Assembly (NCBI RefSeq): GCF_013282745.1
Contig: NZ_CP054044.1
Coordinates: forward strand, 3,906,001 to 3,970,000
Direction: 5' to 3'
DNA from: Yersinia bercovieri ATCC 43970
GTDB lineage: Bacteria > Pseudomonadota > Gammaproteobacteria > Enterobacterales > Enterobacteriaceae
Length of the DNA: 64,000 nt
In this document: positions 1 to 64,000 of the stretch, one piece after another
How positions within the stretch are numbered: position 1 is the stretch's first letter
How the letters are laid out: each line of letters begins with the position of its first letter
Made by a program: the position numbers and the translations under genes
Notes under the pieces: model-generated
Seen by the model: the letters and a program-made list of their open reading frames with translations, nothing else
Told to the model about the DNA's origin: nothing
Databases searched by the model: none

Positions 1-1232
1 TGCGCGATCGCGCCATCTCCGCCGCCATTGTCCCCACCTGCTTGCTGGAGGATATGCAAGCCGAGGGATTGGTACAGGCGGCGGATTTCCGGCCACTATT
101 GGCAAAACAGACCCCGATCCCCTGCCTGACCAGCACCGAGTTGTACCCTAACTGGTCATTTGCCGCGTTATCCCACGTGCCTGATAAGCTGGTGGACAGT
201 GTCACGCGAACTTTACTCAGCCCCGATAGCAGCAAAAATCCACAGTGGGGCGCGGCCTCCTCCACCAGTCAGGTGGAAAGCTTACTGCGCTCGGTGAATC
301 AACACCCGCGACAACCGCAGATTTGGCAGCAGATGGTCGATTGGGCGCAGCAGCATCGGCTATTGATCGCCACTATTGGGCTGATTTTGCTGTTACTCGG
401 TGCCAATCATATCTGGGTGGCTTTTTTGGTGCGCCGCCGCAGTCGCCAGTTGGAGCAGCTACATCAACAGCTGAGAAGCCGAGAGAGCGCATTGGAGCAG
501 GCGCAGCGCCTGAGTATTCTGGGGGAGATGACCTCTGGGTTTGCCCATGAGTTGAACCAGCCGCTCAGTGCCATTCAGCACTATGCCGAGGGCTGCTCCA
601 TCCGCTTACAGCGGGAACAAGGGGATCACCCGTTGCTGCCGATCCTCGGGCAGATAGCTCATCAGGCCCAGCGCGGGGCCGATATCATTGCCAACCTGCG
701 GCTGTGGGTCGGGAAACAGCCCGCGCCTAATTCAGCGGCGAAGCATTCAATAATCAGCCAGCCACTGCATACGTTGCTCAACCATATCTGGCAGTTATTG
801 GGGGCCGAGCAGCATCAGCCGCCCTGTCAGTTACAGCTGGATATCGACACCACATTGACACTGCATTTGCCGCCCACCTTACTCGATCAAGTTTTATGTA
901 ACCTGATCACCAATAGCTTGCAGGCTGGTGCGCGTCAGTTAACCTGTCATGCCTATCAGCAAGCTGGCGTGGTCACCCTGATATTGCAAGATGATGCTGG
1001 CGGCTTGACCGCTGAACAACTTCGCCTGCCCTTTATCCCCTTTCGCTCCACTAAAAGTGATGGACTGGGGCTGGGGTTGGTGATTTGCCAGCGATTGATC
1101 AGCAGTCAGGGCGGCCATCTGACGCTACTTAACCAGCGGACTACCAAAGGTAAAATGGGGTTGCAAGTGACCCTAACACTGCCACTTAACCCACACAAGG
1201 AGCTGACTTTTGTCACTGATTCATCTGGTTGA
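1..1232 (+). CDS. ttrS: Tetrathionate sensor histidine kinase TtrS (5' truncated by window edge)
   Basis: The reading frame is open from base 3, so the N-terminus lies outside the window. The visible part holds the end of a PhnD-type periplasmic binding domain, one membrane helix at about 355-435 nt, and then a kinase core. The H-box is GFAHELNQPLS, with the phospho-acceptor His at nt 546-548. The N-box reads CNLITNSLQAG, followed by the glycine-rich GLGLGLVI box. A periplasmic PhnD-like sensor fused to this kinase and followed by a NarL/FixJ-type regulator is the TtrS/TtrR arrangement that senses tetrathionate and turns on ttrBCA. The reductase genes would be expected to the left, outside the window. 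Confidence 0.88.
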   Translation, partial: RDRAISAAIVPTCLLEDMQAEGLVQAADFRPLLAKQTPIPCLTSTELYPNWSFAALSHVPDKLVDSVTRTLLSPDSSKNPQWGAASSTSQVESLLRSVNQHPRQPQIWQQMVDWAQQHRLLIATIGLILLLLGANHIWVAFLVRRRSRQLEQLHQQLRSRESALEQAQRLSILGEMTSGFAHELNQPLSAIQHYAEGCSIRLQREQGDHPLLPILGQIAHQAQRGADIIANLRLWVGKQPAPNSAAKHSIISQPLHTLLNHIWQLLGAEQHQPPCQLQLDIDTTLTLHLPPTLLDQVLCNLITNSLQAGARQLTCHAYQQAGVVTLILQDDAGGLTAEQLRLPFIPFRSTKSDGLGLGLVICQRLISSQGGHLTLLNQRTTKGKMGLQVTLTLPLNPHKELTFVTDSSG

Positions 1233-1794
1233 TGACGATATTGCCGTCACCGACGCCTGCCGTTTTCTGCTCGACAGCCTGGGCTATAGAGTGAAGGTGT
1301 GGCACGACGGTGCGCGTTTTCTGGCGCAGGCTGATTTGTATCACGCCGGGGTGGTGCTGCTGGATATCCGTATGCCATTGCTCGATGGCACTGAGGTCTA
1401 TGCCCGGATGCGTCAGATAGAGAGCACACTCGCCACTATCTTCCTCACCGCCCATGGCGAGGTGCCGCAAGCGGTTGAGCAGATGAAGCTGGGGGCGGTG
1501 GACTTTTTACAAAAACCGGTGGCGACTGCACCATTGATTGCCGCCTTGCAGCAGGGTTTGCTGCAATCTGAGCAGTGGGTTGCCCGCCGACAGGTCGCGC
1601 TGCGCTATGCTACTCTCACATCACGGGAGCAGATGATTGCACAATGGGTGATGCAGGGTTTGATTAACCGCGATATCGCCGACAGAGCTTGTGTGTCGGT
1701 CAGAACGGTAGAAGTGCATCGGGCTAAAGTCATGGAGAAGATGGCGGTTAACAGCCTCGCGGAGCTAGTCAGCCTGCTGAGTCCGATAAAATAG
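1210..1794 (+). CDS. ttrR: Tetrathionate response regulator TtrR
   Basis: This 194-residue response regulator overlaps the end of ttrS by 23 bp, so the two are probably translationally coupled. The receiver domain begins IHLVDDD, with phospho-acceptor Asp52 in LLDIRMP and the switch Lys in FLQKP. The C-terminal third is a LuxR/FixJ helix-turn-helix (LTSREQMIAQWVMQG...RTVEVHRAKVMEKM). The start is a TTG at 1210; no ATG or GTG gives a full receiver domain, and the Salmonella protein begins at the same point. Its predicted role is activation of the tetrathionate reductase operon under anaerobiosis. Confidence 0.88.
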   Translation: MSLIHLVDDDIAVTDACRFLLDSLGYRVKVWHDGARFLAQADLYHAGVVLLDIRMPLLDGTEVYARMRQIESTLATIFLTAHGEVPQAVEQMKLGAVDFLQKPVATAPLIAALQQGLLQSEQWVARRQVALRYATLTSREQMIAQWVMQGLINRDIADRACVSVRTVEVHRAKVMEKMAVNSLAELVSLLSPIK

Positions 1795-2042
1795 CCGGAT
1801 GAAATTTTGCTTATTTTACGTTCAATTTGATGATTTAGCTGTCGGGATCTTCAACAAGGCGGCATAAAAATGGCTTTTTGGTGCGGTCTTTTTTCCCGTA
1901 GCCCACTAAAAATGCCACAATGGTCTATCTTAAACCACTGATGAGACAGCTAAACAGGTTGGCATGGAGTGCCCATCGAGATTCACTAATGCACCACATC
2001 TCCGCCATCAAGACTAATTGTTAACTGTCCCGATGAATTACA

Positions 2043-2981
2043 ATGACGCTGAGAATAGATATGCAAGTTCCCTCTTTTGATCGTTCACTGCTGCACCCCC
2101 GCTATTGGCTGACCTGGCTCGGCCTGGCTACTCTCTACCTGCTGGTGCTGCTCCCCTACCCGGTTATCTATGCCATGGGCACTTCCCTTGGCCGCTTCTC
2201 TATGCGCTTTCTCAAACGGCGCAAGCAGATTACACAGCGCAATCTGGAGTTGTGCTTCCCGTCGATGCCGCAAGTGGAGCGCGATCAGCTACTGGTTAAG
2301 AATTTTGAATCGGTGGGGATGGGGCTATTTGAGACCGGTATGGCGTGGTTTTGGCCCAACTGGCGCATTGAGCGCTGGTGTAGTGTCAGTGGGCTAGAGC
2401 ATATCCAGCAAGCCCGCGATGAAGGCAAAGGGGTGTTGCTGATTGGCCTGCATTTTCTGACTCTGGAGCTGGGCGCGCGTATTTTTGGCATCTACAATCC
2501 GGGGATTGGCGTCTATCGCCCCCATGATAATAAAGCTATGGATTGGATGCAGACCTGGGGCCGGATGCGCTCAAATAAGGCCATGCTAGACCGCAAAGAC
2601 CTGAAGGGGATGATCCGCTGCCTAAAACAGGGCGAAATTATCTGGTACGCGCCGGATCACGATTATGGCCCGCGCAGCAGTGTCTTTGTGCCGCTATTCG
2701 CCGTCGAACAAGCCGCCACCACCACCGGGACTTATCTGTTGGTGCGCATGGGCAAACCGGCGGTGATCCCATTCACGCCACGGCGCTTGCCGGGTGGCAA
2801 GGGCTATCAACTGATTTTGCAGCCTGCCGTTGAAAACTTCCCGCTGGATAGTGAAGTGGAGGCTGCGGCCTTTATGAATAAAGTGATCGAAAAAGAGATT
2901 ACTCAAGCCACTGACCAATATATGTGGTTGCACCGGCGGTTTAAGACCCGCCCGGAGGGGGCACCTTCGCTATATGAGTAA
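2043..2981 (+). CDS. lpxL: Lipid A late acyltransferase, LpxL (HtrB) type
   Basis: LpxL/LpxM/LpxP-family inner-membrane acyltransferase that adds a secondary acyl chain to Kdo2-lipid IVA. The N-terminal membrane anchor ([12 protein letters not shown]) is followed by the catalytic HX4E motif, HFLTLE, at His137 and Glu142. The stretches [11 protein letters not shown] and [13 protein letters not shown] match E. coli LpxL better than LpxP. In E. coli lpxL also lies near opgGH and yceK, as here, which supports the assignment. The start is uncertain: ATG at 2043, or ATG at 2061, which gives an N-terminus closer in length to E. coli LpxL. LpxP is the main alternative. Confidence 0.85.
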
Positions 2982-3013
2982 CACGACTTATTCTGAAAAG
3001 TAATAACATAAAT

Positions 3014-3032
3014 GATAATGAGAATTATTTTA
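3014..3032 (+). promoter_or_regulatory. Candidate Fur box upstream of the DoxX gene
   Basis: The sequence gataatgagaattatttta matches the 19-bp Fur consensus at 15 of 19 positions by hand count. It covers the -35 region of the -10 hexamer TATAAT at 3048-3053. That placement suits iron-dependent repression of the next gene. Confidence 0.5.
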
Positions 3033-3053
3033 TATCAGTTTTTTTGATATAAT
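3031..3053 (+). promoter_or_regulatory. Candidate -10 element inside an inverted repeat
   Basis: TATATCA at 3031-3037 and TGATATA at 3045-3051 form a perfect 7-bp inverted repeat that overlaps the consensus -10 TATAAT (3048-3053). This could be a second operator over the DoxX promoter. Confidence 0.4.
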
Positions 3054-3154
3054 CTGTCAGTTTTATCCACTAGAAATGTAGTATCTATCTGACAGATAAT
3101 TAAAAGTAATTAATCGCAGTTATTATAGGGTTATTTCTTAATAAGGATACACTC

Positions 3155-3589
3155 ATGTTGGCAACTCTCAATCTCTGGTTCACCCGCTTAACTGATCATC
3201 AAGATGGCGGTAAGCTCTTATTGCGCCTGACGTTCGGTATTCTAATGTTGTTCCACGGCGTGGCAAAAATTCAGCACGGTACCAGTTGGATCGCTGACTC
3301 TTTACAGGCGCAAGGCATTCCCGGTTTTGTGGCTTATGGCGTTTACATTGGCGAAATCATTACCCCACTGCTGATCATTCTTGGCCTATTCACCCGCCCT
3401 GCGGCTTTTGTTTATGCGGTTAACCTGCTGGTGGCGGTATTGATGGTCGGCACAGGTAAATTCTTTACCCTGACTCAGGTCGGTGCATGGGGTCTGGAAA
3501 ACGAAGCGATGTACTTCTTAGGTGGCGTTGCCATTATGTTGCTGGGCAGCGGTCGTTACTCGGTGACCAAAAACGAAGCTTACCGCTAA
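3155..3589 (+). CDS. DoxX family membrane protein
   Basis: A 144-residue protein with four predicted hydrophobic segments and the typical DoxX opening (LLLRLTFGILMLFHGVAKI), then a glycine-rich middle (YGVYIGEIITPLLIILGLFTR). DoxX/YqjF-type proteins are small inner-membrane proteins linked to redox or stress functions, but the exact activity is not settled. A purine-rich RBS (aaggata) precedes the ATG. The Fur-like box and -10 upstream suggest iron-responsive expression, which is an inference. It is monocistronic, with its own terminator. Confidence 0.8.
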   Translation: MLATLNLWFTRLTDHQDGGKLLLRLTFGILMLFHGVAKIQHGTSWIADSLQAQGIPGFVAYGVYIGEIITPLLIILGLFTRPAAFVYAVNLLVAVLMVGTGKFFTLTQVGAWGLENEAMYFLGGVAIMLLGSGRYSVTKNEAYR

Positions 3590-3607
3590 ACTTTCAGCGG
3601 TGATATT

Positions 3608-3642
3608 GAGCCACTCCGCGCATCTCGGGGGTGGCTTTTTTT
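3608..3642 (+). terminator. Rho-independent terminator of the DoxX gene
   Basis: A GC-rich stem (agccactcc with ggggtggct) is followed by a run of seven or more T, 20 bp after the stop codon. Confidence 0.85.
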
Positions 3643-3823
3643 ATGTTATTGACCCTGCTTATAACAGTGGGTTAGGCGTCAATTCAGACTTATCACCAAA
3701 ATGAATAAGCATATTCCGACGATTCAAACTGGCTTTCCATTTTAATAAAAACTAACATTCATCTTATTGATGTCAATGCCCCAAAAGCACATACTTATCA
3801 AGCTAACACCCTCTTTTTCCCAC

Positions 3824-3877
3824 TTTTTTCAGCTTCAAACGCCATCACTGTGATCCCACAAGAAAAAGCTGAAAAAA
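3824..3877. repeat. Nested inverted repeats upstream of the peptide transporter
   Basis: TTTTTTCAGCTT (3824-3835) and AAGCTGAAAAAA (3866-3877) are a perfect 12-bp inverted repeat. Within the 30-bp loop lies a second palindrome, ATCACTGTGAT. The 419-bp gap 3590-4008 otherwise holds only the DoxX terminator and AT-rich DNA. The element may be a regulator site or a structured leader; neither is proven. Confidence 0.55.
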
Positions 3878-4008
3878 TAGTCACATTCTGCTTTAACTGG
3901 TTGATAATTGTTATGAGTGTCGACTTTTCATCTAAAAATACGATATAACCCAGCGTGAAAACAAAAATATAACGTGATCACTGCGTTAAATTCTTATGGG
4001 AAGACCTT

Positions 4009-5544
4009 ATGCAAACCTCTGTTAAATCTGAAGGTGGCCGCACGTTCTTTGGCCACCCTTATCCGCTGAGCGGACTGTTTCTTTCCGAAATGTGGGAGCG
4101 CTTTTCGTTCTACGGCATCCGCCCACTGTTAATTCTGTTTATGGCCGCCACGGTTTTTGACGGCGGTATGGGGCTGCCGCGCGAGCAAGCCTCGGCTATC
4201 GTTGGGATCTTTGCCGGTAGTATGTATCTGGCAGCTCTGCCCGGCGGCTGGCTGGCGGATAACTGGCTTGGTCAGCAACGCGCAGTCTGGTATGGCTCGA
4301 TTCTGATTGCACTGGGCCACCTGTCGATCGCGCTATCCGCCTTCTTCGGCAATGACCTGTTCTTTATCGGTTTAGTGTTTATCGTGCTCGGCACCGGCCT
4401 GTTCAAGACCTGTATCTCGGTGATGGTAGGGACACTGTATAAGCCCGGTGATGCTCGCCGCGACGGCGGTTTCTCACTGTTCTATATGGGCATCAATATG
4501 GGGTCATTTATTGCGCCGCTGCTCTCTGGCTGGCTGCTGAAGACCCACGGCTGGCATTGGGGCTTTGGTATTGGCGGGATTGGGATGCTGGTAGCATTAC
4601 TGATCTTCCGTTACTTCGCCATCCCCTCAATGAAACGCTATGATGCCGAAGTCGGCTTAGATTCAAGCTGGAATAGACCCACCAATAAGCGCCAGGGGGT
4701 GGGCAAGTGGGTTACGGCTATTCTGCTGTTAGTTATGGCCATCATTACCCTGATTTCACAGGGGATTATCCCCATTAATCCGGTGCTGGTTGCCAGCTTG
4801 CTGGCCTATATTATTGCCGCCTCGGTGACACTCTATTTCGTCTATCTGTTCGCCTTCGCCAAGTTGAGCCGCAAAGATCGCGCCCGCCTGCTGGTGTGCT
4901 TTATTCTGCTGGTTTCAGCCGCCTTCTTCTGGTCAGCATTTGAACAGAAACCGACCTCATTTAACCTGTTCGCCAATGACTATACCAATCGTAATTTGAT
5001 GGGTTTTGAGATCCCAACCGTCTGGTTTCAGTCCATTAATGCCTTGTTTATTATCATTTTAGCCCCGATATTCAGTTGGGCCTGGCCGGCACTGGCGAAG
5101 AGAAAGATCCAGCCAAGCAGCATCACTAAATTCGTTATTGGGATTTTATGTGCCGCCGCCGGTTTTGCGGTGATGATGTACGCGGCGCAGCATGTGCTTA
5201 ACAGTGGTGGCGAGGGGGTTTCCCCGCTGTGGCTAGTGATGAGTATCCTGCTGCTGACCCTTGGCGAGTTGTGCCTCAGCCCGATTGGCCTGGCGACCAT
5301 GACCTTACTGGCACCAGACAGAATGCGCGGTCAGGTGATGGGGTTGTGGTTCTGCGCCAGCTCGCTGGGTAACCTGGCGGCGGGTCTGATTGGCGGTCAT
5401 GTTAAAGCTGACCAGCTTGATATGCTGCCGACTCTGTTTGCCCGCTGCTCAATTGCCCTGGTTATCTGTGCCGCGGTGTTGATTCTGCTTATCGTGCCGA
5501 TTCGTCGGATGATGAATAACACCCAAGGGCAGCAAGCCGCCTGA
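4009..5544 (+). CDS. POT-family proton-dependent di/tripeptide transporter
   Basis: A 511-residue polytopic protein of the POT/PTR (MFS) family, which imports di- and tripeptides with protons. The family signature ExxERFxFYG appears as EMWERFSFYGIRPLL near residues 27-40. A second signature region is GTGLFKTCISVMVG, and FYMGINMGSF lies in the fifth helix. The length and roughly twelve or more hydrophobic segments are normal for the family. The sequence is clearly not DtpA itself, so no E. coli symbol is given. It stands alone, with a long upstream region holding nested palindromes and a terminator just after the stop. Confidence 0.88.
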   Translation: MQTSVKSEGGRTFFGHPYPLSGLFLSEMWERFSFYGIRPLLILFMAATVFDGGMGLPREQASAIVGIFAGSMYLAALPGGWLADNWLGQQRAVWYGSILIALGHLSIALSAFFGNDLFFIGLVFIVLGTGLFKTCISVMVGTLYKPGDARRDGGFSLFYMGINMGSFIAPLLSGWLLKTHGWHWGFGIGGIGMLVALLIFRYFAIPSMKRYDAEVGLDSSWNRPTNKRQGVGKWVTAILLLVMAIITLISQGIIPINPVLVASLLAYIIAASVTLYFVYLFAFAKLSRKDRARLLVCFILLVSAAFFWSAFEQKPTSFNLFANDYTNRNLMGFEIPTVWFQSINALFIIILAPIFSWAWPALAKRKIQPSSITKFVIGILCAAAGFAVMMYAAQHVLNSGGEGVSPLWLVMSILLLTLGELCLSPIGLATMTLLAPDRMRGQVMGLWFCASSLGNLAAGLIGGHVKADQLDMLPTLFARCSIALVICAAVLILLIVPIRRMMNNTQGQQAA

Positions 5545-5570
5545 TAGTGATGGTGTTCTGTATTGATAAT

Positions 5571-5592
5571 AACCCGCCTGATTGGCGGGTTT
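5571..5592. terminator. Terminator between POT transporter and VOC gene
   Basis: AACCCGCC and GGCGGGTT form an 8-bp stem with a short loop. It lies 26 bp after the transporter stop and overlaps the stop codon of the convergent VOC gene, so it may serve both. The following T-run is short. Confidence 0.65.
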
Positions 5593-6031
5593 ACTGCCCC
5601 CATGCCCGTTGCTGCAATACCACCCGATAACCATCGCTATCTTCGAAGGTTTTGCCGCTAACATCCCAATAAGGGTTATAAGACGCCACCGCGCGAAACC
5701 CGGCGCTGAGCATTTGCTGGCACTGATGGCCCCACAGCACTTCGTCCGGCAGATAAAAAACCAACAAATTATCTTGTGTTGGCGCTCGCCCCACCTGAAC
5801 ACCACGGTGGTGAGTAAATTCTAAATGATAAGCGTGGTGTGGATGACCGAGGATCACACCATCAAATCCCTGATGGTCAGCAAAACGACCCAGCTCGGTG
5901 AATCCCAAACCACGGCAGTACATCTCACTGATGGCATCAAGATTATCAGTGGGTCTGGCGACCCGCATCACTGAGGTTGGCGGCAACACTGGTGAATGAG
6001 TTTCGGACGATTTAATTGATTCTGCTGGCAT
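5591..6031 (-). CDS. VOC (glyoxalase/dioxygenase-fold) family protein
   Basis: A 146-residue single-module vicinal-oxygen-chelate protein. The second half shows the usual beta-alpha-beta-beta-beta signature ending in KTFEDSDGYRVVLQQ. Candidate metal ligands are the His/Glu cluster YHLEFTHH and the Glu in FEDSDGY. The N-terminus carries about 20 polar residues before the first strand (VMRVARPTDNL). Substrate is unknown; members include glyoxalases, fosfomycin-resistance enzymes and dioxygenases. It lies downstream of the YceK-like gene on the same strand with a 41-bp gap and could be cotranscribed. Confidence 0.75.
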   Translation of the reverse strand: MPAESIKSSETHSPVLPPTSVMRVARPTDNLDAISEMYCRGLGFTELGRFADHQGFDGVILGHPHHAYHLEFTHHRGVQVGRAPTQDNLLVFYLPDEVLWGHQCQQMLSAGFRAVASYNPYWDVSGKTFEDSDGYRVVLQQRAWGQ

Positions 6032-6072
6032 CTTTTTATCACCTAATCAGTGCCTAAACTCGGCACCTGACA

Positions 6073-6342
6073 CTACTCATATGGCCCATGCTGGGCATCA
6101 ATTGGCAGCATAAAAGTATCAACAATCATTGACAGCGGCACGTCAATCACCGTGATGTATTTCCACGCCCCCTCCCGCATATCCCACTGCACGCCGGGAT
6201 AGTACTGGTGCCCATGGCCCTGCCCCGGCACGATGCGGCTGATGATGCTGCCACACCCTGACAGCAGGATAATCCCCAGCCCCAGTAAGAGCGTGCGGAG
6301 GATGATATTGGGGCGTTGTATCAGTTTAACGATGAGATTCAC
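6073..6342 (-). CDS. yceK: YceK/YidQ family lipoprotein
   Basis: An 89-residue lipoprotein precursor. A hydrophobic signal ends in the lipobox LLSGC, so the mature protein starts at the Cys and is short. The mature part has the family features YYPGVQWD and VIDVPLSMIVDTFMLPID. Function is unknown. In E. coli yceK lies immediately downstream of opgGH, the same place as here, although a terminator separates it from opgH. YidQ is the close paralogue, so the symbol rests partly on position. Confidence 0.75.
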   Translation of the reverse strand: MNLIVKLIQRPNIILRTLLLGLGIILLSGCGSIISRIVPGQGHGHQYYPGVQWDMREGAWKYITVIDVPLSMIVDTFMLPIDAQHGPYE

Positions 6343-6370
6343 GTAATCACTCTTTTAGCTTCGCAGAACA

Positions 6371-6405
6371 AAAAAACGGGCAATACCAATGTATGCCCGT
6401 TTTTA
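6371..6405 (-). terminator. Terminator of the opgGH operon
   Basis: AAAAACGGGCA and TGCCCGTTTTT form an 11-bp stem; on the minus strand it ends in a T tract. It lies just after the opgH stop and before yceK. Confidence 0.85.
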
Positions 6406-6432
6406 GTCCACATGACAATCACTCTGTTGCCG

Positions 6433-9015
6433 TTACTTCGCGGCGGGGAGTGCCTGCTGATTATGCACCCGTTGGCGATAATAGCCGCTCCAGACTTGAT
6501 ACTGCTCCGGCTGCTGCCAGATTTTCTGGTGCAGATCTGAGATCAATACCGGATCACTGAGCAGCACTAAACACTGATTTTTAGCCAATTTATCCGGCCC
6601 GGCAACCAGTGCCTGCGCCACACGCTCGGCGCGAACCTGCTCGATAATTGCACGGCGCTGGTGACGGGCGGTGGCCATGGCACTGGCGAGGGCATTATAG
6701 GATGGGTCCATTACCGCGGCCAGGAAGCCATGACTCAGCGCCCGTTGATGGTTCAGCTTCAGATAGGTTTCCGTCGCCAGCAGCTCCTGCGGCGGATGGC
6801 ACTCCTCCGGGATCAGGAACAATTTAGCGCGCTTACTGGCCAGCCCCAGAGTCCGGCGACTGGAGAGCACCGAAACCACCGGAGAGAGGATCAGCGAGAA
6901 GACGATGGGCGATAGCCACCACAGGAAGCGCAGATCCAGCCAGGCAACACCGCCGGCCCACACCAAGCCCAGCAGCAGTTGCGGGCCGTGGCGCACCATG
7001 GCTTCACTCCACGGCGTGGCATCATCATCACGCTGCGGCGAGTTCCATTGCACTGACCAGCCGAGGAAGGCGCTGACCACAAATACGGTGTGGAATAGCA
7101 TCCGCACTGGGGCCAGCAGTACCGAGAACAGCATCTCTGCCAGCATCGACAGCAGCAGCCGAATCGCCCCGCCATACTCTTTCGCCCCTTTGGCCCAGAT
7201 CAGAATGATGCTGAGTAGCTTCGGCAGGAACAGCAACACCAGGGTGGTGGAGAACAGCCCAATGGCTAACTCTGGTCGCCACTGCGGCCAGACCGGGAAC
7301 AGCTGACGCGGTTGCAGGAAGTACTGCGGCTCCATCAGGGTATGCACCGCTTGTAGCGCGGTACAGAGCACCAAAAACATAAACCACAGCGGCGCAGAGA
7401 GATAGGACATCACCCCGGTGAGGAACACCGCGCGGTGAACCGGATGCATCCCCTTCACCAAGAACAGGCGGAAGTTCATCAGGTTACCGTGACACCAGCG
7501 GCGGTCACGTTTTAGCTCATCCAGCAAGTTAGGCGGCAACTCTTCATAACTGCCCGGCAGATCATAAGCTATCCACACCCCCCAGCCGGCGCGGCGCATT
7601 AATGCAGCCTCCACAAAGTCATGGGACAGGATGGAGCCGGCGAACGACCCCTCCCCCGGCAGCGGGGCCAGAGCACAGTGCTCGATAAAAGGTTTCACCC
7701 TGATAATGGCGTTATGGCCCCAGTAATGGGATTCGCCCAACTGCCAGTAGTGCAAACCGGCGGTGAACAGGGGGCCATAAACCCGCGTCGCAAACTGCTG
7801 AATGCGCGCGTAGAGGGTATCCATACCGGAAGCTTTCGGCGCAGACTGAATGATGCCGGCATTCGGATTGGCCTCCATCAACCGCACCAGCCCGGTCAAG
7901 CACTCACCGCTCATCACGCTATCGGCATCCAGAATCACCATATAGCTGTACTGGCCGCCCCAACGACGGCAAAAATCATCAATATTGCCGCTTTTGCGTT
8001 TCACCCGGCGGCGACGGCGGCGATAGAAGATGCGGCCATGGCCCTCAACATCACGGCACAGCTCCAGCCAGGCTTTCTGCTCCGCGACACAGATATCGGG
8101 ATCATAGCTGTCACTCAGCACATAGATATCGAAGTGCTCAAGCTGACCGGTCGCCGCGACGGACTCGTAAGTGGCGCGCAAACCGGCAAACACCCGCGCC
8201 ACGTCCTCATTACAGATTGGCATAATCAGCGCCGTCCGGTGGGCCGGATTGAGCGCCTCATCCCCTTTGATGGTGGAGGAGATGCTATATTTATCTTTGC
8301 CAATCAGTAGTTGCAAAAAGCCCATCAGCGCAGTCCAGAAACCCGCCGACACCCAGCAGAACAGAATGGCAAACAGGATCAGGATGCCGGTTTGCAGTAA
8401 ATAGGGCAGCAGTTGCAACACGGAAACTTGCCAGTTCTGCTGCCAGATCTCGAAAGGATCGAGTAGCGCCCAGCCCTGATAAGGCAGGATGGTCTTCATA
8501 TAGCTGGTAGCAATGGCAGTTTGCAGCACAATCAATATCAGCAATATATAGCGCCGCAGAGAGCCGACACTGCGCCACTTTTTCTCCGCTGCGGCCTGCT
8601 CATCTGTTTGCTCACGTGACACCGGATTGCGGCCCAACATTGAATCCCAAAAACGCCCGACCGGATTGGTTCGCCAGGCCTGCGGTGCCATGCTGGTGCG
8701 CTTGATGGGGGGCGTGGCATGGATAACCGTGCGCCCTTCACTGTCTTGCCCCAACACATTATCGCCCTTTACGGCGTCCGGCCATGCGGCTTGCAGACGG
8801 GCATTGACTGACGCCAATGCACCCTCCTGTGCACTAAAAGTGGCACTTTCAGCGGTGCTGGCCGCCAATTGTTGATGCAAACGCAACATGGCATCAGGCG
8901 TGCTATCGAGTAGCACATCTGTTGGGAGAGCATCACGCAGTGCCTCTTGTTGCTGCGCCGTCAGGGGCAACTCCGTGATATAGTCCTGTACAGGAGATTG
9001 AGTTGACTTATTCAT
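6433..9015 (-). CDS. opgH: Osmoregulated periplasmic glucan glucosyltransferase OpgH
   Basis: An 860-residue inner-membrane GT2-family glucosyltransferase that makes the beta-1,2-glucan backbone of osmoregulated periplasmic glucans from UDP-glucose. After an N-terminal cytoplasmic region and two membrane helices comes the catalytic domain, with the DAD motif at residues 363-365 and the RRW acceptor motif ending at Trp507. Several membrane helices follow. It overlaps opgG by 8 bp, as in E. coli, so the two are an operon. In E. coli OpgH also acts as a UDP-glucose-dependent inhibitor of FtsZ. Length is close to the E. coli protein. Confidence 0.97.
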
Positions 9016-10594
9016 TGGCAGGTAGCTGATAGCTCCAGGTTTCAGTCAGAGTTTTATCACCGTTAGCCAGCGCCGCGCGCATCTCTATTGGTTTTTTAGC
9101 GTCCTTAACTTTCAGCCGCAGTGTCAAACGCCAGCCCTTGGTGACCGGGTTGTAGCGCACACTGTTCTCGATCAGTTCACCGTTATCATCAATACTGACT
9201 TGCGAAGCCAACGGCGTACTCTCATCCAGCGCTTTCAGCGACGGGCCGACAAAATCAATCAGGAACGCCACACTGCCGTCGGGTTGACGAATCAAATTCG
9301 ACTGCTTCACATCACCGGTTGAGCGCAGAGTCTGTTTAACATAGGCCACATCAGCTGAATGTAACTTATCCTCATCGCGGGTGAAGTGCAGGCGATAGTT
9401 GAGATCGAGTGATTTTTTCGCATCCGGCAACAGATCAGGTGACCAGAACGCCACGATATTATCGTTGGTTTCATCGGCCGTTGGGATCTCCACCAGCTCG
9501 ATTTTACCTTTGCCCCAATCGCCACGCGGTTCAACCCAGGCACTTGGACGCAGATCGTAGCGGTCATCTAAATCCTCATATTGTGAGAATTCGCGGCCAC
9601 GTTGCAGCAGACCAAACCCTTTCGGATTTTCAATCGTATAGGTGCTGACCGACAGATGTTTTGGATTATTCAGTGGCCGCCAAATCCATTCACCATTACC
9701 TGCATGAATAGAAAGGCCGTTGGAATCATGTAATGCCGGACGATAATTCAACACCGCCGACGGCTGGCTTGGGCCAAACAGGAACATACTGGTTAATGGT
9801 GCAATGCCCAATTTCTCCACTTTATCGCGCAAGAAAACTTTGGCCTGCACATCAATAGTGGTATCGCGGCCCGGATAGATAACAAATTTATAAGCGCCGG
9901 TGGCACGCGGGGAGTCTAGCAACGCATAGATAACCAGATGTTTATCATTGGGTTTTGGTCGCTCAATCCAGAACTCACGAAAGCGCGGGAACTCCTCACC
10001 GGAAGCCAGGGCGGTATCAATCGCCAACCCGCGCGCCGAAAGACCATAAACCTGACCTTTACCAATCACGCGAAAATAGCTAGCACCGAGCATACTGACG
10101 ATTTCATCTTTTTTATCCGCTTTATTAATCGGATAAAGGACTTTGAAACCGGCAAAGCCGAGATTTTTAACTGAATCAGGATCGTGCTTCACCGAACCGA
10201 AGTTGAAATAATCGGGGCTGTAATTGATAGGTTTAACACTGGTCGCGGTGACTTCATTAATCTGCACCGGCGTGTCGAAATACATGCCCTGATGATAAAA
10301 CTCCAACTTAAATGGCGTATCCAGTTTGCTCCAATAGGACTTATCATGGTTAAACTGAATCTGCTGATAGTCGGCAAATTTCATTTCGCGAAATTGCGAT
10401 GGCAGGTTACTTTTCGGTGCTTCGAAGCTTTTCCCCGCCAGTGCCTGCGCCTGTTTTGCCACATCATCTAGCGAAAAAGCCATTGCCGGAGAGGCCAATA
10501 GCGACAACAAAAGAGTCAGCCCTAACCATCCGGCACTGTTTGGCCGTGACCCTTTTGACATTTTATTCACGTTTGAAAAAATATTAACTCGCAC
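9008..10594 (-). CDS. opgG: Osmoregulated periplasmic glucan biosynthesis protein OpgG
   Basis: A 528-residue periplasmic protein needed for glucan branching. The mature part, from [16 protein letters not shown], is strongly like E. coli OpgG through to the C-terminal [13 protein letters not shown] signal peptide with core [10 protein letters not shown] ends at AMA. The start chosen is a GTG at 10594, because a strong RBS (aggggga) lies just upstream. The internal ATG at 10561 would give a more usual signal length but has no RBS. It is first gene of the opgGH operon and divergent from opgC. Confidence 0.95.
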
Positions 10595-10892
10595 ATCTCC
10601 CCCTAAATCATAACAGCCAAATTATTGACGATTTATCCAACAGGTCAGGCAGATAAGCTCAGGTAGCGGTGATGTCCGGAGTTATACTGCCAGCTTATTG
10701 TGCAAACCAGTGGCTAAGCCACGAGCCATGCTAAAATACGCGATGGAAAATTATTAACCCTTATAGTAGTGTTTCTCGCCGTACTGATCCATTAATAACG
10801 TATAACGTTATCAGCGATGTGCTTACTATAAAAAATATGCTGGTCAAAAACCGACACGTTATTCTATTTTCGATAACAACTTGCGAATAAGT
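10595..10892. promoter_or_regulatory. Divergent opgG/opgC regulatory region
   Basis: 298 bp between the divergent glucan genes. It is AT-rich and contains a perfect 10-bp palindrome ATAACGTTAT at 10802-10811, next to a partial copy (taataacg). No convincing known operator was recognised. Confidence 0.5.
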
Positions 10893-12032
10893 ATGAAAAA
10901 AAACACTAACCAGCGGGAGTACTTTCTAGACGCTATTCGCGCCTATTTGATGTTACTCGGCATTCCTTTTCATCTTTCTCTTATATACTCCAGTCATCAT
11001 TGGGCGGTAAACAGCAGCCATCCCTCACTGGTATTTACTCTGCTAAATGACTTCATTCACGCCTTTCGTATGCAGGTGTTTTTTATTATTTCCGGCTATT
11101 TTTCGTTCATGCTATATCAGCGCTATGAGCGCCAGCACTGGCTACAGGTCCGCCTTGAGCGGGTGGTTATCCCTTTACTGGCGGCCATGGTGCTAATTAC
11201 GCTGCCACAATTTTTCCTTCTCAAAAATTACACCAGCAAATTACAAGATTGGAATTTATTTACAATTTATCAAAAAATAAATATTGCTATTTGGGAGCTG
11301 GTTTCGCACTTGTGGTTTCTGTTAACACTCGCTCTACTGACAATTATCTGTTTTTATCTGTTTAAAAGAATAAAGAATAGCCTACCGACAGTCCCAATAT
11401 TGATAAAGAGAATGAATAACATAGGAAAAGTCTCACTATATGTGTTTCTATTTGTATTAGTTTATTCTGTAATACGCAGAGTAATATATCTTCTTAACCC
11501 TGAAATACTCTTTAATAGCATCCTCAATTTCGCCGTTATGGAGACACTGTTTTATCTTCCTTTCTTTCTTCTTGGTGCCTACAGCTTTATCTATGCGCCA
11601 CTCAAACAACTATTTCTTCGGTTTTCACCCACTGCGATGTTGGCCTCACTAATACTATTTGCTGCTTACGTTGTGAACCAACATGCTAATAGTGCTGAAT
11701 TTTTTGTCTTTGAATTGGATCTTATCATCAAAGCATTGATGGGGGTGACCATGACCAATGTGATCTACTCCCTCGGGTATAAGCTATTAAATTCCCCCTC
11801 CCCTCACATCACCTATCTGGTGAACGCATCACTCTTCATTTATCTGGTGCATCACCCATTGACCTTGATTTATGGCGCATTTATTACGCCACAGATTGGC
11901 AATAACGGCTTCGGATTTCTCTTAGGCATGGTATTTGTTTGCCTGATTTCATTTTCACTGTATGAGGTTCATCGCCGCATTCCTGTGCTTAAATACTTGT
12001 TTTCTGGCAGAAAGCCGCAGCAAAAAGCGTAA
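10893..12032 (+). CDS. opgC: Glucan succinyltransferase OpgC
   Basis: A polytopic acyltransferase-3 family protein that adds succinyl groups to periplasmic glucans. It opens QREYFLDAIRAYLMLLGIPFH, nearly as E. coli OpgC, and keeps FRMQVFFIISGYFS and ASLFIYLVHHPLTL. About ten hydrophobic helices are visible. The ATG at 10893 was chosen over the in-frame TTG at 10881 because it matches the E. coli N-terminus. The gene is divergent from opgGH, as in E. coli, so the whole glucan system lies in one place. The middle third is noticeably AT-richer than its neighbours. Confidence 0.93.
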   Translation: MKKNTNQREYFLDAIRAYLMLLGIPFHLSLIYSSHHWAVNSSHPSLVFTLLNDFIHAFRMQVFFIISGYFSFMLYQRYERQHWLQVRLERVVIPLLAAMVLITLPQFFLLKNYTSKLQDWNLFTIYQKINIAIWELVSHLWFLLTLALLTIICFYLFKRIKNSLPTVPILIKRMNNIGKVSLYVFLFVLVYSVIRRVIYLLNPEILFNSILNFAVMETLFYLPFFLLGAYSFIYAPLKQLFLRFSPTAMLASLILFAAYVVNQHANSAEFFVFELDLIIKALMGVTMTNVIYSLGYKLLNSPSPHITYLVNASLFIYLVHHPLTLIYGAFITPQIGNNGFGFLLGMVFVCLISFSLYEVHRRIPVLKYLFSGRKPQQKA

Positions 12033-12242
12033 TCAAATTATTATTCAAACGAATAAGGTTATTGCTAAGCGATATTAATATCCGAATATCGCTACTGTGA
12101 TAAACCCGCTACACTGATCAACCATCATGTAGATGCGGGATGGCTAATGCCTCACTGTGCGCTCTGCTTTCAGAGCAAGTATCCTGTAGATTCCTTATCA
12201 GGATTTGTTTCACTTGCAGTGACAACAAAAAGAGGAATTGTG

Positions 12243-12488
12243 ATGAATAAGCAAGAATCTATTGAGAGTAATCCCACCTCAGATACGCCAGCAGTTGCCG
12301 AGTTTGCGACCCTGCTCGCCCTGGTGAGTCGTCTTAGCGGCGCACTGGACAGTGCAATCACTGGGAAAGATCGCAGTGTTTTGGTCAATGAGCTTTCACA
12401 ACTTTCTGTCGATAGTCTGCCTGAGCCAGAAAAAACGCTGACCACTGAGGCGCTGAAAAGGGTACTGGCAACACTCAAACGCGACTAG
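12243..12488 (+). CDS. Small acidic protein of unknown function
   Basis: An 81-residue protein starting at the ATG at 12243, preceded by a good RBS (agaggaattgtg). It has no signal peptide or membrane segment. The sequence is predicted helical, with hydrophobic residues spaced as in an amphipathic helix (FATLLALVSRLSGALDSAI). I do not recognise the family. It is flanked by opgC and the tandem repeat and seems to be its own unit. Confidence 0.6.
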   Translation: MNKQESIESNPTSDTPAVAEFATLLALVSRLSGALDSAITGKDRSVLVNELSQLSVDSLPEPEKTLTTEALKRVLATLKRD

Positions 12489-12551
12489 TTTTATCATCCA
12501 ACGCTCACCCTTGATTCCCCGTCGGGCGATTAAAGGTGAGCGATCCTTAAT

Positions 12552-12560
12552 CCCCCCCCC
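12552..12560. repeat. C9 homopolymer
   Basis: Nine consecutive C bases in non-coding DNA between the small unknown gene and the tandem repeat. It is recorded as a simple-sequence tract; no role is evident. Confidence 0.6.
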
Positions 12561-12604
12561 TCTGTATGCGCCCTATCTTTCGATCCCCAAACTATTATGT
12601 GACT

Positions 12605-12866
12605 GCCAACACCGCTGCGGCGTCAACCCAGGAGATCCCCAAAGTCATTGGCGTTGCAGCAAGGCGGCAAGCGAATAAGTCCCGATGAGCTTACTCAGGT
12701 AAGTGATTCGGGCGCATGAGTGCAGCCAACACCGCTGCGGCGTCAACCCAGGAGATCCCCAAAGTCATTGCCGTTGCAGCAAGGCGGCAAACGAATAAGT
12801 CCCGATGAGCTTACTCAGGTAAGTGATTCGGGCGCATGAGTGCAGCCAACACCGCTGCGGCGTCAA
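12605..12866. repeat. 120-bp tandem repeat, 2.2 copies, Yersinia-type dispersed repeat
   Basis: The units 12605-12724 and 12725-12844 differ at only two positions (12651/12771 and 12671/12791). A 22-bp partial third unit follows. Each unit contains the hairpin CTTAC-tca(g)-GTAAG between cccga and tcggg. I recognise this sequence type as a dispersed intergenic repeat common in Yersinia genomes, from memory. It is not a CRISPR: the repeats are long and contiguous, with no spacers. The rest of the 518-bp gap shows nothing else certain. Confidence 0.85.
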
Positions 12867-13006
12867 GGACGCAGGGGAATGCGATTTAACATATTGAATT
12901 AGGTCATATCTTCCCATCGAAACCGAAAAATCTGTGTATAATAATTTTTCATTAACATTCACTCGCCACCCATTCGTTTGCGTATTACATCAGGAGAACT
13001 CCCACT

Positions 13007-14734
13007 TTGGACGCCATCACTATTAATAGCCTCTTTTTGATCGGCGCGGTGCTGGTGGGAGCCAGTATTTTACTCAGCTCATTCTCATCGCGATTAGGTA
13101 TCCCTATTTTGGTTATCTTTTTAGCTATCGGGATGTTGGCTGGCACTGACGGGATTGGCGGTATTGCCTTTGATAACTACCCCGCAGCCTATCTGGTCAG
13201 TAACCTGGCATTAGCCGTGATCCTGCTGGATGGCGGTATGCGCACCCGTGCATCATCCTTCCGCGTCGCCCTCTGGCCGGCTCTCTCTCTCGCCACTGTC
13301 GGCGTGATAATTACCGCCGGGCTAACCGGTTTGGCTGCCGCCTGGTTATTCGATTTGGATATCATTCAAGGGTTATTAATTGGCGCAATTATCGGTTCGA
13401 CTGATGCGGCGGCGGTTTTCTCACTGTTAGGCGGCAAAGGACTCAACGAGCGTGTCAGTGCCACACTCGAGATTGAATCCGGCAGCAATGACCCGATGGC
13501 GGTATTTTTGACCGTCACCTTGATTGCGATGATTTCAGCGGGCGAGAGCAGCCTGAGCTGGATGTTCCTGGTGCACTTGATTCAGCAGTTCGGCCTGGGA
13601 ATTATGATCGGGCTGGGGGGGGGCGGATTACTGTTGCTGCTCATCAACCGCATCGAGCTGGCGAATGGCCTGTATCCACTACTGGCGGTCAGTGGTGGGA
13701 TTTTAGTCTTCTCACTTGCCACCGCGATGAACGGAAGCGGTATCTTAGCGGTCTATCTCTGCGGCCTGCTGCTCGGTAACCGCCCCATCCGCAACCGCGC
13801 GGGCATATTGCAAACCTTCGATGGGCTGGCATGGCTCAGTCAGATTGGTATGTTTCTGGTATTGGGCTTGCTGCTCAACCCGAGCGAATTGTTGCCGATT
13901 GCCATTCCAGCCTTGATCCTCTCATTGTGGATGATTCTGTTTGCCCGTCCGCTCTCAGTGTTCATCGGCTTGTTGCCCTTCCCAAGCTTTAATCTGCGCG
14001 AGCGGATCTTTATTTCATGGGTGGGTTTACGCGGTGCCGTGCCGGTTATTTTGGCGGTATTCCCGATGATGGCGGGCATCCCCAATGCGAATTTATTCTT
14101 CAATGTCGCCTTTTTTGTGGTGCTGGTATCACTACTGTTACAAGGCACCAGTCTCTCATTTGCCGCACGCAAAACGAAATTGGTGGTGCCGCCCGCACTG
14201 GCACCCGTGGCACGTATTGGCTTAGATATTGATAAGAATAATCAGTGGGAACAGTTTATTTATCAGCTCAGTTGTGACAAATGGTGTATCGGTGCCGCCT
14301 TGCGCGATTTAGAGATGCCCCATGGAACCCGTATTGCCGCCCTGTTCCGTGGCAAAGATCTATTGCACCCCACCGGCAGTACCCGCCTAAAAGAGGGCGA
14401 TATCCTGTGCGTCATTGGTCAGGAACATCACTTACCTGCACTGGGGAAACTCTTTAGTCAGTCCCCAAGTATCCAGTTAGATGAGCGTTTCTTTGGTGAT
14501 TTTATTTTGGATGCCGATGCAAAACTCGACGATATTTCGCAGATCTATGGCCTCAATCTGGAACCGGGTATCGACAAGCAACAAACGTTGGGTCAATTCG
14601 TCCTCTATCTGTTTGGTGGCGAACCGGTTATCGGCGATCAGATTGAGTGGGATGGTCTGACCTGGACCATTGCCGAAATGGAGTCTGATCGCGTCATCCG
14701 GGTTGGGGTGAAAATCGTTACCGATAAAGCCTGA
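13007..14734 (+). CDS. cvrA: K+/H+ antiporter NhaP2 (CvrA)
   Basis: A 575-residue CPA1-family antiporter. About twelve membrane helices hold the family motifs ILLDGGMRT and [19 protein letters not shown], with the ion-site Asp in [13 protein letters not shown]. The C-terminal third is a cytoplasmic TrkA-C type regulatory domain ([20 protein letters not shown]). Length and sequence match E. coli CvrA. The start is TTG at 13007 with aggag upstream. A run of nine G at 13615-13623 lies inside the coding region (GLGGGGLLL) and is in frame here. The gene exports potassium and protects at low osmolarity in other bacteria. Confidence 0.93.
13615..13623 (+). repeat. G9 homopolymer inside cvrA
   Basis: Nine consecutive G within the antiporter coding sequence, covering Gly codons. 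Tracts of this length are prone to slippage; the frame is intact in this assembly. Confidence 0.7.
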
Positions 14735-14758
14735 TTATTTTTGCTAGCTACTGAGCCA

Positions 14759-14796
14759 TGCTAACCGAAATTATTTTCATAAAATTCCGGTTAGCA
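14759..14796. terminator. Inverted repeat between convergent cvrA and EamA gene
   Basis: TGCTAACCG (14759-14767) and CGGTTAGCA (14788-14796) form a perfect 9-bp stem with AATT pairs inside. There is no long T tract, so terminator function is likely from position but not certain. Confidence 0.6.
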
Positions 14797-14818
14797 CTCA
14801 CCTCCATCGTAATAGCCG

Positions 14819-15751
14819 CTAGACTCTGCTCTGCTTAATTCTATTCACCAAAACGATCCCCACACAGACCAAGAGCAGTGCAACGGCGTACTTCCATTCT
14901 AAAATACTCTCATTGAGGAAGATGGCGGAGAGAACAGCGCCAGATACCGGGATGAGGAAATTAAATGGGGCTACCATCCCCACCCGATTATATTTCAGTA
15001 ATAAGCTCCACAGCGCAAACGCTGCTGACGACAACAGCACCAGATACCCCAGTAATAACAAAGCGCGCCAGCCAAAGTCAGCCAGATTACCGCCAAACAG
15101 ATAGCCCCCGACCGTCAGTACCAAGCCGCCGATAGCCAGCTGATAGCCCGTCATTATCGTGGTATCCATGGTCTGCGAAATACGCTTCCCATAAATAGTG
15201 GCAGCGGAAAGAATGAAAGCAGCCAGCACCACCGATCCCTCACCGATGAGTGAAAAATGAAAATCCATTAAATCTGAACCAAAGTTCACCACCATTACCC
15301 CAGCAAAACCCAATGCGCAGCCAATAACTTTATTGAAGGTTAACCGGTCATTTTGATAAATGTAGTGCGCCAACAGCACACTGAAAAATGTCCCGGTCGC
15401 ATTCATGATGGAGCCTTTTACCCCGGTGGTGTAGGCCAGGCCAATATAGAAAAAGATATACTGTAGTGTGGTCTGTGTTAGCCCCAGAATAACTATCTGC
15501 CTATATTGTCTCTTTTGGAGGCGGCCGATGGCCTTACCGCTAGCCATCGCCACCATCAGCAATACCAATCCTGCCAACAAAAAGCGATAACCGGCAAATA
15601 CCATCTTGCTCGGAATATCATCAGGCGCAATATGAAACAGCACATAGCCATTTTTTATCGCGGGATACGCACTCCCCCAAAGGAGGCAACAGAAGCTCGC
15701 CACGAGGAAAACAAATTTTTTATTGGTAAAAAGCGGAGAACTGCGGTCCAC
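14819..15751 (-). CDS. EamA/DMT-superfamily transporter
   Basis: About ten hydrophobic helices arranged as two EamA repeats (LLWGSAYPAIKNGY... and IYGKRISQTMDTTIM...). Such proteins are drug/metabolite exporters; the substrate is not known. I chose the GTG at 15751 because AAGGA lies 7 bp upstream. A TTG at 15772 would add seven residues and has no RBS. It is transcribed away from yenI and is convergent with cvrA. Confidence 0.82.
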   Translation of the reverse strand: MDRSSPLFTNKKFVFLVASFCCLLWGSAYPAIKNGYVLFHIAPDDIPSKMVFAGYRFLLAGLVLLMVAMASGKAIGRLQKRQYRQIVILGLTQTTLQYIFFYIGLAYTTGVKGSIMNATGTFFSVLLAHYIYQNDRLTFNKVIGCALGFAGVMVVNFGSDLMDFHFSLIGEGSVVLAAFILSAATIYGKRISQTMDTTIMTGYQLAIGGLVLTVGGYLFGGNLADFGWRALLLLGYLVLLSSAAFALWSLLLKYNRVGMVAPFNFLIPVSGAVLSAIFLNESILEWKYAVALLLVCVGIVLVNRIKQSRV

Positions 15752-16052
15752 GCGAACATCCTTTTCGAACAAAAAAAATGGAATAATGTTTCGTTATAAC
15801 TATTCCCTGCCGAAAAGTCTTGCCTGATGTCACTTTTCGCTTAAAAACAGCTCAATTGCCCCGAGGTTTCGCACTAATAGAACATACTGACTGAAAATGA
15901 ATTGTATGCAGCCTTCTGATTGGTAGAATTATTGTACCGTGAATATGACATTAATTGGTTATTCATACAGTAGCTAATCTCGTTCAATGTTTGCACTGAC
16001 CAACAAAGATCGTGTACGATGCTGGTTTAATTAAATAACTTTGGTTTTCATT

Positions 16053-16697
16053 ATGTTAAAACTATTTAACGTAAACTTTAACAGTATGCCTGAAAGAAAG
16101 TTAGACGAGATCTTCACACTGAGAAAAATAACTTTTAAAGATCGGTTAGATTGGAAAGTAACCTGTATTGATGGCAGAGAAAGTGATCAATATGATGATG
16201 AGAATACCAATTATATATTAGGCACAATAGAGGATACGATTGTATGTAGTGTCCGATTTATTGAAATGAAATACCCGACGATGATTGCGGGGCCATTCTC
16301 GCCTTACTTTAGCGATGTTGACTTACCTATTGATGGTTTTATCGAGTCTAGCCGTTTTTTTGTTGAAAAAGCATTAGTCCGAGATATGGTCGGTAATGAC
16401 AGTTCACTTAGCACGATACTGTTTTTGGCGATGGTTAATTATGCCAGAAGTCGTGGATATAAAGGTATATTGACCGTTGTAAGCCGGGGCATGTATATCT
16501 TGCTGAAGCGTTCTGGATGGAATATTACTGTATTAAATCAAGGTGAATCAGAGAAGAACGAAATTATTTACCTTCTAAGTCTGGGTGTTGATATTGATAG
16601 CCAACAAAAACTCATAAATAAAATATCCAGAAAACATCAAGTCGAGCCTGATATCCTGAAAAGCTGGCCATTAGCTGTGCCTGATATCATTAAATAG
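16053..16697 (+). CDS. yenI: N-acyl-homoserine lactone synthase YenI
   Basis: A 214-residue LuxI-family enzyme that makes acyl-homoserine lactones from acyl-ACP and S-adenosylmethionine. It opens [19 protein letters not shown] and contains [11 protein letters not shown] and [12 protein letters not shown], as in Y. enterocolitica YenI. The start is the ATG at 16053, with the LuxI-typical N-terminus. The 3' end overlaps yenR by 8 bp in convergent orientation, the usual arrangement in Yersinia. No clear lux-type box is visible just upstream. Confidence 0.95.
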
Positions 16698-17427
16698 GCT
16701 TGATTAACTTTAACTCGATGCCAAGTCTAATTGCGTGCTTGGCATTCAAAACACCTAGCTTTCTAACTACATTGCCGATGTGGAATTTAACCGTACTTCT
16801 TTTTATTCCCAGAATGATAGCGATTTCTGAATAGGTTTTACCGACACTAGCCCAATATAGAATCTCGTTTTCTCGTGGAGAGAATATCTCCCTTTCAGCA
16901 GCAGATCTCCCTAGCTCTTTGTTTTCATTATTATTTTTTTGATACAGCCCCAGCATTTTATCATGGGTCAAAATCAGCAACATTTGGATTTTTTCTTTAT
17001 TTATTTCGATACTTTCATCAAAATAAATACTATCATCATTTCCATTGGAAATATTCAGTGTTGCCATATTATGGTTATTATCATGCAGAACAAAGGTATA
17101 ACCATTAATGATATTATACTCTCTCGCTAAATTAAACACCGCTGAATCAGTTGATTTTTTATTGATAACTGAATTGTCGTCCCAAGCAAAGGGGGCAACT
17201 TTATCTTTTGCCGTCAAAATAACAGGATCGATAAGGTGATAACTATTCTTCTTATATTCCTTTATCCAATCCAATGGATAGTTAGAAATAATAGCCGGGT
17301 GCAATGGTGTTTTCTTATTCATGACCAGATAAGAGTAACGAAGATCACCATAAGCTTTTATTCTTCTTTGAATATAGTTCTTTATGTCTTCATTAATGCT
17401 TTCATTATCAAAATAATCAATTATCAT
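16690..17427 (-). CDS. yenR: LuxR-family quorum-sensing regulator YenR
   Basis: A 245-residue LuxR homologue. The N-terminal autoinducer-binding domain has the conserved W, Y and DP residues in [19 protein letters not shown] and the second W in FAWDD. The C-terminal helix-turn-helix is [22 protein letters not shown]...[16 protein letters not shown]. It is convergent with yenI. From the literature as I recall it, YenR is active without pheromone and promotes an adjacent small RNA that lowers yenI expression. The gene is AT-rich. Confidence 0.93.
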
Positions 17428-17560
17428 AACAAACCAAACTCACTATATACATTGCGCAACAATACAATTTTATCACATTGTTTTCAATAGAAATCAGTGT
17501 ATAAATAGAGTTGCAGATATTCCTTAAATGGGGCGAGTCCGCCTGATAAAAATAAAAAAC

Positions 17561-17603
17561 CTAGACCAAAGGATAGTTTTGCAAGCTAGACCTAAGGTTA
17601 GCT
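17561..17603 (+). promoter_or_regulatory. Candidate YenR-type 20-bp dyad with upstream half copy
   Basis: AGCTAGACCTAAGGTTAGCT at 17584-17603 is an imperfect 20-bp dyad with perfect 5-bp ends, the size of LuxR-family boxes. Its core, ctagacctaagg, is repeated 25 bp upstream as ctagaccaaagg (17561-17572). A TTAATT/TAATTA -10-like sequence at about 17621-17627 would put a rightward start near 17634, with the dyad centred near -41. Confidence 0.45.
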
Positions 17604-17633
17604 ATTATTATAGCCCCATGTTAATTAAACTGT

Positions 17634-17800
17634 TTTTGCTTTAAACAATTAGCTTTGAATATAATTGAACTAATATCTTAGCGCACAGATGCCAAGAAAG
17701 TTAGTCTGAAAAGAATATAATTTCGCCAATACCAGGGGACTTTTTAAGTCCAATAGTACCGTTTTACCCCGCCATCTGGATGTCTTTACATTCAGATGGC
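17634..17800 (+). ncRNA. Candidate small RNA next to yenR
   Basis: No protein gene fits here. Downstream of the 20-bp dyad are two strong hairpins: GGACTT-TTT-AAGTCC (17737-17751) and a 13-bp stem GCCATCTGGATGT/ACATTCAGATGGC (17771-17800, one G-T pair). The end lacks a U tract, so the 3' boundary is uncertain. This is the place to look for a YenR-controlled RNA; only a 7-8 nt match to the yenI 5' region was seen by eye. Confidence 0.3.
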
Positions 17801-17913
17801 TGTAATCTCTAACCTGCGCTACCCCCCCATCACACAGTGACAATAGCTGATTTATTAACCTTATTTGACAACATACCCAGTACTGTAAGTGCAAACATAA
17901 TGTTGCTGCATGA

Positions 17914-17929
17914 TGTGCTAAAGATCACA
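17914..17929 (+). promoter_or_regulatory. CRP-like site
   Basis: TGTGC-TAAAGA-TCACA matches the CRP core consensus at 9 of 10 positions. It lies in gene-free DNA, about 210 bp before an orphan rightward terminator, and could control a transcript ending there. Confidence 0.4.
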
Positions 17930-18056
17930 CCCTCGCCATATCGTTTAAAAATCAAACAAATAGCACACTCTCCTGGCTGATACTCACCTATTACAATGGA
18001 TAAATTCTCTTTTTACGCATATAAACATTAAACTTATTTATGTAATTTTGATAAAC

Positions 18057-18114
18057 TTGACTTAAGTCATGTCCGTAACCGAAATTAATCGTATGATAAA
18101 TCAACGGTTATAAT
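18057..18114 (+). promoter_or_regulatory. Candidate promoter with FNR-like box and consensus -10
   Basis: TTGACTTAAGTCAT (18057-18070) matches the FNR half-sites TTGAY/RTCAA at 9 of 10 positions. TATAAT at 18109-18114 is a perfect -10, and no good -35 is seen. The box would sit near -57 from the predicted start at about 18121, slightly off the usual class I spacing. Confidence 0.4.
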
Positions 18115-18120
18115 GTTTCC

Positions 18121-18176
18121 CTGGTGTTGGCCGAATTGGCATCCCTTACCAAATGAGATTGGTAAGGGTTTTTTTT
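18121..18176 (+). ncRNA. Candidate short RNA ending at an orphan terminator
   Basis: The stretch between the TATAAT at 18109-18114 and the terminator at 18143-18176 has no reading frame of note. The terminator needs a rightward transcript, and no rightward gene exists between yenI and here. The RNA might instead start further left, near the CRP-like site. Confidence 0.4.
18143..18176 (+). terminator. Strong orphan intrinsic terminator
   Basis: CCCTTACCAA and TTGGTAAGGG make a perfect 10-bp stem with a 6-nt loop, followed by eight T. The T tract is on the + strand side, so it stops rightward transcription, not the leftward nrf operon. Confidence 0.9.
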
Positions 18177-18203
18177 GCCCACAATTTAGGCCAGGCGCAG
18201 GTT

Positions 18204-18872
18204 TTAAGCGGCCTTTTGCAGCATCCGAGCTAATGTTAGCGCTTGAATAATCACCGCACGATCGACCTCAGGATTATCGCTATCCAGCAGCCGCTGCCAA
18301 ATAGCGATGGCGTCAGCATAATGTGAATTTCTATATTTATCAGACGCTTGTAACATTAGCGCTGTGTATTGCAACGGATCTTTCGCCAATGACTGCTGTA
18401 TCCAATAAGTCACATCAGCGGTCATGTTTTTATCCGACTGGTAATACAAGATGGTGGCGCGAGCCGCATCCAGTGCGGCATTAGCCCCCTGTAGATGCTC
18501 CGCCTGCTGCAACGCGATCAGCGCATCGTCAAACTCATTACGATATAAATAGTGTTGAGCCAAACTAAACCAGCCAGCACCATTATCAGGGGATTGGCGG
18601 ATGCGCTGTTGTAAGCGATATAACGTGGGGTCACTGCTCTGCTTATCCAGCATATTATTTAATCGTCTGGCCTCTTGCTGTCGCAGCCCCTCCTGCTGCA
18701 CCAGGGTATAGCCACCCAGTTGTTGATAGCCTAAAAGAGTCAGGGCCAGCACCACCAGTGTAAACCCCACCGGCCAGCGCCAGCTGATGCGGCCATATTG
18801 CGCGAACCATGGCCCCCATATCGCGATGAGGATCAGCAGCAGCAGTGCCGCCAGTCCGATTGCCAGCACCAT
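18204..18872 (-). CDS. nrfG: Cytochrome c nitrite reductase heme lyase subunit NrfG
   Basis: A 222-residue protein with two N-terminal membrane helices and a periplasmic TPR domain (GWFSLAQHYLYRNEFDDALIALQQAEHLQG). NrfG works with NrfE and NrfF to attach the special CxxCK heme of NrfA; its TPR domain binds the NrfA C-terminus. The N-terminus here is CcmI-like (two helices), longer than E. coli NrfG. Its ATG shares one base with the nrfF stop. It is the last gene of the nrf operon. Confidence 0.88.
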   Translation of the reverse strand: MVLAIGLAALLLLILIAIWGPWFAQYGRISWRWPVGFTLVVLALTLLGYQQLGGYTLVQQEGLRQQEARRLNNMLDKQSSDPTLYRLQQRIRQSPDNGAGWFSLAQHYLYRNEFDDALIALQQAEHLQGANAALDAARATILYYQSDKNMTADVTYWIQQSLAKDPLQYTALMLQASDKYRNSHYADAIAIWQRLLDSDNPEVDRAVIIQALTLARMLQKAA

Positions 18873-19282
18873 CAGCGCTCCCCTCTTGTCGATGAGACGG
18901 CCCGCCTGCGTATTTTGAATATCAACCCGCCCAACAAGCTTATCAGTAGCACTCCAGGCCCAAACCAGAGCAGCAGTGTGGTACTGCGCAGCGGCGGCTG
19001 ATAGAGAATAAAATCCCCATAGCGCTCGGTCATTGAGGTCATTATCTGCTGCGAGCTATGCCCGGCTTCGACCAAATGGTAGACCTCTAACCGCAACTGT
19101 TGCGCAATGGGCGATGTCGACTCCAATAAGTTCTGATTTTGACACTGTGGGCAGCGCAGCTCTTTTGCCAGCGCCAATGCCTGTTGCTGACGTTGCGGCG
19201 AACTAAAGGTGTAGGTGTCGACCAGATCGGCTAACACCCAAGGGGTGATGAGCAGTGATAGCATCAGCAAAATGATTTTCAT
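18872..19282 (-). CDS. nrfF: Heme lyase subunit NrfF
   Basis: A CcmH-type thiol-disulfide protein with a signal peptide (IILLMLSLLITPWVLA), the CPQC motif in LRCPQCQNQNLLES, the family stretch MTERYGDFILYQPPL and a C-terminal membrane anchor. The start is the ATG at 19282, with ggagaga upstream, overlapping the preceding stop as ATGA. It is thought to reduce apo-NrfA cysteines for heme attachment with NrfE and NrfG. Confidence 0.9.
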   Translation of the reverse strand: MKIILLMLSLLITPWVLADLVDTYTFSSPQRQQQALALAKELRCPQCQNQNLLESTSPIAQQLRLEVYHLVEAGHSSQQIMTSMTERYGDFILYQPPLRSTTLLLWFGPGVLLISLLGGLIFKIRRRAVSSTRGER

Positions 19283-19827
19283 GATCTCTCCGCGTTTGCC
19301 CATTGCGCCAATAGCGGCATAAATTGCTGCTGCCATACTGCTGCTGTCATTTCTCCTGCATAGCGCTGACGAATAATCCCATTGGCATCAATTAGCCAGG
19401 TCTCAGGTGTGCCATAGACCCCCATCGCCAGTGCTAAGGTGCCCTGCGGGTCAAACAGGCTCTTTTGGTAAGGGTTGCCATAACGCTGGAGGGTATTCAA
19501 TGCCGACTGGCGCTCATCGCGGTAATTCAGCCCATAGAACTGTACCCCTGGCATGCTACTGGCGATCTGCCCGAGCACCGCCATCTCCTGCTTGCAGCTG
19601 GCGCACCAACTGGCCCAGACATTAATCACCGTGACCTTACCCAGCAGTTGATCCCGCGTGATGAGCTGTGTGGGCTGCTGCAATTCAGAGAGTGAAAACG
19701 CCGGAAAAGGCAGATCTTTTGCCGCTAATTCAATGCGATGAGGATCGCGCTTTAAACCACTGTAAAGCAGCACACCTAAGAGTAAAGCCAGCAAGGGAAC
19801 CATCAGCCAGGGCCAACGTTGTCTCAT
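19279..19827 (-). CDS. DsbE/CcmG-like thioredoxin of the nrf operon
   Basis: A 182-residue membrane-anchored periplasmic thioredoxin-fold protein. One N-terminal helix is followed by WASWCASCKQEM with the redox CxxC and the cis-Pro loop GVYGTPETWLID. CcmG/DsbE proteins keep apocytochrome cysteines reduced. E. coli nrf has no such gene, while some nrf operons (nrfX of Pasteurellaceae, as I recall) do. Start and stop overlap both neighbours by 4 bp (ATGA), so it is firmly part of this operon and probably dedicated to NrfA and NrfB maturation. Confidence 0.85.
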   Translation of the reverse strand: MRQRWPWLMVPLLALLLGVLLYSGLKRDPHRIELAAKDLPFPAFSLSELQQPTQLITRDQLLGKVTVINVWASWCASCKQEMAVLGQIASSMPGVQFYGLNYRDERQSALNTLQRYGNPYQKSLFDPQGTLALAMGVYGTPETWLIDANGIIRQRYAGEMTAAVWQQQFMPLLAQWANAERS

Positions 19828-21712
19828 TCATCCTCCGCCGTGTCATTGAAATGCTGAATTCGGTGCCTAAGTGCCAGCAATCCGCCCAATACCATCATCA
19901 GCGCGCCGCCCCAGATCCAGCTCACCAGCGGCTTATGATACAAACGCACGCTATACTCCCCGGCCCCCAGGTTATCCCCCAACACGGCATAAAAATCGGC
20001 CAGAGGGCCACTGGCGATCGCCGGTTCAATCATCAATACCTCACGCACGCTATAGCGCCGCCGTTCTGGTAATAGTGTGGTTATCGGTTGCCCCTGTTGG
20101 CTAACCAGGATGTGCGCCCGTTCGCTGGTGTAGTTCGGGCCAACCCGCAGCTCGGTTTGCTGATAGGTAAACTGATAGCCCGCCAACGTGATCTGCTGGC
20201 CGGGAGACATTCGGCTACCCAGCTCCACCGAGTGATACGACGCAAACAGCATCCCCAGTAAGCTGACGGCAACACCGCCATGTAGCAGCCAGGAACGCCA
20301 CGCTATTTTTGGTGCAAATAGGGGGGCCAGCAAGGCCCACAGGGCAAGCGTGACACCCGGCACCATCCCGGCTTGCCACGGTGATGCACCCAGCCCGGCC
20401 GTGAGTAATGCCGCAAAGATGGCGAGTAAGGCGGGGAGCGCCAGCCGCCAGAGGGCAGTTTTGGCGCTTCGCTGCCACTGAGCAAAGGGCATTAATCCCA
20501 TCAACAGCAGCAGTAACAGCACAAAGGGGGTGAGCGTCTGATTAAAATAGGGGCGCCAACAGAGAGAGATCCCAAGCCTAACGAGCTGAAAATCAAGGGG
20601 TATAAAGTGCCAATCAACACCGTCACCGCCGCGACACTCAACAGTACCAATGCCGCCAGCAGCAAGGTTTCCCGCGAGAACAGGTTGAAATCAGCAGCGC
20701 GACTGCCCCCCCTCACCCGCAGTGCAAACAGCGTCAGTGAGGCTAAGGTGACGACACCAAACAGCAGCAGTAGAGCTTCGCCCCGGGCGGTATCCACGGC
20801 AAAAGCGTGTACCGAGGTCAACACGCCGGAGCGCACGATAAAGGTGCCGAGCAAGCAAAGCTGGAAGGTGACCAGCGCCAGCAGAGTGCCCCAGTGAGGA
20901 TATAAGCCACGCCGCTGGCTGATAGCCAGCACATGCAGTAGCGCGGTTGCGGTGAGCCAGGGCAGCAATGACGCATTCTCAACCGGGTCCCAAAACCACC
21001 AGCCGCCCCACCCCAATTCACTGTACGCCCACCAGGCGCCCAGCAAGATCCCGATGGTCAGCAAGCTCCAGGCCGCCAATACCCACGGGCGGCTATAGCG
21101 CGCCATAGATTGACCACTTTGCCCCTCCAGCAGCGCCGCGACGGCGAAAGCGAAACTGATGGCAAAACCGCTATAGCCCAGATACAGCAGCGGAGGATGG
21201 AAGATCAGCGCCAAGTCTTGCAGCATCGGATTTAAGTCACGCCCCTGTGCCAGGGTGGGGAATAAGTGCTCAAAAGGATTGGAGAAAAAGAGGATAAATA
21301 GAGTGAAAATCAGCAGTAGCCAGCCCATCACGCCAAGCGCGCGGGCAAAAAAACGCAGCGGAAAATGGCGACGGAAAAAGGTTAGCGCGGCACTCCAGAG
21401 ACTCAATGCCAAGAGCAGGAACAGCATAGAGCCTTCATGCCCACCCCAGATGGCCGCAATTTTGTAAAACAGCGGCAGCTGAGTATTCGCGTGCTGCGCC
21501 ACATAGAGCAGCGAGAAATCGTCAGTCACAAAACCGCCGCCCAGTAAAAACAGCGCCAGTGAAATAAAGAGTGTCACGCCATAGCTGAGCGACGGTAGCC
21601 AATAGAGCAGTGGCAACCGCCGCCCCTGTAGCGCGATAAAGGGCACACAGCCGAGCAATAGCGCCAGTGACGCCGCCGCCAGCAGTGACAACAGCCCTAA
21701 TTCACCAATCAT
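19824..21712 (-). pseudogene. nrfE: Heme lyase NrfE (CcmF family), split by a one-base frameshift
   Basis: The frame from 21712 encodes the CcmF/NrfE N-terminal two thirds, including the tryptophan-rich heme-handling motif WAYSELGWGGWWFWDPVENAS, up to GSLSVGAP. It then leaves frame. The continuation YFNQTLTPFVLLLLLL and the full C-terminus, to 19824, lie in the next frame. Adding one G to the GGGG at 20550-20553 (+ strand) restores an uninterrupted protein of about 629 residues. Without NrfE, the CxxCK heme of NrfA should not be attached. The break may be a true mutation, slippage or an assembly error; all other nrf genes are intact. Confidence 0.85.
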
Positions 21713-21725
21713 ATCCGCTCGCTCA

Positions 21726-22691
21726 TCACACCACCGTCATCTGGCCAGCATAAAGAATGAAAAAACGTAAAACGAAGACGCCAAACAGACTCAGGCCCGA
21801 TACTGTGAGCAAAAAAGAGAGCCGGTGGCGCAGGTTAGGTCTGCAGTAGCGGTTTAAGATCAATGGCAGCACCATGCCGCAACCAATCACCCCAAACCAG
21901 AACATAGTGGCCCAGAAGCCGCCGCCTAATGCGACCGTCACCGCCACCGCTTTCTGACCGCCGCCAAACCATAGCCCGGTAAAGAATGCCAGCAGCAGAA
22001 AAAGCTCCAGCCAGACCACCGGTTTTTCCAGCCGATGGAGATACGCCAGTGCTGGGCTATCTACCGGCTCATTAAACAATGTCACCGCACATAGCACCAT
22101 TGCCGCGATCCCCGAAGAGAGACCTGAGAATAGGAACAGCACCGGTAACACGGGGTTATTCAGCAGCGGATAGCTCTTCAGCGCGGACAATAGAAAACCG
22201 GTATAGGCCCCCAAAGCCACGGCCAGTAACAGCATAAATGGCTCAAGCTGGCGCTCAATCGGCGCTATTTTATTGAGTATCGTGCCCAGCCAGCTCAGTT
22301 TTGGATAGGGCTGTAGCTGGGCGGTTAGCCAGTGGCGGAATATCACCGCCAGCCAGAGCAACAGCACCACCATGTAGAGCTGAAAGAGCATCACCCCCAG
22401 TGACATCACAGAACTGGTGCTGTAGAAAAACATCAGCTTCCAGAAGGTCCATGGCCGCGTGAGATGCAGGATTAAGATGAGTAAGCCGAAGATAACCGCC
22501 AGTGGCGCAATAATTGCCGTGGATTTGAGCAGCCCGCTCTGCGCCGCATCCTCCCTTAGCACTCGCCGCTTAACCAGCAGACTCACCACCACCATCCCCG
22601 CAGAGACGCCAATCAAAAACAGATAGATGGCTATCGGCCAATCCCACACTAACGACTCAAAGTGAAACGGCGTATTCGGTTTATGGCTCAT
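21726..22691 (-). CDS. nrfD: Membrane quinol dehydrogenase subunit NrfD
   Basis: A 321-residue NrfD/PsrC-family integral membrane protein with about eight helices, opening FHFESLVWDWPIAIYLFLIGVS. It oxidises menaquinol and passes electrons to the iron-sulfur protein NrfC, then NrfB, then NrfA. It overlaps nrfC by 4 bp, and a 13-bp gap separates it from nrfE. Confidence 0.93.
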   Translation of the reverse strand: MSHKPNTPFHFESLVWDWPIAIYLFLIGVSAGMVVVSLLVKRRVLREDAAQSGLLKSTAIIAPLAVIFGLLILILHLTRPWTFWKLMFFYSTSSVMSLGVMLFQLYMVVLLLWLAVIFRHWLTAQLQPYPKLSWLGTILNKIAPIERQLEPFMLLLAVALGAYTGFLLSALKSYPLLNNPVLPVLFLFSGLSSGIAAMVLCAVTLFNEPVDSPALAYLHRLEKPVVWLELFLLLAFFTGLWFGGGQKAVAVTVALGGGFWATMFWFGVIGCGMVLPLILNRYCRPNLRHRLSFLLTVSGLSLFGVFVLRFFILYAGQMTVV

Positions 22692-23359
22692 CCGGTAATC
22701 TCCCCATACTGAAAAGGCACACGGTACAGCTTCGGCTGTGTCCCCAGATGTAGTTTGGCGCGATACACCGTGCGCTGATGCAGTAGCTTCACCAGCTCAC
22801 TATTGGCGTCGTCCAGATTGCCAAATACCAGTGCTTTGGTGGGGCATGACAGCACACAGGCCGGCTGCTTCCCCTGCTTTAGATTGGTCTTGCGGCAAAA
22901 ATCGCACTTGTCCGCAGTTTTTGTGACCGGATGAATAAAGCGCACCCGGTAGGGGCACGCGGCGATGCAGTACTGGCAGCCGACACAGAGGTCAGGATTG
23001 ACATCGACAATGCCGGTCGCCTTATCGCGATAGGATGCGCCGGTCGGGCAAACATCCACGCAAGGGGCTTTATCACAATGTTGGCAGGAGTGACGATAAA
23101 ACTGATATTTCACCGCCGGAAACTCCCCGATGGGCTGGCTGCGAATGATAGTGAGCCGCGAAACCCCAGCCGGAACCTGATTCACTGCGCGGCAAGCATC
23201 CATACAGGCGGTACAGCCGATACAGCGAGTCTCATCATGTAGCATCCCGTAGCGAACGCCGTCGATAGTGCCGCTAAATGCCAGCGAACCTCTGGTGGAG
23301 CCGGTGATAAAGATCAGCGCCCCCATACTGATAAGAAAGTGACGACGATGGCTATTCAT
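22688..23359 (-). CDS. nrfC: 4Fe-4S ferredoxin subunit NrfC
   Basis: A 223-residue periplasmic iron-sulfur protein with four cysteine clusters: CIGCTACMDAC, CQHCDKAPCVDVCP, CVGCQYCIAACP and CDFC...CVLSCP. The N-terminus (NSHRRHFLISMGAL) resembles a Tat signal, as in E. coli. The start is the ATG at 23359, with the strong RBS aaggagagg; a longer frame upstream is not used. It carries electrons between NrfD and NrfB. It overlaps nrfB by 4 bp. Confidence 0.95.
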   Translation of the reverse strand: MNSHRRHFLISMGALIFITGSTRGSLAFSGTIDGVRYGMLHDETRCIGCTACMDACRAVNQVPAGVSRLTIIRSQPIGEFPAVKYQFYRHSCQHCDKAPCVDVCPTGASYRDKATGIVDVNPDLCVGCQYCIAACPYRVRFIHPVTKTADKCDFCRKTNLKQGKQPACVLSCPTKALVFGNLDDANSELVKLLHQRTVYRAKLHLGTQPKLYRVPFQYGEITG

Positions 23360-23922
23360 GGCCTCTCCTTCGGAATCAGCTCCTGCTGGCGGCGGTGGCA
23401 ATCAACACAGATTTTGACCCGCCCTTTATCATCCAGACCCTGCATCGGATCAGTTTTAGGGTGCAACTGATGACAACTGACACAAGAGAGCTTCAACATA
23501 TGCACATCATGCGGCCAGAAAGCTTCGCGCAATTTTTCCGGCTGATGGCAACTCATACAGACACTATTTTGTTGCGTGACGCTGTACATCGCCTTATCGG
23601 CATTCAACATCTCACTGTTGAAACGCATCACATCTTTGACGCCGTTACGATGCAATACCGACGCCTTGCCGTGACAGTTGGTACAGGTGACCGCCAATTG
23701 GGTATTCGGATTAACTGCACCCGCATGTTTGCCGTGCAACTCATCTTTTTGCTCTTTATGGCATTGGATACAAGCTGCATCTGGATCCCGCTGCGGCTCC
23801 ACCACATGACGCGAGGCAGCTGTTTTCGGCGGCGCGGTCTGTGTCGTGGCGTGAGTGGGCAGCGTGCACAGAGTCAATACGGCCAGCAGCGCTGCTGAAC
23901 AGAATGAACGTAAAACGCGCAT
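23356..23922 (-). CDS. nrfB: Pentaheme cytochrome c NrfB
   Basis: A 188-residue periplasmic cytochrome with a signal peptide ending at THA and five CxxCH heme sites: CIQCH, CTNCH, CMSCH, CVSCH and CVDCH. It delivers electrons to NrfA. Five hemes and this length match E. coli NrfB. It is separated from nrfA by 90 bp that contains two hairpins. Confidence 0.96.
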   Translation of the reverse strand: MRVLRSFCSAALLAVLTLCTLPTHATTQTAPPKTAASRHVVEPQRDPDAACIQCHKEQKDELHGKHAGAVNPNTQLAVTCTNCHGKASVLHRNGVKDVMRFNSEMLNADKAMYSVTQQNSVCMSCHQPEKLREAFWPHDVHMLKLSCVSCHQLHPKTDPMQGLDDKGRVKICVDCHRRQQELIPKERP

Positions 23923-23941
23923 AGTGATTCCACCTTTGCTA

Positions 23942-24004
23942 TGACCCCAAACTGGGGTCAGTTGGTCCCTGGAAGAGAGCCGGTGAGCGGGTTTCGCCCA
24001 CCGG
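23942..24004 (-). promoter_or_regulatory. Two hairpins between nrfA and nrfB
   Basis: TGACCCCA-aac-TGGGGTCA (23942-23960) is a perfect 8-bp stem. CCGGTG...CACCGG (23980-24004) is a second stem of about nine pairs with one mismatch. Neither has a T tract. They probably protect the nrfA 3' end or limit readthrough, so that nrfA is made in excess over the rest. Confidence 0.6.
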
Positions 24005-24012
24005 AACGCCGC

Positions 24013-25458
24013 TTACTGGCTCAAACGGCCCGCTTTTCTGGCTTGATCATCCCAGGCTGGCACCACTTGTTGCAGAAACTCCTGCTTCTCCCGGTTCAGC
24101 TTATCCATATCCATCCCCAGTGCTTTTTGCGCATTGAGTTTGGTCGAGATATCCGGCAGCACAATTTCGTGGCTAATCCCTTTAGTCGCCAGCAGACGCG
24201 CCAGCTTAGTGCGGGCATCGGCGGCTTTATTCAACGCGCCGCCCAGCACTTTCAGGCCAATATCCGGGGCATGCATATGAATGCCGTGGGAGGCGATGGC
24301 ATAATCCCAACGCCACTGGGCATGACGGATATCTTGCAAAATAGGCTTCATCTCTTGCTCAGTCGCCCCCGCATCCCACGCGGCTTTCGCCTCGTAATGG
24401 GCATGAACCAGCTGCTTCTCAACATTCAATTTCAGTTCCTGAATGCTGGCTTTGCGTTCAGCAACAATATCTTGCAAGGTTTTTTTGTCTTGGGTATGGC
24501 AGTTAACACAGGTGCTTTCAAAGCTATCGAAGGGATTGCGGATCTGATGATCGGTGTACACTTTGCCCGCCGCATTCTGGATTTTCGGCATGTGGCAATC
24601 GATGCAGCTGACATTATTCTTGCCATGGATCCCTGCACGCCAGGTTTCATACTCAGGATGCTGCGCTTTGAGCATTGGGGTTTTCGACAGCGGATGAACC
24701 CAATCAGAGAACGCAATTTCATCATAATATCTCTCCATTGACTCCACATCGGTGCCTTGATCCCATGGCAGTTTTACCGTTTTATCTTTGCCCGCGAAGT
24801 GATACTCAACGTGGCATTGACTGCACACCATGGATTGTTGATCCAGACGGCTGGCGTGCGCGAAAGGCTGATTGATGGATTGCAGCGCGCGTTCAGTATA
24901 GGGGCGAGAGAGCACCAATGCGGGTTTGCCGGCGGCAAAATCGGCCGAGGCGGTATCATGGCAATCGGCACATCCCAACTGATTGACCACTTCTGGGCCG
25001 CCTCTGGCCCATGTTCCCTTGAAGTAGCCCTCTTCACCCTGCTCATTGATCAAGCGGGCGACATCCGGACTCTTACAACTCCAACAGGCCATCGGTAGTG
25101 GGCCATCTTCTGCGGTTTTCGGCGCGGCGGTGCGCAATGTTTCCCGCACATCGGTCACGGCATAATAGTGCCCGCGGGGTTTGTTATAATCTTTCGCGAA
25201 GGGATAGCCCGCCCAGAGAATGACCAAATTAGGATCATCCGCCAGTGCATCTTCACGCGGCCCACTCTCTTTGGTTTTTAGCCATGAGGTGAACTGATCA
25301 ACATGCTGCTCAGCGAATTTATCGTTGCGGGCCTCAATCGGCGGTGTGGGGGCAGCCGACAGAGAAAACACGCCCCCTATTGCCAAAAGAGCCAATATCC
25401 CTACTGACATCTCTCTTATCAATTTGCTCACAATATGTACCCCAGTGTATTTTTCCAT
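24013..25458 (-). CDS. nrfA: Ammonia-forming cytochrome c nitrite reductase NrfA
   Basis: The catalytic pentaheme subunit that reduces nitrite to ammonia with six electrons in the periplasm. The catalytic heme site CWSCK (in [15 protein letters not shown]) and four ordinary sites (CADCH, CSQCH, CIDCH, CVNCH) are all present, as are catalytic-site stretches [16 protein letters not shown] and [13 protein letters not shown] took the ATG at 25458; a start further in, such as the GTG before [10 protein letters not shown], would give a shorter signal peptide. First gene of the operon, with an FNR box upstream. Confidence 0.96.
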
Positions 25459-25589
25459 CCCGGGCGATATCACTGCCCGCACCAGATAGTTATTTTTATT
25501 TTTAAGCCCACATAGGATGAGAAATGCTCAGCCAAGAGACAGTCCATGGCCAATATCACCCACTGGGGTAAGGCGATATTAAGGAGGTT

Positions 25590-25635
25590 TTGCGGCAAAT
25601 TATTTGTAGTAGTGAGAATGCTTGTTTTAGATCAA
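25590..25635 (-). promoter_or_regulatory. nrfA promoter with FNR box
   Basis: TTGTTTTAGATCAA at 25622-25635 matches the FNR consensus at 9 of 10 positions. On the minus strand an AATAAT-type -10 lies near 25598-25604, giving a start around 25590, with the FNR box centred close to -41. That is the class II arrangement known for E. coli nrfA. Confidence 0.65.
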
Positions 25636-25827
25636 ACAATTTTTGTATGGGTATTCACTTTTATGAAGCAGCTCAAATAAAAAGTGCCTATCGATCATTT
25701 TTTACATAAAAGTCAATGGAATACCTCTTTATAGGTAGGGTTGATGATATTGGTCGTCGTGGGGCTGATACTAAATGGTGTTGCCGAGTATTAACCTGTT
25801 TACAAAATCACTTATACCCGCGAGCAC

Positions 25828-25872
25828 AATAACTATCTCACCAATAACTATCTCACCATTAACTATCCCACC
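25828..25872. repeat. 15-bp tandem repeat, three copies
   Basis: The unit aataactatctcacc occurs at 25828-25842 and 25843-25857, with a third, slightly changed copy at 25858-25872. It lies between the nrfA promoter and the LtaS-like gene. The rest of 25636-26148 holds no gene I can support. Confidence 0.75.
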
Positions 25873-26148
25873 AATCTGCTTGTCACCGGGTTTCTCCACT
25901 CACCTAAAACAGATCAATTCAATACAATTAATTAACAGGCCAGATACGTTTTTCCATATCCCTGGTTACAACAGATTATGTAACACAAATATCGTAACAC
26001 CTTGCTTTTCCTTAATTATTAATGTTTCCCCCACTCCTGCCGATACCCTGTGCTCGGATAGTCGACGTGAACTTAACGCGACAGGGCCGAAGGTATTTCT
26101 GATGACTTTGAAATGTTGTTGCCTTTGGAAACTCACAGGAAAAGGATT

Positions 26149-28164
26149 ATGTGGTTTTACAGATTTAAGCACGCTTTTATTGCGCTGTTGCTCCCATGGA
26201 TACTGGTTGTGGCCACCCAGCTAGCAGGACGAGTCTATCTGCTAACAGATTATGGTGACCCCGAGTCACTGGCTGGTTTATCAACTGACGTACAGCGTAT
26301 GTTTTTCATCGGTGGGCTGTTTGATGTTCGCATCGCCAGCTTGATGTTTGTTCCCTGCTTATTAATTGCGGGTCTGCTGGCGCTCAATAAAAGCAGCTTT
26401 CACCTCTGGCAGCGTTTTTGGCCCTGGTTTGCCACCCTCCTGGGCACCCTCGTCACCATACTCACCGTGGGAAATATTTTCTATTACGCGACCTATCAGC
26501 GGCCGATTGATATCTTTATTTTCGGGCTGGCGGAAGATGATACCGTCGCGGTGCTAAAAACCCTGTGGAGTGACTATCCGGTTATTCGCAGCGTGATTTG
26601 CCTAACGCTGTTTGTGGTCGCAATTTTGTGGATCTGTCGCCGCTGGCAGCAAAAAATTAGCAGTTGGCCTGAACAACGCAGCTGTATCGCCGTGGCCGCC
26701 ATTTCAACGTTGGTTATTCTGGCCGTCAGTTTTATCGGCACCCGCGGCTCTCTGGGGACCTTTCCGCTTCGACAGTCAGATGCCCAGGTTTCAGATGTTA
26801 ACTTATTGAATATGCTGACGCCGAGCGGCCCAATGGCCCTGACCTGGGCGGTTAAGGCCCATCGTGAATATAGCAATTTCCCTCCAGCCACCAACCAGCA
26901 GGGGGAAGAGCTACTTAGTCAGTTTTTAGCTCAGCCCACCGAGGCGAGTTTCAAGCCATTTATGGCGAAAACGCTCCCTAACCCTATCGCGAAAAAATCC
27001 CCACCTAATGTTGTTTTCACCGTGATGGAGAGTATGGGCTATCACCTTGAAGAGTATGACCGCCCGGATCGTGACCTATTCGGCGCACTAAAACAGCACT
27101 GGCAAACTGACTGGCGCTTTAGCCGTTTTATCTCCGAAGGGAATGGCACTATTGATAGCCTAAGCCGCTTCTTTGTCCGCAGCCCAAACAGTAACATTAG
27201 CCAGTCCTACGCTCAAAATACTGATTTTTCTAGCAATATGTTTAAGCCCTTTCTGGCTAACGGCTATAAAATCATTTTCGTCACTTCAGGTAACGGCTCC
27301 TGGCGCAATCTGAATCAGTTCCTGCCTCACTTAGGCGTCAGTGAATTTGTTGAACAAAACGGTTTGAAAAAGCGCTATCCAGAAGCCGAAGCCAGCACCT
27401 GGGGTGTCCCTGATGAATTTATGTTCCGCTACATCAAAGAGCGTTTAGCTCAGGCCGACAAAGTGGGTGAGCACGTCTTGATCATGTCAATGTCGACTAC
27501 CCATCATCCGCCATTCAAAGCGCCTAATAGCTATGCGAAGACCGATATCAAATTGTCCGATGCGGAAAAACTGCGGCTGAGCAATCTGGCTAGCGGTAAG
27601 CAGCTGGATGAGGTATTCCATACCCTGCGTTACACCAATGATCAGCTAGGGCAATTTATCAGTTGGGTAAAAAAGCAGCCATTAGGTGAGCACACGATTA
27701 TTGCCGCGACGGGTGACCATAATATTCGTGGTATCAGCTATCCTGACAACAGAGAACTGGCCCTTAGCCGCGCAGTTCCATTCTATCTTTATGTCCCTCA
27801 GGGCTATCGTCAGAACCGCCATTTTGATGCATCCCGTGTGGGCAGCCATAAAGATATCTGGCCGACGTTGTATCAACTTAGCCTGTCAGAAGCCCCCTAC
27901 TACCGGACCGGTTGCGATTTGCTGTCTGAAAAGCCGGATGCGCTCTGGTGTCAGGGCTACAACCCTGAACTGTTGATCACTGAGCAAGGGAGTTTCACTT
28001 TAGCGGGCAAAGGGGAGTTCCATCCCTGGGCTGATAAACAGGGGCTATTACTGGGCGCCGCTCAACCAATGGACGCGGAACAGGAGAAAACCTTTAATCG
28101 GTGGCAAGCATTTACGCCACTGCTGTCATGGCAATTAAACAAACAGGTTCAGGAGTTGAAATAG
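26149..28164 (+). CDS. LTA synthase family membrane protein (alkaline phosphatase/sulfatase fold)
   Basis: A 671-residue protein with about five N-terminal membrane helices and an extracytoplasmic LtaS-type domain. Motifs visible are PNVVFTVMESMGY (metal site Glu), the likely nucleophile Thr in GNGTIDSLSRF, SMSTTHHPPF, and ATGDHNIRG with metal-ligand Asp and His. Relatives transfer phosphoglycerol or phosphoethanolamine to glycans or lipids, such as OpgB on periplasmic glucans. The target here is not known. The ATG at 26149 follows aaagga. It lies immediately left of the IS-bounded island. Confidence 0.82.
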   Translation: MWFYRFKHAFIALLLPWILVVATQLAGRVYLLTDYGDPESLAGLSTDVQRMFFIGGLFDVRIASLMFVPCLLIAGLLALNKSSFHLWQRFWPWFATLLGTLVTILTVGNIFYYATYQRPIDIFIFGLAEDDTVAVLKTLWSDYPVIRSVICLTLFVVAILWICRRWQQKISSWPEQRSCIAVAAISTLVILAVSFIGTRGSLGTFPLRQSDAQVSDVNLLNMLTPSGPMALTWAVKAHREYSNFPPATNQQGEELLSQFLAQPTEASFKPFMAKTLPNPIAKKSPPNVVFTVMESMGYHLEEYDRPDRDLFGALKQHWQTDWRFSRFISEGNGTIDSLSRFFVRSPNSNISQSYAQNTDFSSNMFKPFLANGYKIIFVTSGNGSWRNLNQFLPHLGVSEFVEQNGLKKRYPEAEASTWGVPDEFMFRYIKERLAQADKVGEHVLIMSMSTTHHPPFKAPNSYAKTDIKLSDAEKLRLSNLASGKQLDEVFHTLRYTNDQLGQFISWVKKQPLGEHTIIAATGDHNIRGISYPDNRELALSRAVPFYLYVPQGYRQNRHFDASRVGSHKDIWPTLYQLSLSEAPYYRTGCDLLSEKPDALWCQGYNPELLITEQGSFTLAGKGEFHPWADKQGLLLGAAQPMDAEQEKTFNRWQAFTPLLSWQLNKQVQELK

Positions 28165-28234
28165 CTGAAATAGAAAATAGAAAGCAGCTGTGAGGGTGGC
28201 AATAATGTTTATATCTGCACTATTGCCATCAAAT

Positions 28235-29220
28235 GGCTTTGTTGAATAAATCGAACTTTTACTGAGTTAAAGGATCAGATCACGCATCATCCGGCAACAC
28301 TGGTCGTCCCATGACAAAGCAGAAGTTTAAAGTCACTAACTGGCGCAACTACAACAAGGCCCTCATCAACCGCGGGGACGGCCTCAGCACTATTCTGATC
28401 TCGCCATCACCACTGTCCTGGTCGTTAAACGTGTATTCCGCCTGACCCTGCGAGCCGCACAGGGCTTTATTGATTCCATTTTTGCCATGATGGATGTTCC
28501 TCTTCGCTGTCCGGATTACACCAGTGTCAGCAAGCGGGCAAAGTCGGTTAATGTCAGTTTTAAAACGCCCACCCGGGGTGAAATTGCGCATCTGGTTATC
28601 GACACCACCGGCTTAAAAGTCTTCGGTGAGGGGGAGTGGAAAGTCAAAAAGCACGGCAAAGAGCGCCGTCGTATCTGGCGAAAACTGCATCTGGCTGTTG
28701 ATGCGAGTACGCATGAAGTCATCTGCGCGGACCTGTCGCTGAACAACGTCACGGACGCTGAAGCTTTCCCGGGACTTATCCGGCAGACCCACCGAAAAAT
28801 CAGGTCAGCGGCGGCGGACGGAGCTTACGATACACGGCGATGTCATGACGAACTACGTCGCAAGAAAATCAGCGCGCTCATTCCTCCCCGGAAGGGAGCT
28901 GGCTACTGGTCAGGTGAGTATGCAGACCGTAATCGTGCTGTTGCGAATCAACGGCTGAGCGGGAGCAATGCACGGTGGAAATGGACAACAGATTACAACC
29001 GTCGGTCGATAGCGGAAACGGCGATGTACAGTATAAAGCAGTTGTTCGGTGGTTCGCTGACGTTGCGTGACTACGATGGTCAGGTTGCAGAGGCTTTGGC
29101 CATGGTGCGTGCGCTGAACAAAATGACGAAGGCAGGCATGCCAGAAAGCGTGCGTATTATCTGACAACTGCAACCGGCTACGAAGATGCTTGCCCAAAAT
29201 CTGATTTATTCAACAAAGCC
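28235..29220 (+). mobile_element. IS903-like element (IS5 family), internally deleted
   Basis: Both ends are the 18-bp inverted repeat GGCTTTGTTGAATAAATC (28235-28252 and 29203-29220). The element is 986 bp, shorter than full-length IS903. The 9 bp on each side (ccatcaaat and acgcggggt) are not a target duplication, so it has recombined since insertion or marks a rearrangement point. Its right end runs straight into a DUF4942 gene fragment. Confidence 0.9.
28311..29164 (+). pseudogene. IS903-type transposase, disrupted by internal deletion
   Basis: The N-terminus MTKQKFKVTNWRNYNKAL is followed at about 28379 by a jump to RPQHYSDLAITTVLV in another frame. By comparison with IS903, about 70 bp are missing there, a number that breaks the frame. 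The rest is intact: the DDE-type core with HLVIDTTGLKVFGEGEWKV, AAADGAYDTR and NRRSIAETAMY. The deleted protein cannot be full length, so the element is probably immobile by itself. Confidence 0.85.
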
Positions 29221-29620
29221 ACGCGGGGTCATCAATTTATTCAAAGGATTATCCTGGCATTATAAAACCAACAGTCCATGCCAATTTGGCAAAAAAATAA
29301 TCATCAGCAATTTGGTCAGTTGCAACCGATGGGGCTTTACCCTGAACCACGGTTCCCGGCGAGACCTGGAGCGCATGTTGCACTTGCTGGACGGTAAAGT
29401 GATCCCGGATAACCGGGGCGATGTGACAAGCCGGTTGTATGAGCATATTAGTGCCAATCCGCATATAGCGAAAGTTTATGAAGACGATTACTTTTCGATA
29501 AAATACTTTATGAAGGGATCAGCGCACCTGACATTTAGAAAACTTTCATTGATTGACAAGATGAATGCTATCGTGGCGAAACATTACCCAGGCGTGCTGC
29601 CGGAACGTACAACCAGGTAA
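29221..29620 (+). pseudogene. DUF4942 protein, 3' fragment (left island copy)
   Basis: Sequence after the IS end reads VINLFKGLSWHYKTNSPCQFGKK, RWGFTL, VIPDNRGDVTSRLYEHISANP and VYEDDYFSIKYFMKGSAHLTF, a DUF4942 C-terminus. The N-terminal part is lost at the IS boundary. Such genes are typical of integrative islands (YeeUV/CP4-57 type) in enterobacteria; function is not established. A second remnant lies at 41656-41873 in the same orientation. Confidence 0.8.
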
Positions 29621-29819
29621 TGCGACCTCCGTCTTACTTTCTTTGCATGGCTGGCAAGTACGTCTCTGGCGGATCATAAAACCTCTGTAGAAAACTGAAG
29701 CGATAGCCCAGATCTTACCGGGTATGTTGAAGATCAGGCTAATTGAGTCGATCACTCGTTAATTAGCATTTGACTTAACTTAGCTTAAAAGGCAATATTT
29801 CTCTATAGAGGAGTATTCT

Positions 29820-30143
29820 GTGTTTAATGTAATTTTACATGATGAAGTGCCTGATGAAATAGCAGGTTTACCGCCAGTCATCAGGGCTAAAATGATCCGC
29901 CTGATTGATAAGCTTAAAATGAATGCCACGGCATTACGAGAGCCCGACAGCAAACCCGTCAGAGACGGTTTGTTTGAACTCAGAACGATGGGAACCGATA
30001 TTGCCAGGGGATTGTATGTTTACCAGAAAGGAAAAAATATCTATCTACTGCGCGTGTTCATCAAGAAAACGCAGAAATTACCGTCAGGGGAGATAACCCT
30101 CGCGTTTGAGCGATTAGAGGAGATGCTACATGACAAAAGTTAA
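29820..30143 (+). CDS. HigB/RelE-type toxin (Gp49-like) of a type II toxin-antitoxin pair
   Basis: A 107-residue basic protein of the phage-derived Gp49-like/HigB group. The features are ELPPVIRAKMIRLIDKL-like helices, then LFELRTMGTDIARGLYVYQ and YLLRVFIKKTQKLP, the usual strand pattern ending FIKKTQK(T/L)P. It likely cleaves mRNA on the ribosome. The start is a GTG at 29820 with aggag seven bases upstream. Its 3' end overlaps the antitoxin gene by 14 bp; toxin-first order is typical of HigBA. Confidence 0.85.
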   Translation: MFNVILHDEVPDEIAGLPPVIRAKMIRLIDKLKMNATALREPDSKPVRDGLFELRTMGTDIARGLYVYQKGKNIYLLRVFIKKTQKLPSGEITLAFERLEEMLHDKS

Positions 30144-30417
30144 AGGTATTGCCTGGGATACCGTCAGGGCTGATTTAATGTCTGACCCAGAAGTACAAGC
30201 CGCTTATGAAGCCGAAGAGCGTAAAGAGCGTTTACAGATAATGCTGGCAGAATGGCGTCGCCATGCAGGATTAACCCGTGCGCAGGTTGCAGAACGAATG
30301 GGGGTAACACCGCCCACAGTTTCCCGCATGGAGTCTAATATCGTTAAAGCGAGCCTTGACACATTAGTCAGGTATGCCCATGCATGCGGTATTAAACATC
30401 CTCAGATTACATTATAG
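30130..30417 (+). CDS. HigA/XRE-family antitoxin
   Basis: A 95-residue DNA-binding antitoxin. The N-terminal part (KGIAWDTVRADLMSDPEVQAAYE) is the toxin-contact region typical of these proteins, followed by an XRE helix-turn-helix: AGLTRAQVAERMGVTPPTVSRMES. It overlaps the toxin gene by 14 bp, which couples translation. It should neutralise the toxin and repress the pair. Confidence 0.87.
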   Translation: MTKVKGIAWDTVRADLMSDPEVQAAYEAEERKERLQIMLAEWRRHAGLTRAQVAERMGVTPPTVSRMESNIVKASLDTLVRYAHACGIKHPQITL

Positions 30418-30599
30418 TTGATGTTCAGGGTGGTTCCGTGATGCGGCCCCCCCTGAATGATATGTAATATTCTCGCAGGAGAAAAAATCATCAAACCTAT
30501 TCCCTTTTTGATGCAAAACATTCCGGGGGCCTTAACGGGGGCCTCTACATTTATCGAATACAATAATATCGTTTAATAACAACGCATAATGTAGTTTAT

Positions 30600-30622
30600 T
30601 TCGATTCCGAGTCCGGGCACCA
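30600..30622 (+). other. Orphan 3' end of tRNA-Phe: island attachment-site footprint
   Basis: The 23 bp are identical to the T-loop, acceptor 3' strand and CCA of tRNA-Phe (tcgattccgagtccgggcac plus CCA). The rest of a tRNA is absent. Integrative islands that use tRNA-Phe leave such a copy at one end. A terminator follows, as after a real tRNA gene. No integrase gene is present nearby. Confidence 0.8.
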
Positions 30623-30631
30623 TATTTAGAG

Positions 30632-30656
30632 AAACCAGCTTAACGGCTGGTTTTTT
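30632..30656 (+). terminator. Terminator following the tRNA-Phe fragment
   Basis: AAACCAGC and GCTGGTTT form an 8-bp stem and are followed by T residues. Confidence 0.85.
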
Positions 30657-30678
30657 GCTTTCTGGCGTTTGACTCTCC

Positions 30679-30745
30679 ATCGAACGCCGTTCGATTATTC
30701 GCCCTGCCAGCAGGACTCACCCCTTCGGGGCCGTCGCAAGCGACG
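30679..30745. repeat. Cluster of compact palindromes
   Basis: ATCGAACG-c-CGTTCGAT (30679-30695), CCCC-ttc-GGGG (30720-30730) and CGTCGC-aa-GCGACG (30732-30745) lie within 67 bp. They sit between the tRNA-Phe fragment and ddhD, in a 448-bp gene-free stretch, and may belong to the mobile element that left the attachment site. Confidence 0.55.
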
Positions 30746-30865
30746 TTCAACACCGCTGCGCGGGTTGTCCGAGATCGACGCATTCCTGCTTAAGCTCATA
30801 ATAATGGCAACCCCTAAATAGATAGTATATTCTAATAGACTTTCAAAATTCGAATCCGGTAATCC

Positions 30866-31855
30866 ATGGTTTCAGTAAAACTTCATGATGGACAGACATT
30901 CAGTTCCGACCTTGGCACTTCGCTGCTGGACAGCGCCAAAGCAGCGGGCATTACATTGGAATACAGCTGTCGCACGGGTCGTTGCGGCGTGTGCAAAGCC
31001 ACCGTACTCAGCGGTGATACTGAAGCTCACAGGGAAGAAACGTCACTGACTACCGAGGAAATTGCAGCGGGAGTGATTCTTACCTGCTGCCGCCATGCCA
31101 TAAGCGATGTCGAGATTGATGCCGAAGACATTGGCGCTCTGGGCGACATCGAGGTCAAAACTCTCCCTTGCCGCATTGATACGATCACCCGTTTGGCTGA
31201 TAACGTTGTGGAAGTACTCTTGCGAGTGCCTCCCGCCAGCAAGCTGCATTACCTTCCGGGTCAATATCTGGATGTGATCGGTGATGGCGGCCTGCGTCGC
31301 AGCTACTCTATTGCCAATGCCCCACGCACCGACGGTAAGCTGGAACTGCAGATCCGCGAAGTCGAACAAGGCGCGATGTCAAGATACTGGTTCGGCAGCG
31401 CCAAACCGAATGATCTACTTCGTCTAGAAGGCCCACTCGGCACCTTCTGCTTGCGAGACAAAGACGCCAGCACAATCGTGTTTCTCGCTACTGGCACCGG
31501 TATTGCGCCAGTGAAGGCGATGCTTGAGCAACTGCTAAACAACCCGGCTCTGGCAGAAGGTAAGAAAATTCTCATATACTGGGGCGGGCGTACCGTAGAT
31601 GATATTTATTGGGCCCCCCATTTCGAGAGTCTGAACGCGGTGTTTATTCCGGTATTGTCGCGAGCCGGCGCGGACTGGCAGGGGCGTACAGGCTACGTAC
31701 AGAACGTCCTGCTGGATGATGGAATCGACCTCACTAAGGCGGTGGTTTACGCCTGTGGTTCGGAAAGCATGATTCATTCCGCCCGCGAAGCACTGACTAT
31801 TGCTGGGTTACCTGTGAAACACTTTTACTCCGATGCATTCGTGAGTTCGAACTAA
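30866..31855 (+). CDS. ddhD: CDP-6-deoxy-delta-3,4-glucoseen reductase (E3)
   Basis: A 329-residue NADH-dependent flavo-iron-sulfur reductase. The N-terminal plant-type 2Fe-2S domain has the cysteines in EYSCRTGRCGVCKA and TCC. A FAD domain (RSYSIANAP) and a NAD domain (FLATGTGIAPVKAML, YACGSE) follow. It supplies electrons to DdhC in making CDP-4-keto-3,6-dideoxyglucose. First gene of the yersiniose operon; the RBS is weak and no JUMPstart/ops element was seen upstream. Confidence 0.92.
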   Translation: MVSVKLHDGQTFSSDLGTSLLDSAKAAGITLEYSCRTGRCGVCKATVLSGDTEAHREETSLTTEEIAAGVILTCCRHAISDVEIDAEDIGALGDIEVKTLPCRIDTITRLADNVVEVLLRVPPASKLHYLPGQYLDVIGDGGLRRSYSIANAPRTDGKLELQIREVEQGAMSRYWFGSAKPNDLLRLEGPLGTFCLRDKDASTIVFLATGTGIAPVKAMLEQLLNNPALAEGKKILIYWGGRTVDDIYWAPHFESLNAVFIPVLSRAGADWQGRTGYVQNVLLDDGIDLTKAVVYACGSESMIHSAREALTIAGLPVKHFYSDAFVSSN

Positions 31856-31873
31856 TACTAATAAGGAACGGTT

Positions 31874-32647
31874 ATGAAAGCGGTCATTCTGGCTGGTGGG
31901 CTCGGCACGCGTTTAAGCGAAGAAACCGGTACGCGGCCGAAGCCTATGGTTAAAATCGGCGGCAAGCCGATTCTGTGGCACATCATGAAAATGTACTCTT
32001 CCCATGGCATCAATGATTTCATCATTTGCTGTGGCTACAAGGGTTACATGATCAAGGAATACTTCGCTAACTACTTCCTGCATACGTCGGACATCACGTT
32101 CAACATGCGCGAAAACACCATGAAGATTCACGATCAGCGTGCTGAAGACTGGCATGTGACATTGGTCGACACGGGCGAAACGTCGATGACCGGTGGCCGC
32201 CTGCGCCGTGTGGCAGACTATGTGCGCGATGAAGAGGCTTTTTGCTTCACCTACGGTGATGGCGTGGGAAGCATGGACATCAGCGCTGCCGTCGCCTTCC
32301 ACAAGAGCCACGGCAAAGCTGCCACGCTCACCGCGACTTTTCCACCAGGCCGCTTTGGCGCGCTGGATATGAATGAAGGCCAAGTTCTGAACTTCAAAGA
32401 AAAACCTAAAGGCGATGGCGCCATGATCAATGGCGGCTTCTTTGTGCTTTCTCCTCAGGTGCTAGATTACCTAGAAGGGGACAGCACGGTCTGGGAACAG
32501 GGCCCGCTGATGAGCCTCGCCGAACAGGGCCAACTGATGGCCTTCGAGCACCCGGGCTTCTGGCAACCGATGGACACCCTGCACGACAAAAATCTGCTTG
32601 AGAAGTTGTGGCAGAGCGGCAACGCACCTTGGAAAACCTGGGACTGA
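31874..32647 (+). CDS. ddhA: Glucose-1-phosphate cytidylyltransferase
   Basis: A 257-residue sugar nucleotidyltransferase making CDP-glucose from CTP and glucose-1-phosphate, the first step of CDP-dideoxysugar pathways. The start MKAVILAGGLGTRLSEETG carries the nucleotide-binding signature, followed by RPKPMVKIGGKPILWH and FTYGDGVG. Length is normal for RfbF/DdhA. It begins 18 bp after ddhD, with an aaggaa RBS. Confidence 0.95.
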   Translation: MKAVILAGGLGTRLSEETGTRPKPMVKIGGKPILWHIMKMYSSHGINDFIICCGYKGYMIKEYFANYFLHTSDITFNMRENTMKIHDQRAEDWHVTLVDTGETSMTGGRLRRVADYVRDEEAFCFTYGDGVGSMDISAAVAFHKSHGKAATLTATFPPGRFGALDMNEGQVLNFKEKPKGDGAMINGGFFVLSPQVLDYLEGDSTVWEQGPLMSLAEQGQLMAFEHPGFWQPMDTLHDKNLLEKLWQSGNAPWKTWD

Positions 32648-32654
32648 GAACGAT

Positions 32655-33743
32655 ATGAAAGCTTCTGTCTCCGCTGACTTCTGGAAAGGTAAAAAGGTCT
32701 TCCTCACCGGTCATACTGGTTTCAAGGGTAGTTGGCTGGCTTTATGGCTACAGGACATGGGTGCTCAGGTGAAAGGCTTTGCCTTAGCGCCGCCAACTAC
32801 GCCTTCATTGTTCGAACAGGCACAGGTTGAAAGGGGTATAGAGTCGCAGATAGGCGACATTCGTGACCTACATGCCGTTACTGATAGCATGGTTGCCTTC
32901 AATCCAGACATACTGATTCACATGGCGGCTCAACCGCTGGTTAGACTGTCGTACCGCGAGCCTGTCGAAACCTACTCCACCAACGTCATGGGCACCGTTC
33001 ATGTGTTGGAGGCCGCGCGTAAGTGTCCCGCCCTACGTGCTATCGTGAATGTCACCACCGACAAATGTTACGAGAACCAAGAATGGGAATGGGGCTATCG
33101 CGAGAATGAACCCATGGGTGGCCACGATCCGTACAGCAACAGTAAGGGCTGTGTGGAATTGGTCACCAGTGCTTATCGCAACTCATTCTTTAATACCGAA
33201 CACTCCGCTGTATTGGCCTCGGCACGCGCCGGCAATGTCATCGGGGGAGGCGATTGGGCCGACGACCGGTTGATTCCGGACATCCTGCGTGCTGTCGAAC
33301 AGAGCAAGCCCGTTGTCGTGCGTAACCCGAAGGCCACCCGCCCTTGGCAGCACGTACTTGAGCCGCTAAGCGGTTACCTTGTTCTGGCCCAACACCTATG
33401 GGAGCATGGCCAATCATTTGCTCAGGGCTGGAACTTCGGTCCTCGCGACGAAGATGCTCAACCAGTCGAATGGATACTCGATCACATGGTGCAGGCCTGG
33501 GGGGATGGCGCTAGCTGGCAGCTTGACAGCGACCCGCAACCGCACGAAGCACGCTATTTAAAACTGGATATATCCAAGGTCCGCACTCACCTGAAGTGGG
33601 AACCAACATGGGGCTTGGAGACGACACTCACTCGCATCGTCAACTGGCATCGCGCCTGGTTGCAGAGCGATGACATGCATGCCCGTTGCATCGAAGAAAT
33701 CAATAGCTACATGGCAGCTATGCCACTGGCACTTAACCGATAA
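32655..33743 (+). CDS. ddhB: CDP-glucose 4,6-dehydratase
   Basis: A 362-residue extended SDR-family enzyme making CDP-4-keto-6-deoxyglucose. The Rossmann motif is TGHTGFKGSW near the N-terminus. The active-site YxxxK appears as YSNSKG and the Thr in NVTTDKCYEN. The ATG at 32655, 7 bp after the ddhA stop, gives the usual N-terminus; an upstream in-frame start inside ddhA is not used. Confidence 0.95.
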   Translation: MKASVSADFWKGKKVFLTGHTGFKGSWLALWLQDMGAQVKGFALAPPTTPSLFEQAQVERGIESQIGDIRDLHAVTDSMVAFNPDILIHMAAQPLVRLSYREPVETYSTNVMGTVHVLEAARKCPALRAIVNVTTDKCYENQEWEWGYRENEPMGGHDPYSNSKGCVELVTSAYRNSFFNTEHSAVLASARAGNVIGGGDWADDRLIPDILRAVEQSKPVVVRNPKATRPWQHVLEPLSGYLVLAQHLWEHGQSFAQGWNFGPRDEDAQPVEWILDHMVQAWGDGASWQLDSDPQPHEARYLKLDISKVRTHLKWEPTWGLETTLTRIVNWHRAWLQSDDMHARCIEEINSYMAAMPLALNR

Positions 33744-33764
33744 TTAGATTGAACAGGAAATACT

Positions 33765-35078
33765 ATGACCCCCGATATGCTCCGTCAGGAAATCAGCCAA
33801 CTCGTTGAGCGCTACGCCCAAACTGCCTTGGCGGCTAAACCTTTTGTCGGGGGCGAAACTGTCATCCCTCCATCGGGTAAAGTAATCGGCGCACGTGAAC
33901 TGCAACTGATGGTTGAGGCCTCGCTGGACGGCTGGCTGACCACTGGTCGTTTCAACGCTGAATTCGAGAAGAAACTAGCTGCGTTTTTGGGCGTGAACTA
34001 CCTGCTGACCGTGAACTCAGGTTCTTCGGCCAACTTGGTTGCGTTCAGCACCCTAACTTCACCGAAACTGGGTGATCGTGCAATCAAAAAAGGCGACGAA
34101 GTCATTGGCGTTGCTGCGGGTTTCCCGACTACTGTTAACCCGATCGTTCAGTTCGGCGCGATCCCTGTGTTCGTCGATGTTGAAATGAACACCCACAACA
34201 TCAATGCAGACTTGATCGAAGCCGCCATCACGCCGAAGACCAAGGCCATCATGCTCGCTCACACCTTGGGCAACCCATTCAATCTGAGCAAGGTGAAAGC
34301 ACTGTGTGAAAAGTACAACCTGTGGCTGGTCGAAGATTGCTGTGACGCGCTGGGCGCGACATACGACGGCAAAATGGTCGGTACCTTTGGCGATATCGCC
34401 ACGCTCAGCTTCTACCCTGCCCACCACATCACCATGGGTGAAGGTGGCGCTGTGTTTACGAACAACGCTCAACTGAGACTGATCGCCGAGTCGTTCCGTG
34501 ATTGGGGCCGTGACTGCTATTGCGCGCCAGGTTGCGACGACACCTGCGGCAATCGTTTCGGACAGAAATTCGGTAGCCTGCCACAAGGTTACGATCACAA
34601 GTATGTGTACGCACACTTGGGCTACAACCTGAAAATCACTGACATGCAAGCCGCCTGCGGCTTGGCCCAGTTGGAAAGCGCGCCGACATTCATCGAGACC
34701 CGCAAGCGCAACTTCAAGCTACTGAAAGAGCGTTTGTCCAGCCTCAGCGCCTTCTTGGAAATCGCCGAGCCTACGCCTAACAGTGACCCATCTTGGTTCG
34801 GTTTCCCAGTGACCTTGAAAGAAACTGCAGGCGTTAAGCGTGTAGACTTGCTAAAGTTTCTTGATCAACACAAGATCGGCACTCGGCTTCTTTTCGCAGG
34901 CAACCTGACTCGCCAGCCGTACTTCCATGATGTGGAATTCCGCGTGGTGGGCGAACTGACCAACACCGATCGCACCATGAACCAGACCTTCTGGCTGGGC
35001 GTACAACCGTCGTTGGGTCAGGAACATTTCGATTACGTTGGTGAAAAACTGGAAGAGTTCTTCGGGATCGGTTTCTAA
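33765..35078 (+). CDS. ddhC: CDP-4-keto-6-deoxyglucose 3-dehydrase (E1)
   Basis: A 437-residue aminotransferase-fold enzyme that uses PMP and a 2Fe-2S cluster to remove the C3 hydroxyl with DdhD. The usual PLP lysine is replaced by His220, in FYPAHHITMGEGG, the hallmark of E1. Iron-sulfur cysteines are visible in DCYCAPGCDDTCG. The product, CDP-4-keto-3,6-dideoxyglucose, is the branch point to abequose, paratose, ascarylose and yersiniose. Here yerE follows directly. Confidence 0.96.
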   Translation: MTPDMLRQEISQLVERYAQTALAAKPFVGGETVIPPSGKVIGARELQLMVEASLDGWLTTGRFNAEFEKKLAAFLGVNYLLTVNSGSSANLVAFSTLTSPKLGDRAIKKGDEVIGVAAGFPTTVNPIVQFGAIPVFVDVEMNTHNINADLIEAAITPKTKAIMLAHTLGNPFNLSKVKALCEKYNLWLVEDCCDALGATYDGKMVGTFGDIATLSFYPAHHITMGEGGAVFTNNAQLRLIAESFRDWGRDCYCAPGCDDTCGNRFGQKFGSLPQGYDHKYVYAHLGYNLKITDMQAACGLAQLESAPTFIETRKRNFKLLKERLSSLSAFLEIAEPTPNSDPSWFGFPVTLKETAGVKRVDLLKFLDQHKIGTRLLFAGNLTRQPYFHDVEFRVVGELTNTDRTMNQTFWLGVQPSLGQEHFDYVGEKLEEFFGIGF

Positions 35079-35081
35079 CTT

Positions 35082-36797
35082 ATGAAAGCATCAGATGCAG
35101 TAGCAAAAGTCCTAGCGGACACCCAAGTCATTTATGGTTTTGAGCTCATTGGTGGAATGATCACCCATTTGGTGGATAGCATTAACTTGCTTGGCAAAAC
35201 CAAATTGGTATCAATGCACCATGAGCAAGGCGCCGCCTTCGCTGCATCTGCTGTCGCACGTGCGACAAATCACAAAGTGATGGGCGTGGCATTGGGCACT
35301 AGTGGCCCAGGTGCCACGAACTTGATCACGGGAATTGCCGATTGCTGGCTGGACAGCCACCCGTGTCTGTTCCTGACCGGCCAGGTCAATACACATGAGC
35401 TCAAAGGGGAACGGGCCATCCGTCAACAGGGTTTTCAAGAGCTCGATAGCGTCGCGTTGGTGAAGAGTATCACCAAGTATGCTCATCAAGTCGGGCACAT
35501 TGATGAACTGATTCCCTGCTTGCTCAAAGCGATTACCATCGCTCGATCAGGTCGCCCAGGCCCTGTATTGCTGGACATACCCATGGACATCCAGCGAGCC
35601 GAGGTGGACGAGGCAGTATTGGATGAATTATTAAGCGTCTGGGCCTACGAGTCTTCGTTGGCACCGGAGCAAAGCGCCCCGTACGACGATGTATGGGCGT
35701 TGTTGGAAAAAGCGCAGAAACCCGTTTTCCTTATTGGTGGCGGCGCAGTAAATGTACCTGGGTTCAGCCAATGGTTGAGCGAGGTCAGTAAACTGGGCAT
35801 CCCTCACGTCGCAAGCCTTAAGGGTGCCGAGAAACTACCTGCCAGCGAGCATTACCTTGGAATGCTGGGGGCCTATGGCACCCGAGCGGCTAATTATGCA
35901 GTGCAGAACTGCGACCTGTTGATCGTGTTCGGCAGCCGCATGGATGTGCGCCAAACCGGCGCAAAGACGGAAACCTTCGCGCACAATGCGCATATCGTGC
36001 AGTTCGATCTGGACGCTGCCCAGTTGGATAACAGGGTAAAAGCGCAACAGTCGATCAATGCCAACCTTGAGGCGGTATTTGCCTCTTTCGTCACCCATGC
36101 TCCAAACCTACGATCCGTCCCCACTGCTTGGCAAACGCACCTAGCGCAGGTGTTCGAGCAGTCGTTCAAGGACGAGTATACGGACTGGAGTATCAGCCCT
36201 TTCAAACTGTTCAGTACCCTCAACGAGCTGGCTGAAGGCCAAGCGCTAGATTACGTCGTCGATGTGGGCAACAACCAGATGTGGGCCGCGCACACCTTGC
36301 GCCTAGGCTCTCGTCAGGCTATGCACCATTCTGGTGGCCTAGGTACGATGGGCTTTGCCATTCCCTCTGCGGTGGGTGCCTGTATCGCTGGTGGCAAGCC
36401 AGTTGTGGTGATTACTGGTGATGGCGGCGCCCAACTGAATATTCAAGAGCTGGATATCATCGCCCGTGAGCGTCTCCCCATCCTCACGGTGGTATTGAAC
36501 AACCATTCCCTAGGCATGGTACGAGGCTTTCAGGAAATGTATTTCGAGGGTCGTAACTCCTCCACTTACTGGGATGGCTACACATCGCAATTCCAAGCAC
36601 TGGGTGCTGCCTATGGCATCGATTCGCGGAGCTTGAGCGACCTGGAAACCTTCAAGGCAGCGGTGTCTGAGTTCCTAGCGAGTGGAAAGCCGATGCTGCT
36701 TGAGGTATTGATGCCAGATGCGCGAGAGTGCCGACCACGTCTGGAGTTCGGCCGTCCCATCAACGAACAGTCGCCGCTACTGGAGCTGGGTCAATGA
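35082..36797 (+). CDS. yerE: YerE, thiamine-diphosphate enzyme for branched-sugar (yersiniose A) formation
   Basis: A 571-residue acetolactate-synthase-like protein. Glu48 of SMHHEQGAAF is the ThDP activator; the cofactor motif runs from GDGGAQLNIQEL (Asp447) to NNHSLGM. YerE decarboxylates pyruvate and adds the two-carbon unit to C4 of CDP-4-keto-3,6-dideoxyglucose. The context (after ddhDABC, overlapping a YerF-like reductase) supports this rather than ordinary acetolactate synthase, as does the absence of a small regulatory subunit gene. It starts 3 bp after ddhC. Confidence 0.9.
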   Translation: MKASDAVAKVLADTQVIYGFELIGGMITHLVDSINLLGKTKLVSMHHEQGAAFAASAVARATNHKVMGVALGTSGPGATNLITGIADCWLDSHPCLFLTGQVNTHELKGERAIRQQGFQELDSVALVKSITKYAHQVGHIDELIPCLLKAITIARSGRPGPVLLDIPMDIQRAEVDEAVLDELLSVWAYESSLAPEQSAPYDDVWALLEKAQKPVFLIGGGAVNVPGFSQWLSEVSKLGIPHVASLKGAEKLPASEHYLGMLGAYGTRAANYAVQNCDLLIVFGSRMDVRQTGAKTETFAHNAHIVQFDLDAAQLDNRVKAQQSINANLEAVFASFVTHAPNLRSVPTAWQTHLAQVFEQSFKDEYTDWSISPFKLFSTLNELAEGQALDYVVDVGNNQMWAAHTLRLGSRQAMHHSGGLGTMGFAIPSAVGACIAGGKPVVVITGDGGAQLNIQELDIIARERLPILTVVLNNHSLGMVRGFQEMYFEGRNSSTYWDGYTSQFQALGAAYGIDSRSLSDLETFKAAVSEFLASGKPMLLEVLMPDARECRPRLEFGRPINEQSPLLELGQ

Positions 36798-37726
36798 GAC
36801 TCGCCATCCTAGGAGCGAGCAGCCATATCGCCAAGGACCTGATAGCCAGCATTCCGTCGACGACTTATCAGTGCACCCTGTTCGTCCGCGCGTCCAGCAC
36901 GTTGGATGCCGAGCTTCAAGAGACTGCGGCGCGCAAGGGGTTTGCCGTCGTCACCTACGACAGTTTTGATGATAGCGACCAGTTCGACGCGATCATCAAT
37001 TTCGTTGGCGTAGGCGATCCGGCCAGAGCGTTACAAATGGGTCAAGCCATTTTTACCGTCACCGAACACTATGACAACTTTGCCTTGGCCTATCTGCGCA
37101 GCCACCCTGAGTGCAAATACATCTATCTCAGTAGCGGCGCCGCCTATGGTTCCAATTTTGCAGCCCCGGTCACAGAGACCTCGACGGCAGTTTTTCCAAT
37201 CAATGCCCTATTGCCCCAGCACTGGTATGGCGCTGCCAAATTCCAGACTGAGTGTCGTCATCGAGCACTGCCGGATGCGGCTATCGTCGATGTTCGTGTA
37301 TTCAGCTATTTCAGTCATCGTCAGGCGCGCGAGGCACGGTTCTTCCTTAGTGACATCCTAAGGGCACTGCATGCGGGGACGGTTCTGGAAGTTGCACCGG
37401 ATGACATGCTGCGAGACTACCTTACCCCTGCTGACTTCATGCAGTTAATCGACCGAATACTGCAAGCGCCTGCATGCAACAGTGCTGTGGACTGTTACAG
37501 CCTCGCGCCCGTAGGGAAATTTGAGTTGCTCGCAGCTTTGGGCGAGCAGTTCGGTCTGAACTTTACGATTGTCGGTGAGCAGTCTCAGGTGAATGCCACA
37601 GGCCAAAAGGCTCATTACTATTCGTACAATCGCAAGGCCGAGCAATTATTCGGCTATGTACCCACCGATTCTTCGCTGAGCGGTGTGATGCATGAGATCA
37701 GGCAGGCACTGCATGCAGAAGACTGA
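36794..37726 (+). CDS. yerF: YerF, NAD(P)H reductase completing CDP-yersiniose A
   Basis: A 310-residue SDR-like protein, start MRLAILGASSHIAKDL (degenerate Rossmann glycine motif), with YLSSGAAYGSNF and the YxxxK-like WYGAAKFQ. In Y. pseudotuberculosis VI, YerF reduces the acetyl side-chain ketone left by YerE to a hydroxyethyl group. Start ATG overlaps the yerE stop as ATGA. The symbol rests on family resemblance and position. Confidence 0.85.
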   Translation: MRLAILGASSHIAKDLIASIPSTTYQCTLFVRASSTLDAELQETAARKGFAVVTYDSFDDSDQFDAIINFVGVGDPARALQMGQAIFTVTEHYDNFALAYLRSHPECKYIYLSSGAAYGSNFAAPVTETSTAVFPINALLPQHWYGAAKFQTECRHRALPDAAIVDVRVFSYFSHRQAREARFFLSDILRALHAGTVLEVAPDDMLRDYLTPADFMQLIDRILQAPACNSAVDCYSLAPVGKFELLAALGEQFGLNFTIVGEQSQVNATGQKAHYYSYNRKAEQLFGYVPTDSSLSGVMHEIRQALHAED

Positions 37727-38117
37727 AAAAGCATGCCCACGGATTAGCGCACTTCTAGAGGTAAAGCTGGTCCGTTTTTTGTTGGTGGGGGTGATGAATG
37801 CAGCGTTCGGTTACGGCTGTTTTGCTGCCTTTCTCTACCTCGGTCTGCATTACAGCATGGCTCTACTACTGGCCACGATCCTCGGCGTCTTGTTCAACTT
37901 TAAAAGCATCGGTGCCTTGGTGTTTGGCTCGAAAAAAAATAGTCTCATCTTCCGTTTCGTGGCCGGGTATATCGTTGTCTACGGTGCCAACGTGGCGGGT
38001 ATTGCTGCGCTTACATCACTGGGCGCGACCCCCTATTTAGCTGGCATCGCATTAATTGTGCCGATGGCTCTACTCTCATTTGTCATTAATAACAGGTATA
38101 TATTCAATCATGCGTAA
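37713..38117 (+). CDS. gtrA: GtrA-family membrane protein (lipid-linked sugar flippase)
   Basis: A 134-residue protein with four membrane helices and the GtrA opening VKLVRFLLVGVMNAAFGYGCFA, ending VINNRYIFNHA. GtrA proteins are thought to move undecaprenyl-phosphate-linked sugars to the periplasmic face. I chose the ATG at 37713, which overlaps yerF by 14 bp; an ATG at 37692 is also open. It overlaps the next gene by 8 bp. Confidence 0.88.
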   Translation: MQKTEKACPRISALLEVKLVRFLLVGVMNAAFGYGCFAAFLYLGLHYSMALLLATILGVLFNFKSIGALVFGSKKNSLIFRFVAGYIVVYGANVAGIAALTSLGATPYLAGIALIVPMALLSFVINNRYIFNHA

Positions 38118-39042
38118 ACTCATCAGCATAGTGACACCTTGCTACAACGAAGAAGCCAATATTGATGAACTTTACCAGCGCATCGTCGACGTTATGGCAC
38201 GTCTTGACTACGATTACGAACATATCTTCATCGACAACTGCTCAACTGATAACAGCCTCGTCAAGTTGCGTGCATTGGCGGCCCAAGACAAGCGGGTAAA
38301 GCTCATCCTGAACGCGCGAAACTTCGGCCATATCCGCTCGCCGTACTATGCTTTGCTTCAGGCTCGGGGCGATGCCGCAATATTGATTGCCTCTGACCTG
38401 CAAGACCCGCCCGAAATGATCGAAGAGTTCGTGAAAAAGTGGGAGGAAGGTTTCAAGACAGTCATGGCGGTGAAACCGGAAAGCGAAGAGTCGCGCCTAA
38501 TGTTCTTCGCACGCCGTACCTACTATCGCTTCGTCACCCGTATCTCCGAAGTGCCGTTGGTGCAAAATGCCACGGGAGCAGGTCTATTCGACCGGGCCGT
38601 TCTGGACATACTGAAGAAGATTGACGACCCTTATCCCTATTTCCGTGGTCTGCTGTGTGAGATAGGCTTCCCGATCGCGACCGTGCCATTCAAGCAACCA
38701 CGGCGCATGCGCGGCATAACCAAAAACAATTTCTACACGTTGTATGACATTGCCATGCTGGGTATTACCAATCACTCCAAAGTGCCGCTACGGCTGATGG
38801 TGATAGGCGGCGCAATGCTCGCAGGGCTCAGCCTGTTGGCCGCATTTGGGTTCTTGATCGCGAAGTTGGTATTCTGGAACTCCTTCCAAATGGGTATCGC
38901 GCCATTGCTCATTTCTTTGTTCTTTTTCAGCTCGGTACAGATCCTGTTCTTGGGGATGCTTGGGGAGTACTTGGGATCGGTTCACACCAAAATCCGCAAT
39001 ATGCCGTTAGTCATCGAAAGCGAACGCGTGAATTTTGACTAA
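38110..39042 (+). CDS. gtrB: GtrB-type undecaprenyl-phosphate glycosyltransferase (GT2)
   Basis: A 310-residue GT2 enzyme with DPM1/GtrB topology. The catalytic domain opens ISIVTPCYNEEANIDELY with the metal motif ASDLQDPPEMI, and RRMRGITKNNFYTL is the GtrB-type R-x-x-G-x-(S/T)-K segment. Two C-terminal helices anchor it. GtrB normally links glucose from UDP-glucose to undecaprenyl phosphate. Here the donor could be UDP-glucose or, by context, CDP-yersiniose; sequence alone cannot decide. Confidence 0.9.
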   Translation: MRKLISIVTPCYNEEANIDELYQRIVDVMARLDYDYEHIFIDNCSTDNSLVKLRALAAQDKRVKLILNARNFGHIRSPYYALLQARGDAAILIASDLQDPPEMIEEFVKKWEEGFKTVMAVKPESEESRLMFFARRTYYRFVTRISEVPLVQNATGAGLFDRAVLDILKKIDDPYPYFRGLLCEIGFPIATVPFKQPRRMRGITKNNFYTLYDIAMLGITNHSKVPLRLMVIGGAMLAGLSLLAAFGFLIAKLVFWNSFQMGIAPLLISLFFFSSVQILFLGMLGEYLGSVHTKIRNMPLVIESERVNFD

Positions 39043-39059
39043 CCTCCCTGGGGAATGCA

Positions 39060-41347
39060 TTGAAATCTATACTTAAACCAAGTACATATAGTGAGACTGA
39101 AATGAGCGCTTATCCAACATGGCGGATGACGTTTGCTGCCGACTGGAAGCTGATAATCATCGGTACGATTGCGACTTTCTTCCTCGCAAGCATTTTCATG
39201 AGTGGCCTGCCCGACGGCTTGATACCAAACTTGACAACCCCCTATGGCTATTCGGGTGATGGATTGTTCCATGCATGGATGGCGCAAAGAGTCACGGAAG
39301 GCTGGCTATTCGATAACGTCCGAAGTGGTTATCCATTCGGTTCAAGCTTCCTAGATTTCCCAGGTTCAGATTCGGGCGCTCACTTATTGATCAAAGTATT
39401 CGCGCTGATGAGTGGCGGCTGGGTGGGTGGAGTGAATCTATTCTTTTTGTTTGGATTTGCTTCCTGCTTCGTTGCCACCTACGTGACCGCTCGGGCTTTC
39501 TCTCTGAATCGCAGTTTTGCCGTGGCGATGAGCGTACTTTACACGTTTGTCCCTTTCCACTTCCTTCGGTTAGGACATCTTTTTTACACTTGCTATTTTG
39601 TCGCCCCGCTGTTTTTCTATCTGGCATTAGATATCTACCTGACCCGCGGGCCTACAGGTCGCACGGGACTTAAATCGACGCTTCGCAAACTCGTGGCGTC
39701 CGCTGCAGGCATGCTGGTTCTCGCCTCCTTCGGGGTGTATTACGCTTTGTTTGGGGTGATTATTCTCGCCACAGCCGGTGTCATGAGCGCTATCAAATCT
39801 CGACGCTCCCACGGTGCGAAAAAAGCGGCGCTACTCATCAGTGCAACCATTTTAGGTGTGATGTTAAACCTCGCGCCTAACGTGCTAGGGACTTATAAGA
39901 ACGGCCCTAACCTGGAGATGGCTCAGCGTTCAATTGTCGAATCTGAAACCTATGGGCTGAAGATGATGCAGCTGTTGATGCCGCGGATAGACCACCGGAT
40001 TTCACAATTTAGAGCGGTCGCCCAGAAGTATCAACAAACCCCTTTAGTCAACGAAAATGCTAGTTCGTCGATGGGTATCATCGGTGCTGCGGGCTTTATG
40101 ATGGCGTTGCTTTACCTAATCTTCATCCCTGCACGGACGAGATATGATGATAAGCTTCGCCTTCTTGCGGTCACGACATTTGTGCTGTTCCTGTTTGCAA
40201 CAGTAGGCGGCTTAGGTTCGCTCTTTGCAATGGTCATTTCCCCGTTGATAAGGGGTTGGAACAGAGACAGCATTTTCATCGCTTGCGGCGCCCTGCTTTT
40301 CTTCTTCATTTCGCTCCAGCTTTTATTGCAGAAGAAAGCACCTCGGCTTGCCAAGCAGTCGGTAGCCATTGCAGTAGTGCTGATGTTCGTAGGCTTGTAC
40401 GACCAGACCGTGTCAGCCTGCAAAAACTGTAATGCGACCGTTAAGGCTTGGTTCGATAACGACAGAGACTTTGTCCAATCTATCGAAAAAGCGCTCCCTG
40501 CGGGGGGGCGGTTTATCAGTTGCCTTACATAGGCTTTCCTGAAACACCGATAATGCACCGCTTACGCAGTTACCAAATGATGGCTGGTGTGCTGCATTCG
40601 AAAGACCTGCATTGGAGCTACGGCGGTACGAAGGGGCGGCCAGGTGATTTGTTCTATCGTGCGCTGGCACAAGAGCCAATGTCGCATCAGATTGAGGTCA
40701 TCCGCAAACTCGGCTTTGATGGCATTTATATCGATCGTCGTGGCTATGCAGACAACGGCGAAGCGATTATTCAAGAATTATCTCAGTTGCTACAGCAACC
40801 GCCGCTGCTTCAGAGTGACAACAAAGAAATGGTGTTCTATAAGCTGGATAACAGCGCGCATCCCGACTTGGCCAGTCTGACAACAAAGCAAATTCAGCGA
40901 GAGGCAGGGTACATTGCAGACGCTTTAGGCCCACGCTACAGCGCAGACCTGATGAGCGGAATAGACTTTACCCGGGCCAACTTGCCTGACTTTATAGACG
41001 ACGCCCAAGGTCTGTATGCAGCCGAGCCGTGGGGACGCTGGTCATCCCAACAAGCCGTCTTCAAATTTACCGACCCACTGCCACAGAAATTCTCTCTTAT
41101 ACTGAATGCTCGGATTTTTGACGCGAAAGATCATGAACCGACTCTCGTCAGGATAGGCAGTCGTGAATACCGTATTCCGCTCACTACAGGTGCCTCTGAA
41201 ATCCGTCTGGATGTTGACCTCGAAGGTGAGAGCGCCGATAGCATCACTTTCATCCCACCCAAAGCGGTATCGCCTATGCAGCTTACCGGAAGCTCGGATT
41301 ATCGGATTCTTGGTATCGGTTTCGTATCAATGCGAATAATCCAATGA
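39060..41347 (+). pseudogene. GtrC-like polytopic transferase, frameshifted at a G7 tract
   Basis: The first frame has about ten or more membrane helices after a short cytoplasmic N-terminus, with acidic loop residues (YGYSGDGLFHAW, DFPGSDSGAH) as in GT-C transferases. It stops after GGRFISCLT. The rest (QLPYIGFPETPIMHRL... to a beta-rich C-terminal domain) is in another frame. Changing the run of seven G at 40502-40508 to eight or five joins the halves into about 760 residues. By position it is the periplasmic transferase of a Gtr module. The start is TTG 39060 or ATG 39102. It is either off by phase variation, decayed, or an assembly error. Confidence 0.7.
40502..40508 (+). repeat. G7 homopolymer at the frameshift
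   Basis: Seven consecutive G at exactly the point where the two halves of the transferase change frame. Confidence 0.85.
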
Positions 41348-41444
41348 CAAAGTCGACCTGAGGCATGAATCGGTATTATTGAGTGTGAGCAGTTTTATTG
41401 CCAAAGTAAGAAAATATAAAGCGCAGCTATTTCATTGGATAGCT

Positions 41445-41655
41445 GGCTTTGTTGAATAAATCAGATTTTGGGCAAGCATCTTCGTAGCCGGTTGCAGTTG
41501 TCAGATAATACGCACGCTTTCTGGCATGCCTGCCTTCGTCATTTTGTTCAGCGCACGCACCATGGCCAAAGCCTCTGCAACCTGACCATCGTAGTCACGC
41601 AACGTCAGCGAACCACCGAACAACTGCTTTATACTGTACATCGCCGTTTCCGCTA
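41445..41655 (-). mobile_element. Truncated IS903-like element (3' end only)
   Basis: It begins with the same 18-bp terminal repeat, GGCTTTGTTGAATAAATC, and repeats the last about 211 bp of the element at 28235-29220 in inverted orientation. It breaks off after the codons for the AETAMY region. It runs directly into a DUF4942 remnant. Confidence 0.9.
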
Positions 41656-41873
41656 AGGCTATCCCCGATAATCGGGGCGATGTGACAACTCGGCTTTATG
41701 CGCTGATCAGTGCCAATCCGCATATAGCGAAAGTTTATGAAGACGATTACTTTTCGATAAAATACTTTATGAAGGGCTCAGCGCATCTGACATTTAGGAA
41801 GCCTGAATTGATTGATAAGATGAATGATATCGTGGCGAAACACTATCCACAGATGCTTTCGACAAAAATTTAG
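41656..41873 (+). pseudogene. DUF4942 protein, 3' fragment (right island copy)
   Basis: Reads IPDNRGDVTTRLYALISANP, VYEDDYFSIKYFMKGSAHLTF and ending KHYPQMLSTKI. It is clearly homologous to the left copy at 29221-29620, but differs at many positions. The two are therefore related remnants rather than a recent duplication. The N-terminal part is missing at the IS junction. Confidence 0.8.
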
Positions 41874-42048
41874 CAGCATCTAAATTCGATACTCTCAGAA
41901 CCGATTGACCCGATTTCTATCGGGCCGAATTGTGGGTACTTATCTTCATCGCAGACTGTATCTATCCTAATCTCAATCAATTCAGTCTAATCACAGCGAA
42001 TGGGACATGGCATACCCGATGGCATACCAGAAAAAGTCACAAACAAAA

Positions 42049-42077
42049 AATCCCAATCTTTTCAAGGGATTGGGATT
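42049..42077 (-). terminator. serT terminator
   Basis: AATCCCAATC and GATTGGGATT are a perfect 10-bp stem; on the minus strand it is followed by six T. It lies 6 bp after the CCA end of the tRNA. Confidence 0.92.
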
Positions 42078-42083
42078 CGAAGA

Positions 42084-42171
42084 TGGCGGAGGAGGAGAGA
42101 TTCGAACTCTCGAACGGTTACCCGTCGACGGTTTTCAAGACCGTTGCCTTCAGCCACTCGGCCACCCCTCC
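42084..42171 (-). tRNA. serT: tRNA-Ser (anticodon TGA)
   Basis: An 88-nt class II tRNA read on the minus strand: acceptor GGAGGGG, D-loop GGCCGAGTGGCTGAAGG, anticodon loop CTTGAAA, a long variable arm, the T-loop GTTCGAATC and encoded GCCA. Sequence and place (next to tusE, as in E. coli) identify serT. Its 3' end faces the accessory island, but I found no second copy of its 3' end on the far side. Confidence 0.97.
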
Positions 42172-42183
42172 GCAACGGACCGA

Positions 42184-42212
42184 ACTATAAACAGAGCACT
42201 GCCGCTTGTAAA
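42184..42212 (-). promoter_or_regulatory. serT promoter
   Basis: On the minus strand, -35 TTTACA (42207-42212) and -10 TATAGT (42184-42189) are separated by exactly 17 bp and followed by a GC-rich discriminator, as expected for a stable-RNA gene. Confidence 0.75.
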
Positions 42213-42418
42213 GCTTGTTTGTGTTTAATCGGCCAAAAAGCCGCCATCTGAATATCGAGTGATGAATTAATCGTCATGACTGATGATTCGCTGCGCAACA
42301 ACCCGCACTTTTATCTCGTACTGCCGCCCCTGGCAGATGAATAGAGAGATTTCTTTGGGCTGTGGGCAAATATTTGCTAAATTAGCGTCCGTTTCATTGA
42401 TTTAATCACCGAGGTGAT

Positions 42419-42748
42419 ATGTTGGAGTTTGAAGGTCGGAGTATTGAGACCGACGCGCAGGGTTATCTGAAAAACAGCGCAGACTGGAGCGAAGCTTTAG
42501 CCGCGATTTTAGCTGAACAGGAGGGCATCACACTGACAGATCCTCACTGGGAAGTGGTGCGTTTTGTGCGCGCTTTTTATCAGGAATTCAATACCTCTCC
42601 CGCCATCCGTATGCTGGTTAAAGCCATGGCACAGAAATATGGTGAAGAGAGAGGTAATAGTCGATATCTCTATCGTTTATTCCCCAAAGGGCCAGCAAAA
42701 CAAGCGACGAAGATTGCAGGTTTACCCAAACCCGTAAAATGTATTTAA
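42419..42748 (+). CDS. tusE: Sulfurtransferase TusE
   Basis: A 109-residue DsrC-family protein that accepts sulfur from TusBCD and passes it to MnmA for 2-thiouridine in tRNA. The active Cys is next to last (KPVKCI). Other conserved stretches are [17 protein letters not shown] and [30 protein letters not shown] with a gaggtgat RBS. E. coli yccA, which lies between tusE and serT there, is absent here. Confidence 0.96.
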
Positions 42749-42790
42749 TAGGCGGCACCATTGCCGCCATAGCACCCGCCGACTGGCGAA

Positions 42791-43069
42791 TTAATAGCGA
42801 ATGTCAAATGTTGTAAACGGCGTGGCGGGATGAGGTTCGGTCAGCAAGCGATCCACCCGCGCCCCACGTGGCCCCCCCTGCTTAATCCACGCCATCAAGC
42901 TATCTACGGCTTCTTGCTCACCGTAAGCCAGCACCTCTACACTGCCATCATCACAATTTCTGGCATAACCTGTTACCCCCAGTCTCTGGGCCTGACGTTG
43001 TGTGCTATAGCGGAAACCGACCCCCTGGACGATGCCGTAAACATAGGCAGCCGTGCATATTTTTGCCAT
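42791..43069 (-). CDS. acyP: Acylphosphatase
   Basis: A 92-residue enzyme hydrolysing acyl phosphates. The phosphate loop [14 protein letters not shown] supplies the catalytic Arg, and the Asn is in [13 protein letters not shown]. Ends TTFDIRY. It is convergent with tusE and divergent from rlmI, as in E. coli. Confidence 0.95.
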
Positions 43070-43159
43070 ATCAACCCCTCATCAACGTGATAATTTGCAT
43101 TTTCCGGCTCATACTCCGACAATACCGCTCTTTTTTAGCTAGCTGGCAGCCACTTAATT

Positions 43160-44350
43160 ATGACCTTACGCCTGATTCTTGCCAAAGGACGTGAAAAGTC
43201 CTTACTTCGTCGCCATCCATGGATCTTCTCTGGGGCAGTTCTGCGCCTTGAAGGCGATGCCCTTCCCGGTGAAACTATCGATATCCTTGATAGCCAAGGT
43301 AAATGGCTGGCTCGCGGTGCCTACTCTCCGGAATCACAAATTCTGGCACGCGTCTGGACGTTCCAACAAGATGAAGTGATAGACCGCGAATTCTTTGTCC
43401 GCCGTCTACAGCAAGCACAGCGCTGGCGGGATTGGCTGGCACAGCGAGATGGCTTGAATGGCTACCGTCTGATTGCCGGTGAATCTGATGGCCTGCCGGG
43501 TATCACCATTGATCGCTTCCAGAATTTCCTGGTATTACAGTTGCTATCTGCCGGTGCCGAATATCAGCGGGCTGCACTGGTCAGCGCGTTGCAGCAATGC
43601 TACCCGGAATGCTCTATTTACGACCGCTCTGATGTTTCGGTACGTAAAAAAGAGGGCTTACCACTGACCCAAGGGACAGTTTGCGGCGAAATGCCCCCTG
43701 CTCTGTTGCCAATCAGCGAAAACGGTATGCAGTTATTGGTTGATATTCAGCAAGGTCATAAAACAGGCTTTTATTTGGATCAGCGCGATAGCCGCCTGGC
43801 TGCACGTCGTTACGCCGATGGCCGCCGTGTTCTGAACTGCTTCTCCTATACCGGGGCTTTTGCTGTCGCCGCGCTAATGGGCAATTGCCAACAAGTTATC
43901 AGTGTTGATACTTCGCAATCAGTGCTGGATATCGCAAAGCAAAATATTGAACTGAATCAGTTGGATATGAGCAAAGCTGAGTTCGTGCGTGATGATGTGT
44001 TCCAACTGCTGCGCAATTATCGCGCACAGGGGGAGAAGTTTGACATGATCATTATGGACCCACCAAAATTTGTGGAAAATAAGAGTCAGCTGGCGAGCGC
44101 CTGTCGTGGTTATAAAGATATCAACATGTTAGCGATACAGCTATTGCGTCCGGGTGGGATCTTATTAAGCTTCTCCTGCTCAGGATTAATGCCAACAGAT
44201 TTATTCCAGAAAATTTTGGCAGATGCCGCGTTAGATGCAGGCAATGATATACAATTTATAGAGCAGTTCCGTCAGGCCGCAGATCATCCGGTAATTGCAA
44301 CATATCCGGAAGGTTTGTACCTAAAAGGCTTCGCTTGTCGGATAGTGTGA
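43160..44350 (+). CDS. rlmI: 23S rRNA m5C1962 methyltransferase RlmI
   Basis: A 396-residue methyltransferase. The N-terminal PUA domain ([21 protein letters not shown]) is followed by an EEHEE linker region and a Rossmann SAM domain with [16 protein letters not shown] and the catalytic-site [11 protein letters not shown]-terminal FSCSGLM and KGFACRIV are as in E. coli RlmI (YccW). Start ATG at 43160. Confidence 0.96.
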
Positions 44351-44411
44351 CTTGAAATACCCCGCAATGCCCTCATATAGAAGGCAGGGTAATGTTTTTC
44401 AGGAGGTTATC

Positions 44412-44729
44412 ATGATCGCCAGCAAATTTGGTATTGGGCAACAGGTCCGCCACAGCCTGCACGGCTATTTGGGTGTGGTAATTGATATCGATCCTGAATA
44501 TTCTCTTGAGCCACCTGAACCTGATGAAGTTGCAAACAATGATACTTTGCGCTCATCACCCTGGTATCACGTGGTCATTGAGGATGATGAGGGGCAACCG
44601 GTACATACTTATCTCGCTGAAGCACAGCTGACTTATGAAGATGTGGATGCTCACCCAGAGCAGCCGTCGTTGGATGAACTGGCGGCGTCCATTCGCCATC
44701 AATTACAGGCCCCACGTCTACGAAACTGA
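44412..44729 (+). CDS. hspQ: Heat-shock protein HspQ (hemimethylated-DNA-binding YccV family)
   Basis: A 105-residue protein starting [21 protein letters not shown], nearly identical to E. coli HspQ, ending LQAPRLRN. The ATG at 44412 has a strong aggaggt RBS; the longer frame from 44352 is not used. HspQ binds hemimethylated oriC DNA and acts as a Lon enhancer. Confidence 0.95.
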
Positions 44730-44763
44730 GTCTCCAGACACCTTAGTCTCAAGGCATATCAAT

Positions 44764-44792
44764 AAAACCCGGTGCACCCTGCCGGGCTTTTT
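44764..44792 (+). terminator. Terminator after hspQ
   Basis: CCCGG/CCGGG stem (extended by AA/TT with one mismatch), followed by TTTTT, 35 bp after the stop. Confidence 0.75.
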
Positions 44793-44824
44793 ATGGCGGG
44801 GAGTTGCCCCAATAGGTGCGAATA

Positions 44825-45241
44825 TTACTCTTTTTCTAAGCCCAGCCGAGGTATTTCAATTTTCGGGCAGCGATCCATAACCACCTTTAGCCCCGCATCC
44901 GCCGCCAATGTTGCCGCCAACTCATTAATCACACCGATTTGCAGCCATAGCACTTTAGCACCGATGGCTATCGCCTCCTGTGCCACGCCATACGCAGCTT
45001 CGGTGTTACGAAAGACATCCACCATATCAATTGCATGAGGGATATCCGCCAGTTCAGCGTATACCTGCTGCCCCAGTAACGTTTTTCCCGCTAGTTTCGG
45101 ACTGACAGGGATAACCTGATACCCCTGCTGTAGCAGATAAGCCATAACACTATAACTGGGACGCGATGGGTTATCACTTGCCCCGACTAGCGCAACTGTT
45201 TTTACCTGCTGGAGAGTGTCAGCAATCTCTTTATCGTGCAT
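44825..45241 (-). CDS. yccU: CoA-binding protein YccU
   Basis: A 138-residue CoA_binding Rossmann-fold protein: [34 protein letters not shown], then [12 protein letters not shown] and [12 protein letters not shown]. No enzyme activity is established. It is convergent with hspQ, as in E. coli. Confidence 0.92.
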
Positions 45242-45557
45242 TTTTCAGCTCCTCTGATGCGCTAAAAGAATATTCCTATCCATTTGCATTTAGGTGGAAT
45301 GATAAATATTAGGCGACGTCTAAGTGTACATCATGTGGAAAATTGAGAATAAACCCGGTCTAATTGATTTCGTTTAATAGATATAGCACTAATAACTGTT
45401 AGATTGCCTCTTTTATCTTTAGAATTCATTAGGATAATGATGACACATTTATACTGAATATTTCAGAAAGTAAATAAGTGTGGGCGCACGGAAAGACTTT
45501 GACACATAATCTAGCCTGTCTGACAATGTAAGTGGATATCACCTTCAGGAGCAACAC

Positions 45558-46241
45558 ATGAAATTTGGTCTGGTGGTCGCAGGGATTTTGGCCGTTTGCT
45601 GTAGCACTTCAGCGTTAGCCACGACCTTAAAACTTGCACCGGAAATTGACCTGTTGGTGGTCGATGGCAAAAATATGTCTGGCTCCTTGCTAAAAGGGGC
45701 CGATAGTTTGGAGCTAAACAGCGGCCAGCATCAAATCCTGTTCAAAGTGGCAAAACCGCTGCCGGCAGAACCGAAAATATTGTATGCATCTCCGCCACTG
45801 GTGGTGGTGTTTAATACCCGCAATATTCGCTCAGTTGCCATCAAACTACCCGCTATCGAGACTGAACGAGATGGGAATAAGTTCTCTAAAAACCCTATAT
45901 TTCAGCTTATTGGCGATAATGGCCGCCCGTTGTCGGTGCGCCACGATGTGCTGCACGAAGAGAATCTCAACACTGCGACAACACTTGAAACCGCAATGGC
46001 CACCTATAACGTCGGGCAATACAGTGCTTCCGTTCCCTCATTTGCCACAATACCGCCGTCACCAGTAAGTGCCGTGCCGGGGACCACCATTGCGGTTGCA
46101 GGTACAAATGCAACACAGAAGACAACCCGTCTGCAAGGTGAGAATGTCGCTGAACAGATGCTGCAATATTGGTTCCTGCAAGCCGATGCCGAAACCCAAC
46201 AGCGCTTCCTGCTATGGGCAAAAAAACCACCCGCTAAGTAG
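45558..46241 (+). CDS. yccT: YccT (CsgI) family exported protein, DUF2057
   Basis: A 227-residue periplasmic protein with a signal peptide ([19 protein letters not shown]) and the DUF2057 features [16 protein letters not shown] and [11 protein letters not shown]. In Salmonella and E. coli the homologue (renamed CsgI) lowers curli assembly. It has aggagc RBS. The 316-bp region upstream (45242-45557) is AT-rich with no site I can identify. Confidence 0.88.
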
Positions 46242-46376
46242 TGAGTCCCGTTTAGGCTGCTCTTAAATATCAGGTTATGCTTGTTTCTTCGCATTTCTTT
46301 GCGTTAGCGCTATGCACAAAATAGCCATTTCAGTAATCTGTCAGCAAACCGCTGGCTCTTATTGAAGGATATTTTG

Positions 46377-46835
46377 ATGGAACTCACCACCCGCACTATT
46401 GCGGCACGTAAGCATATTGCCCTTGTTTCCCATGACCACTGCAAAAAATCACTGCTTGAGTGGGTCATGGCAAACCGAGATCTTTTGGCACAGCACGAAC
46501 TTTATGCCACTGGCACCACCGGCAATCTGGTTCAAAACGCCACGGGGATTGATGTCCACTGTTTGCTTAGTGGCCCAATGGGGGGGGATCAGGAGGTGGG
46601 CGCACTGATATCTGAGAAAAAAATCGATATCCTTATCTTCTTCTGGGACCCGCTCAATGCGGTTCCCCATGATCCAGATGTAAAAGCCCTGCTGCGCCTG
46701 GCGACGGTTTGGAATATTCCCGTGGCCACTAACCGCTCAACCGCAGATTTCTTAATTGGCTCAGCTTTGTTCAGCAGTGAAGTGACCATCGCTATCCCTG
46801 ATTATGATCACTATTTGAAGCAACGCCTGAAATAA
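46377..46835 (+). CDS. mgsA: Methylglyoxal synthase
   Basis: A 152-residue enzyme converting dihydroxyacetone phosphate to methylglyoxal and phosphate. The catalytic Asp is in [14 protein letters not shown], and the phosphate-binding stretches ALVSHDHCK and TGTTGN are present. The ATG at 46377 follows aagga; an upstream TTG is not used. The codons for MGGD contain a run of eight G (46580-46587), in frame here. Confidence 0.96.
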
Positions 46836-46837
46836 TC

Positions 46838-46869
46838 ATGAAGCCCGGTGATGACCCATCGGGCTTCAT
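46838..46869. terminator. Bidirectional terminator between mgsA and helD
   Basis: ATGAAGCCCG and CGGGCTTCAT form a perfect 10-bp stem, between two convergent genes. Confidence 0.85.
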
Positions 46870-46874
46870 TTTAG

Positions 46875-48929
46875 CTAGGGTTTGCGCTGAACCGGGACAC
46901 CTAATTCACCCAGTTGCTGAATAAAAACAGAGGGATTAGCCGTGTCTTGCAGCAGCCATACTTGATGTTTTGCTCGGGTCATGGCGACATAAAGCAAACG
47001 CCGCTCTTCTGCATCAGGGAAATCCTCCGGTGCCGGTAGCAGCACATCTTCCAAAATTGACTCCCGTGCCACGGCAGGAAAACCATCACTCCCCTGATGT
47101 AAACCAGCAATAATTACATAATCAGCCTGTTGCCCTTTACTGGCATGAATCGTCATAAAATCAATGATTAACTTTGGCCAGCGTGTTGCCGCCTTTGACA
47201 AAATATCGGGCCGCAGATGATGATAACGCGCCAAGATCAGAATACGCTCGTCACCCTTAACAAAGCCACTGAGCTTATCCAGCAATGTCTCAAGTTGTTC
47301 GCTCGGTAAAATCATCACCGACTTTTTATTGCCTTTGCTTAAGCTATTCAGTGGTTTTTTCAATTGATAGGGATTTTGCTGGATAAACCGGTTAGCAATC
47401 TCACCGATGCGATCATTAAAACGGTAGGTCGTATCCAGTGCACATTCAGCGCCCTCGCCAAAATGCTGACTAAACGCCGTCGTGAGGGAGAGCTCTGCGC
47501 CGCTGAACCGGTAAATTGCCTGCCAATCATCACCGACTGCAAACAGGCAAGTTTGCTTATTTTGCTTACGCAGCGCGGTCAGTAGCATGGCCCGTTGCGG
47601 CGAGACATCCTGAAACTCATCGACCAAAATGTGTTTCCACGGGCTAACAAACCGCCCTTTCTCCAGCAAATTTACCGCCTGATGAATCAGCCCGGAGAAA
47701 TCGACGGCCCCCTCCTCTTTCAGCGCTGTTTTCCATGCTTTTAGTAAGGGTGCCATTAAACGTATGCGTTTCTGGAAGAGATCGCGTACCTCCTCATCAG
47801 CCTGCTCAATCATTTCGGCCTGACTACCGCCATGCATCCGCATCAATCCTAACCAGCGCTCAAGTCGCCCTGCCAGCCGCGCCGCCAGTCGTTTATCCTG
47901 CCAAAAATCACCTTCACTGACTTCCCATGCCAACTCATGGGTTAGCCACTCACGCCACCCTTTAGCCTGCGCTTTCTTTTCGCTGCACTGCTGCTGCCAA
48001 TGCTGAATCAACAGCGATCTTCTGGCTTTGCTGTCAGATTCCAATTTACTGATAGCGGGGGTTTTGCGGCTGCCTTGCTGGATAATCTGCAACGCAAGTG
48101 CATGGAAGGTTTTGGCCTGAATATCATCCACCGCCAACCGCTGCTTGATGCGGCTATTCATTTCGTCAGCCGCCTGGCGGCCAAACGCCAGCAGCAAGAT
48201 CTGCTCAGGTCGTGCTTCATTACGGCGTAATAGCCAGGCCGCGCGGGCCACCAGCACCGACGTTTTACCACTGCCCGCGCCTGCCAGTACCAACACCGAA
48301 TCTTCACCGTTGACCACCGCACGACTCTGCGACTCATTCAGTGGCGAGCTTTCAACACTCTGGAAGAGATCTTGATGCTCCTCCAGCATTCGGTTAGTCC
48401 ATTGCTGATTACGGCGCTCTACACTACGGTTACCTTGCTGCAACCAGCCCAAACAGAGCTCATAATCCGCACGACAAGAGTCAAACGCCATTAATCGCTG
48501 TTCGGGCATAGGTAACGCCGCGAAAGCCTCACGAATAGCGTTTTGTACCTGACCTAATTCGCTACGTTTAAACCATTTATCCTGCTGTTCAATTCGCTTA
48601 ATTGATTCGACTTGTTTATGCAAAACCTCAACACAAACCCGGCTCATCTCCTCACTCCATTGCTGCCAGATGCCCAGTAAGTGATGATAAAAACGTTGGG
48701 TCTCCTGCCATTCAGTGCCATGCAAACGCACAACCTGCTGATTTGGCAGTTCAAATTCCATCTCGCCCCAGACAATACCGCGCTTACATTGAATGTTAAC
48801 CAACTGGTTAAACGGAATCAGGTATTGATGTTTATCACCGCATACTTCAATGCCCGCATTTAGCAAGCGCACCCGATTATAGGGGTGCTGAGCCAGATGC
48901 TTGCCAAAAGATGTCGCTTTAAGTTCCAT
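46875..48929 (-). CDS. helD: DNA helicase IV
   Basis: A 684-residue superfamily I 3'-5' helicase. Motif I is VLAGAGSGKTSVLVAR; motif II is HILVDEFQDVSPQR; motifs III-VI are visible as AVGDDWQAIYRFSGAE, MTIHASKGQQADYVII and LLYVAMTRAKH. The ATG at 48929 gives MELKATSFGKHLAQHPYNR, matching the E. coli start and length; the frame is open for 49 more codons upstream. It acts in recombination and repair. Confidence 0.96.
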   Translation of the reverse strand: MELKATSFGKHLAQHPYNRVRLLNAGIEVCGDKHQYLIPFNQLVNIQCKRGIVWGEMEFELPNQQVVRLHGTEWQETQRFYHHLLGIWQQWSEEMSRVCVEVLHKQVESIKRIEQQDKWFKRSELGQVQNAIREAFAALPMPEQRLMAFDSCRADYELCLGWLQQGNRSVERRNQQWTNRMLEEHQDLFQSVESSPLNESQSRAVVNGEDSVLVLAGAGSGKTSVLVARAAWLLRRNEARPEQILLLAFGRQAADEMNSRIKQRLAVDDIQAKTFHALALQIIQQGSRKTPAISKLESDSKARRSLLIQHWQQQCSEKKAQAKGWREWLTHELAWEVSEGDFWQDKRLAARLAGRLERWLGLMRMHGGSQAEMIEQADEEVRDLFQKRIRLMAPLLKAWKTALKEEGAVDFSGLIHQAVNLLEKGRFVSPWKHILVDEFQDVSPQRAMLLTALRKQNKQTCLFAVGDDWQAIYRFSGAELSLTTAFSQHFGEGAECALDTTYRFNDRIGEIANRFIQQNPYQLKKPLNSLSKGNKKSVMILPSEQLETLLDKLSGFVKGDERILILARYHHLRPDILSKAATRWPKLIIDFMTIHASKGQQADYVIIAGLHQGSDGFPAVARESILEDVLLPAPEDFPDAEERRLLYVAMTRAKHQVWLLQDTANPSVFIQQLGELGVPVQRKP

Positions 48930-49122
48930 ATCTGCGCGCCAAACTCGTATTAAGTGAATTGAAATAACATAATGGAGTGTAAATAAAATAATTGAGTTTA
49001 AACAATAGGTATCCGATAGTTGAAAAAGGAAACTCACCCGTGCTATCCGTATAACATGGTTAGTCGGTGTTATCACTCATCCGCATTGCGGTTTTTATAT
49101 TCAGCCTGGTAGATTAATCATT

Positions 49123-49575
49123 ATGCGTACTGTACTGAACATTCTTAATTTTGTTTTAGGTGGTTTCTTCACCACGTTGGGCTGGCTGTTAGCCACAGTC
49201 GTCAGCGTCATTCTGATTTTCACCTTACCATTAACCCGCTCTTGCTGGGAGATTACCAAGTTATCATTTCTCCCTTATGGCAATGAGGCGATCCATGTCA
49301 ATGAATTATACCCAGAAAAAAGTAATGCTTTGCTAACTGCGGGTGGTTCTCTATTAAATATTGTCTGGTTTGTGCTATTTGGCTGGTGGCTCTGCTTATC
49401 ACATATCGTCACCGGTATTGTGCAGTGTATAACCATCATCGGGATCCCGGTGGGGATTGCCAATTTTAAGATTGCTGCTATCGCACTATGGCCAGTGGGT
49501 CGCCGTGTCGTTTCAGTCGAAATGGCGCAACAGGCAAGAATAGCCAATGCTCAACGCCAGTATCAGCAACGCTGA
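49123..49575 (+). CDS. yccF: Inner membrane protein YccF
   Basis: A 150-residue DUF307 protein with three or four membrane helices, MRTVLNILNFVLGGFFTTLG and IIGIPVGIANFKIAAIALWPVG. Closely matches E. coli YccF. Function is unknown. It is followed 22 bp later by yccS, as in E. coli. Confidence 0.94.
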   Translation: MRTVLNILNFVLGGFFTTLGWLLATVVSVILIFTLPLTRSCWEITKLSFLPYGNEAIHVNELYPEKSNALLTAGGSLLNIVWFVLFGWWLCLSHIVTGIVQCITIIGIPVGIANFKIAAIALWPVGRRVVSVEMAQQARIANAQRQYQQR

Positions 49576-49597
49576 ATTTCAGTTTTAGAGGTTTTTT

Positions 49598-51733
49598 GTG
49601 CTCACTTTCGTCACTGCTTTACGCCGTTATGTCTACAATAGTAGTCTGCTTTATCATGTCCGTATCTTTATCGCGTTGGCGGGAGTAACAGCGGTTCCAT
49701 GGTGGATTGATCAACCTAAACTGACCATTCCACTGACCCTAGGCGTTGTTGCCGCAGCACTGACTGACCTTGATGACCGCCTGACCGGGCGGTTACGTAA
49801 CCTATTCATTACGCTGATCTGTTTTTTTGTCGCCTCAGCCTCCATTGAGCTTTTATTCCCTTATCCCTGGCTCTTTGCCCTTGGCCTGACCTTCTCAACC
49901 TGTGGTTTCATTCTGCTGGGTGCCTTAGGCCAACGCTACGCAACCATTGCTTTTGGTGCATTGTTAATCGCCATCTACACCATGCTCGGCACCTCGATGT
50001 ACCATATTTGGTATCAGCAGCCACTGTTACTGCTGCTGGGTGCCGTTTGGTACAACCTACTGACCTTGTGCGGGCATCTTATTTTCCCTATCCGCCCCTT
50101 ACAGGATAATTTGGCCCGCTGTTATCAGCAGCTTGCCCGCTATTTGGAAGCCAAAGCCAATCTATTTGATCCCGATATTGAGCCAGGGGTCGATCAACCT
50201 ATTATTGATGTGGCGATGGCCAACGGCACTTTAGTCGCAACGTTGAATCAAGCCAAAGCCTCGCTGGTGACGCGGCTAAAAGGTGACCGGGGCCAGCGTG
50301 GGACGCGGCGCACTCTGCACTACTATTTTGTGGCGCAAGATATCCATGAACGTGCCAGTTCATCGCATGTCCAATATCAAGCGCTACGGGAGAAATTCCG
50401 CTATAGCGATGTGCTATTCCGCTTTCAGCGCTTATTAAGTATGCAAGCCAGAGCCTGTATGCAGCTTTCGCAATCTATCTTGATGAGACAAAAATATCAG
50501 CATGATCCTCGCTTTGAGCGAGCCTTTACTTTTTTAGATGCGGCACTGGCCAGAGAGCTGGCTCAAAACGAGAATGTGCAGCAAGTTAAAGCACTTTCCC
50601 ATTTGCTGAAAAACTTGCGGGCGATTGATGCTCAACTGGCTGGAATTGAATCAGAGCAGGTACTCGCCGAAGGCCCACAGCCAGAAAGCCGTTTGTCTGA
50701 CGACCACCTCACCGGTTGGAGTGATATTAAGCTGCGCATCAGCCGCCATCTGACACCAAAATCGGCACTCTTTCGCCACGCAGTCCGCATGTCCGTCGTG
50801 CTCTGTATCGGCTATGCATTCATTCAGTTTACCGGTATGCGCCACGGCTATTGGATCTTGCTAACCAGCCTTTTTGTCTGTCAGCCCAACTATAATGCAA
50901 CACGCCGCCGCCTTGCACTGCGCATCGTCGGTACTCTGGCCGGCATACTTATCGGTTTGCCTATCCTCTATTTCGTGCCATCCATTGAGGGGCAATTAAT
51001 TCTGATTGTGATTACCGGGGTGCTCTTTTTTGCCTTCCGTAATGTGCAGTATGCTCACGCCACGATGTTTATTACCCTGCTGGTTTTGTTATGTTTTAAC
51101 CTGCTAGGTGAAGGGTTTGAGGTTGCCGCACCACGAGTATTCGACACTTTACTGGGGTGCGCTATTGCCTGGGTCGCTGTGAGCTTTATCTGGCCTGACT
51201 GGAAGTTCCGCCAACTTCCGACGGTGGTCCACAAAACACTTAATGCGAATTGCCGCTATCTGGATGCAATTCTGGTGCAATACTATCAAGGTAAAGATAA
51301 CAGCCTGCCCTATCGCATAGCGCGCCGTGATGCTCATAATTGTGATGCCGAGTTAGCCTCCGTCATTTCAAATATGTCAGCAGAGCCCAAGAGTGATAAC
51401 GAGACTCAAGAGGCGGCATTCCGTTTACTCTGCCTGAACCACACCATGCTCAGTTATATCTCCGCGCTGGGCGCTCATCGTGAGAAACTGACCAATACCG
51501 CCACACTGAATTTACTTAACGATGCTATTTGTTATATCGAGGGCACTCTTGAGCAAGAGCAACCAGACAGTTCGAAAATGGCACAGGTATTAGCGGGCTT
51601 ATCTACCCGACTGCAAGAGTGTAACCCTGAGCCGGAGAGTAAAGATCAATTGGTTTTACAGCAGATTGGTTTACTGCTGGAGCTGTTACCTGAACTTAGT
51701 GAACTGAATAAGCAAATCAGCCAGACTCGTTAG
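49598..51733 (+). CDS. yccS: YccS, FUSC-family inner membrane protein
   Basis: A 711-residue protein with two blocks of membrane helices (about residues 20-170 and 400-530) separated by a soluble domain, and a C-terminal soluble tail. The FUSC repeat VRMSVVLCIGYAFIQFTGMRHGYWILLTSLFVCQPNY is conserved with E. coli. GTG start at 49598 with agaggttttt upstream. Related to aromatic-acid and fusaric-acid exporters; substrate unknown. Confidence 0.93.
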   Translation: MLTFVTALRRYVYNSSLLYHVRIFIALAGVTAVPWWIDQPKLTIPLTLGVVAAALTDLDDRLTGRLRNLFITLICFFVASASIELLFPYPWLFALGLTFSTCGFILLGALGQRYATIAFGALLIAIYTMLGTSMYHIWYQQPLLLLLGAVWYNLLTLCGHLIFPIRPLQDNLARCYQQLARYLEAKANLFDPDIEPGVDQPIIDVAMANGTLVATLNQAKASLVTRLKGDRGQRGTRRTLHYYFVAQDIHERASSSHVQYQALREKFRYSDVLFRFQRLLSMQARACMQLSQSILMRQKYQHDPRFERAFTFLDAALARELAQNENVQQVKALSHLLKNLRAIDAQLAGIESEQVLAEGPQPESRLSDDHLTGWSDIKLRISRHLTPKSALFRHAVRMSVVLCIGYAFIQFTGMRHGYWILLTSLFVCQPNYNATRRRLALRIVGTLAGILIGLPILYFVPSIEGQLILIVITGVLFFAFRNVQYAHATMFITLLVLLCFNLLGEGFEVAAPRVFDTLLGCAIAWVAVSFIWPDWKFRQLPTVVHKTLNANCRYLDAILVQYYQGKDNSLPYRIARRDAHNCDAELASVISNMSAEPKSDNETQEAAFRLLCLNHTMLSYISALGAHREKLTNTATLNLLNDAICYIEGTLEQEQPDSSKMAQVLAGLSTRLQECNPEPESKDQLVLQQIGLLLELLPELSELNKQISQTR

Positions 51734-51735
51734 TT

Positions 51736-51766
51736 AACCACGGGCCATCCTCGATGGCCCGTGGTT
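51736..51766. terminator. Bidirectional terminator between yccS and sxy
   Basis: AACCACGGGCCAT and ATGGCCCGTGGTT form a perfect 13-bp stem with a 5-nt loop. The stem overlaps the sxy stop codon. Confidence 0.88.
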
Positions 51767-52388
51767 ATGCTGTTTCATAGACTGCGCTGATGTGTGTCTC
51801 AAACCATTCAACTAGCTCAACACGTATCATCAACGGCAATGCAGCATAGTGGTAGCCACTGATAGCCCCCGCCAGTGACAACAAAACATTTATCCCAAGC
51901 GAGTGTCGTACCGCACGTAATTTCAAATAACAGCGCTTAGCGCCCTCAAGCCGCAACTCCGCTGCATTCTTAATGCCGACCTTCCATAATAACCGCTCAA
52001 GGCTAGCACTAAGATTGGGTAAATCCTTCAGTCTGACTGTGGGGCCTTTTTTGCTTAAAACCTCAGTTCTGGCCTCCTGATAAGCGCGCTCTGCAAAATT
52101 ACGCAGCGTGCGTTCATCCTCCCATAAAAAAGCATCGACCCGATAGTAGCGCAGCAAAATCGGTATCCCACGTTTGGCGTAAACAAGGTTCGTCATCCCC
52201 CTCGCGCGAAATAGCCCCTCAACCTGATCATTGGCACGTAAATACAGTTCCCCCTCAGAAACCACAGCAAACATAATCCCATTAGCCAATAGTCCATAGC
52301 CGCCAAACAGTGAGCGAACTGTGATCTGGCCTAAAAAATTAAAGCAATCTCGTGCCTGCATGATTTTGTTTTCTGATGCGTTTTCCAT
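51765..52388 (-). CDS. sxy: Competence regulator Sxy/TfoX
   Basis: A 207-residue TfoX protein: N-terminal domain with VRSLFGGYGLLANGIMFAVVSEGELYLR and C-terminal domain with RLKDLPNLSASLERLLWKVGIKNAAELRLEGAKRC-type sequence. Sxy works with CRP at CRP-S sites to turn on DNA-uptake genes. Placed between yccS and sulA as in E. coli. RBS aaaggagtag precedes the ATG. Confidence 0.93.
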   Translation of the reverse strand: MENASENKIMQARDCFNFLGQITVRSLFGGYGLLANGIMFAVVSEGELYLRANDQVEGLFRARGMTNLVYAKRGIPILLRYYRVDAFLWEDERTLRNFAERAYQEARTEVLSKKGPTVRLKDLPNLSASLERLLWKVGIKNAAELRLEGAKRCYLKLRAVRHSLGINVLLSLAGAISGYHYAALPLMIRVELVEWFETHISAVYETA

Positions 52389-52577
52389 AACTACTCCTTT
52401 AGTAAAAATCCGAACTAACGTCCCTATTTAGTTGCAATAAGTGTAAGAGGAACAACTAATTAGAAAATACGCAAAATGGATTGCCTAGCCAAATACAAAA
52501 TGAATTTGCACGGGTTTACTTCGCAATTATGCGAAGCGTCTTGTAAAAATTTAGTTGATCTTCGAATAAACAGCGAC

Positions 52578-52597
52578 TACTGTATATACATACAGGA
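52578..52597 (+). promoter_or_regulatory. LexA (SOS) box of sulA
   Basis: CTGTATATACATACAG (52580-52595) has the invariant CTG-N10-CAG and an AT-rich core. It lies 23 bp before the sulA ATG. Confidence 0.95.
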
Positions 52598-52617
52598 TAC
52601 TACAGGCGAGGTTCATT

Positions 52618-53124
52618 ATGCGTACTCAATCACTAAAACCTTATCATGCTAATTATCATTCTCTTGTTACCCGCGATGCCGCACAAAGAGTTGATGCTCC
52701 AACAGATAGTGGCCTTATCAGTGAACTTGTGTACAGTGAAAACCAACCTGCGGTAACCCAGCTATTACTCCCTTTATTACAACAGCTTGGTAAGCAATCT
52801 CGATGGCTCTTATGGTTAACACCGCAACAGAAATTGAGCCGTATCTGGTTACAGCAATCAGGTTTACCAGCGCATAAGGTTGTTCAGCTAAGACAAATCA
52901 ATCCATTGTCGACTGTTGATGCGATGGAAAAAGCATTATTGACGGGAAATTATAGTGTTGTGCTTGGCTGGCTACCGGAGCTATCAGACGATGATCGTAT
53001 CCGTTTACGTTTAGCAGCAAAGTTAGGAAATGCTTATGGGTTTGTTATGCACCCTTTGAATGACACAAAAACGGGTCAAGGACAGTGCGCAACGTTAAAA
53101 ATTCATTCTTCTTTGTATCATTAA
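52618..53124 (+). CDS. sulA: SOS cell division inhibitor SulA
   Basis: A 168-residue FtsZ inhibitor induced by DNA damage. Conserved stretches: [65 protein letters not shown], and the C-terminal LKIHSSLYH, which Lon recognises. LexA box upstream. Next to ompA as in other enterobacteria. Confidence 0.96.
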
Positions 53125-53482
53125 GTGAATTTAGGATTTATCCCATGAATTATTACAATATTTAGCGCTTACTCCTGTGGAACTGACATAAAGCGAGTCG
53201 GAATGCGGCTTCCAGCAGAAAATGTCGCATAGAAAAGGCTGCTTTTTACCACTAAATCGTTAAAGATTATGTACTATTTCGCTTTTTTTTCAGGCCGTTT
53301 ATTACATCACACTTGTAACTTTCTCGCCACGTTGTAGACTTTACATCGCTAAGGTTGCTCTAAAATGCCAAATCATACTGGCAGCGTGCTTAACGGGAGC
53401 GTTAAAACCTTAACGAAGAATTTTAACCAAGGGCTTGGCTTTTTAAAGCTCATTGCCTATTTGGATGATAACGAGGCGTAAA
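53125..53482 (+). promoter_or_regulatory. sulA-ompA intergenic region and ompA leader
   Basis: 358 bp without a gene. The last part, ggatgataacgaggcg (53463-53478), is the conserved ompA ribosome-binding region that the small RNA MicA pairs with in enterobacteria. It suggests a long regulated leader; the start point was not determined. Confidence 0.6.
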
Positions 53483-54535
53483 ATGAAAAAGACAGCTATC
53501 GCATTAGCAGTGGCACTGGCTGGTTTCGCTACAGTAGCGCAAGCCGCACCGAAAGATAACACCTGGTACACCGGTGGTAAACTGGGCTGGTCCCAGTTCC
53601 AAGATACTGGTTCCATCATTGAAAATGACGGCCCAACTCATAAAGACCAAGTGGGTGCTGGTGCGTTCTTGGGTTACCAAGCGAACCAATACCTGGGCTT
53701 TGAAATGGGATACGACTGGCTTGGCCGTATGCCTTATAAAGGCGACACCAACAACGGTGCTTTCAAAGCACAAGGCGTACAGTTAGCTGCTAAACTGAGC
53801 TACCCTGTTGCACAAGATCTGGACGTTTACACTCGTCTGGGTGGTATGGTTTGGCGTGCAGATGCTACCGGTTCTATCAATGGCGACCGCACTAGTGGCC
53901 ACGACACCGGTGTTTCTCCATTGGTTGCTCTGGGTGCTGAATACGCTTGGACCAAAAACTGGGCAACCCGTATGGAATACCAGTGGGTTAACAACATCGG
54001 TGACCGTGCTACCGTTGGTGCTCGTCCAGACAATGGCATGCTGAGCGTAGGTGTATCTTACCGTTTCGGTCAGGATGATGCAGTTGTGCCAGTAGCGCCA
54101 GCTCCAGCTCCAGCGCCAGTTGTTGATACTAAGCGTTTCACACTGAAATCTGACGTGCTGTTCGCTTTCAACAAGTCAACTCTGAAACCAGAAGGCCAGC
54201 AAGCTCTGGACCAACTGTATTCTCAGCTGAGCTCTATCGATCCTAAAGATGGTTCTGTAGTGGTTCTGGGCTTTGCTGACCGTATCGGTCAACCAGCTCC
54301 TAACTTAGCTCTGTCTCAGCGTCGTGCTGACAGCGTGCGTGATTACCTGGTTTCTAAAGGTATCCCTGCTGAAAAAATCACCGCTCGCGGTGAAGGCCAA
54401 GCGAACCCAGTTACAGGTAACACCTGTGACAACGTGAAACCACGTGCTGCTTTGATCGAGTGCCTGGCACCAGATCGTCGCGTAGAGATCGAAGTTAAAG
54501 GCTACAAAGAAGTTGTAACTCAGCCACAGGCTTAA
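53483..54535 (+). CDS. ompA: Outer membrane protein A
   Basis: A 350-residue porin-like protein. The signal peptide ends at AQA, then an eight-stranded barrel starts [18 protein letters not shown] and ends [10 protein letters not shown] Pro-Ala linker ([16 protein letters not shown]) leads to the periplasmic OmpA domain ([20 protein letters not shown], peptidoglycan-binding [16 protein letters not shown]). The ATG at 53483 follows aacgaggcg. Codon use is strongly biased, as in highly expressed genes. Confidence 0.98.
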
Positions 54536-54550
54536 GTTTACAGCTTTCGT

Positions 54551-54579
54551 AAAAAACCCCGCTTTGCGGGGTTTTTTTT
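54551..54579 (+). terminator. ompA terminator
   Basis: AAAAAACCCCGC and GCGGGGTTTTTT form a stem with loop ttt, followed by more T. Confidence 0.95.
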
Positions 54580-54660
54580 ATGAGAATAAGCACTGCTGGG
54601 TCACAGAGTCTTTTCTTATGGTGTTTCCGGAGTAATCTCAAATTCCGAATACCAGACAGA

Positions 54661-55116
54661 TTAACTCTCTTTACCAAGAATATCCTGCAAATCCTGTTTC
54701 AAAGAGGACATCTGGTGGGCATATTTCTCTTTGCGCTCAGCATCTTCAATCAACTGAACCACTGTCTCCGAAAGCGTATTACCACGACGCCGGGCAAGGG
54801 CTGCCAAACGTTGCCAGACCAAAAACTCTAAATCGATTGATTTTTTGCGGGTATGTTGATGCTCTGCATTAAAATGCCGCTTACGTCTGGCGCGGATTGT
54901 CTGCTTCATCCGAGTCGCCAGTTGCTGGTTCATATGTGCATCAATCCACTCCAACACCTTCACTGGCTCACTTTCCAGCTTAATCAGTTGCTCTACGGCG
55001 TCCGTAGCTGCACTGTTTTCGATATGTCGGGTAATGGCTTCACCTTCACGGTGTTTTTTTACCAAATACGCCCATTTCCAACCACTTTCCAAATTTTCCA
55101 GTTGTTGATATTTCAT
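54661..55116 (-). CDS. matP: Ter macrodomain organiser MatP
   Basis: A 151-residue DNA-binding protein that condenses the chromosome terminus at matS sites. [26 protein letters not shown] and [32 protein letters not shown] (ribbon-helix-helix) match E. coli; the C-terminal coiled coil is [20 protein letters not shown]. The ATG at 55116 matches the E. coli start; the open frame upstream is not used. Confidence 0.95.
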
Positions 55117-55285
55117 CGTGAGCTCTTTAGTGACCGCGTAACTTAAATCAAGCATAACAGCTTTACACAGAATTTCACCCTACTAAAAGCACATGAATAG
55201 ATTGTTTTTTGTACGGAATACTGCCGATGTCTTACTCCTTGCCACCAACTGCTACTCTACGTGTATGCAGCCTGCTTTATTCTTG

Positions 55286-55291
55286 TATAAT
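55286..55291 (+). promoter_or_regulatory. Candidate ycbZ -10 element
   Basis: A perfect TATAAT at 55286-55291 predicts a start near 55298, only about 8 nt before the TTG used for ycbZ. Confidence 0.5.
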
Positions 55292-55305
55292 CGCCCTTTC
55301 CCTTT

Positions 55306-57078
55306 TTGACGATTGCATCTATTACTTTGACCAATAACCGACTTGAATGGCAGTCACTGCTGCCGAACACAACGCCATATGAAGCGTTATTCGCTACTGC
55401 CTCCCAATTGGAGCCTGTTCCTTTTGCCGTGATTCAGCCCCGGTTAGAAAATGGCATGACGCTGTTCTGTCATCCACAGTCTCAACCGCGTTTCATGCTG
55501 ATCAAAGCTCAAGAGAGCACTGAGTATCTGGCACTAATTGCACAGGCGGTTAAAGAGCTGCAACCTGCGGCTTCAGCCCTGTTTGGTGGCGATTATCTGA
55601 TAAATGGTCACCAAGTCACCTGGCAGCCAGCACAACGTGGTGACGAGCTGTTTGCGGCACAATCACGCTGCCTCTATCAGGAGTGGGTCGAGCCAGAGCA
55701 ACTGTTTGGTTGTGTTAGATGGCATAAAGATCAAATCAGTTTGCAACCCGGCTTGGTTCATCAGGCTAATGGCGGCATCTTGATCCTGTCGGTACGTGCT
55801 CTACAGGCGCAACCATTAATGTGGCTGCGCCTAAAACAGATGATTGCCCAACAACGTTTTGACTGGCTCTCTCCTGATGAAACCCGCCCTCTGCCGGTAC
55901 AGATTCCCTCTATGCCATTGGATCTGCGCCTGATTCTGGTTGGTGACCGTCTCGGTCTTGGCGATTTCCATGATATGGAACCTGAACTGGGCGAATTGGC
56001 TATTTATGGTGAGTTTGAAGTCGAGCTGCCACTGGTCGATATTGATGGCATGACCTTATGGTGCGGCTATATCAATGCGCTATTGCAACAAAAGCAGCTG
56101 CCGCCCCTCTCTGTCGATGCCTGGCCGGTACTGTTTCGCCAGGCGGTACGTTACAGCGGTGACCAAGGCAGCCTACCACTGTGTCCACAATGGCTAACCC
56201 ACCAGCTAGCTGAAGCGGCACTGTATGTCGAAGAGGACACCATTACCGCCAACGCGCTGGAAACGGCACTGAATGCCCGCGATTGGCGGCATAGCTACCT
56301 CGCCGAGCGGATGCAGGATGAGATAGAGCTAGGCCAAATTCTGGTGGATACTGAAGGGCAAGTTGTCGGCCAAATTAACGGCCTGTCGGTGCTGGAGTAC
56401 CCAGGCCACCCTTATGCCTTTGGCGAGCCGGCACGTATCAGTTGTGTTGTTCACTTAGGTGATGGCGAGTTTGTTGATGTTGAACGAAAAGCTGAACTGG
56501 GTGGCAATATTCATGCTAAAGGCATGATGATCATGCAGGCATTTTTGCATTCAGAACTGGATCTCGATCAGCCGCTACCATTCTCCGCTTCCATTGTTTT
56601 TGAGCAATCTTATGGTGAAGTGGACGGCGACAGTGCATCACTCGCTGAACTTTGCGCGTTGATCAGTGCGCTCTCGCAGCAGCCAATCAACCAACAAATT
56701 GCCGTGACAGGTTCTGTTGACCAGTTTGGTAATGTGCAGCCTATTGGCGGCGTGAATGAAAAGATCGAAGGTTTCTTCGAGGCTTGCCAGCGCCGTGGGC
56801 TAACGGGCACTCAGGGGGTGATTTTACCCTCCACCAATGTCCGTCATTTGTGCCTTAATCAGGCGGTGATTGAAGCCGTGCAAAATGGTCAATTCCATCT
56901 GTGGGCAGTTGATACGGTGGCTGAAGCGCTGCCGATATTAACGGGCGTGGTCTATGCCGATGAGCAACAACCGAGTCTGTTGGGTATAATTCAAGAGCGA
57001 ATCTCGCAGGTAAATCCGCTGGACAGGCGTCGTTGGCCGTGGCCATTACGTTGGTTGAACTGGTTCAACCAGGGCTGA
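55306..57078 (+). CDS. ycbZ: Lon-like protease YcbZ
   Basis: A 590-residue protein with a degenerate AAA-like N-terminal half and a C-terminal Lon protease domain. The catalytic Ser is in [16 protein letters not shown] and the Lys in [14 protein letters not shown]. Closely follows E. coli YcbZ to the last residues [16 protein letters not shown]. The start is a TTG at 55306; no ATG gives the conserved N-terminus. The 3' end contains part of the fabA control region. Confidence 0.92.
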
Positions 57079-57089
57079 TCGGACTTGCT
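57073..57089 (+). promoter_or_regulatory. FadR site of fabA
   Basis: GGCTGATCGGACTTGCT matches the FadR consensus at about 12-13 of 17 positions and is almost the same as the E. coli fabA FadR site. FadR activates fabA when long-chain acyl-CoA is low. Confidence 0.75.
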
Positions 57090-57090
57090 C

Positions 57091-57108
57091 AGCGTACAGC
57101 TGTACGCT
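57091..57108 (+). promoter_or_regulatory. FabR palindrome of fabA
   Basis: AGCGTACAGCTGTACGCT is a perfect 18-bp palindrome fitting the FabR operator (AGCGTACA-N2-TGTACGCT type). FabR represses unsaturated fatty-acid synthesis. It lies just 1 bp from the FadR site, as in E. coli. Confidence 0.85.
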
Positions 57109-57146
57109 ATTCTGCGCACTTCACTAAAATAAGGCTTACTGAGAAC

Positions 57147-57665
57147 ATGGTAGATAAACGCGAATCCTATACAAAAGAAGACCTTGAAGCATCAGGCCGT
57201 GGCGAACTGTTTGGCGCTGGCGGGCCACCGTTGCCAGCAGGCAATATGTTAATGATGGACCGTGTCGTCAAAATGACAGAAGACGGCGGCACCTATGGTA
57301 AAGGTTATGTGGAAGCGGAACTGGATATCAATCCGGACCTATGGTTCTTCGGTTGCCACTTTATCGGTGACCCTGTAATGCCTGGTTGCCTGGGCCTTGA
57401 TGCCATGTGGCAGTTGGTTGGTTTCTATCTTGGCTGGTTGGGCGGCGAAGGGAAAGGTCGTGCTCTGGGGGTGGGTGAAGTTAAATTCACCGGACAGGTG
57501 CTGCCTGATGCCAAAAAAGTGACGTATCGTATTAATTTCAAACGTATTATTATGCGTAAATTAATCATGGGTGTTGCGGACGGTGAAGTATTAGTTGATG
57601 GCAAAGTGATTTACACCGCCACCGACTTGAAAGTGGGTTTGTTTAAAGACACCAACGCTTTCTAG
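57147..57665 (+). CDS. fabA: 3-hydroxydecanoyl-ACP dehydratase/isomerase FabA
   Basis: A 172-residue enzyme that introduces the double bond of unsaturated fatty acids. His71 (in [14 protein letters not shown]) and Asp85 (LGLDAMWQ) are the catalytic pair, counting the first Met. The ATG at 57147 gives [20 protein letters not shown] as in E. coli; a longer frame from 57033 overlaps ycbZ and is not used. FadR and FabR sites lie upstream. Confidence 0.97.
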
Positions 57666-57688
57666 TATTTTATCTGCTCTCCTTGTGC

Positions 57689-57708
57689 GGGGGATCGTAA
57701 CATCCCCC
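57689..57708 (+). terminator. Hairpin after fabA
   Basis: GGGGGAT and ATCCCCC form a 7-bp stem 23 bp past the stop. There is no T tract, so termination strength is unclear. Confidence 0.5.
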
Positions 57709-57854
57709 CACTGTTATACTGATGACTCACTATTTTGATGCCCAACGGCATTTTTTTTACTCAGTAACTACAATAAACGTAGTCACAGGGCGACCTGCTA
57801 ATTTTCAGGTCATGGGCCAGCTAAATCCACTGTAACCAAGTGAGAGTGCATGGT

Positions 57855-58397
57855 ATGCAAAGAACTCGTTTTGAAGATATGCCCTGCCCGGTGGCCCGCT
57901 CTCTTGAGCGAGTCGGAGAGTGGTGGAGCATATTGATCATTCGTGATGCCTTTCAAGGGTTAACGCGATTTGATGAATTCCAGCAAAGTTTGCAGCTCTC
58001 ACCAACCATCCTCACTCGCCGCTTAAAATATCTGGTGGAGAGCGGCATCTTTGAAAAGCGGCTCTATAATCCCCGCCCCGCCCGCTATGAGTATTTACTG
58101 ACCGAGCGGGGCACTGACCTCTTCCCTGTCATTGCAGCCCTGTTTCACTGGGGTAATCAGCATTTTGCGCCGGAAGGCCCCGCAGTGCTTCTTGTGGATC
58201 GCCGCACTGGCACACCTGTCGAACCCATATTGCTCGACAGACACTCCGGGCAACCTATTCGTGCGCAAGATGTCACTCTTGCGGCAGGCTCCGTCAGGAG
58301 CGATATAATTAATCAACGGTTGGCACTGATGCAAGGCAAGCAGTCAGACGATGCCAGGCAGCCACCCCACTCAATTGAGCTTCAAAAGGAAAAATGA
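57855..58397 (+). CDS. HxlR-family transcriptional regulator
   Basis: A 180-residue regulator. The HxlR winged helix-turn-helix holds the conserved N-terminal Cys (EDMPCPVARSLERVGEWWSILIIRDAF) and FDEFQQSLQLSPTILTRRLKYLVESGIFEKRLYN-type sequence; a C-terminal extension of about 70 residues may bind a ligand. I took the ATG at 57855; a GTG at 57840 is also open. It overlaps the FabF-like gene by 4 bp, so it likely controls it. This pair is not in the E. coli order. Confidence 0.85.
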   Translation: MQRTRFEDMPCPVARSLERVGEWWSILIIRDAFQGLTRFDEFQQSLQLSPTILTRRLKYLVESGIFEKRLYNPRPARYEYLLTERGTDLFPVIAALFHWGNQHFAPEGPAVLLVDRRTGTPVEPILLDRHSGQPIRAQDVTLAAGSVRSDIINQRLALMQGKQSDDARQPPHSIELQKEK

Positions 58398-59671
58398 TGA
58401 ATACGCGCCGTGTAGTAATTACAGGAATGGGTGTGGTCTCCCCATTAGGCTGTGGTAGCGAAGCTGTTTGGCAACGTCTGCTGGCCGGACAATCGGGCAT
58501 CCGTGTGCTGCCCGATGAGATTGTCGGCGATTTACCGACCAAAATTGGCGGACAAGTCCCAACTCTTACGGCCGACCCCGCAGCAGGTTTTGATCCTGAT
58601 AAAGCTGTCGCACCAAAAGATCAAAAGAAGATGGATCGCTTTATTGAATTTGCTATGGCCGCAGCGGATGAAGCCATTGCTCATGCAGGCTGGCAAGCGG
58701 ATGACGTAGAGAAACAGGAGCGCACCGCCACTGTTATAGGTTCGGGTATTGGCGGTTTCCCCGCTATCGCCCATGCCGTGCGCACCACTGACAGTCGTGG
58801 GCCGAAGCGGCTATCCCCTTTCACTGTGCCTTCATTTTTGGTGAATCTGGCCGCCGGTCACGTCTCGATTAAGCATCACTTCAAAGGCCCGATTGGCGCA
58901 CCTGTCACTGCCTGCGCCGCAGGTGTGCAAGCTATCGGTGATGCCGTGCGGATGATTCGCAACGATGAAGCTGATATTGCCTTATGTGGCGGTGCTGAGG
59001 CCGCGATTGATAAAGTCAGTTTGGCTGGCTTTGCCGCAGCACGTGCATTATCAACCGGCTCAAATGAGGCCCCTGAAAAAGCCTCGCGCCCTTTTGATAG
59101 TGCACGCGATGGTTTTGTGATGGGCGAAGGGGCCGGTTTGCTGGTTATCGAGGAGTTGGAACATGCCCTGGCCCGTGGTGCGCAGCCTTTGGCTGAGATT
59201 GTCGGCTATGGTACTAGTGCCGATGCCTATCACATGACCTCTGGCGCTGAAGATGGCGACGGTGCTTATCGGGCGATGAAGATTGCTTTGCGTCAGGCGG
59301 GGATTTCACCGGCGCAGGTTCAGCATCTAAATGCTCATGCAACCTCAACACCGGTAGGTGATCTTGGCGAAATTAATGCCATTAAGCATCTGTTTGGTGA
59401 GGGCGATACGCTAGCGGTGACATCAACCAAATCGGCCACTGGCCATTTGCTGGGTGCCGCTGGTGGGCTGGAAACCATTTTCACCGTGCTGGCATTACGC
59501 GATCAAATCGTTCCCGCCACGCTGAATCTGGAAAATCTGGATCCTGCGGCTAAGGGGCTGAATATCGTGGCGGGTAAAGCTCTGCCACATGAGATGACCT
59601 ATGCGCTTTCAAATGGTTTTGGTTTTGGCGGAGTCAACGCCAGTATCTTGCTGAAACGCTGGGTGGGATAA
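58394..59671 (+). CDS. FabF-type beta-ketoacyl-ACP synthase (second copy)
   Basis: A 425-residue KAS II protein. The active Cys is in VTACAAGVQAIGD; the two His are in NAHATSTPVGD and KSATGHLLGAAGG; the C-terminal glycine loop is SNGFGFGGVNAS. It elongates acyl-ACP by two carbons. The house-keeping fabF normally lies with fabDG-acpP, so this is probably an extra, regulated paralogue. Starts at ATG 58394 (or 58397), overlapping the HxlR gene. Confidence 0.88.
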   Translation: MMNTRRVVITGMGVVSPLGCGSEAVWQRLLAGQSGIRVLPDEIVGDLPTKIGGQVPTLTADPAAGFDPDKAVAPKDQKKMDRFIEFAMAAADEAIAHAGWQADDVEKQERTATVIGSGIGGFPAIAHAVRTTDSRGPKRLSPFTVPSFLVNLAAGHVSIKHHFKGPIGAPVTACAAGVQAIGDAVRMIRNDEADIALCGGAEAAIDKVSLAGFAAARALSTGSNEAPEKASRPFDSARDGFVMGEGAGLLVIEELEHALARGAQPLAEIVGYGTSADAYHMTSGAEDGDGAYRAMKIALRQAGISPAQVQHLNAHATSTPVGDLGEINAIKHLFGEGDTLAVTSTKSATGHLLGAAGGLETIFTVLALRDQIVPATLNLENLDPAAKGLNIVAGKALPHEMTYALSNGFGFGGVNASILLKRWVG

Positions 59672-59719
59672 TTAGAGTAGCCAACAACACGGCATCATTA
59701 AGTACAAGGGCTAATTAAC

Positions 59720-59751
59720 AACCTCCGCAATATGCGCATAAAGCGGAGGTT
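59720..59751. terminator. Bidirectional terminator between FabF-like gene and rmf
   Basis: AACCTCCGC and GCGGAGGTT form a perfect 9-bp stem between convergent genes. Confidence 0.75.
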
Positions 59752-59776
59752 ATCCCTTAGTCTGACAGAGAGCCGC

Positions 59777-59944
59777 TTAAGCGGTCACAGCCCTGTCCTC
59801 CATGGCTTGTCGCCAACCTCCTAACCAATGCGATCTAGCGTCTAAAGCTTGATAGGGACAAATTTCCCTCGAACGCCCTGAAATACCTGCCTGATACCCA
59901 CGTGACAACGCCCTTTCCAGGCGATCTCTTTTCTGTCTCTTCAT
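59777..59944 (-). CDS. rmf: Ribosome modulation factor
   Basis: A 55-residue basic protein, read directly from the minus strand: MKRQKRDRLERALSRGYQAG, then ISGRSREICPYQALDARS and HWLGGWRQAMEDRAVTA. It closely matches E. coli RMF, which dimerises 70S ribosomes into inactive 100S particles in stationary phase. The position downstream of fabA is as in E. coli. It is too short for many gene callers. Confidence 0.96.
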   Translation of the reverse strand: MKRQKRDRLERALSRGYQAGISGRSREICPYQALDARSHWLGGWRQAMEDRAVTA

Positions 59945-60212
59945 GCCTCGTTTCCCTCATCTTTCGGTCTGGTGGAAAGAAAACAGTGACCACTTTATGT
60001 GCAATCACAGTTAAGTGATAGTCCTTAAGAAACAGAAAAGCAATGCGCAAAATTCACGCCAATGTCACATTTGTGAGCTATGCCCGCAGAATACGCTAAG
60101 TGATTGATTTAGGGTGGTTGGAGGTAATGGATTGATATTTAATGAGAATCCTCTTTCATAGCAATTTTATTATTACCAATGAAAGAGGATTAGATTGTTT
60201 TAGAACAATATA

Positions 60213-60773
60213 TTATTTAACCCGCTGCAACTGGGCGGCAATCGTCCCAGCTTCTTGCTGCCAGCCCGCAGCCAGGGTGCGGATCAGGGCATCATAACCA
60301 TCTTCGCTCTGCTTCAGCTCCAAATCGAATGGCTGCTTAATCAGTTGCCCCTGATGTTTCAGGATCCAGACACCACGGATGATGGCACGGCCATCATAAC
60401 GCCCATGGAACCCAGTGACGGTCACATTGAGGACATCCTGATCGCTATCCAGCGGCTGGGAAGAGACTAACCAACCCGGCAGTGCATTACTCAGATTGGT
60501 GACCAAAGTTTGCTGCAACTGTTGATCCAGTGGGCTGGCCCATAGGTTGTTGGTCGCAATCACATATTGCACATCGTTGGTTTGATAGACCACCCCTGTC
60601 GCAGCGAGATAATCAGCGACACCAACATGCTCAATCCACAGTTGCCTTGATGCCACGCTGCTACTGGCGGTAGCAGGCGCACTCATTGCCGGTAACTGAT
60701 AATAAGTTTTGCTAGGTTCGCTGCTGCAAGCGCTGAGTAACAGCGCGGCGATAACTGCCATCCATTTCATCAT
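60213..60773 (-). CDS. pqiC: PqiC outer-membrane lipoprotein
   Basis: A 186-residue lipoprotein (lipobox LLLSAC) of the ABC-type transport auxiliary family (DUF330): SSEPSKTYYQLPA and ATNNLWASPLDQQLQQTLVTNLSNAL. It anchors the PqiB tunnel at the outer membrane. Its start overlaps the pqiB stop by 4 bp. The 268-bp gap between it and rmf (59945-60212) shows no other gene. Confidence 0.93.
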   Translation of the reverse strand: MMKWMAVIAALLLSACSSEPSKTYYQLPAMSAPATASSSVASRQLWIEHVGVADYLAATGVVYQTNDVQYVIATNNLWASPLDQQLQQTLVTNLSNALPGWLVSSQPLDSDQDVLNVTVTGFHGRYDGRAIIRGVWILKHQGQLIKQPFDLELKQSEDGYDALIRTLAAGWQQEAGTIAAQLQRVK

Positions 60774-62449
60774 TTTTTGGCCTTCTTAGGCTGAGGGTCC
60801 TGACTTCCTGCTGCTTCAAATACCAGCGCGTTACTCTTCTCATTCAGCGTCCGCAATACCGGCTGTAACTCACGCAAGACCTGATCTAACCGCTGCATAT
60901 CGCCGACCATTTTATTGTAGGCCGGAGAACCAGGCTGGAAGCCTTTCATGCTGCGATTCAGCTCATTCAAGGTTTTTTGCAGATCTTGTGGCAGATCTTT
61001 CATCGCCGGACTGGTGGTAATAGCCGTCAGTGACTCCAGGGTTTTCTGCGTCTCACGCATGGTTCTCTGACTCTCAACCAGCGTTTTTGTGACCTCATTG
61101 AGCATTGGGTCTAGCGGCAGATTATTAATCTTATCCAGTGTTTGCATCACTTTTTGCTGCATCTGCGCTAAGCCGCCACTAACTGTTGGCAGCAATGGAT
61201 AACCCGCCACTTCCAACGGCCCTTTCCACGGTTTGGCATCTGGGTAGAAATCCAGATCAATAAACAGTGCACCGGTCAACAAGTTACCCGATTTCAATGA
61301 GGCCCGCAGGCCGCGCTGTTTGGCGGTTTTCAGTAGCTGTTCGAAATTGGCATCTGGACCTAAATCTTTGCGGAAACGGCCTGGTTCAATACGAATAAGC
61401 ACCGGAATGCGGAAATCATTATCCAGGCGCTGCCTCATCCCATCGGTGAAGAATGGAACATCGCCGACAGTACCCACGCGGATCCCGCGGAACTCTACTG
61501 GCGCCCCCGACTGCAAACCACGGACTGAATCGGAGAAGAACAGCAAGAAGTCTTCATGTTCCGTATAGAGTGAGTTTTGGATGCTGCTGCGGTTATCAAA
61601 CAGCTTAAACTCGGGCTTATCTGCCGTGATTGGCTTGCCCAGTTCTAAACCATCAGGGACATCAAAGCTCACACCGCCACTGAACAAGGTTGCCAGCGAT
61701 GCCATTTCGACTCGCATCCCCTGCGAGGAGAGGTCAACGGCGACACCACTGTCCTTCCAAAAACGGACATTGGTGGTGACCAGGCTATCATAAGGCGCGC
61801 CAATAAATAGCTGATAGCGCATCAGGCGTGATTTAGCATCGAAAGTGCTGGTTTCCACCGAACCGACGCGATAGCCACGGAACAACACCGGGTCGCCAGC
61901 ATTCAACTGCCCTGCTTGTTCGCTATTCAGTGTGATGCGCAGCCCTTTCGCATCGGGTGAGGCCAGCGGCGGGGAGTCCAGTAAGGTGAACTCATCTAAT
62001 GTTCTGCCTTTGCTGCCGGGTTGCAGCTCAATGTAAGCACCAGAAAGCAGTGTCCCAAGGCCAGAAATACCCTCGCGCCCAATCTGTGGCTTGACCACCC
62101 AGAACACGGTATCGGCGTGCAACAGGGTATTCATACCTGAATTCAGCCGCGCCTGCACGATCACATGGTTGAGATCTTTACTTAGCGTGACCTGCTCAAC
62201 GATGCCGACATCCACACTACGGCTCTTTATTTTTGTTTTACCCGCTTCAATACCCTCAGCATTCAGTGTGGTCATCACCACCTGAGGCCCTTGATGGCTA
62301 AAGTGATAAAACAGTATCCATGCACCAATCAGCGCAGTGATAATCGGGATGATCCACACTGGGGACCACCGCTTGATTTTTTCAATTTCCGCCACATGCT
62401 GGCTGGGATTATTGTCCGTCACCTTGCGGCTCCTTTTGGGTTGTGTCAC
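60770..62449 (-). CDS. pqiB: PqiB MCE-domain lipid-transport protein
   Basis: A 559-residue protein with one N-terminal membrane helix and three MCE domains (beginning near GPQVVMTTLNAEGIEAGKTK, PDAKGLRITLNSEQAG and HEDFLLFFSDSVRGLQ), followed by a long helical C-terminus. It forms the periplasm-spanning syringe that carries lipid between membranes. It overlaps pqiA by about 41 bp. Confidence 0.95.
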   Translation of the reverse strand: MTQPKRSRKVTDNNPSQHVAEIEKIKRWSPVWIIPIITALIGAWILFYHFSHQGPQVVMTTLNAEGIEAGKTKIKSRSVDVGIVEQVTLSKDLNHVIVQARLNSGMNTLLHADTVFWVVKPQIGREGISGLGTLLSGAYIELQPGSKGRTLDEFTLLDSPPLASPDAKGLRITLNSEQAGQLNAGDPVLFRGYRVGSVETSTFDAKSRLMRYQLFIGAPYDSLVTTNVRFWKDSGVAVDLSSQGMRVEMASLATLFSGGVSFDVPDGLELGKPITADKPEFKLFDNRSSIQNSLYTEHEDFLLFFSDSVRGLQSGAPVEFRGIRVGTVGDVPFFTDGMRQRLDNDFRIPVLIRIEPGRFRKDLGPDANFEQLLKTAKQRGLRASLKSGNLLTGALFIDLDFYPDAKPWKGPLEVAGYPLLPTVSGGLAQMQQKVMQTLDKINNLPLDPMLNEVTKTLVESQRTMRETQKTLESLTAITTSPAMKDLPQDLQKTLNELNRSMKGFQPGSPAYNKMVGDMQRLDQVLRELQPVLRTLNEKSNALVFEAAGSQDPQPKKAKK

Positions 62450-63704
62450 TTATCCGATCCCAGGTTAAACGCGGATCGAACGTTAATGCAGCAAACATAG
62501 TCAGGATCACTACCATTGCGAACAGTAGCGCCCCGATCGCCGGGTAGATACTCATCAGTTGCCCGATACGGACTAATGACGAGAGCACTGCAATAACAAA
62601 GACGTCAATCATTGACCAGCGGCCAACAAACTCGACGATTTCATAAATAAAATGCATTCGTTCGGTATCAGTATTGCCCTTGCCTTTCGCATCCCAGCAC
62701 AGCCAGCCGATCGCCAGCATTTTTAGTGATGGCACCATAATACTGGCAATAAAAATCACCAGCGCCACCGGATAGGAGCCTTCGCTCCACAGGAAAATCA
62801 CCCCGGACATAATGGTGGAACCCATTTGGTTCCCCAAGCTTTCAGTGATCATGATCGGTAGCAGATTGGCGGGGATATAGAGCAGGATTGAAGTAATAAG
62901 CAGTGCCATGGTCCACTGCAAACTGTTGCGGCGACGGACGTAACCGTGCGTATGGCAACGGGGGCATTGCACCTGAGATTGCGGCAAAATGGCGGTACAG
63001 CAGGAGCAGGAGCGCAGCCCTTGGCGCAAACCGGTACGGCCAGCAATTAATGGATGAGGTAACGCGGGTGCCGGCGCAATATCCTGCCACATCCAGTGGC
63101 GGTCAACACATTGGAAAGCGCGCACTTGCAACAAACAGAATAGGCAATAGGGGATAAAACTGCTGCCGATGCCAATTTCACCATAGGCCATCAATTTGAC
63201 AAAACTCACCAGCACACCGGCGAGGAAGATCTCCACCATGCACCAGGTTTTAAATTGGAATAACGCTTTTGCTATCCACGCCTTCCAGCGGTTGGGCATG
63301 CGAACCCGCAGGCAAAGCAGAATAATTGCCACCATACAGAAGGCCGGTATCAACTGCACCAGCACCATAAATAGCGTTGCCATGCTGGCATAGTTATCCG
63401 CCAGCATCACTTTGGGTATTTGGATCAGGGTGATTTCACTGGTGATCCCCGCGACGCGCATTTTAACGAAGGGGAACATATTCGCCAGCAACAGCATAAG
63501 CAGTGCACTGATAGCATAACCAACCGGGCGCTTACGTGGCTCATCCCACCGCGCGGTCAGTGTGGTCTTACAGCGCGGACATACCGCTTTGGTGCCATAA
63601 GGCAGGGAGGGTAAGGCCACTGACATATCGCACTGCCGGCACAGGATCACATCCCCTGACTGCCCGGAGTGCTCGCCGTGCTCAGGCTGAATAATAGAAC
63701 ACAA
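62409..63704 (-). CDS. pqiA: PqiA inner-membrane protein
   Basis: A 431-residue protein with two zinc-ribbon cysteine clusters (CRQCDM...CPRCKTT and CSCCTAILPQSQVQCPRC), each followed by four membrane helices. It is the membrane partner of PqiB. The operon is paraquat-inducible through SoxS in E. coli. On the minus strand a TATAAT at 63803-63808 is a possible -10 with no good -35, which would fit an activator-dependent promoter. Confidence 0.94.
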   Translation of the reverse strand: MCSIIQPEHGEHSGQSGDVILCRQCDMSVALPSLPYGTKAVCPRCKTTLTARWDEPRKRPVGYAISALLMLLLANMFPFVKMRVAGITSEITLIQIPKVMLADNYASMATLFMVLVQLIPAFCMVAIILLCLRVRMPNRWKAWIAKALFQFKTWCMVEIFLAGVLVSFVKLMAYGEIGIGSSFIPYCLFCLLQVRAFQCVDRHWMWQDIAPAPALPHPLIAGRTGLRQGLRSCSCCTAILPQSQVQCPRCHTHGYVRRRNSLQWTMALLITSILLYIPANLLPIMITESLGNQMGSTIMSGVIFLWSEGSYPVALVIFIASIMVPSLKMLAIGWLCWDAKGKGNTDTERMHFIYEIVEFVGRWSMIDVFVIAVLSSLVRIGQLMSIYPAIGALLFAMVVILTMFAALTFDPRLTWDRISDTTQKEPQGDGQ

Positions 63705-63727
63705 TATCTCATTCCTTACGGCTATAT

Positions 63728-63751
63728 ATGCCCTTCATCATTGAAGGGCAT
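63728..63751. repeat. Hairpin in pqiA-uup gap
   Basis: ATGCCCTTCA-tcat-TGAAGGGCAT is a perfect 10-bp stem with a 4-nt loop. No T tract follows on either strand. Confidence 0.6.
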
Positions 63752-63791
63752 AGCTGAACACCGTTCTATCAAGAGGCGTAATATAACAATA

Positions 63792-63825
63792 GACACAATA
63801 GCATTATAACGTGGGCTATTGTGTC
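63792..63825. repeat. Inverted repeat containing a -10-like sequence
   Basis: GACACAATAGC (63792-63802) and GCTATTGTGTC (63815-63825) are a perfect 11-bp inverted repeat. The loop region has TATAAT on the minus strand (63803-63808). It may be the pqiA promoter/operator or the end of the uup transcript. Confidence 0.5.
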
Positions 63826-63852
63826 AGCTGATAGAGCAGTGATTATGCGTTT

Positions 63853-64000
63853 TTAGCCATTTTTCTGAGCTTCCAGCTCTTCCCAACGACTAAACGCAAC
63901 TTCTAACGCCTGTTCGGCATCGGCTAATGCTTTCAAGACCTGTTGTGTCTCTTCATGCGGACGGGAGAAGAAATTTGAGTGGCTAACCTGAGCCTGTAAG
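63853..64000 (-). CDS. uup: ABC-F ATPase Uup, C-terminal end (partial)
   Basis: The minus-strand frame ends SNFFSRPHEETQQVLKALAD and AEQALEVAFSRWEELEAQKNG, then a stop at 63853. This matches the C-terminal coiled coil of Uup, the gene next to pqiA in E. coli. The rest lies beyond the window edge. Confidence 0.85.
   Translation of the reverse strand, partial: LQAQVSHSNFFSRPHEETQQVLKALADAEQALEVAFSRWEELEAQKNG

What the first reader, a model, noticed from the sequence alone, without database searches (positions are those of the whole stretch)
30866..41347. A yersiniose pathway joined to a Gtr-type surface-glycan module in an accessory island
Seen: ddhD-A-B-C, yerE, yerF, gtrA, gtrB and a polytopic gtrC-like gene run in one direction with overlaps or very small gaps. 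Known: DdhABCD plus YerE/YerF make CDP-yersiniose A; GtrA/GtrB flip an undecaprenyl-linked sugar used by a third, serotype-specific protein. Inferred: the operon makes a branched dideoxysugar and adds it to O-antigen or another surface glycan as a mobile side-branch system. This differs from the normal placing of ddh genes in an O-antigen locus. GtrB using a CDP-dideoxysugar would be new to me.
Basis: partly seen in the sequence, partly recalled or inferred. Interest (0 to 1): 0.82.

Follow-up and report, generated by a model that had tools for sequence, protein, structure and literature searches.

The report
Mobile module adding branched yersiniose sugar
A movable set of nine bacterial genes appears to make the rare branched sugar yersiniose and, through a variant of a known membrane-carrier system, to hang it on the cell's outer polysaccharide; the carrier-loading enzyme seems to read a different nucleotide (CDP) from its studied relatives.

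Summary
The nine genes are present in the order and strand reported, in a Yersinia genome. One correction: gtrC is split between two frames at a run of G; 10 of 10 relatives compared carry it open.

The same order occurs in four other Yersinia species and six Pseudomonas genomes; a seventh Pseudomonas has the first eight genes with a different third gene. All seven Pseudomonas copies lie beside gmd and/or wzm-wzt. The window's genome has a similar locus elsewhere, so the likely acceptor is an ABC-exported, probably D-rhamnose, O polysaccharide.

The main result concerns GtrB. Its kin form a clade (99/92 support) in which the residue aligned with base-reading Asp39 of P. furiosus DPMS is Asn in 21 of 21, against Asp in 38 of 42 others. 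A CDP-glucose synthase gene lies near 11 of 20 clade members and 0 of 40 others. I infer a CDP-sugar-using branch of GtrB-type polyprenyl-phosphate glycosyltransferases. No assay or sugar analysis supports this yet.

New variant of a known kind; interest 0.62.

The parts
30866..31855 (+). ddhD: CDP-6-deoxy-glucose-3-dehydrase reductase (2Fe-2S/FAD/NAD)
   Evidence: Pfam Fer2+FAD_binding_6+NAD_binding_1; 62-98% identical in the relatives
31874..32647 (+). ddhA: glucose-1-phosphate cytidylyltransferase
   Evidence: TIGR02623 466 bits vs cut-off 300
32658..33743 (+). ddhB: CDP-glucose 4,6-dehydratase
   Evidence: TIGR02622 519 bits vs cut-off 278
33765..35078 (+). ddhC (RfbH): CDP-4-keto-6-deoxyglucose 3-dehydrase
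   Evidence: NF011936 742 bits vs cut-off 423
35082..36797 (+). yerE: ThDP enzyme adding the two-carbon branch at C-4
   Evidence: Pfam TPP_enzyme N/M/C; best solved match 5ahk, E 2.5e-261
36794..37726 (+). yerF: SDR reductase of the branch keto group
   Evidence: Pfam Epimerase; next to yerE in the nine-gene relatives
37692..38117 (+). gtrA: small membrane protein, proposed flippase of the lipid-linked sugar
   Evidence: PF04138 GtrA_DPMS_TM
38110..39042 (+). gtrB: polyprenyl-phosphate glycosyltransferase of the Asn (CDP-linked) clade
   Evidence: PF00535; phrog_841 GtrB-like; clade, motif and neighbours
38236..38238 (+). codon of GtrB Asn43, aligned with base-reading Asp39 of PfDPMS
   Evidence: alignment; PfDPMS contacts from PMC5526996
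38389..38391 (+). codon of GtrB Ala94, where 41 of 42 homologues outside the clade have the first Asp of DxD
38575..38577 (+). codon of GtrB Gly156, where GtrBSyn has the putative catalytic acid Asp157
   Evidence: PMC4728340 passages
39060..40532 (+). gtrC, first part: polytopic GT-C-like membrane region
   Evidence: open frame; 52-92% identical to the first part of the one-frame gene in Yersinia and Pseudomonas; GT-C folds are the best structural matches of the Y. aleksiciae homologue
40520..41347 (+). gtrC, second part in another frame, with DUF7024 domain
   Evidence: PF22895 91.8 bits
40502..40508 (+). run of G at which the gtrC frame changes; its length differs from that in relatives
30601..30622 (+). 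copy of the last 22 nt of tRNA-Phe, followed by the sequence found downstream of intact tRNA-Phe in G214
28234..29221 (+). insertion sequence with DDE transposase
   Evidence: PF01609; terminal inverted repeats
41444..41655 (-). 212-nt remnant of the same insertion sequence, inverted, 100% complementary
29392..29590 (+). DUF4942 gene fragment, left copy of a flanking duplication
41651..41849 (+). right copy of that duplication (87% identical)
42084..42171 (-). tRNA-Ser (TGA) at the right edge of the island
   Evidence: ARAGORN

Best explanation
A mobile three-component glycosylation module that carries its own sugar supply. DdhA-D, YerE and YerF make CDP-yersiniose in the cytoplasm (inferred from orthology). 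GtrB, of a clade that reads cytidine rather than uridine, moves yersiniose from CDP to undecaprenyl phosphate (inferred). GtrA flips the lipid-linked sugar (inferred from family). The GT-C protein GtrC adds yersiniose as a side branch to an O polysaccharide, probably the D-rhamnose-type chain that Wzm/Wzt export, in the periplasm (inferred from synteny). In this genome the GtrC frame is broken, so the last step is probably off in the sequenced cells, unless the G run varies in length or was misread.
For: Family assignments. Nine-gene unit kept in 4 other Yersinia and 6 Pseudomonas, and 8 genes plus a different polytopic third gene in G773. Of 8 Pseudomonas genomes with yerE among 298 searched, 6 have gtrA-gtrB directly after yerF; the two without (L047, L048, fetched 19.9 kb each) have a Wzx-like protein (below its family cut-off) and a GT2 instead. 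All 7 Pseudomonas gtr copies lie beside gmd and/or wzm-wzt, and the window's genome has such a locus. GtrB clade: ddhA near 11 of 20 clade loci against 0 of 40 others; ddhA in 19 of 20 clade genomes, 24 of 61 with other GtrBs, 43 of 217 with none at that threshold; base-reader Asp to Asn in 21 of 21. In G069 and G278 the same clade sits beside CDP-sugar genes with transketolase-type rather than YerE-type genes (G069 read by eye), so the sugar pathway is exchanged while a CDP origin stays.
Against: No assay, no LPS analysis. The putative catalytic acid Asp157 of GtrBSyn is Gly in the window's GtrB and in 12 of 21 clade members, and the first Asp of DxD is lost, so the chemistry may differ. Asn at position 43 also occurs in 4 of 42 homologues outside the clade, whose neighbourhoods have no ddhA. 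Nine of 20 clade neighbourhoods show no ddhA. The Fisher tests treat related loci as independent. Three distant gtrC relatives (G228, G390, G430) have no ddhA in the fetched flanks. The link of island and rmd-like gene within Yersinia is weak: 4 of 5 with the island, 8 of 20 without (one-sided p 0.14); Y. artesiana has the island but no rmd or wzm hit. GtrC is broken here.
Confidence: 0.66

Rival explanations
1. GtrB and GtrC are an ordinary UDP-glucose (or UDP-galactose) Gtr system that happens to be linked to a CDP-yersiniose pathway whose sugar is added by an unlinked cytoplasmic transferase.
For: The characterised GtrB of Synechocystis uses UDP-glucose (PMC4728340), and GtrB-type enzymes of side-chain hexose addition are described as using UDP-sugars (PMC11127046). 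The window's GtrB is 30-32% identical to those of phages SfII, P22 and Pocitis76, so its donor is untested.
Against: No other transferase gene lies in the nine-gene unit in the 10 relatives. The clade-wide link to ddhA and the base-reader change are unexplained by this view.
Confidence: 0.15
2. The module decorates something other than an O polysaccharide, such as core, lipid A or another surface glycan.
For: Y. artesiana has the unit but no wzm or rmd hit; in the window's genome the unit lies outside the gmd/wzm-wzt locus.
Against: 7 of 7 Pseudomonas copies lie beside gmd and/or wzm-wzt; 4 of 5 Yersinia carriers have a gmd/rmd-like block.
Confidence: 0.2
3. In this genome the module is a decaying remnant: gtrC is dead and IS elements have broken up the island.
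For: Frame change in gtrC; IS copy and remnant and duplicated DUF4942 fragments at both sides.
Against: All eight other genes are open and 92-100% identical to those of four other Yersinia, GtrA 89% at the lowest. The frame change is at a homopolymer, a common site of both reversible slips and sequencing errors (general knowledge).
Confidence: 0.35

Closest known systems
GtrA/GtrB/Gtr(type) serotype-conversion systems of Shigella and Salmonella phages (SfII, P22)
   Same: Order gtrA-gtrB-third gene; GtrA family; GT2 with two predicted C-terminal TM helices (hydropathy count in homologues); replaceable third gene
   Different: GtrB only 30-32% identical, with Asn for the base-reading Asp and no first Asp of DxD; carries a complete CDP-sugar pathway
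CDP-yersiniose pathway of Yersinia pseudotuberculosis O:6/O:12 and Pseudomonas (WCS417)
   Same: ddhA-D, yerE, yerF
   Different: In Y. pseudotuberculosis O:12 yersiniose is the terminal residue of an O unit moved by Wzx (PMC6436433, passages); here it is tied to GtrA/GtrB/GtrC. Whether WCS417 has gtr genes beside PS417_08220-08245 was not seen
Three-component pentofuranose systems (Citrobacter youngae O1/O2, GT136; PMC11127046)
   Same: Lipid-linked donor, flippase and GT-C decorating an ABC-exported O polysaccharide after polymerisation
   Different: The donor there comes from PRPP by an unrelated synthase, and the flippase is of the MATE family
Dolichyl-phosphate mannose synthase, ArnC and GtrBSyn
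   Same: Same GT2 polyprenyl-phosphate transferase family; metal Asp and the two Arg positions (GtrBSyn R122, R200) mostly kept
   Different: DPMS uses GDP-Man and GtrBSyn UDP-glucose; ArnC's UDP-sugar is recalled; all have Asp at the base-reading position

Membership tests
Gtr three-component system | GtrA-type small membrane protein next to gtrB | tested here: met
   PF04138 49.2 bits vs cut-off 26.1
Gtr three-component system | GtrB-type GT2 of the polyprenyl-phosphate transferase family | tested here: met
   PF00535, phrog_841 202 bits, match over residues 5-305 of 310 to GtrBSyn, 180 bits
Gtr three-component system | UDP-sugar donor site (Asp at base reader, DxD, Asp157) | tested here: not met
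   Asn43, Ala94, Gly156; the donor itself was not assayed
Gtr three-component system | GT-C third component, replaceable between systems | tested here: inconclusive
   Open and GT-C-like in relatives, with moderate model confidence (pLDDT 66, TM-scores 0.36-0.41); a different polytopic protein without Pfam match stands in G773; broken in the window
Gtr three-component system | Periplasmic addition to a surface glycan | not testable with these tools
   needs mutants and LPS analysis
CDP-yersiniose pathway | ddhA, ddhB, ddhC equivalogs | tested here: met
   Over NCBIfam cut-offs
CDP-yersiniose pathway | ddhD reductase | tested here: met
   Domain set; no NCBIfam cut-off was reached for it
CDP-yersiniose pathway | YerE and YerF | tested here: met
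   YerE: 871 bits to 5ahk; that 5ahk is PpYerE is recalled, not from a call. YerF: by family and position only
CDP-yersiniose pathway | product is CDP-yersiniose A | not testable with these tools
   needs enzyme assay; stereochemistry at the branch cannot be read from sequence
Phage-borne seroconversion cassette | phage integrase or structural genes with the cassette | tested here: inconclusive
   GtrC first part has no match in 50,697 phage records. Of the flanks only four ORFs between 28487 and 30414 and two further left were scanned by Pfam: transposase, DUF4942 fragment, a Gp49-family ('phage derived') and an HTH protein, no integrase

The most novel reading that the evidence does not exclude
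A whole clade of GtrB-type enzymes, in this sample spread over 11 family labels besides Yersinia and Pseudomonas, charges polyprenyl phosphate from CDP-activated sugars (3,6-dideoxy and C-4-branched), with the base-reading Asp turned to Asn as the switch from uracil or guanine to cytosine. These enzymes supply three-component systems with replaceable parts that hang such sugars on finished polysaccharides outside the cytoplasm, a route not used by the classical abequose, tyvelose and yersiniose O units.
Probability: 0.6. Interest if true: 0.76.

Novelty: new variant of a known kind. Interest (0 to 1): 0.62.

Why it matters
In the passages I read, polyprenyl-phosphate sugar donors come from UDP-sugars, GDP-mannose, PRPP and, once, methylthioadenosine. 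A CDP branch would widen the sugars that extracytoplasmic GT-C enzymes can use, and would explain how 3,6-dideoxy and branched sugars reach chains that ABC transporters export already polymerised. It gives a clade and a residue for predicting the donor of many unassigned GtrB-like proteins, and a module that could change O serotype in one transfer.

Tried and rejected
Phage origin: the first part of GtrC has no match among phage records; GtrB matches 132 phage records, all under 60% identity; a viral-contig scan gave one locus. Rejected as a shown source, not excluded for the clade (L082, a 4.8-kb faecal 'phage' scaffold, has an Asn-type GtrB).

Asn43 as a CDP marker by itself: rejected. Four of 42 homologues outside the clade also have Asn there, with no ddhA in the fetched stretch. 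The marker is the clade, not the letter alone.

The G run as a phase-variation tract kept by selection: not adopted. G214 has no such long run there, the two Pseudomonas compared have none, and the window holds eight G or C runs of 7 or more.

Link of island and O-polysaccharide type across Yersinia: tested, weak (p 0.14).

Loss of the first DxD Asp as a mark of 3-deoxy sugars: not adopted. The two clade members that keep it lack a ddhC hit, but so do four that lost it (L085, L087, L098, L102).

GtrB structure model: mean pLDDT 45.8, not used except that its strand 35-42 ends just before Asn43, as expected for the beta2-alpha2 loop.

Promoter and terminator scans: no more than shuffles give. 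Plasmid search with YerE gave only matches under 60%, those listed mostly named acetolactate synthase or unnamed.

Literature: ten searches of an open-licence library; the listings and the passages opened showed no GtrB with a CDP-sugar; 'yersiniose' with 'GtrB' gave 0 papers. Listed papers that I did not open (for example PMC7198725, PMC4869667) could hold more. [quoted passage not shown] mandelii yersiniose structure cited in PMC4509608.
Full report
What is there. The window lies in a 4.40-Mb genome of two contigs of the genus Yersinia: its tusE-to-rlmI stretch is 79-93% identical in DNA to those of the Y. aleksiciae, Y. artesiana and Y. vastinensis genomes. Nine coding stretches on the + strand from 30866 to 41347 fit ddhD, ddhA, ddhB, ddhC, yerE, yerF, gtrA, gtrB and gtrC. 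DdhA, DdhB and DdhC pass NCBIfam equivalog cut-offs. YerE is closest, among solved structures, to 5ahk (871 bits), deposited as an acetolactate synthase; I recall it as PpYerE of Pseudomonas protegens, and no call says so.

The correction. gtrC is split: 39060-40532 and 40520-41347 lie in different frames. In 10 of 10 relatives compared it is one open frame. The change of frame falls at a run of G near 40502 whose length differs from that in relatives. The first part holds the membrane region, the second the DUF7024 domain. A model of the Y. aleksiciae homologue (mean pLDDT 66) matches GT-C enzymes best: AftD and STT3-type subunits of oligosaccharyltransferase, E 9e-7 to 3e-5, but TM-scores (by query length) only 0.36-0.41. 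I kept the parts apart throughout.

Who else has it. A scan of named genomes gave five loci, all with the nine genes in the same order: Y. artesiana, Y. aleksiciae, Y. vastinensis, Pseudomonas sp. M47T1 and P. graminis. In the genus, 5 of 25 species genomes have gtrC, the window's included; by coordinates three of the others are the named ones, and the unnamed fifth, G214, has all nine genes. In a family sample, 2 of 198 genomes have gtrC: the window's and G069. In a class sample, 4 of 369 match a gtrC profile at E 1e-30: the window's and three distant ones (G228, G390, G430), whose fetched flanks show no ddhA. In a Pseudomonas sample, 8 of 298 genomes have a YerE at E 1e-180 or better. Of those 8, 6 have gtrA-gtrB straight after yerF: five with this gtrC (G201, G725, G765, G637, G712) and one, G773, with a different polytopic third gene that has no Pfam match. 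The other two, G681 and G838, have no gtr genes in the fetched 19.9 kb; their loci hold a Wzx-like protein (NF041503, 82 and 89 bits, below its cut-off of 300) and a GT2 (PF00535). So yersiniose genes come with GtrAB beside ABC-export genes, and with another GT2 and a flippase-like protein otherwise. That contrast rests on seven loci (the six plus P. graminis) against two.

The acceptor. In 7 of 7 Pseudomonas loci with gtrAB, gmd and/or wzm-wzt lie within the fetched flanks (L012/L049, L013, L042, L043, L044, L045/L174, L046). The window's genome has a locus manC-(manB)-wzm-wzt-methyltransferase-GT-gmd-rmd-like-GT-GT-galU-gnd at contig 1, about 2.967-2.984 Mb; manC passes TIGR01479 and gmd TIGR01472, and Wzt carries the Wzt_C domain. 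The rmd-like gene reached no equivalog cut-off, so 'D-rhamnose' is my inference from its place beside gmd; manB, the GTs, galU and gnd are named by eye. G214 has the same block, Y. aleksiciae has it with wzm in pieces, and Y. vastinensis has its gmd-side part at a contig end; Y. artesiana gave no wzm or rmd hit. Across the genus, the rmd-like gene is in 4 of 5 carriers and 8 of 20 non-carriers, one-sided p 0.14: compatible, not proof.

GtrB. In PfDPMS, Asp39 of the beta2-alpha2 loop bonds guanine N1 and N2 (PMC5526996, passages). GtrBSyn (UDP-glucose) and ArnC have Asp at the aligned place, as do the GtrBs of phages SfII, P22 and Pocitis76. The window's GtrB has Asn43 there. I drew GtrB homologues from 299 genomes of the phylum: 82 genomes, the window's included, matched at E 1e-45 or better, with 104 matches. 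I fetched 60 neighbourhoods holding 63 of the 103 matches other than the window's: the 20 best genomes; 20 lower ones chosen as presumed Asp-type, the motif of seven of them having been seen; and 20 more, mostly by rank, including Asn-type ones passed over before. The choice was made before any wide neighbourhood had been looked at. Of the 63, 25 have Asn and 38 Asp at that place. The 20 best neighbourhoods hold 21 homologues that form, with the Yersinia, Pseudomonas and G069 rows and one phage scaffold (30 rows), one side of a branch with 99/92 support; the other 46 rows lie on the other side (midpoint root). ddhA (at least 40% identical over half its length) is in 11 of these 20 neighbourhoods and in 0 of the other 40 (Fisher p 4.9e-7, relatedness ignored). 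Ten of the 11 were given to NCBIfam and all 10 pass TIGR02623. Of the nine misses, six held under 17 kb of sequence and one (L093) has a ddhC piece at its edge. At genome level TIGR02623 is in 19 of 20 clade genomes, 24 of 61 genomes with other GtrBs and 43 of 217 with none at that threshold (p 1.3e-5 for 19/20 against 24/61). This takes the two draws of 299 to be the same genomes; the handles listed agree, but not all are listed.

Further donor-site changes. The first Asp of DxD is lost in 19 of 21 clade members and kept in 41 of 42 others. The two that keep it (L103, L104) have ddhA and ddhB but no ddhC hit nearby; four that lost it (L085, L087, L098, L102) also show no ddhC, so no rule follows. 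The putative catalytic acid Asp157 of GtrBSyn is Gly in 12, Asp in 6 and Glu in 3 of 21, against Asp in 41 of 42 others. The metal-binding Asp96 is kept in all, Arg200 in 20 of 21, and Arg122 is Arg in 18 and Lys in 3. The pattern fits a changed donor and an unchanged lipid acceptor, but the loss of Asp157 also warns that the reaction has not been shown for this branch.

Exchange of the sugar pathway. In G069 the gtrABC genes follow ddhA-B-C and, read by eye, a methyltransferase-like gene, an SDR and a two-gene transketolase; in G278, ddhA-ddhB, a transketolase pair (first gene Transketolase_N; second by eye), an SDR, gtrA, gtrB and a polytopic protein. In G966 and G984 a YerE-like gene (35-36%) and an SDR stand beside ddhA-B-C and gtrB. 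So the C-branching enzyme varies while the CDP origin and the GtrB clade stay.

Mobility. Homology to the four Yersinia relatives covers about 30800-41390 of the window as one block. In G214 and Y. vastinensis the unit follows an intact tRNA-Phe. In the window the last 22 nt of tRNA-Phe and the sequence downstream of it stand at 30601-30773, but the only tRNA gene in the window is tRNA-Ser at 42084-42171. An insertion sequence (28234-29221) and a 212-nt inverted remnant of it (41444-41655), with duplicated DUF4942 fragments, frame the island. I read this as a unit at home beside tRNA-Phe that was carried to a second site; the carrier is unknown.

Known background. Yersiniose A is known in O antigens of Y. 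pseudotuberculosis O6 and O12 (PMC8533242, passages) and is listed among the terminal residues of O units moved by Wzx (PMC6436433, passages). YerE acts on CDP-3,6-dideoxy-4-keto-D-glucose (PMC12247030, passages). ddhA-D, yerE and yerF were noted in the O-antigen locus of Pseudomonas WCS417 (PMC4509608, section 11 read). Three-component systems for glucose, galactose and pentofuranoses are described in PMC11127046 (passages), which gives UDP-sugars as donors of GtrB-type enzymes. A gtrB between wzm/wzt and vioA is mentioned in Massilia O-antigen loci, without a donor (PMC9834719, passages). None of these passages has a GtrB with a CDP-sugar.

Verdict. A real, conserved, mobile unit; a new variant of the Gtr kind with its own CDP-sugar supply; broken in its last gene as assembled here. 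The general claim, a CDP-using clade of GtrB enzymes, is the part worth testing.

Noticed in passing
L015:10320-15803 and L048:4985-12537: Yersiniose-type loci without gtr genes carry a second or divergent YerE-like enzyme with genes that look, by eye, like an acylating aldehyde dehydrogenase and a 4-hydroxy-2-oxo-acid aldolase; this would fit longer branches as in erwiniose, whose ErwE prefers 4-hydroxy-2-oxo acids (PMC12247030, passages).
   Followed up: partly
G204 (Y. aleksiciae) contig 1, 383770-384548: wzm of the gmd/rmd-like O-polysaccharide locus matches in two pieces, one with a stop inside, although the strain carries the open nine-gene unit.
   Followed up: no
window 29820-30417: Gp49-family protein (PF05973) and HTH protein, a toxin-antitoxin-like pair, just left of the module.
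   Followed up: no
L082 (4.8 kb, faecal phage scaffold MT838861): An Asn-type GtrB, 45% identical to the window's, on a scaffold deposited as phage; its context was not searched for ddh genes.
   Followed up: partly
window 12552, 13615, 17822, 20706, 30447, 40502, 42872, 46580: Eight G or C runs of 7 or more, two of them of 9, so long homopolymers are not rare here.
   Followed up: no
L033:5805-6305: About 169 nt starting in the 3' end of tRNA-Phe recur in tandem copies left of the module in G214; one diverged copy stands at window 30606-30773.
   Followed up: partly
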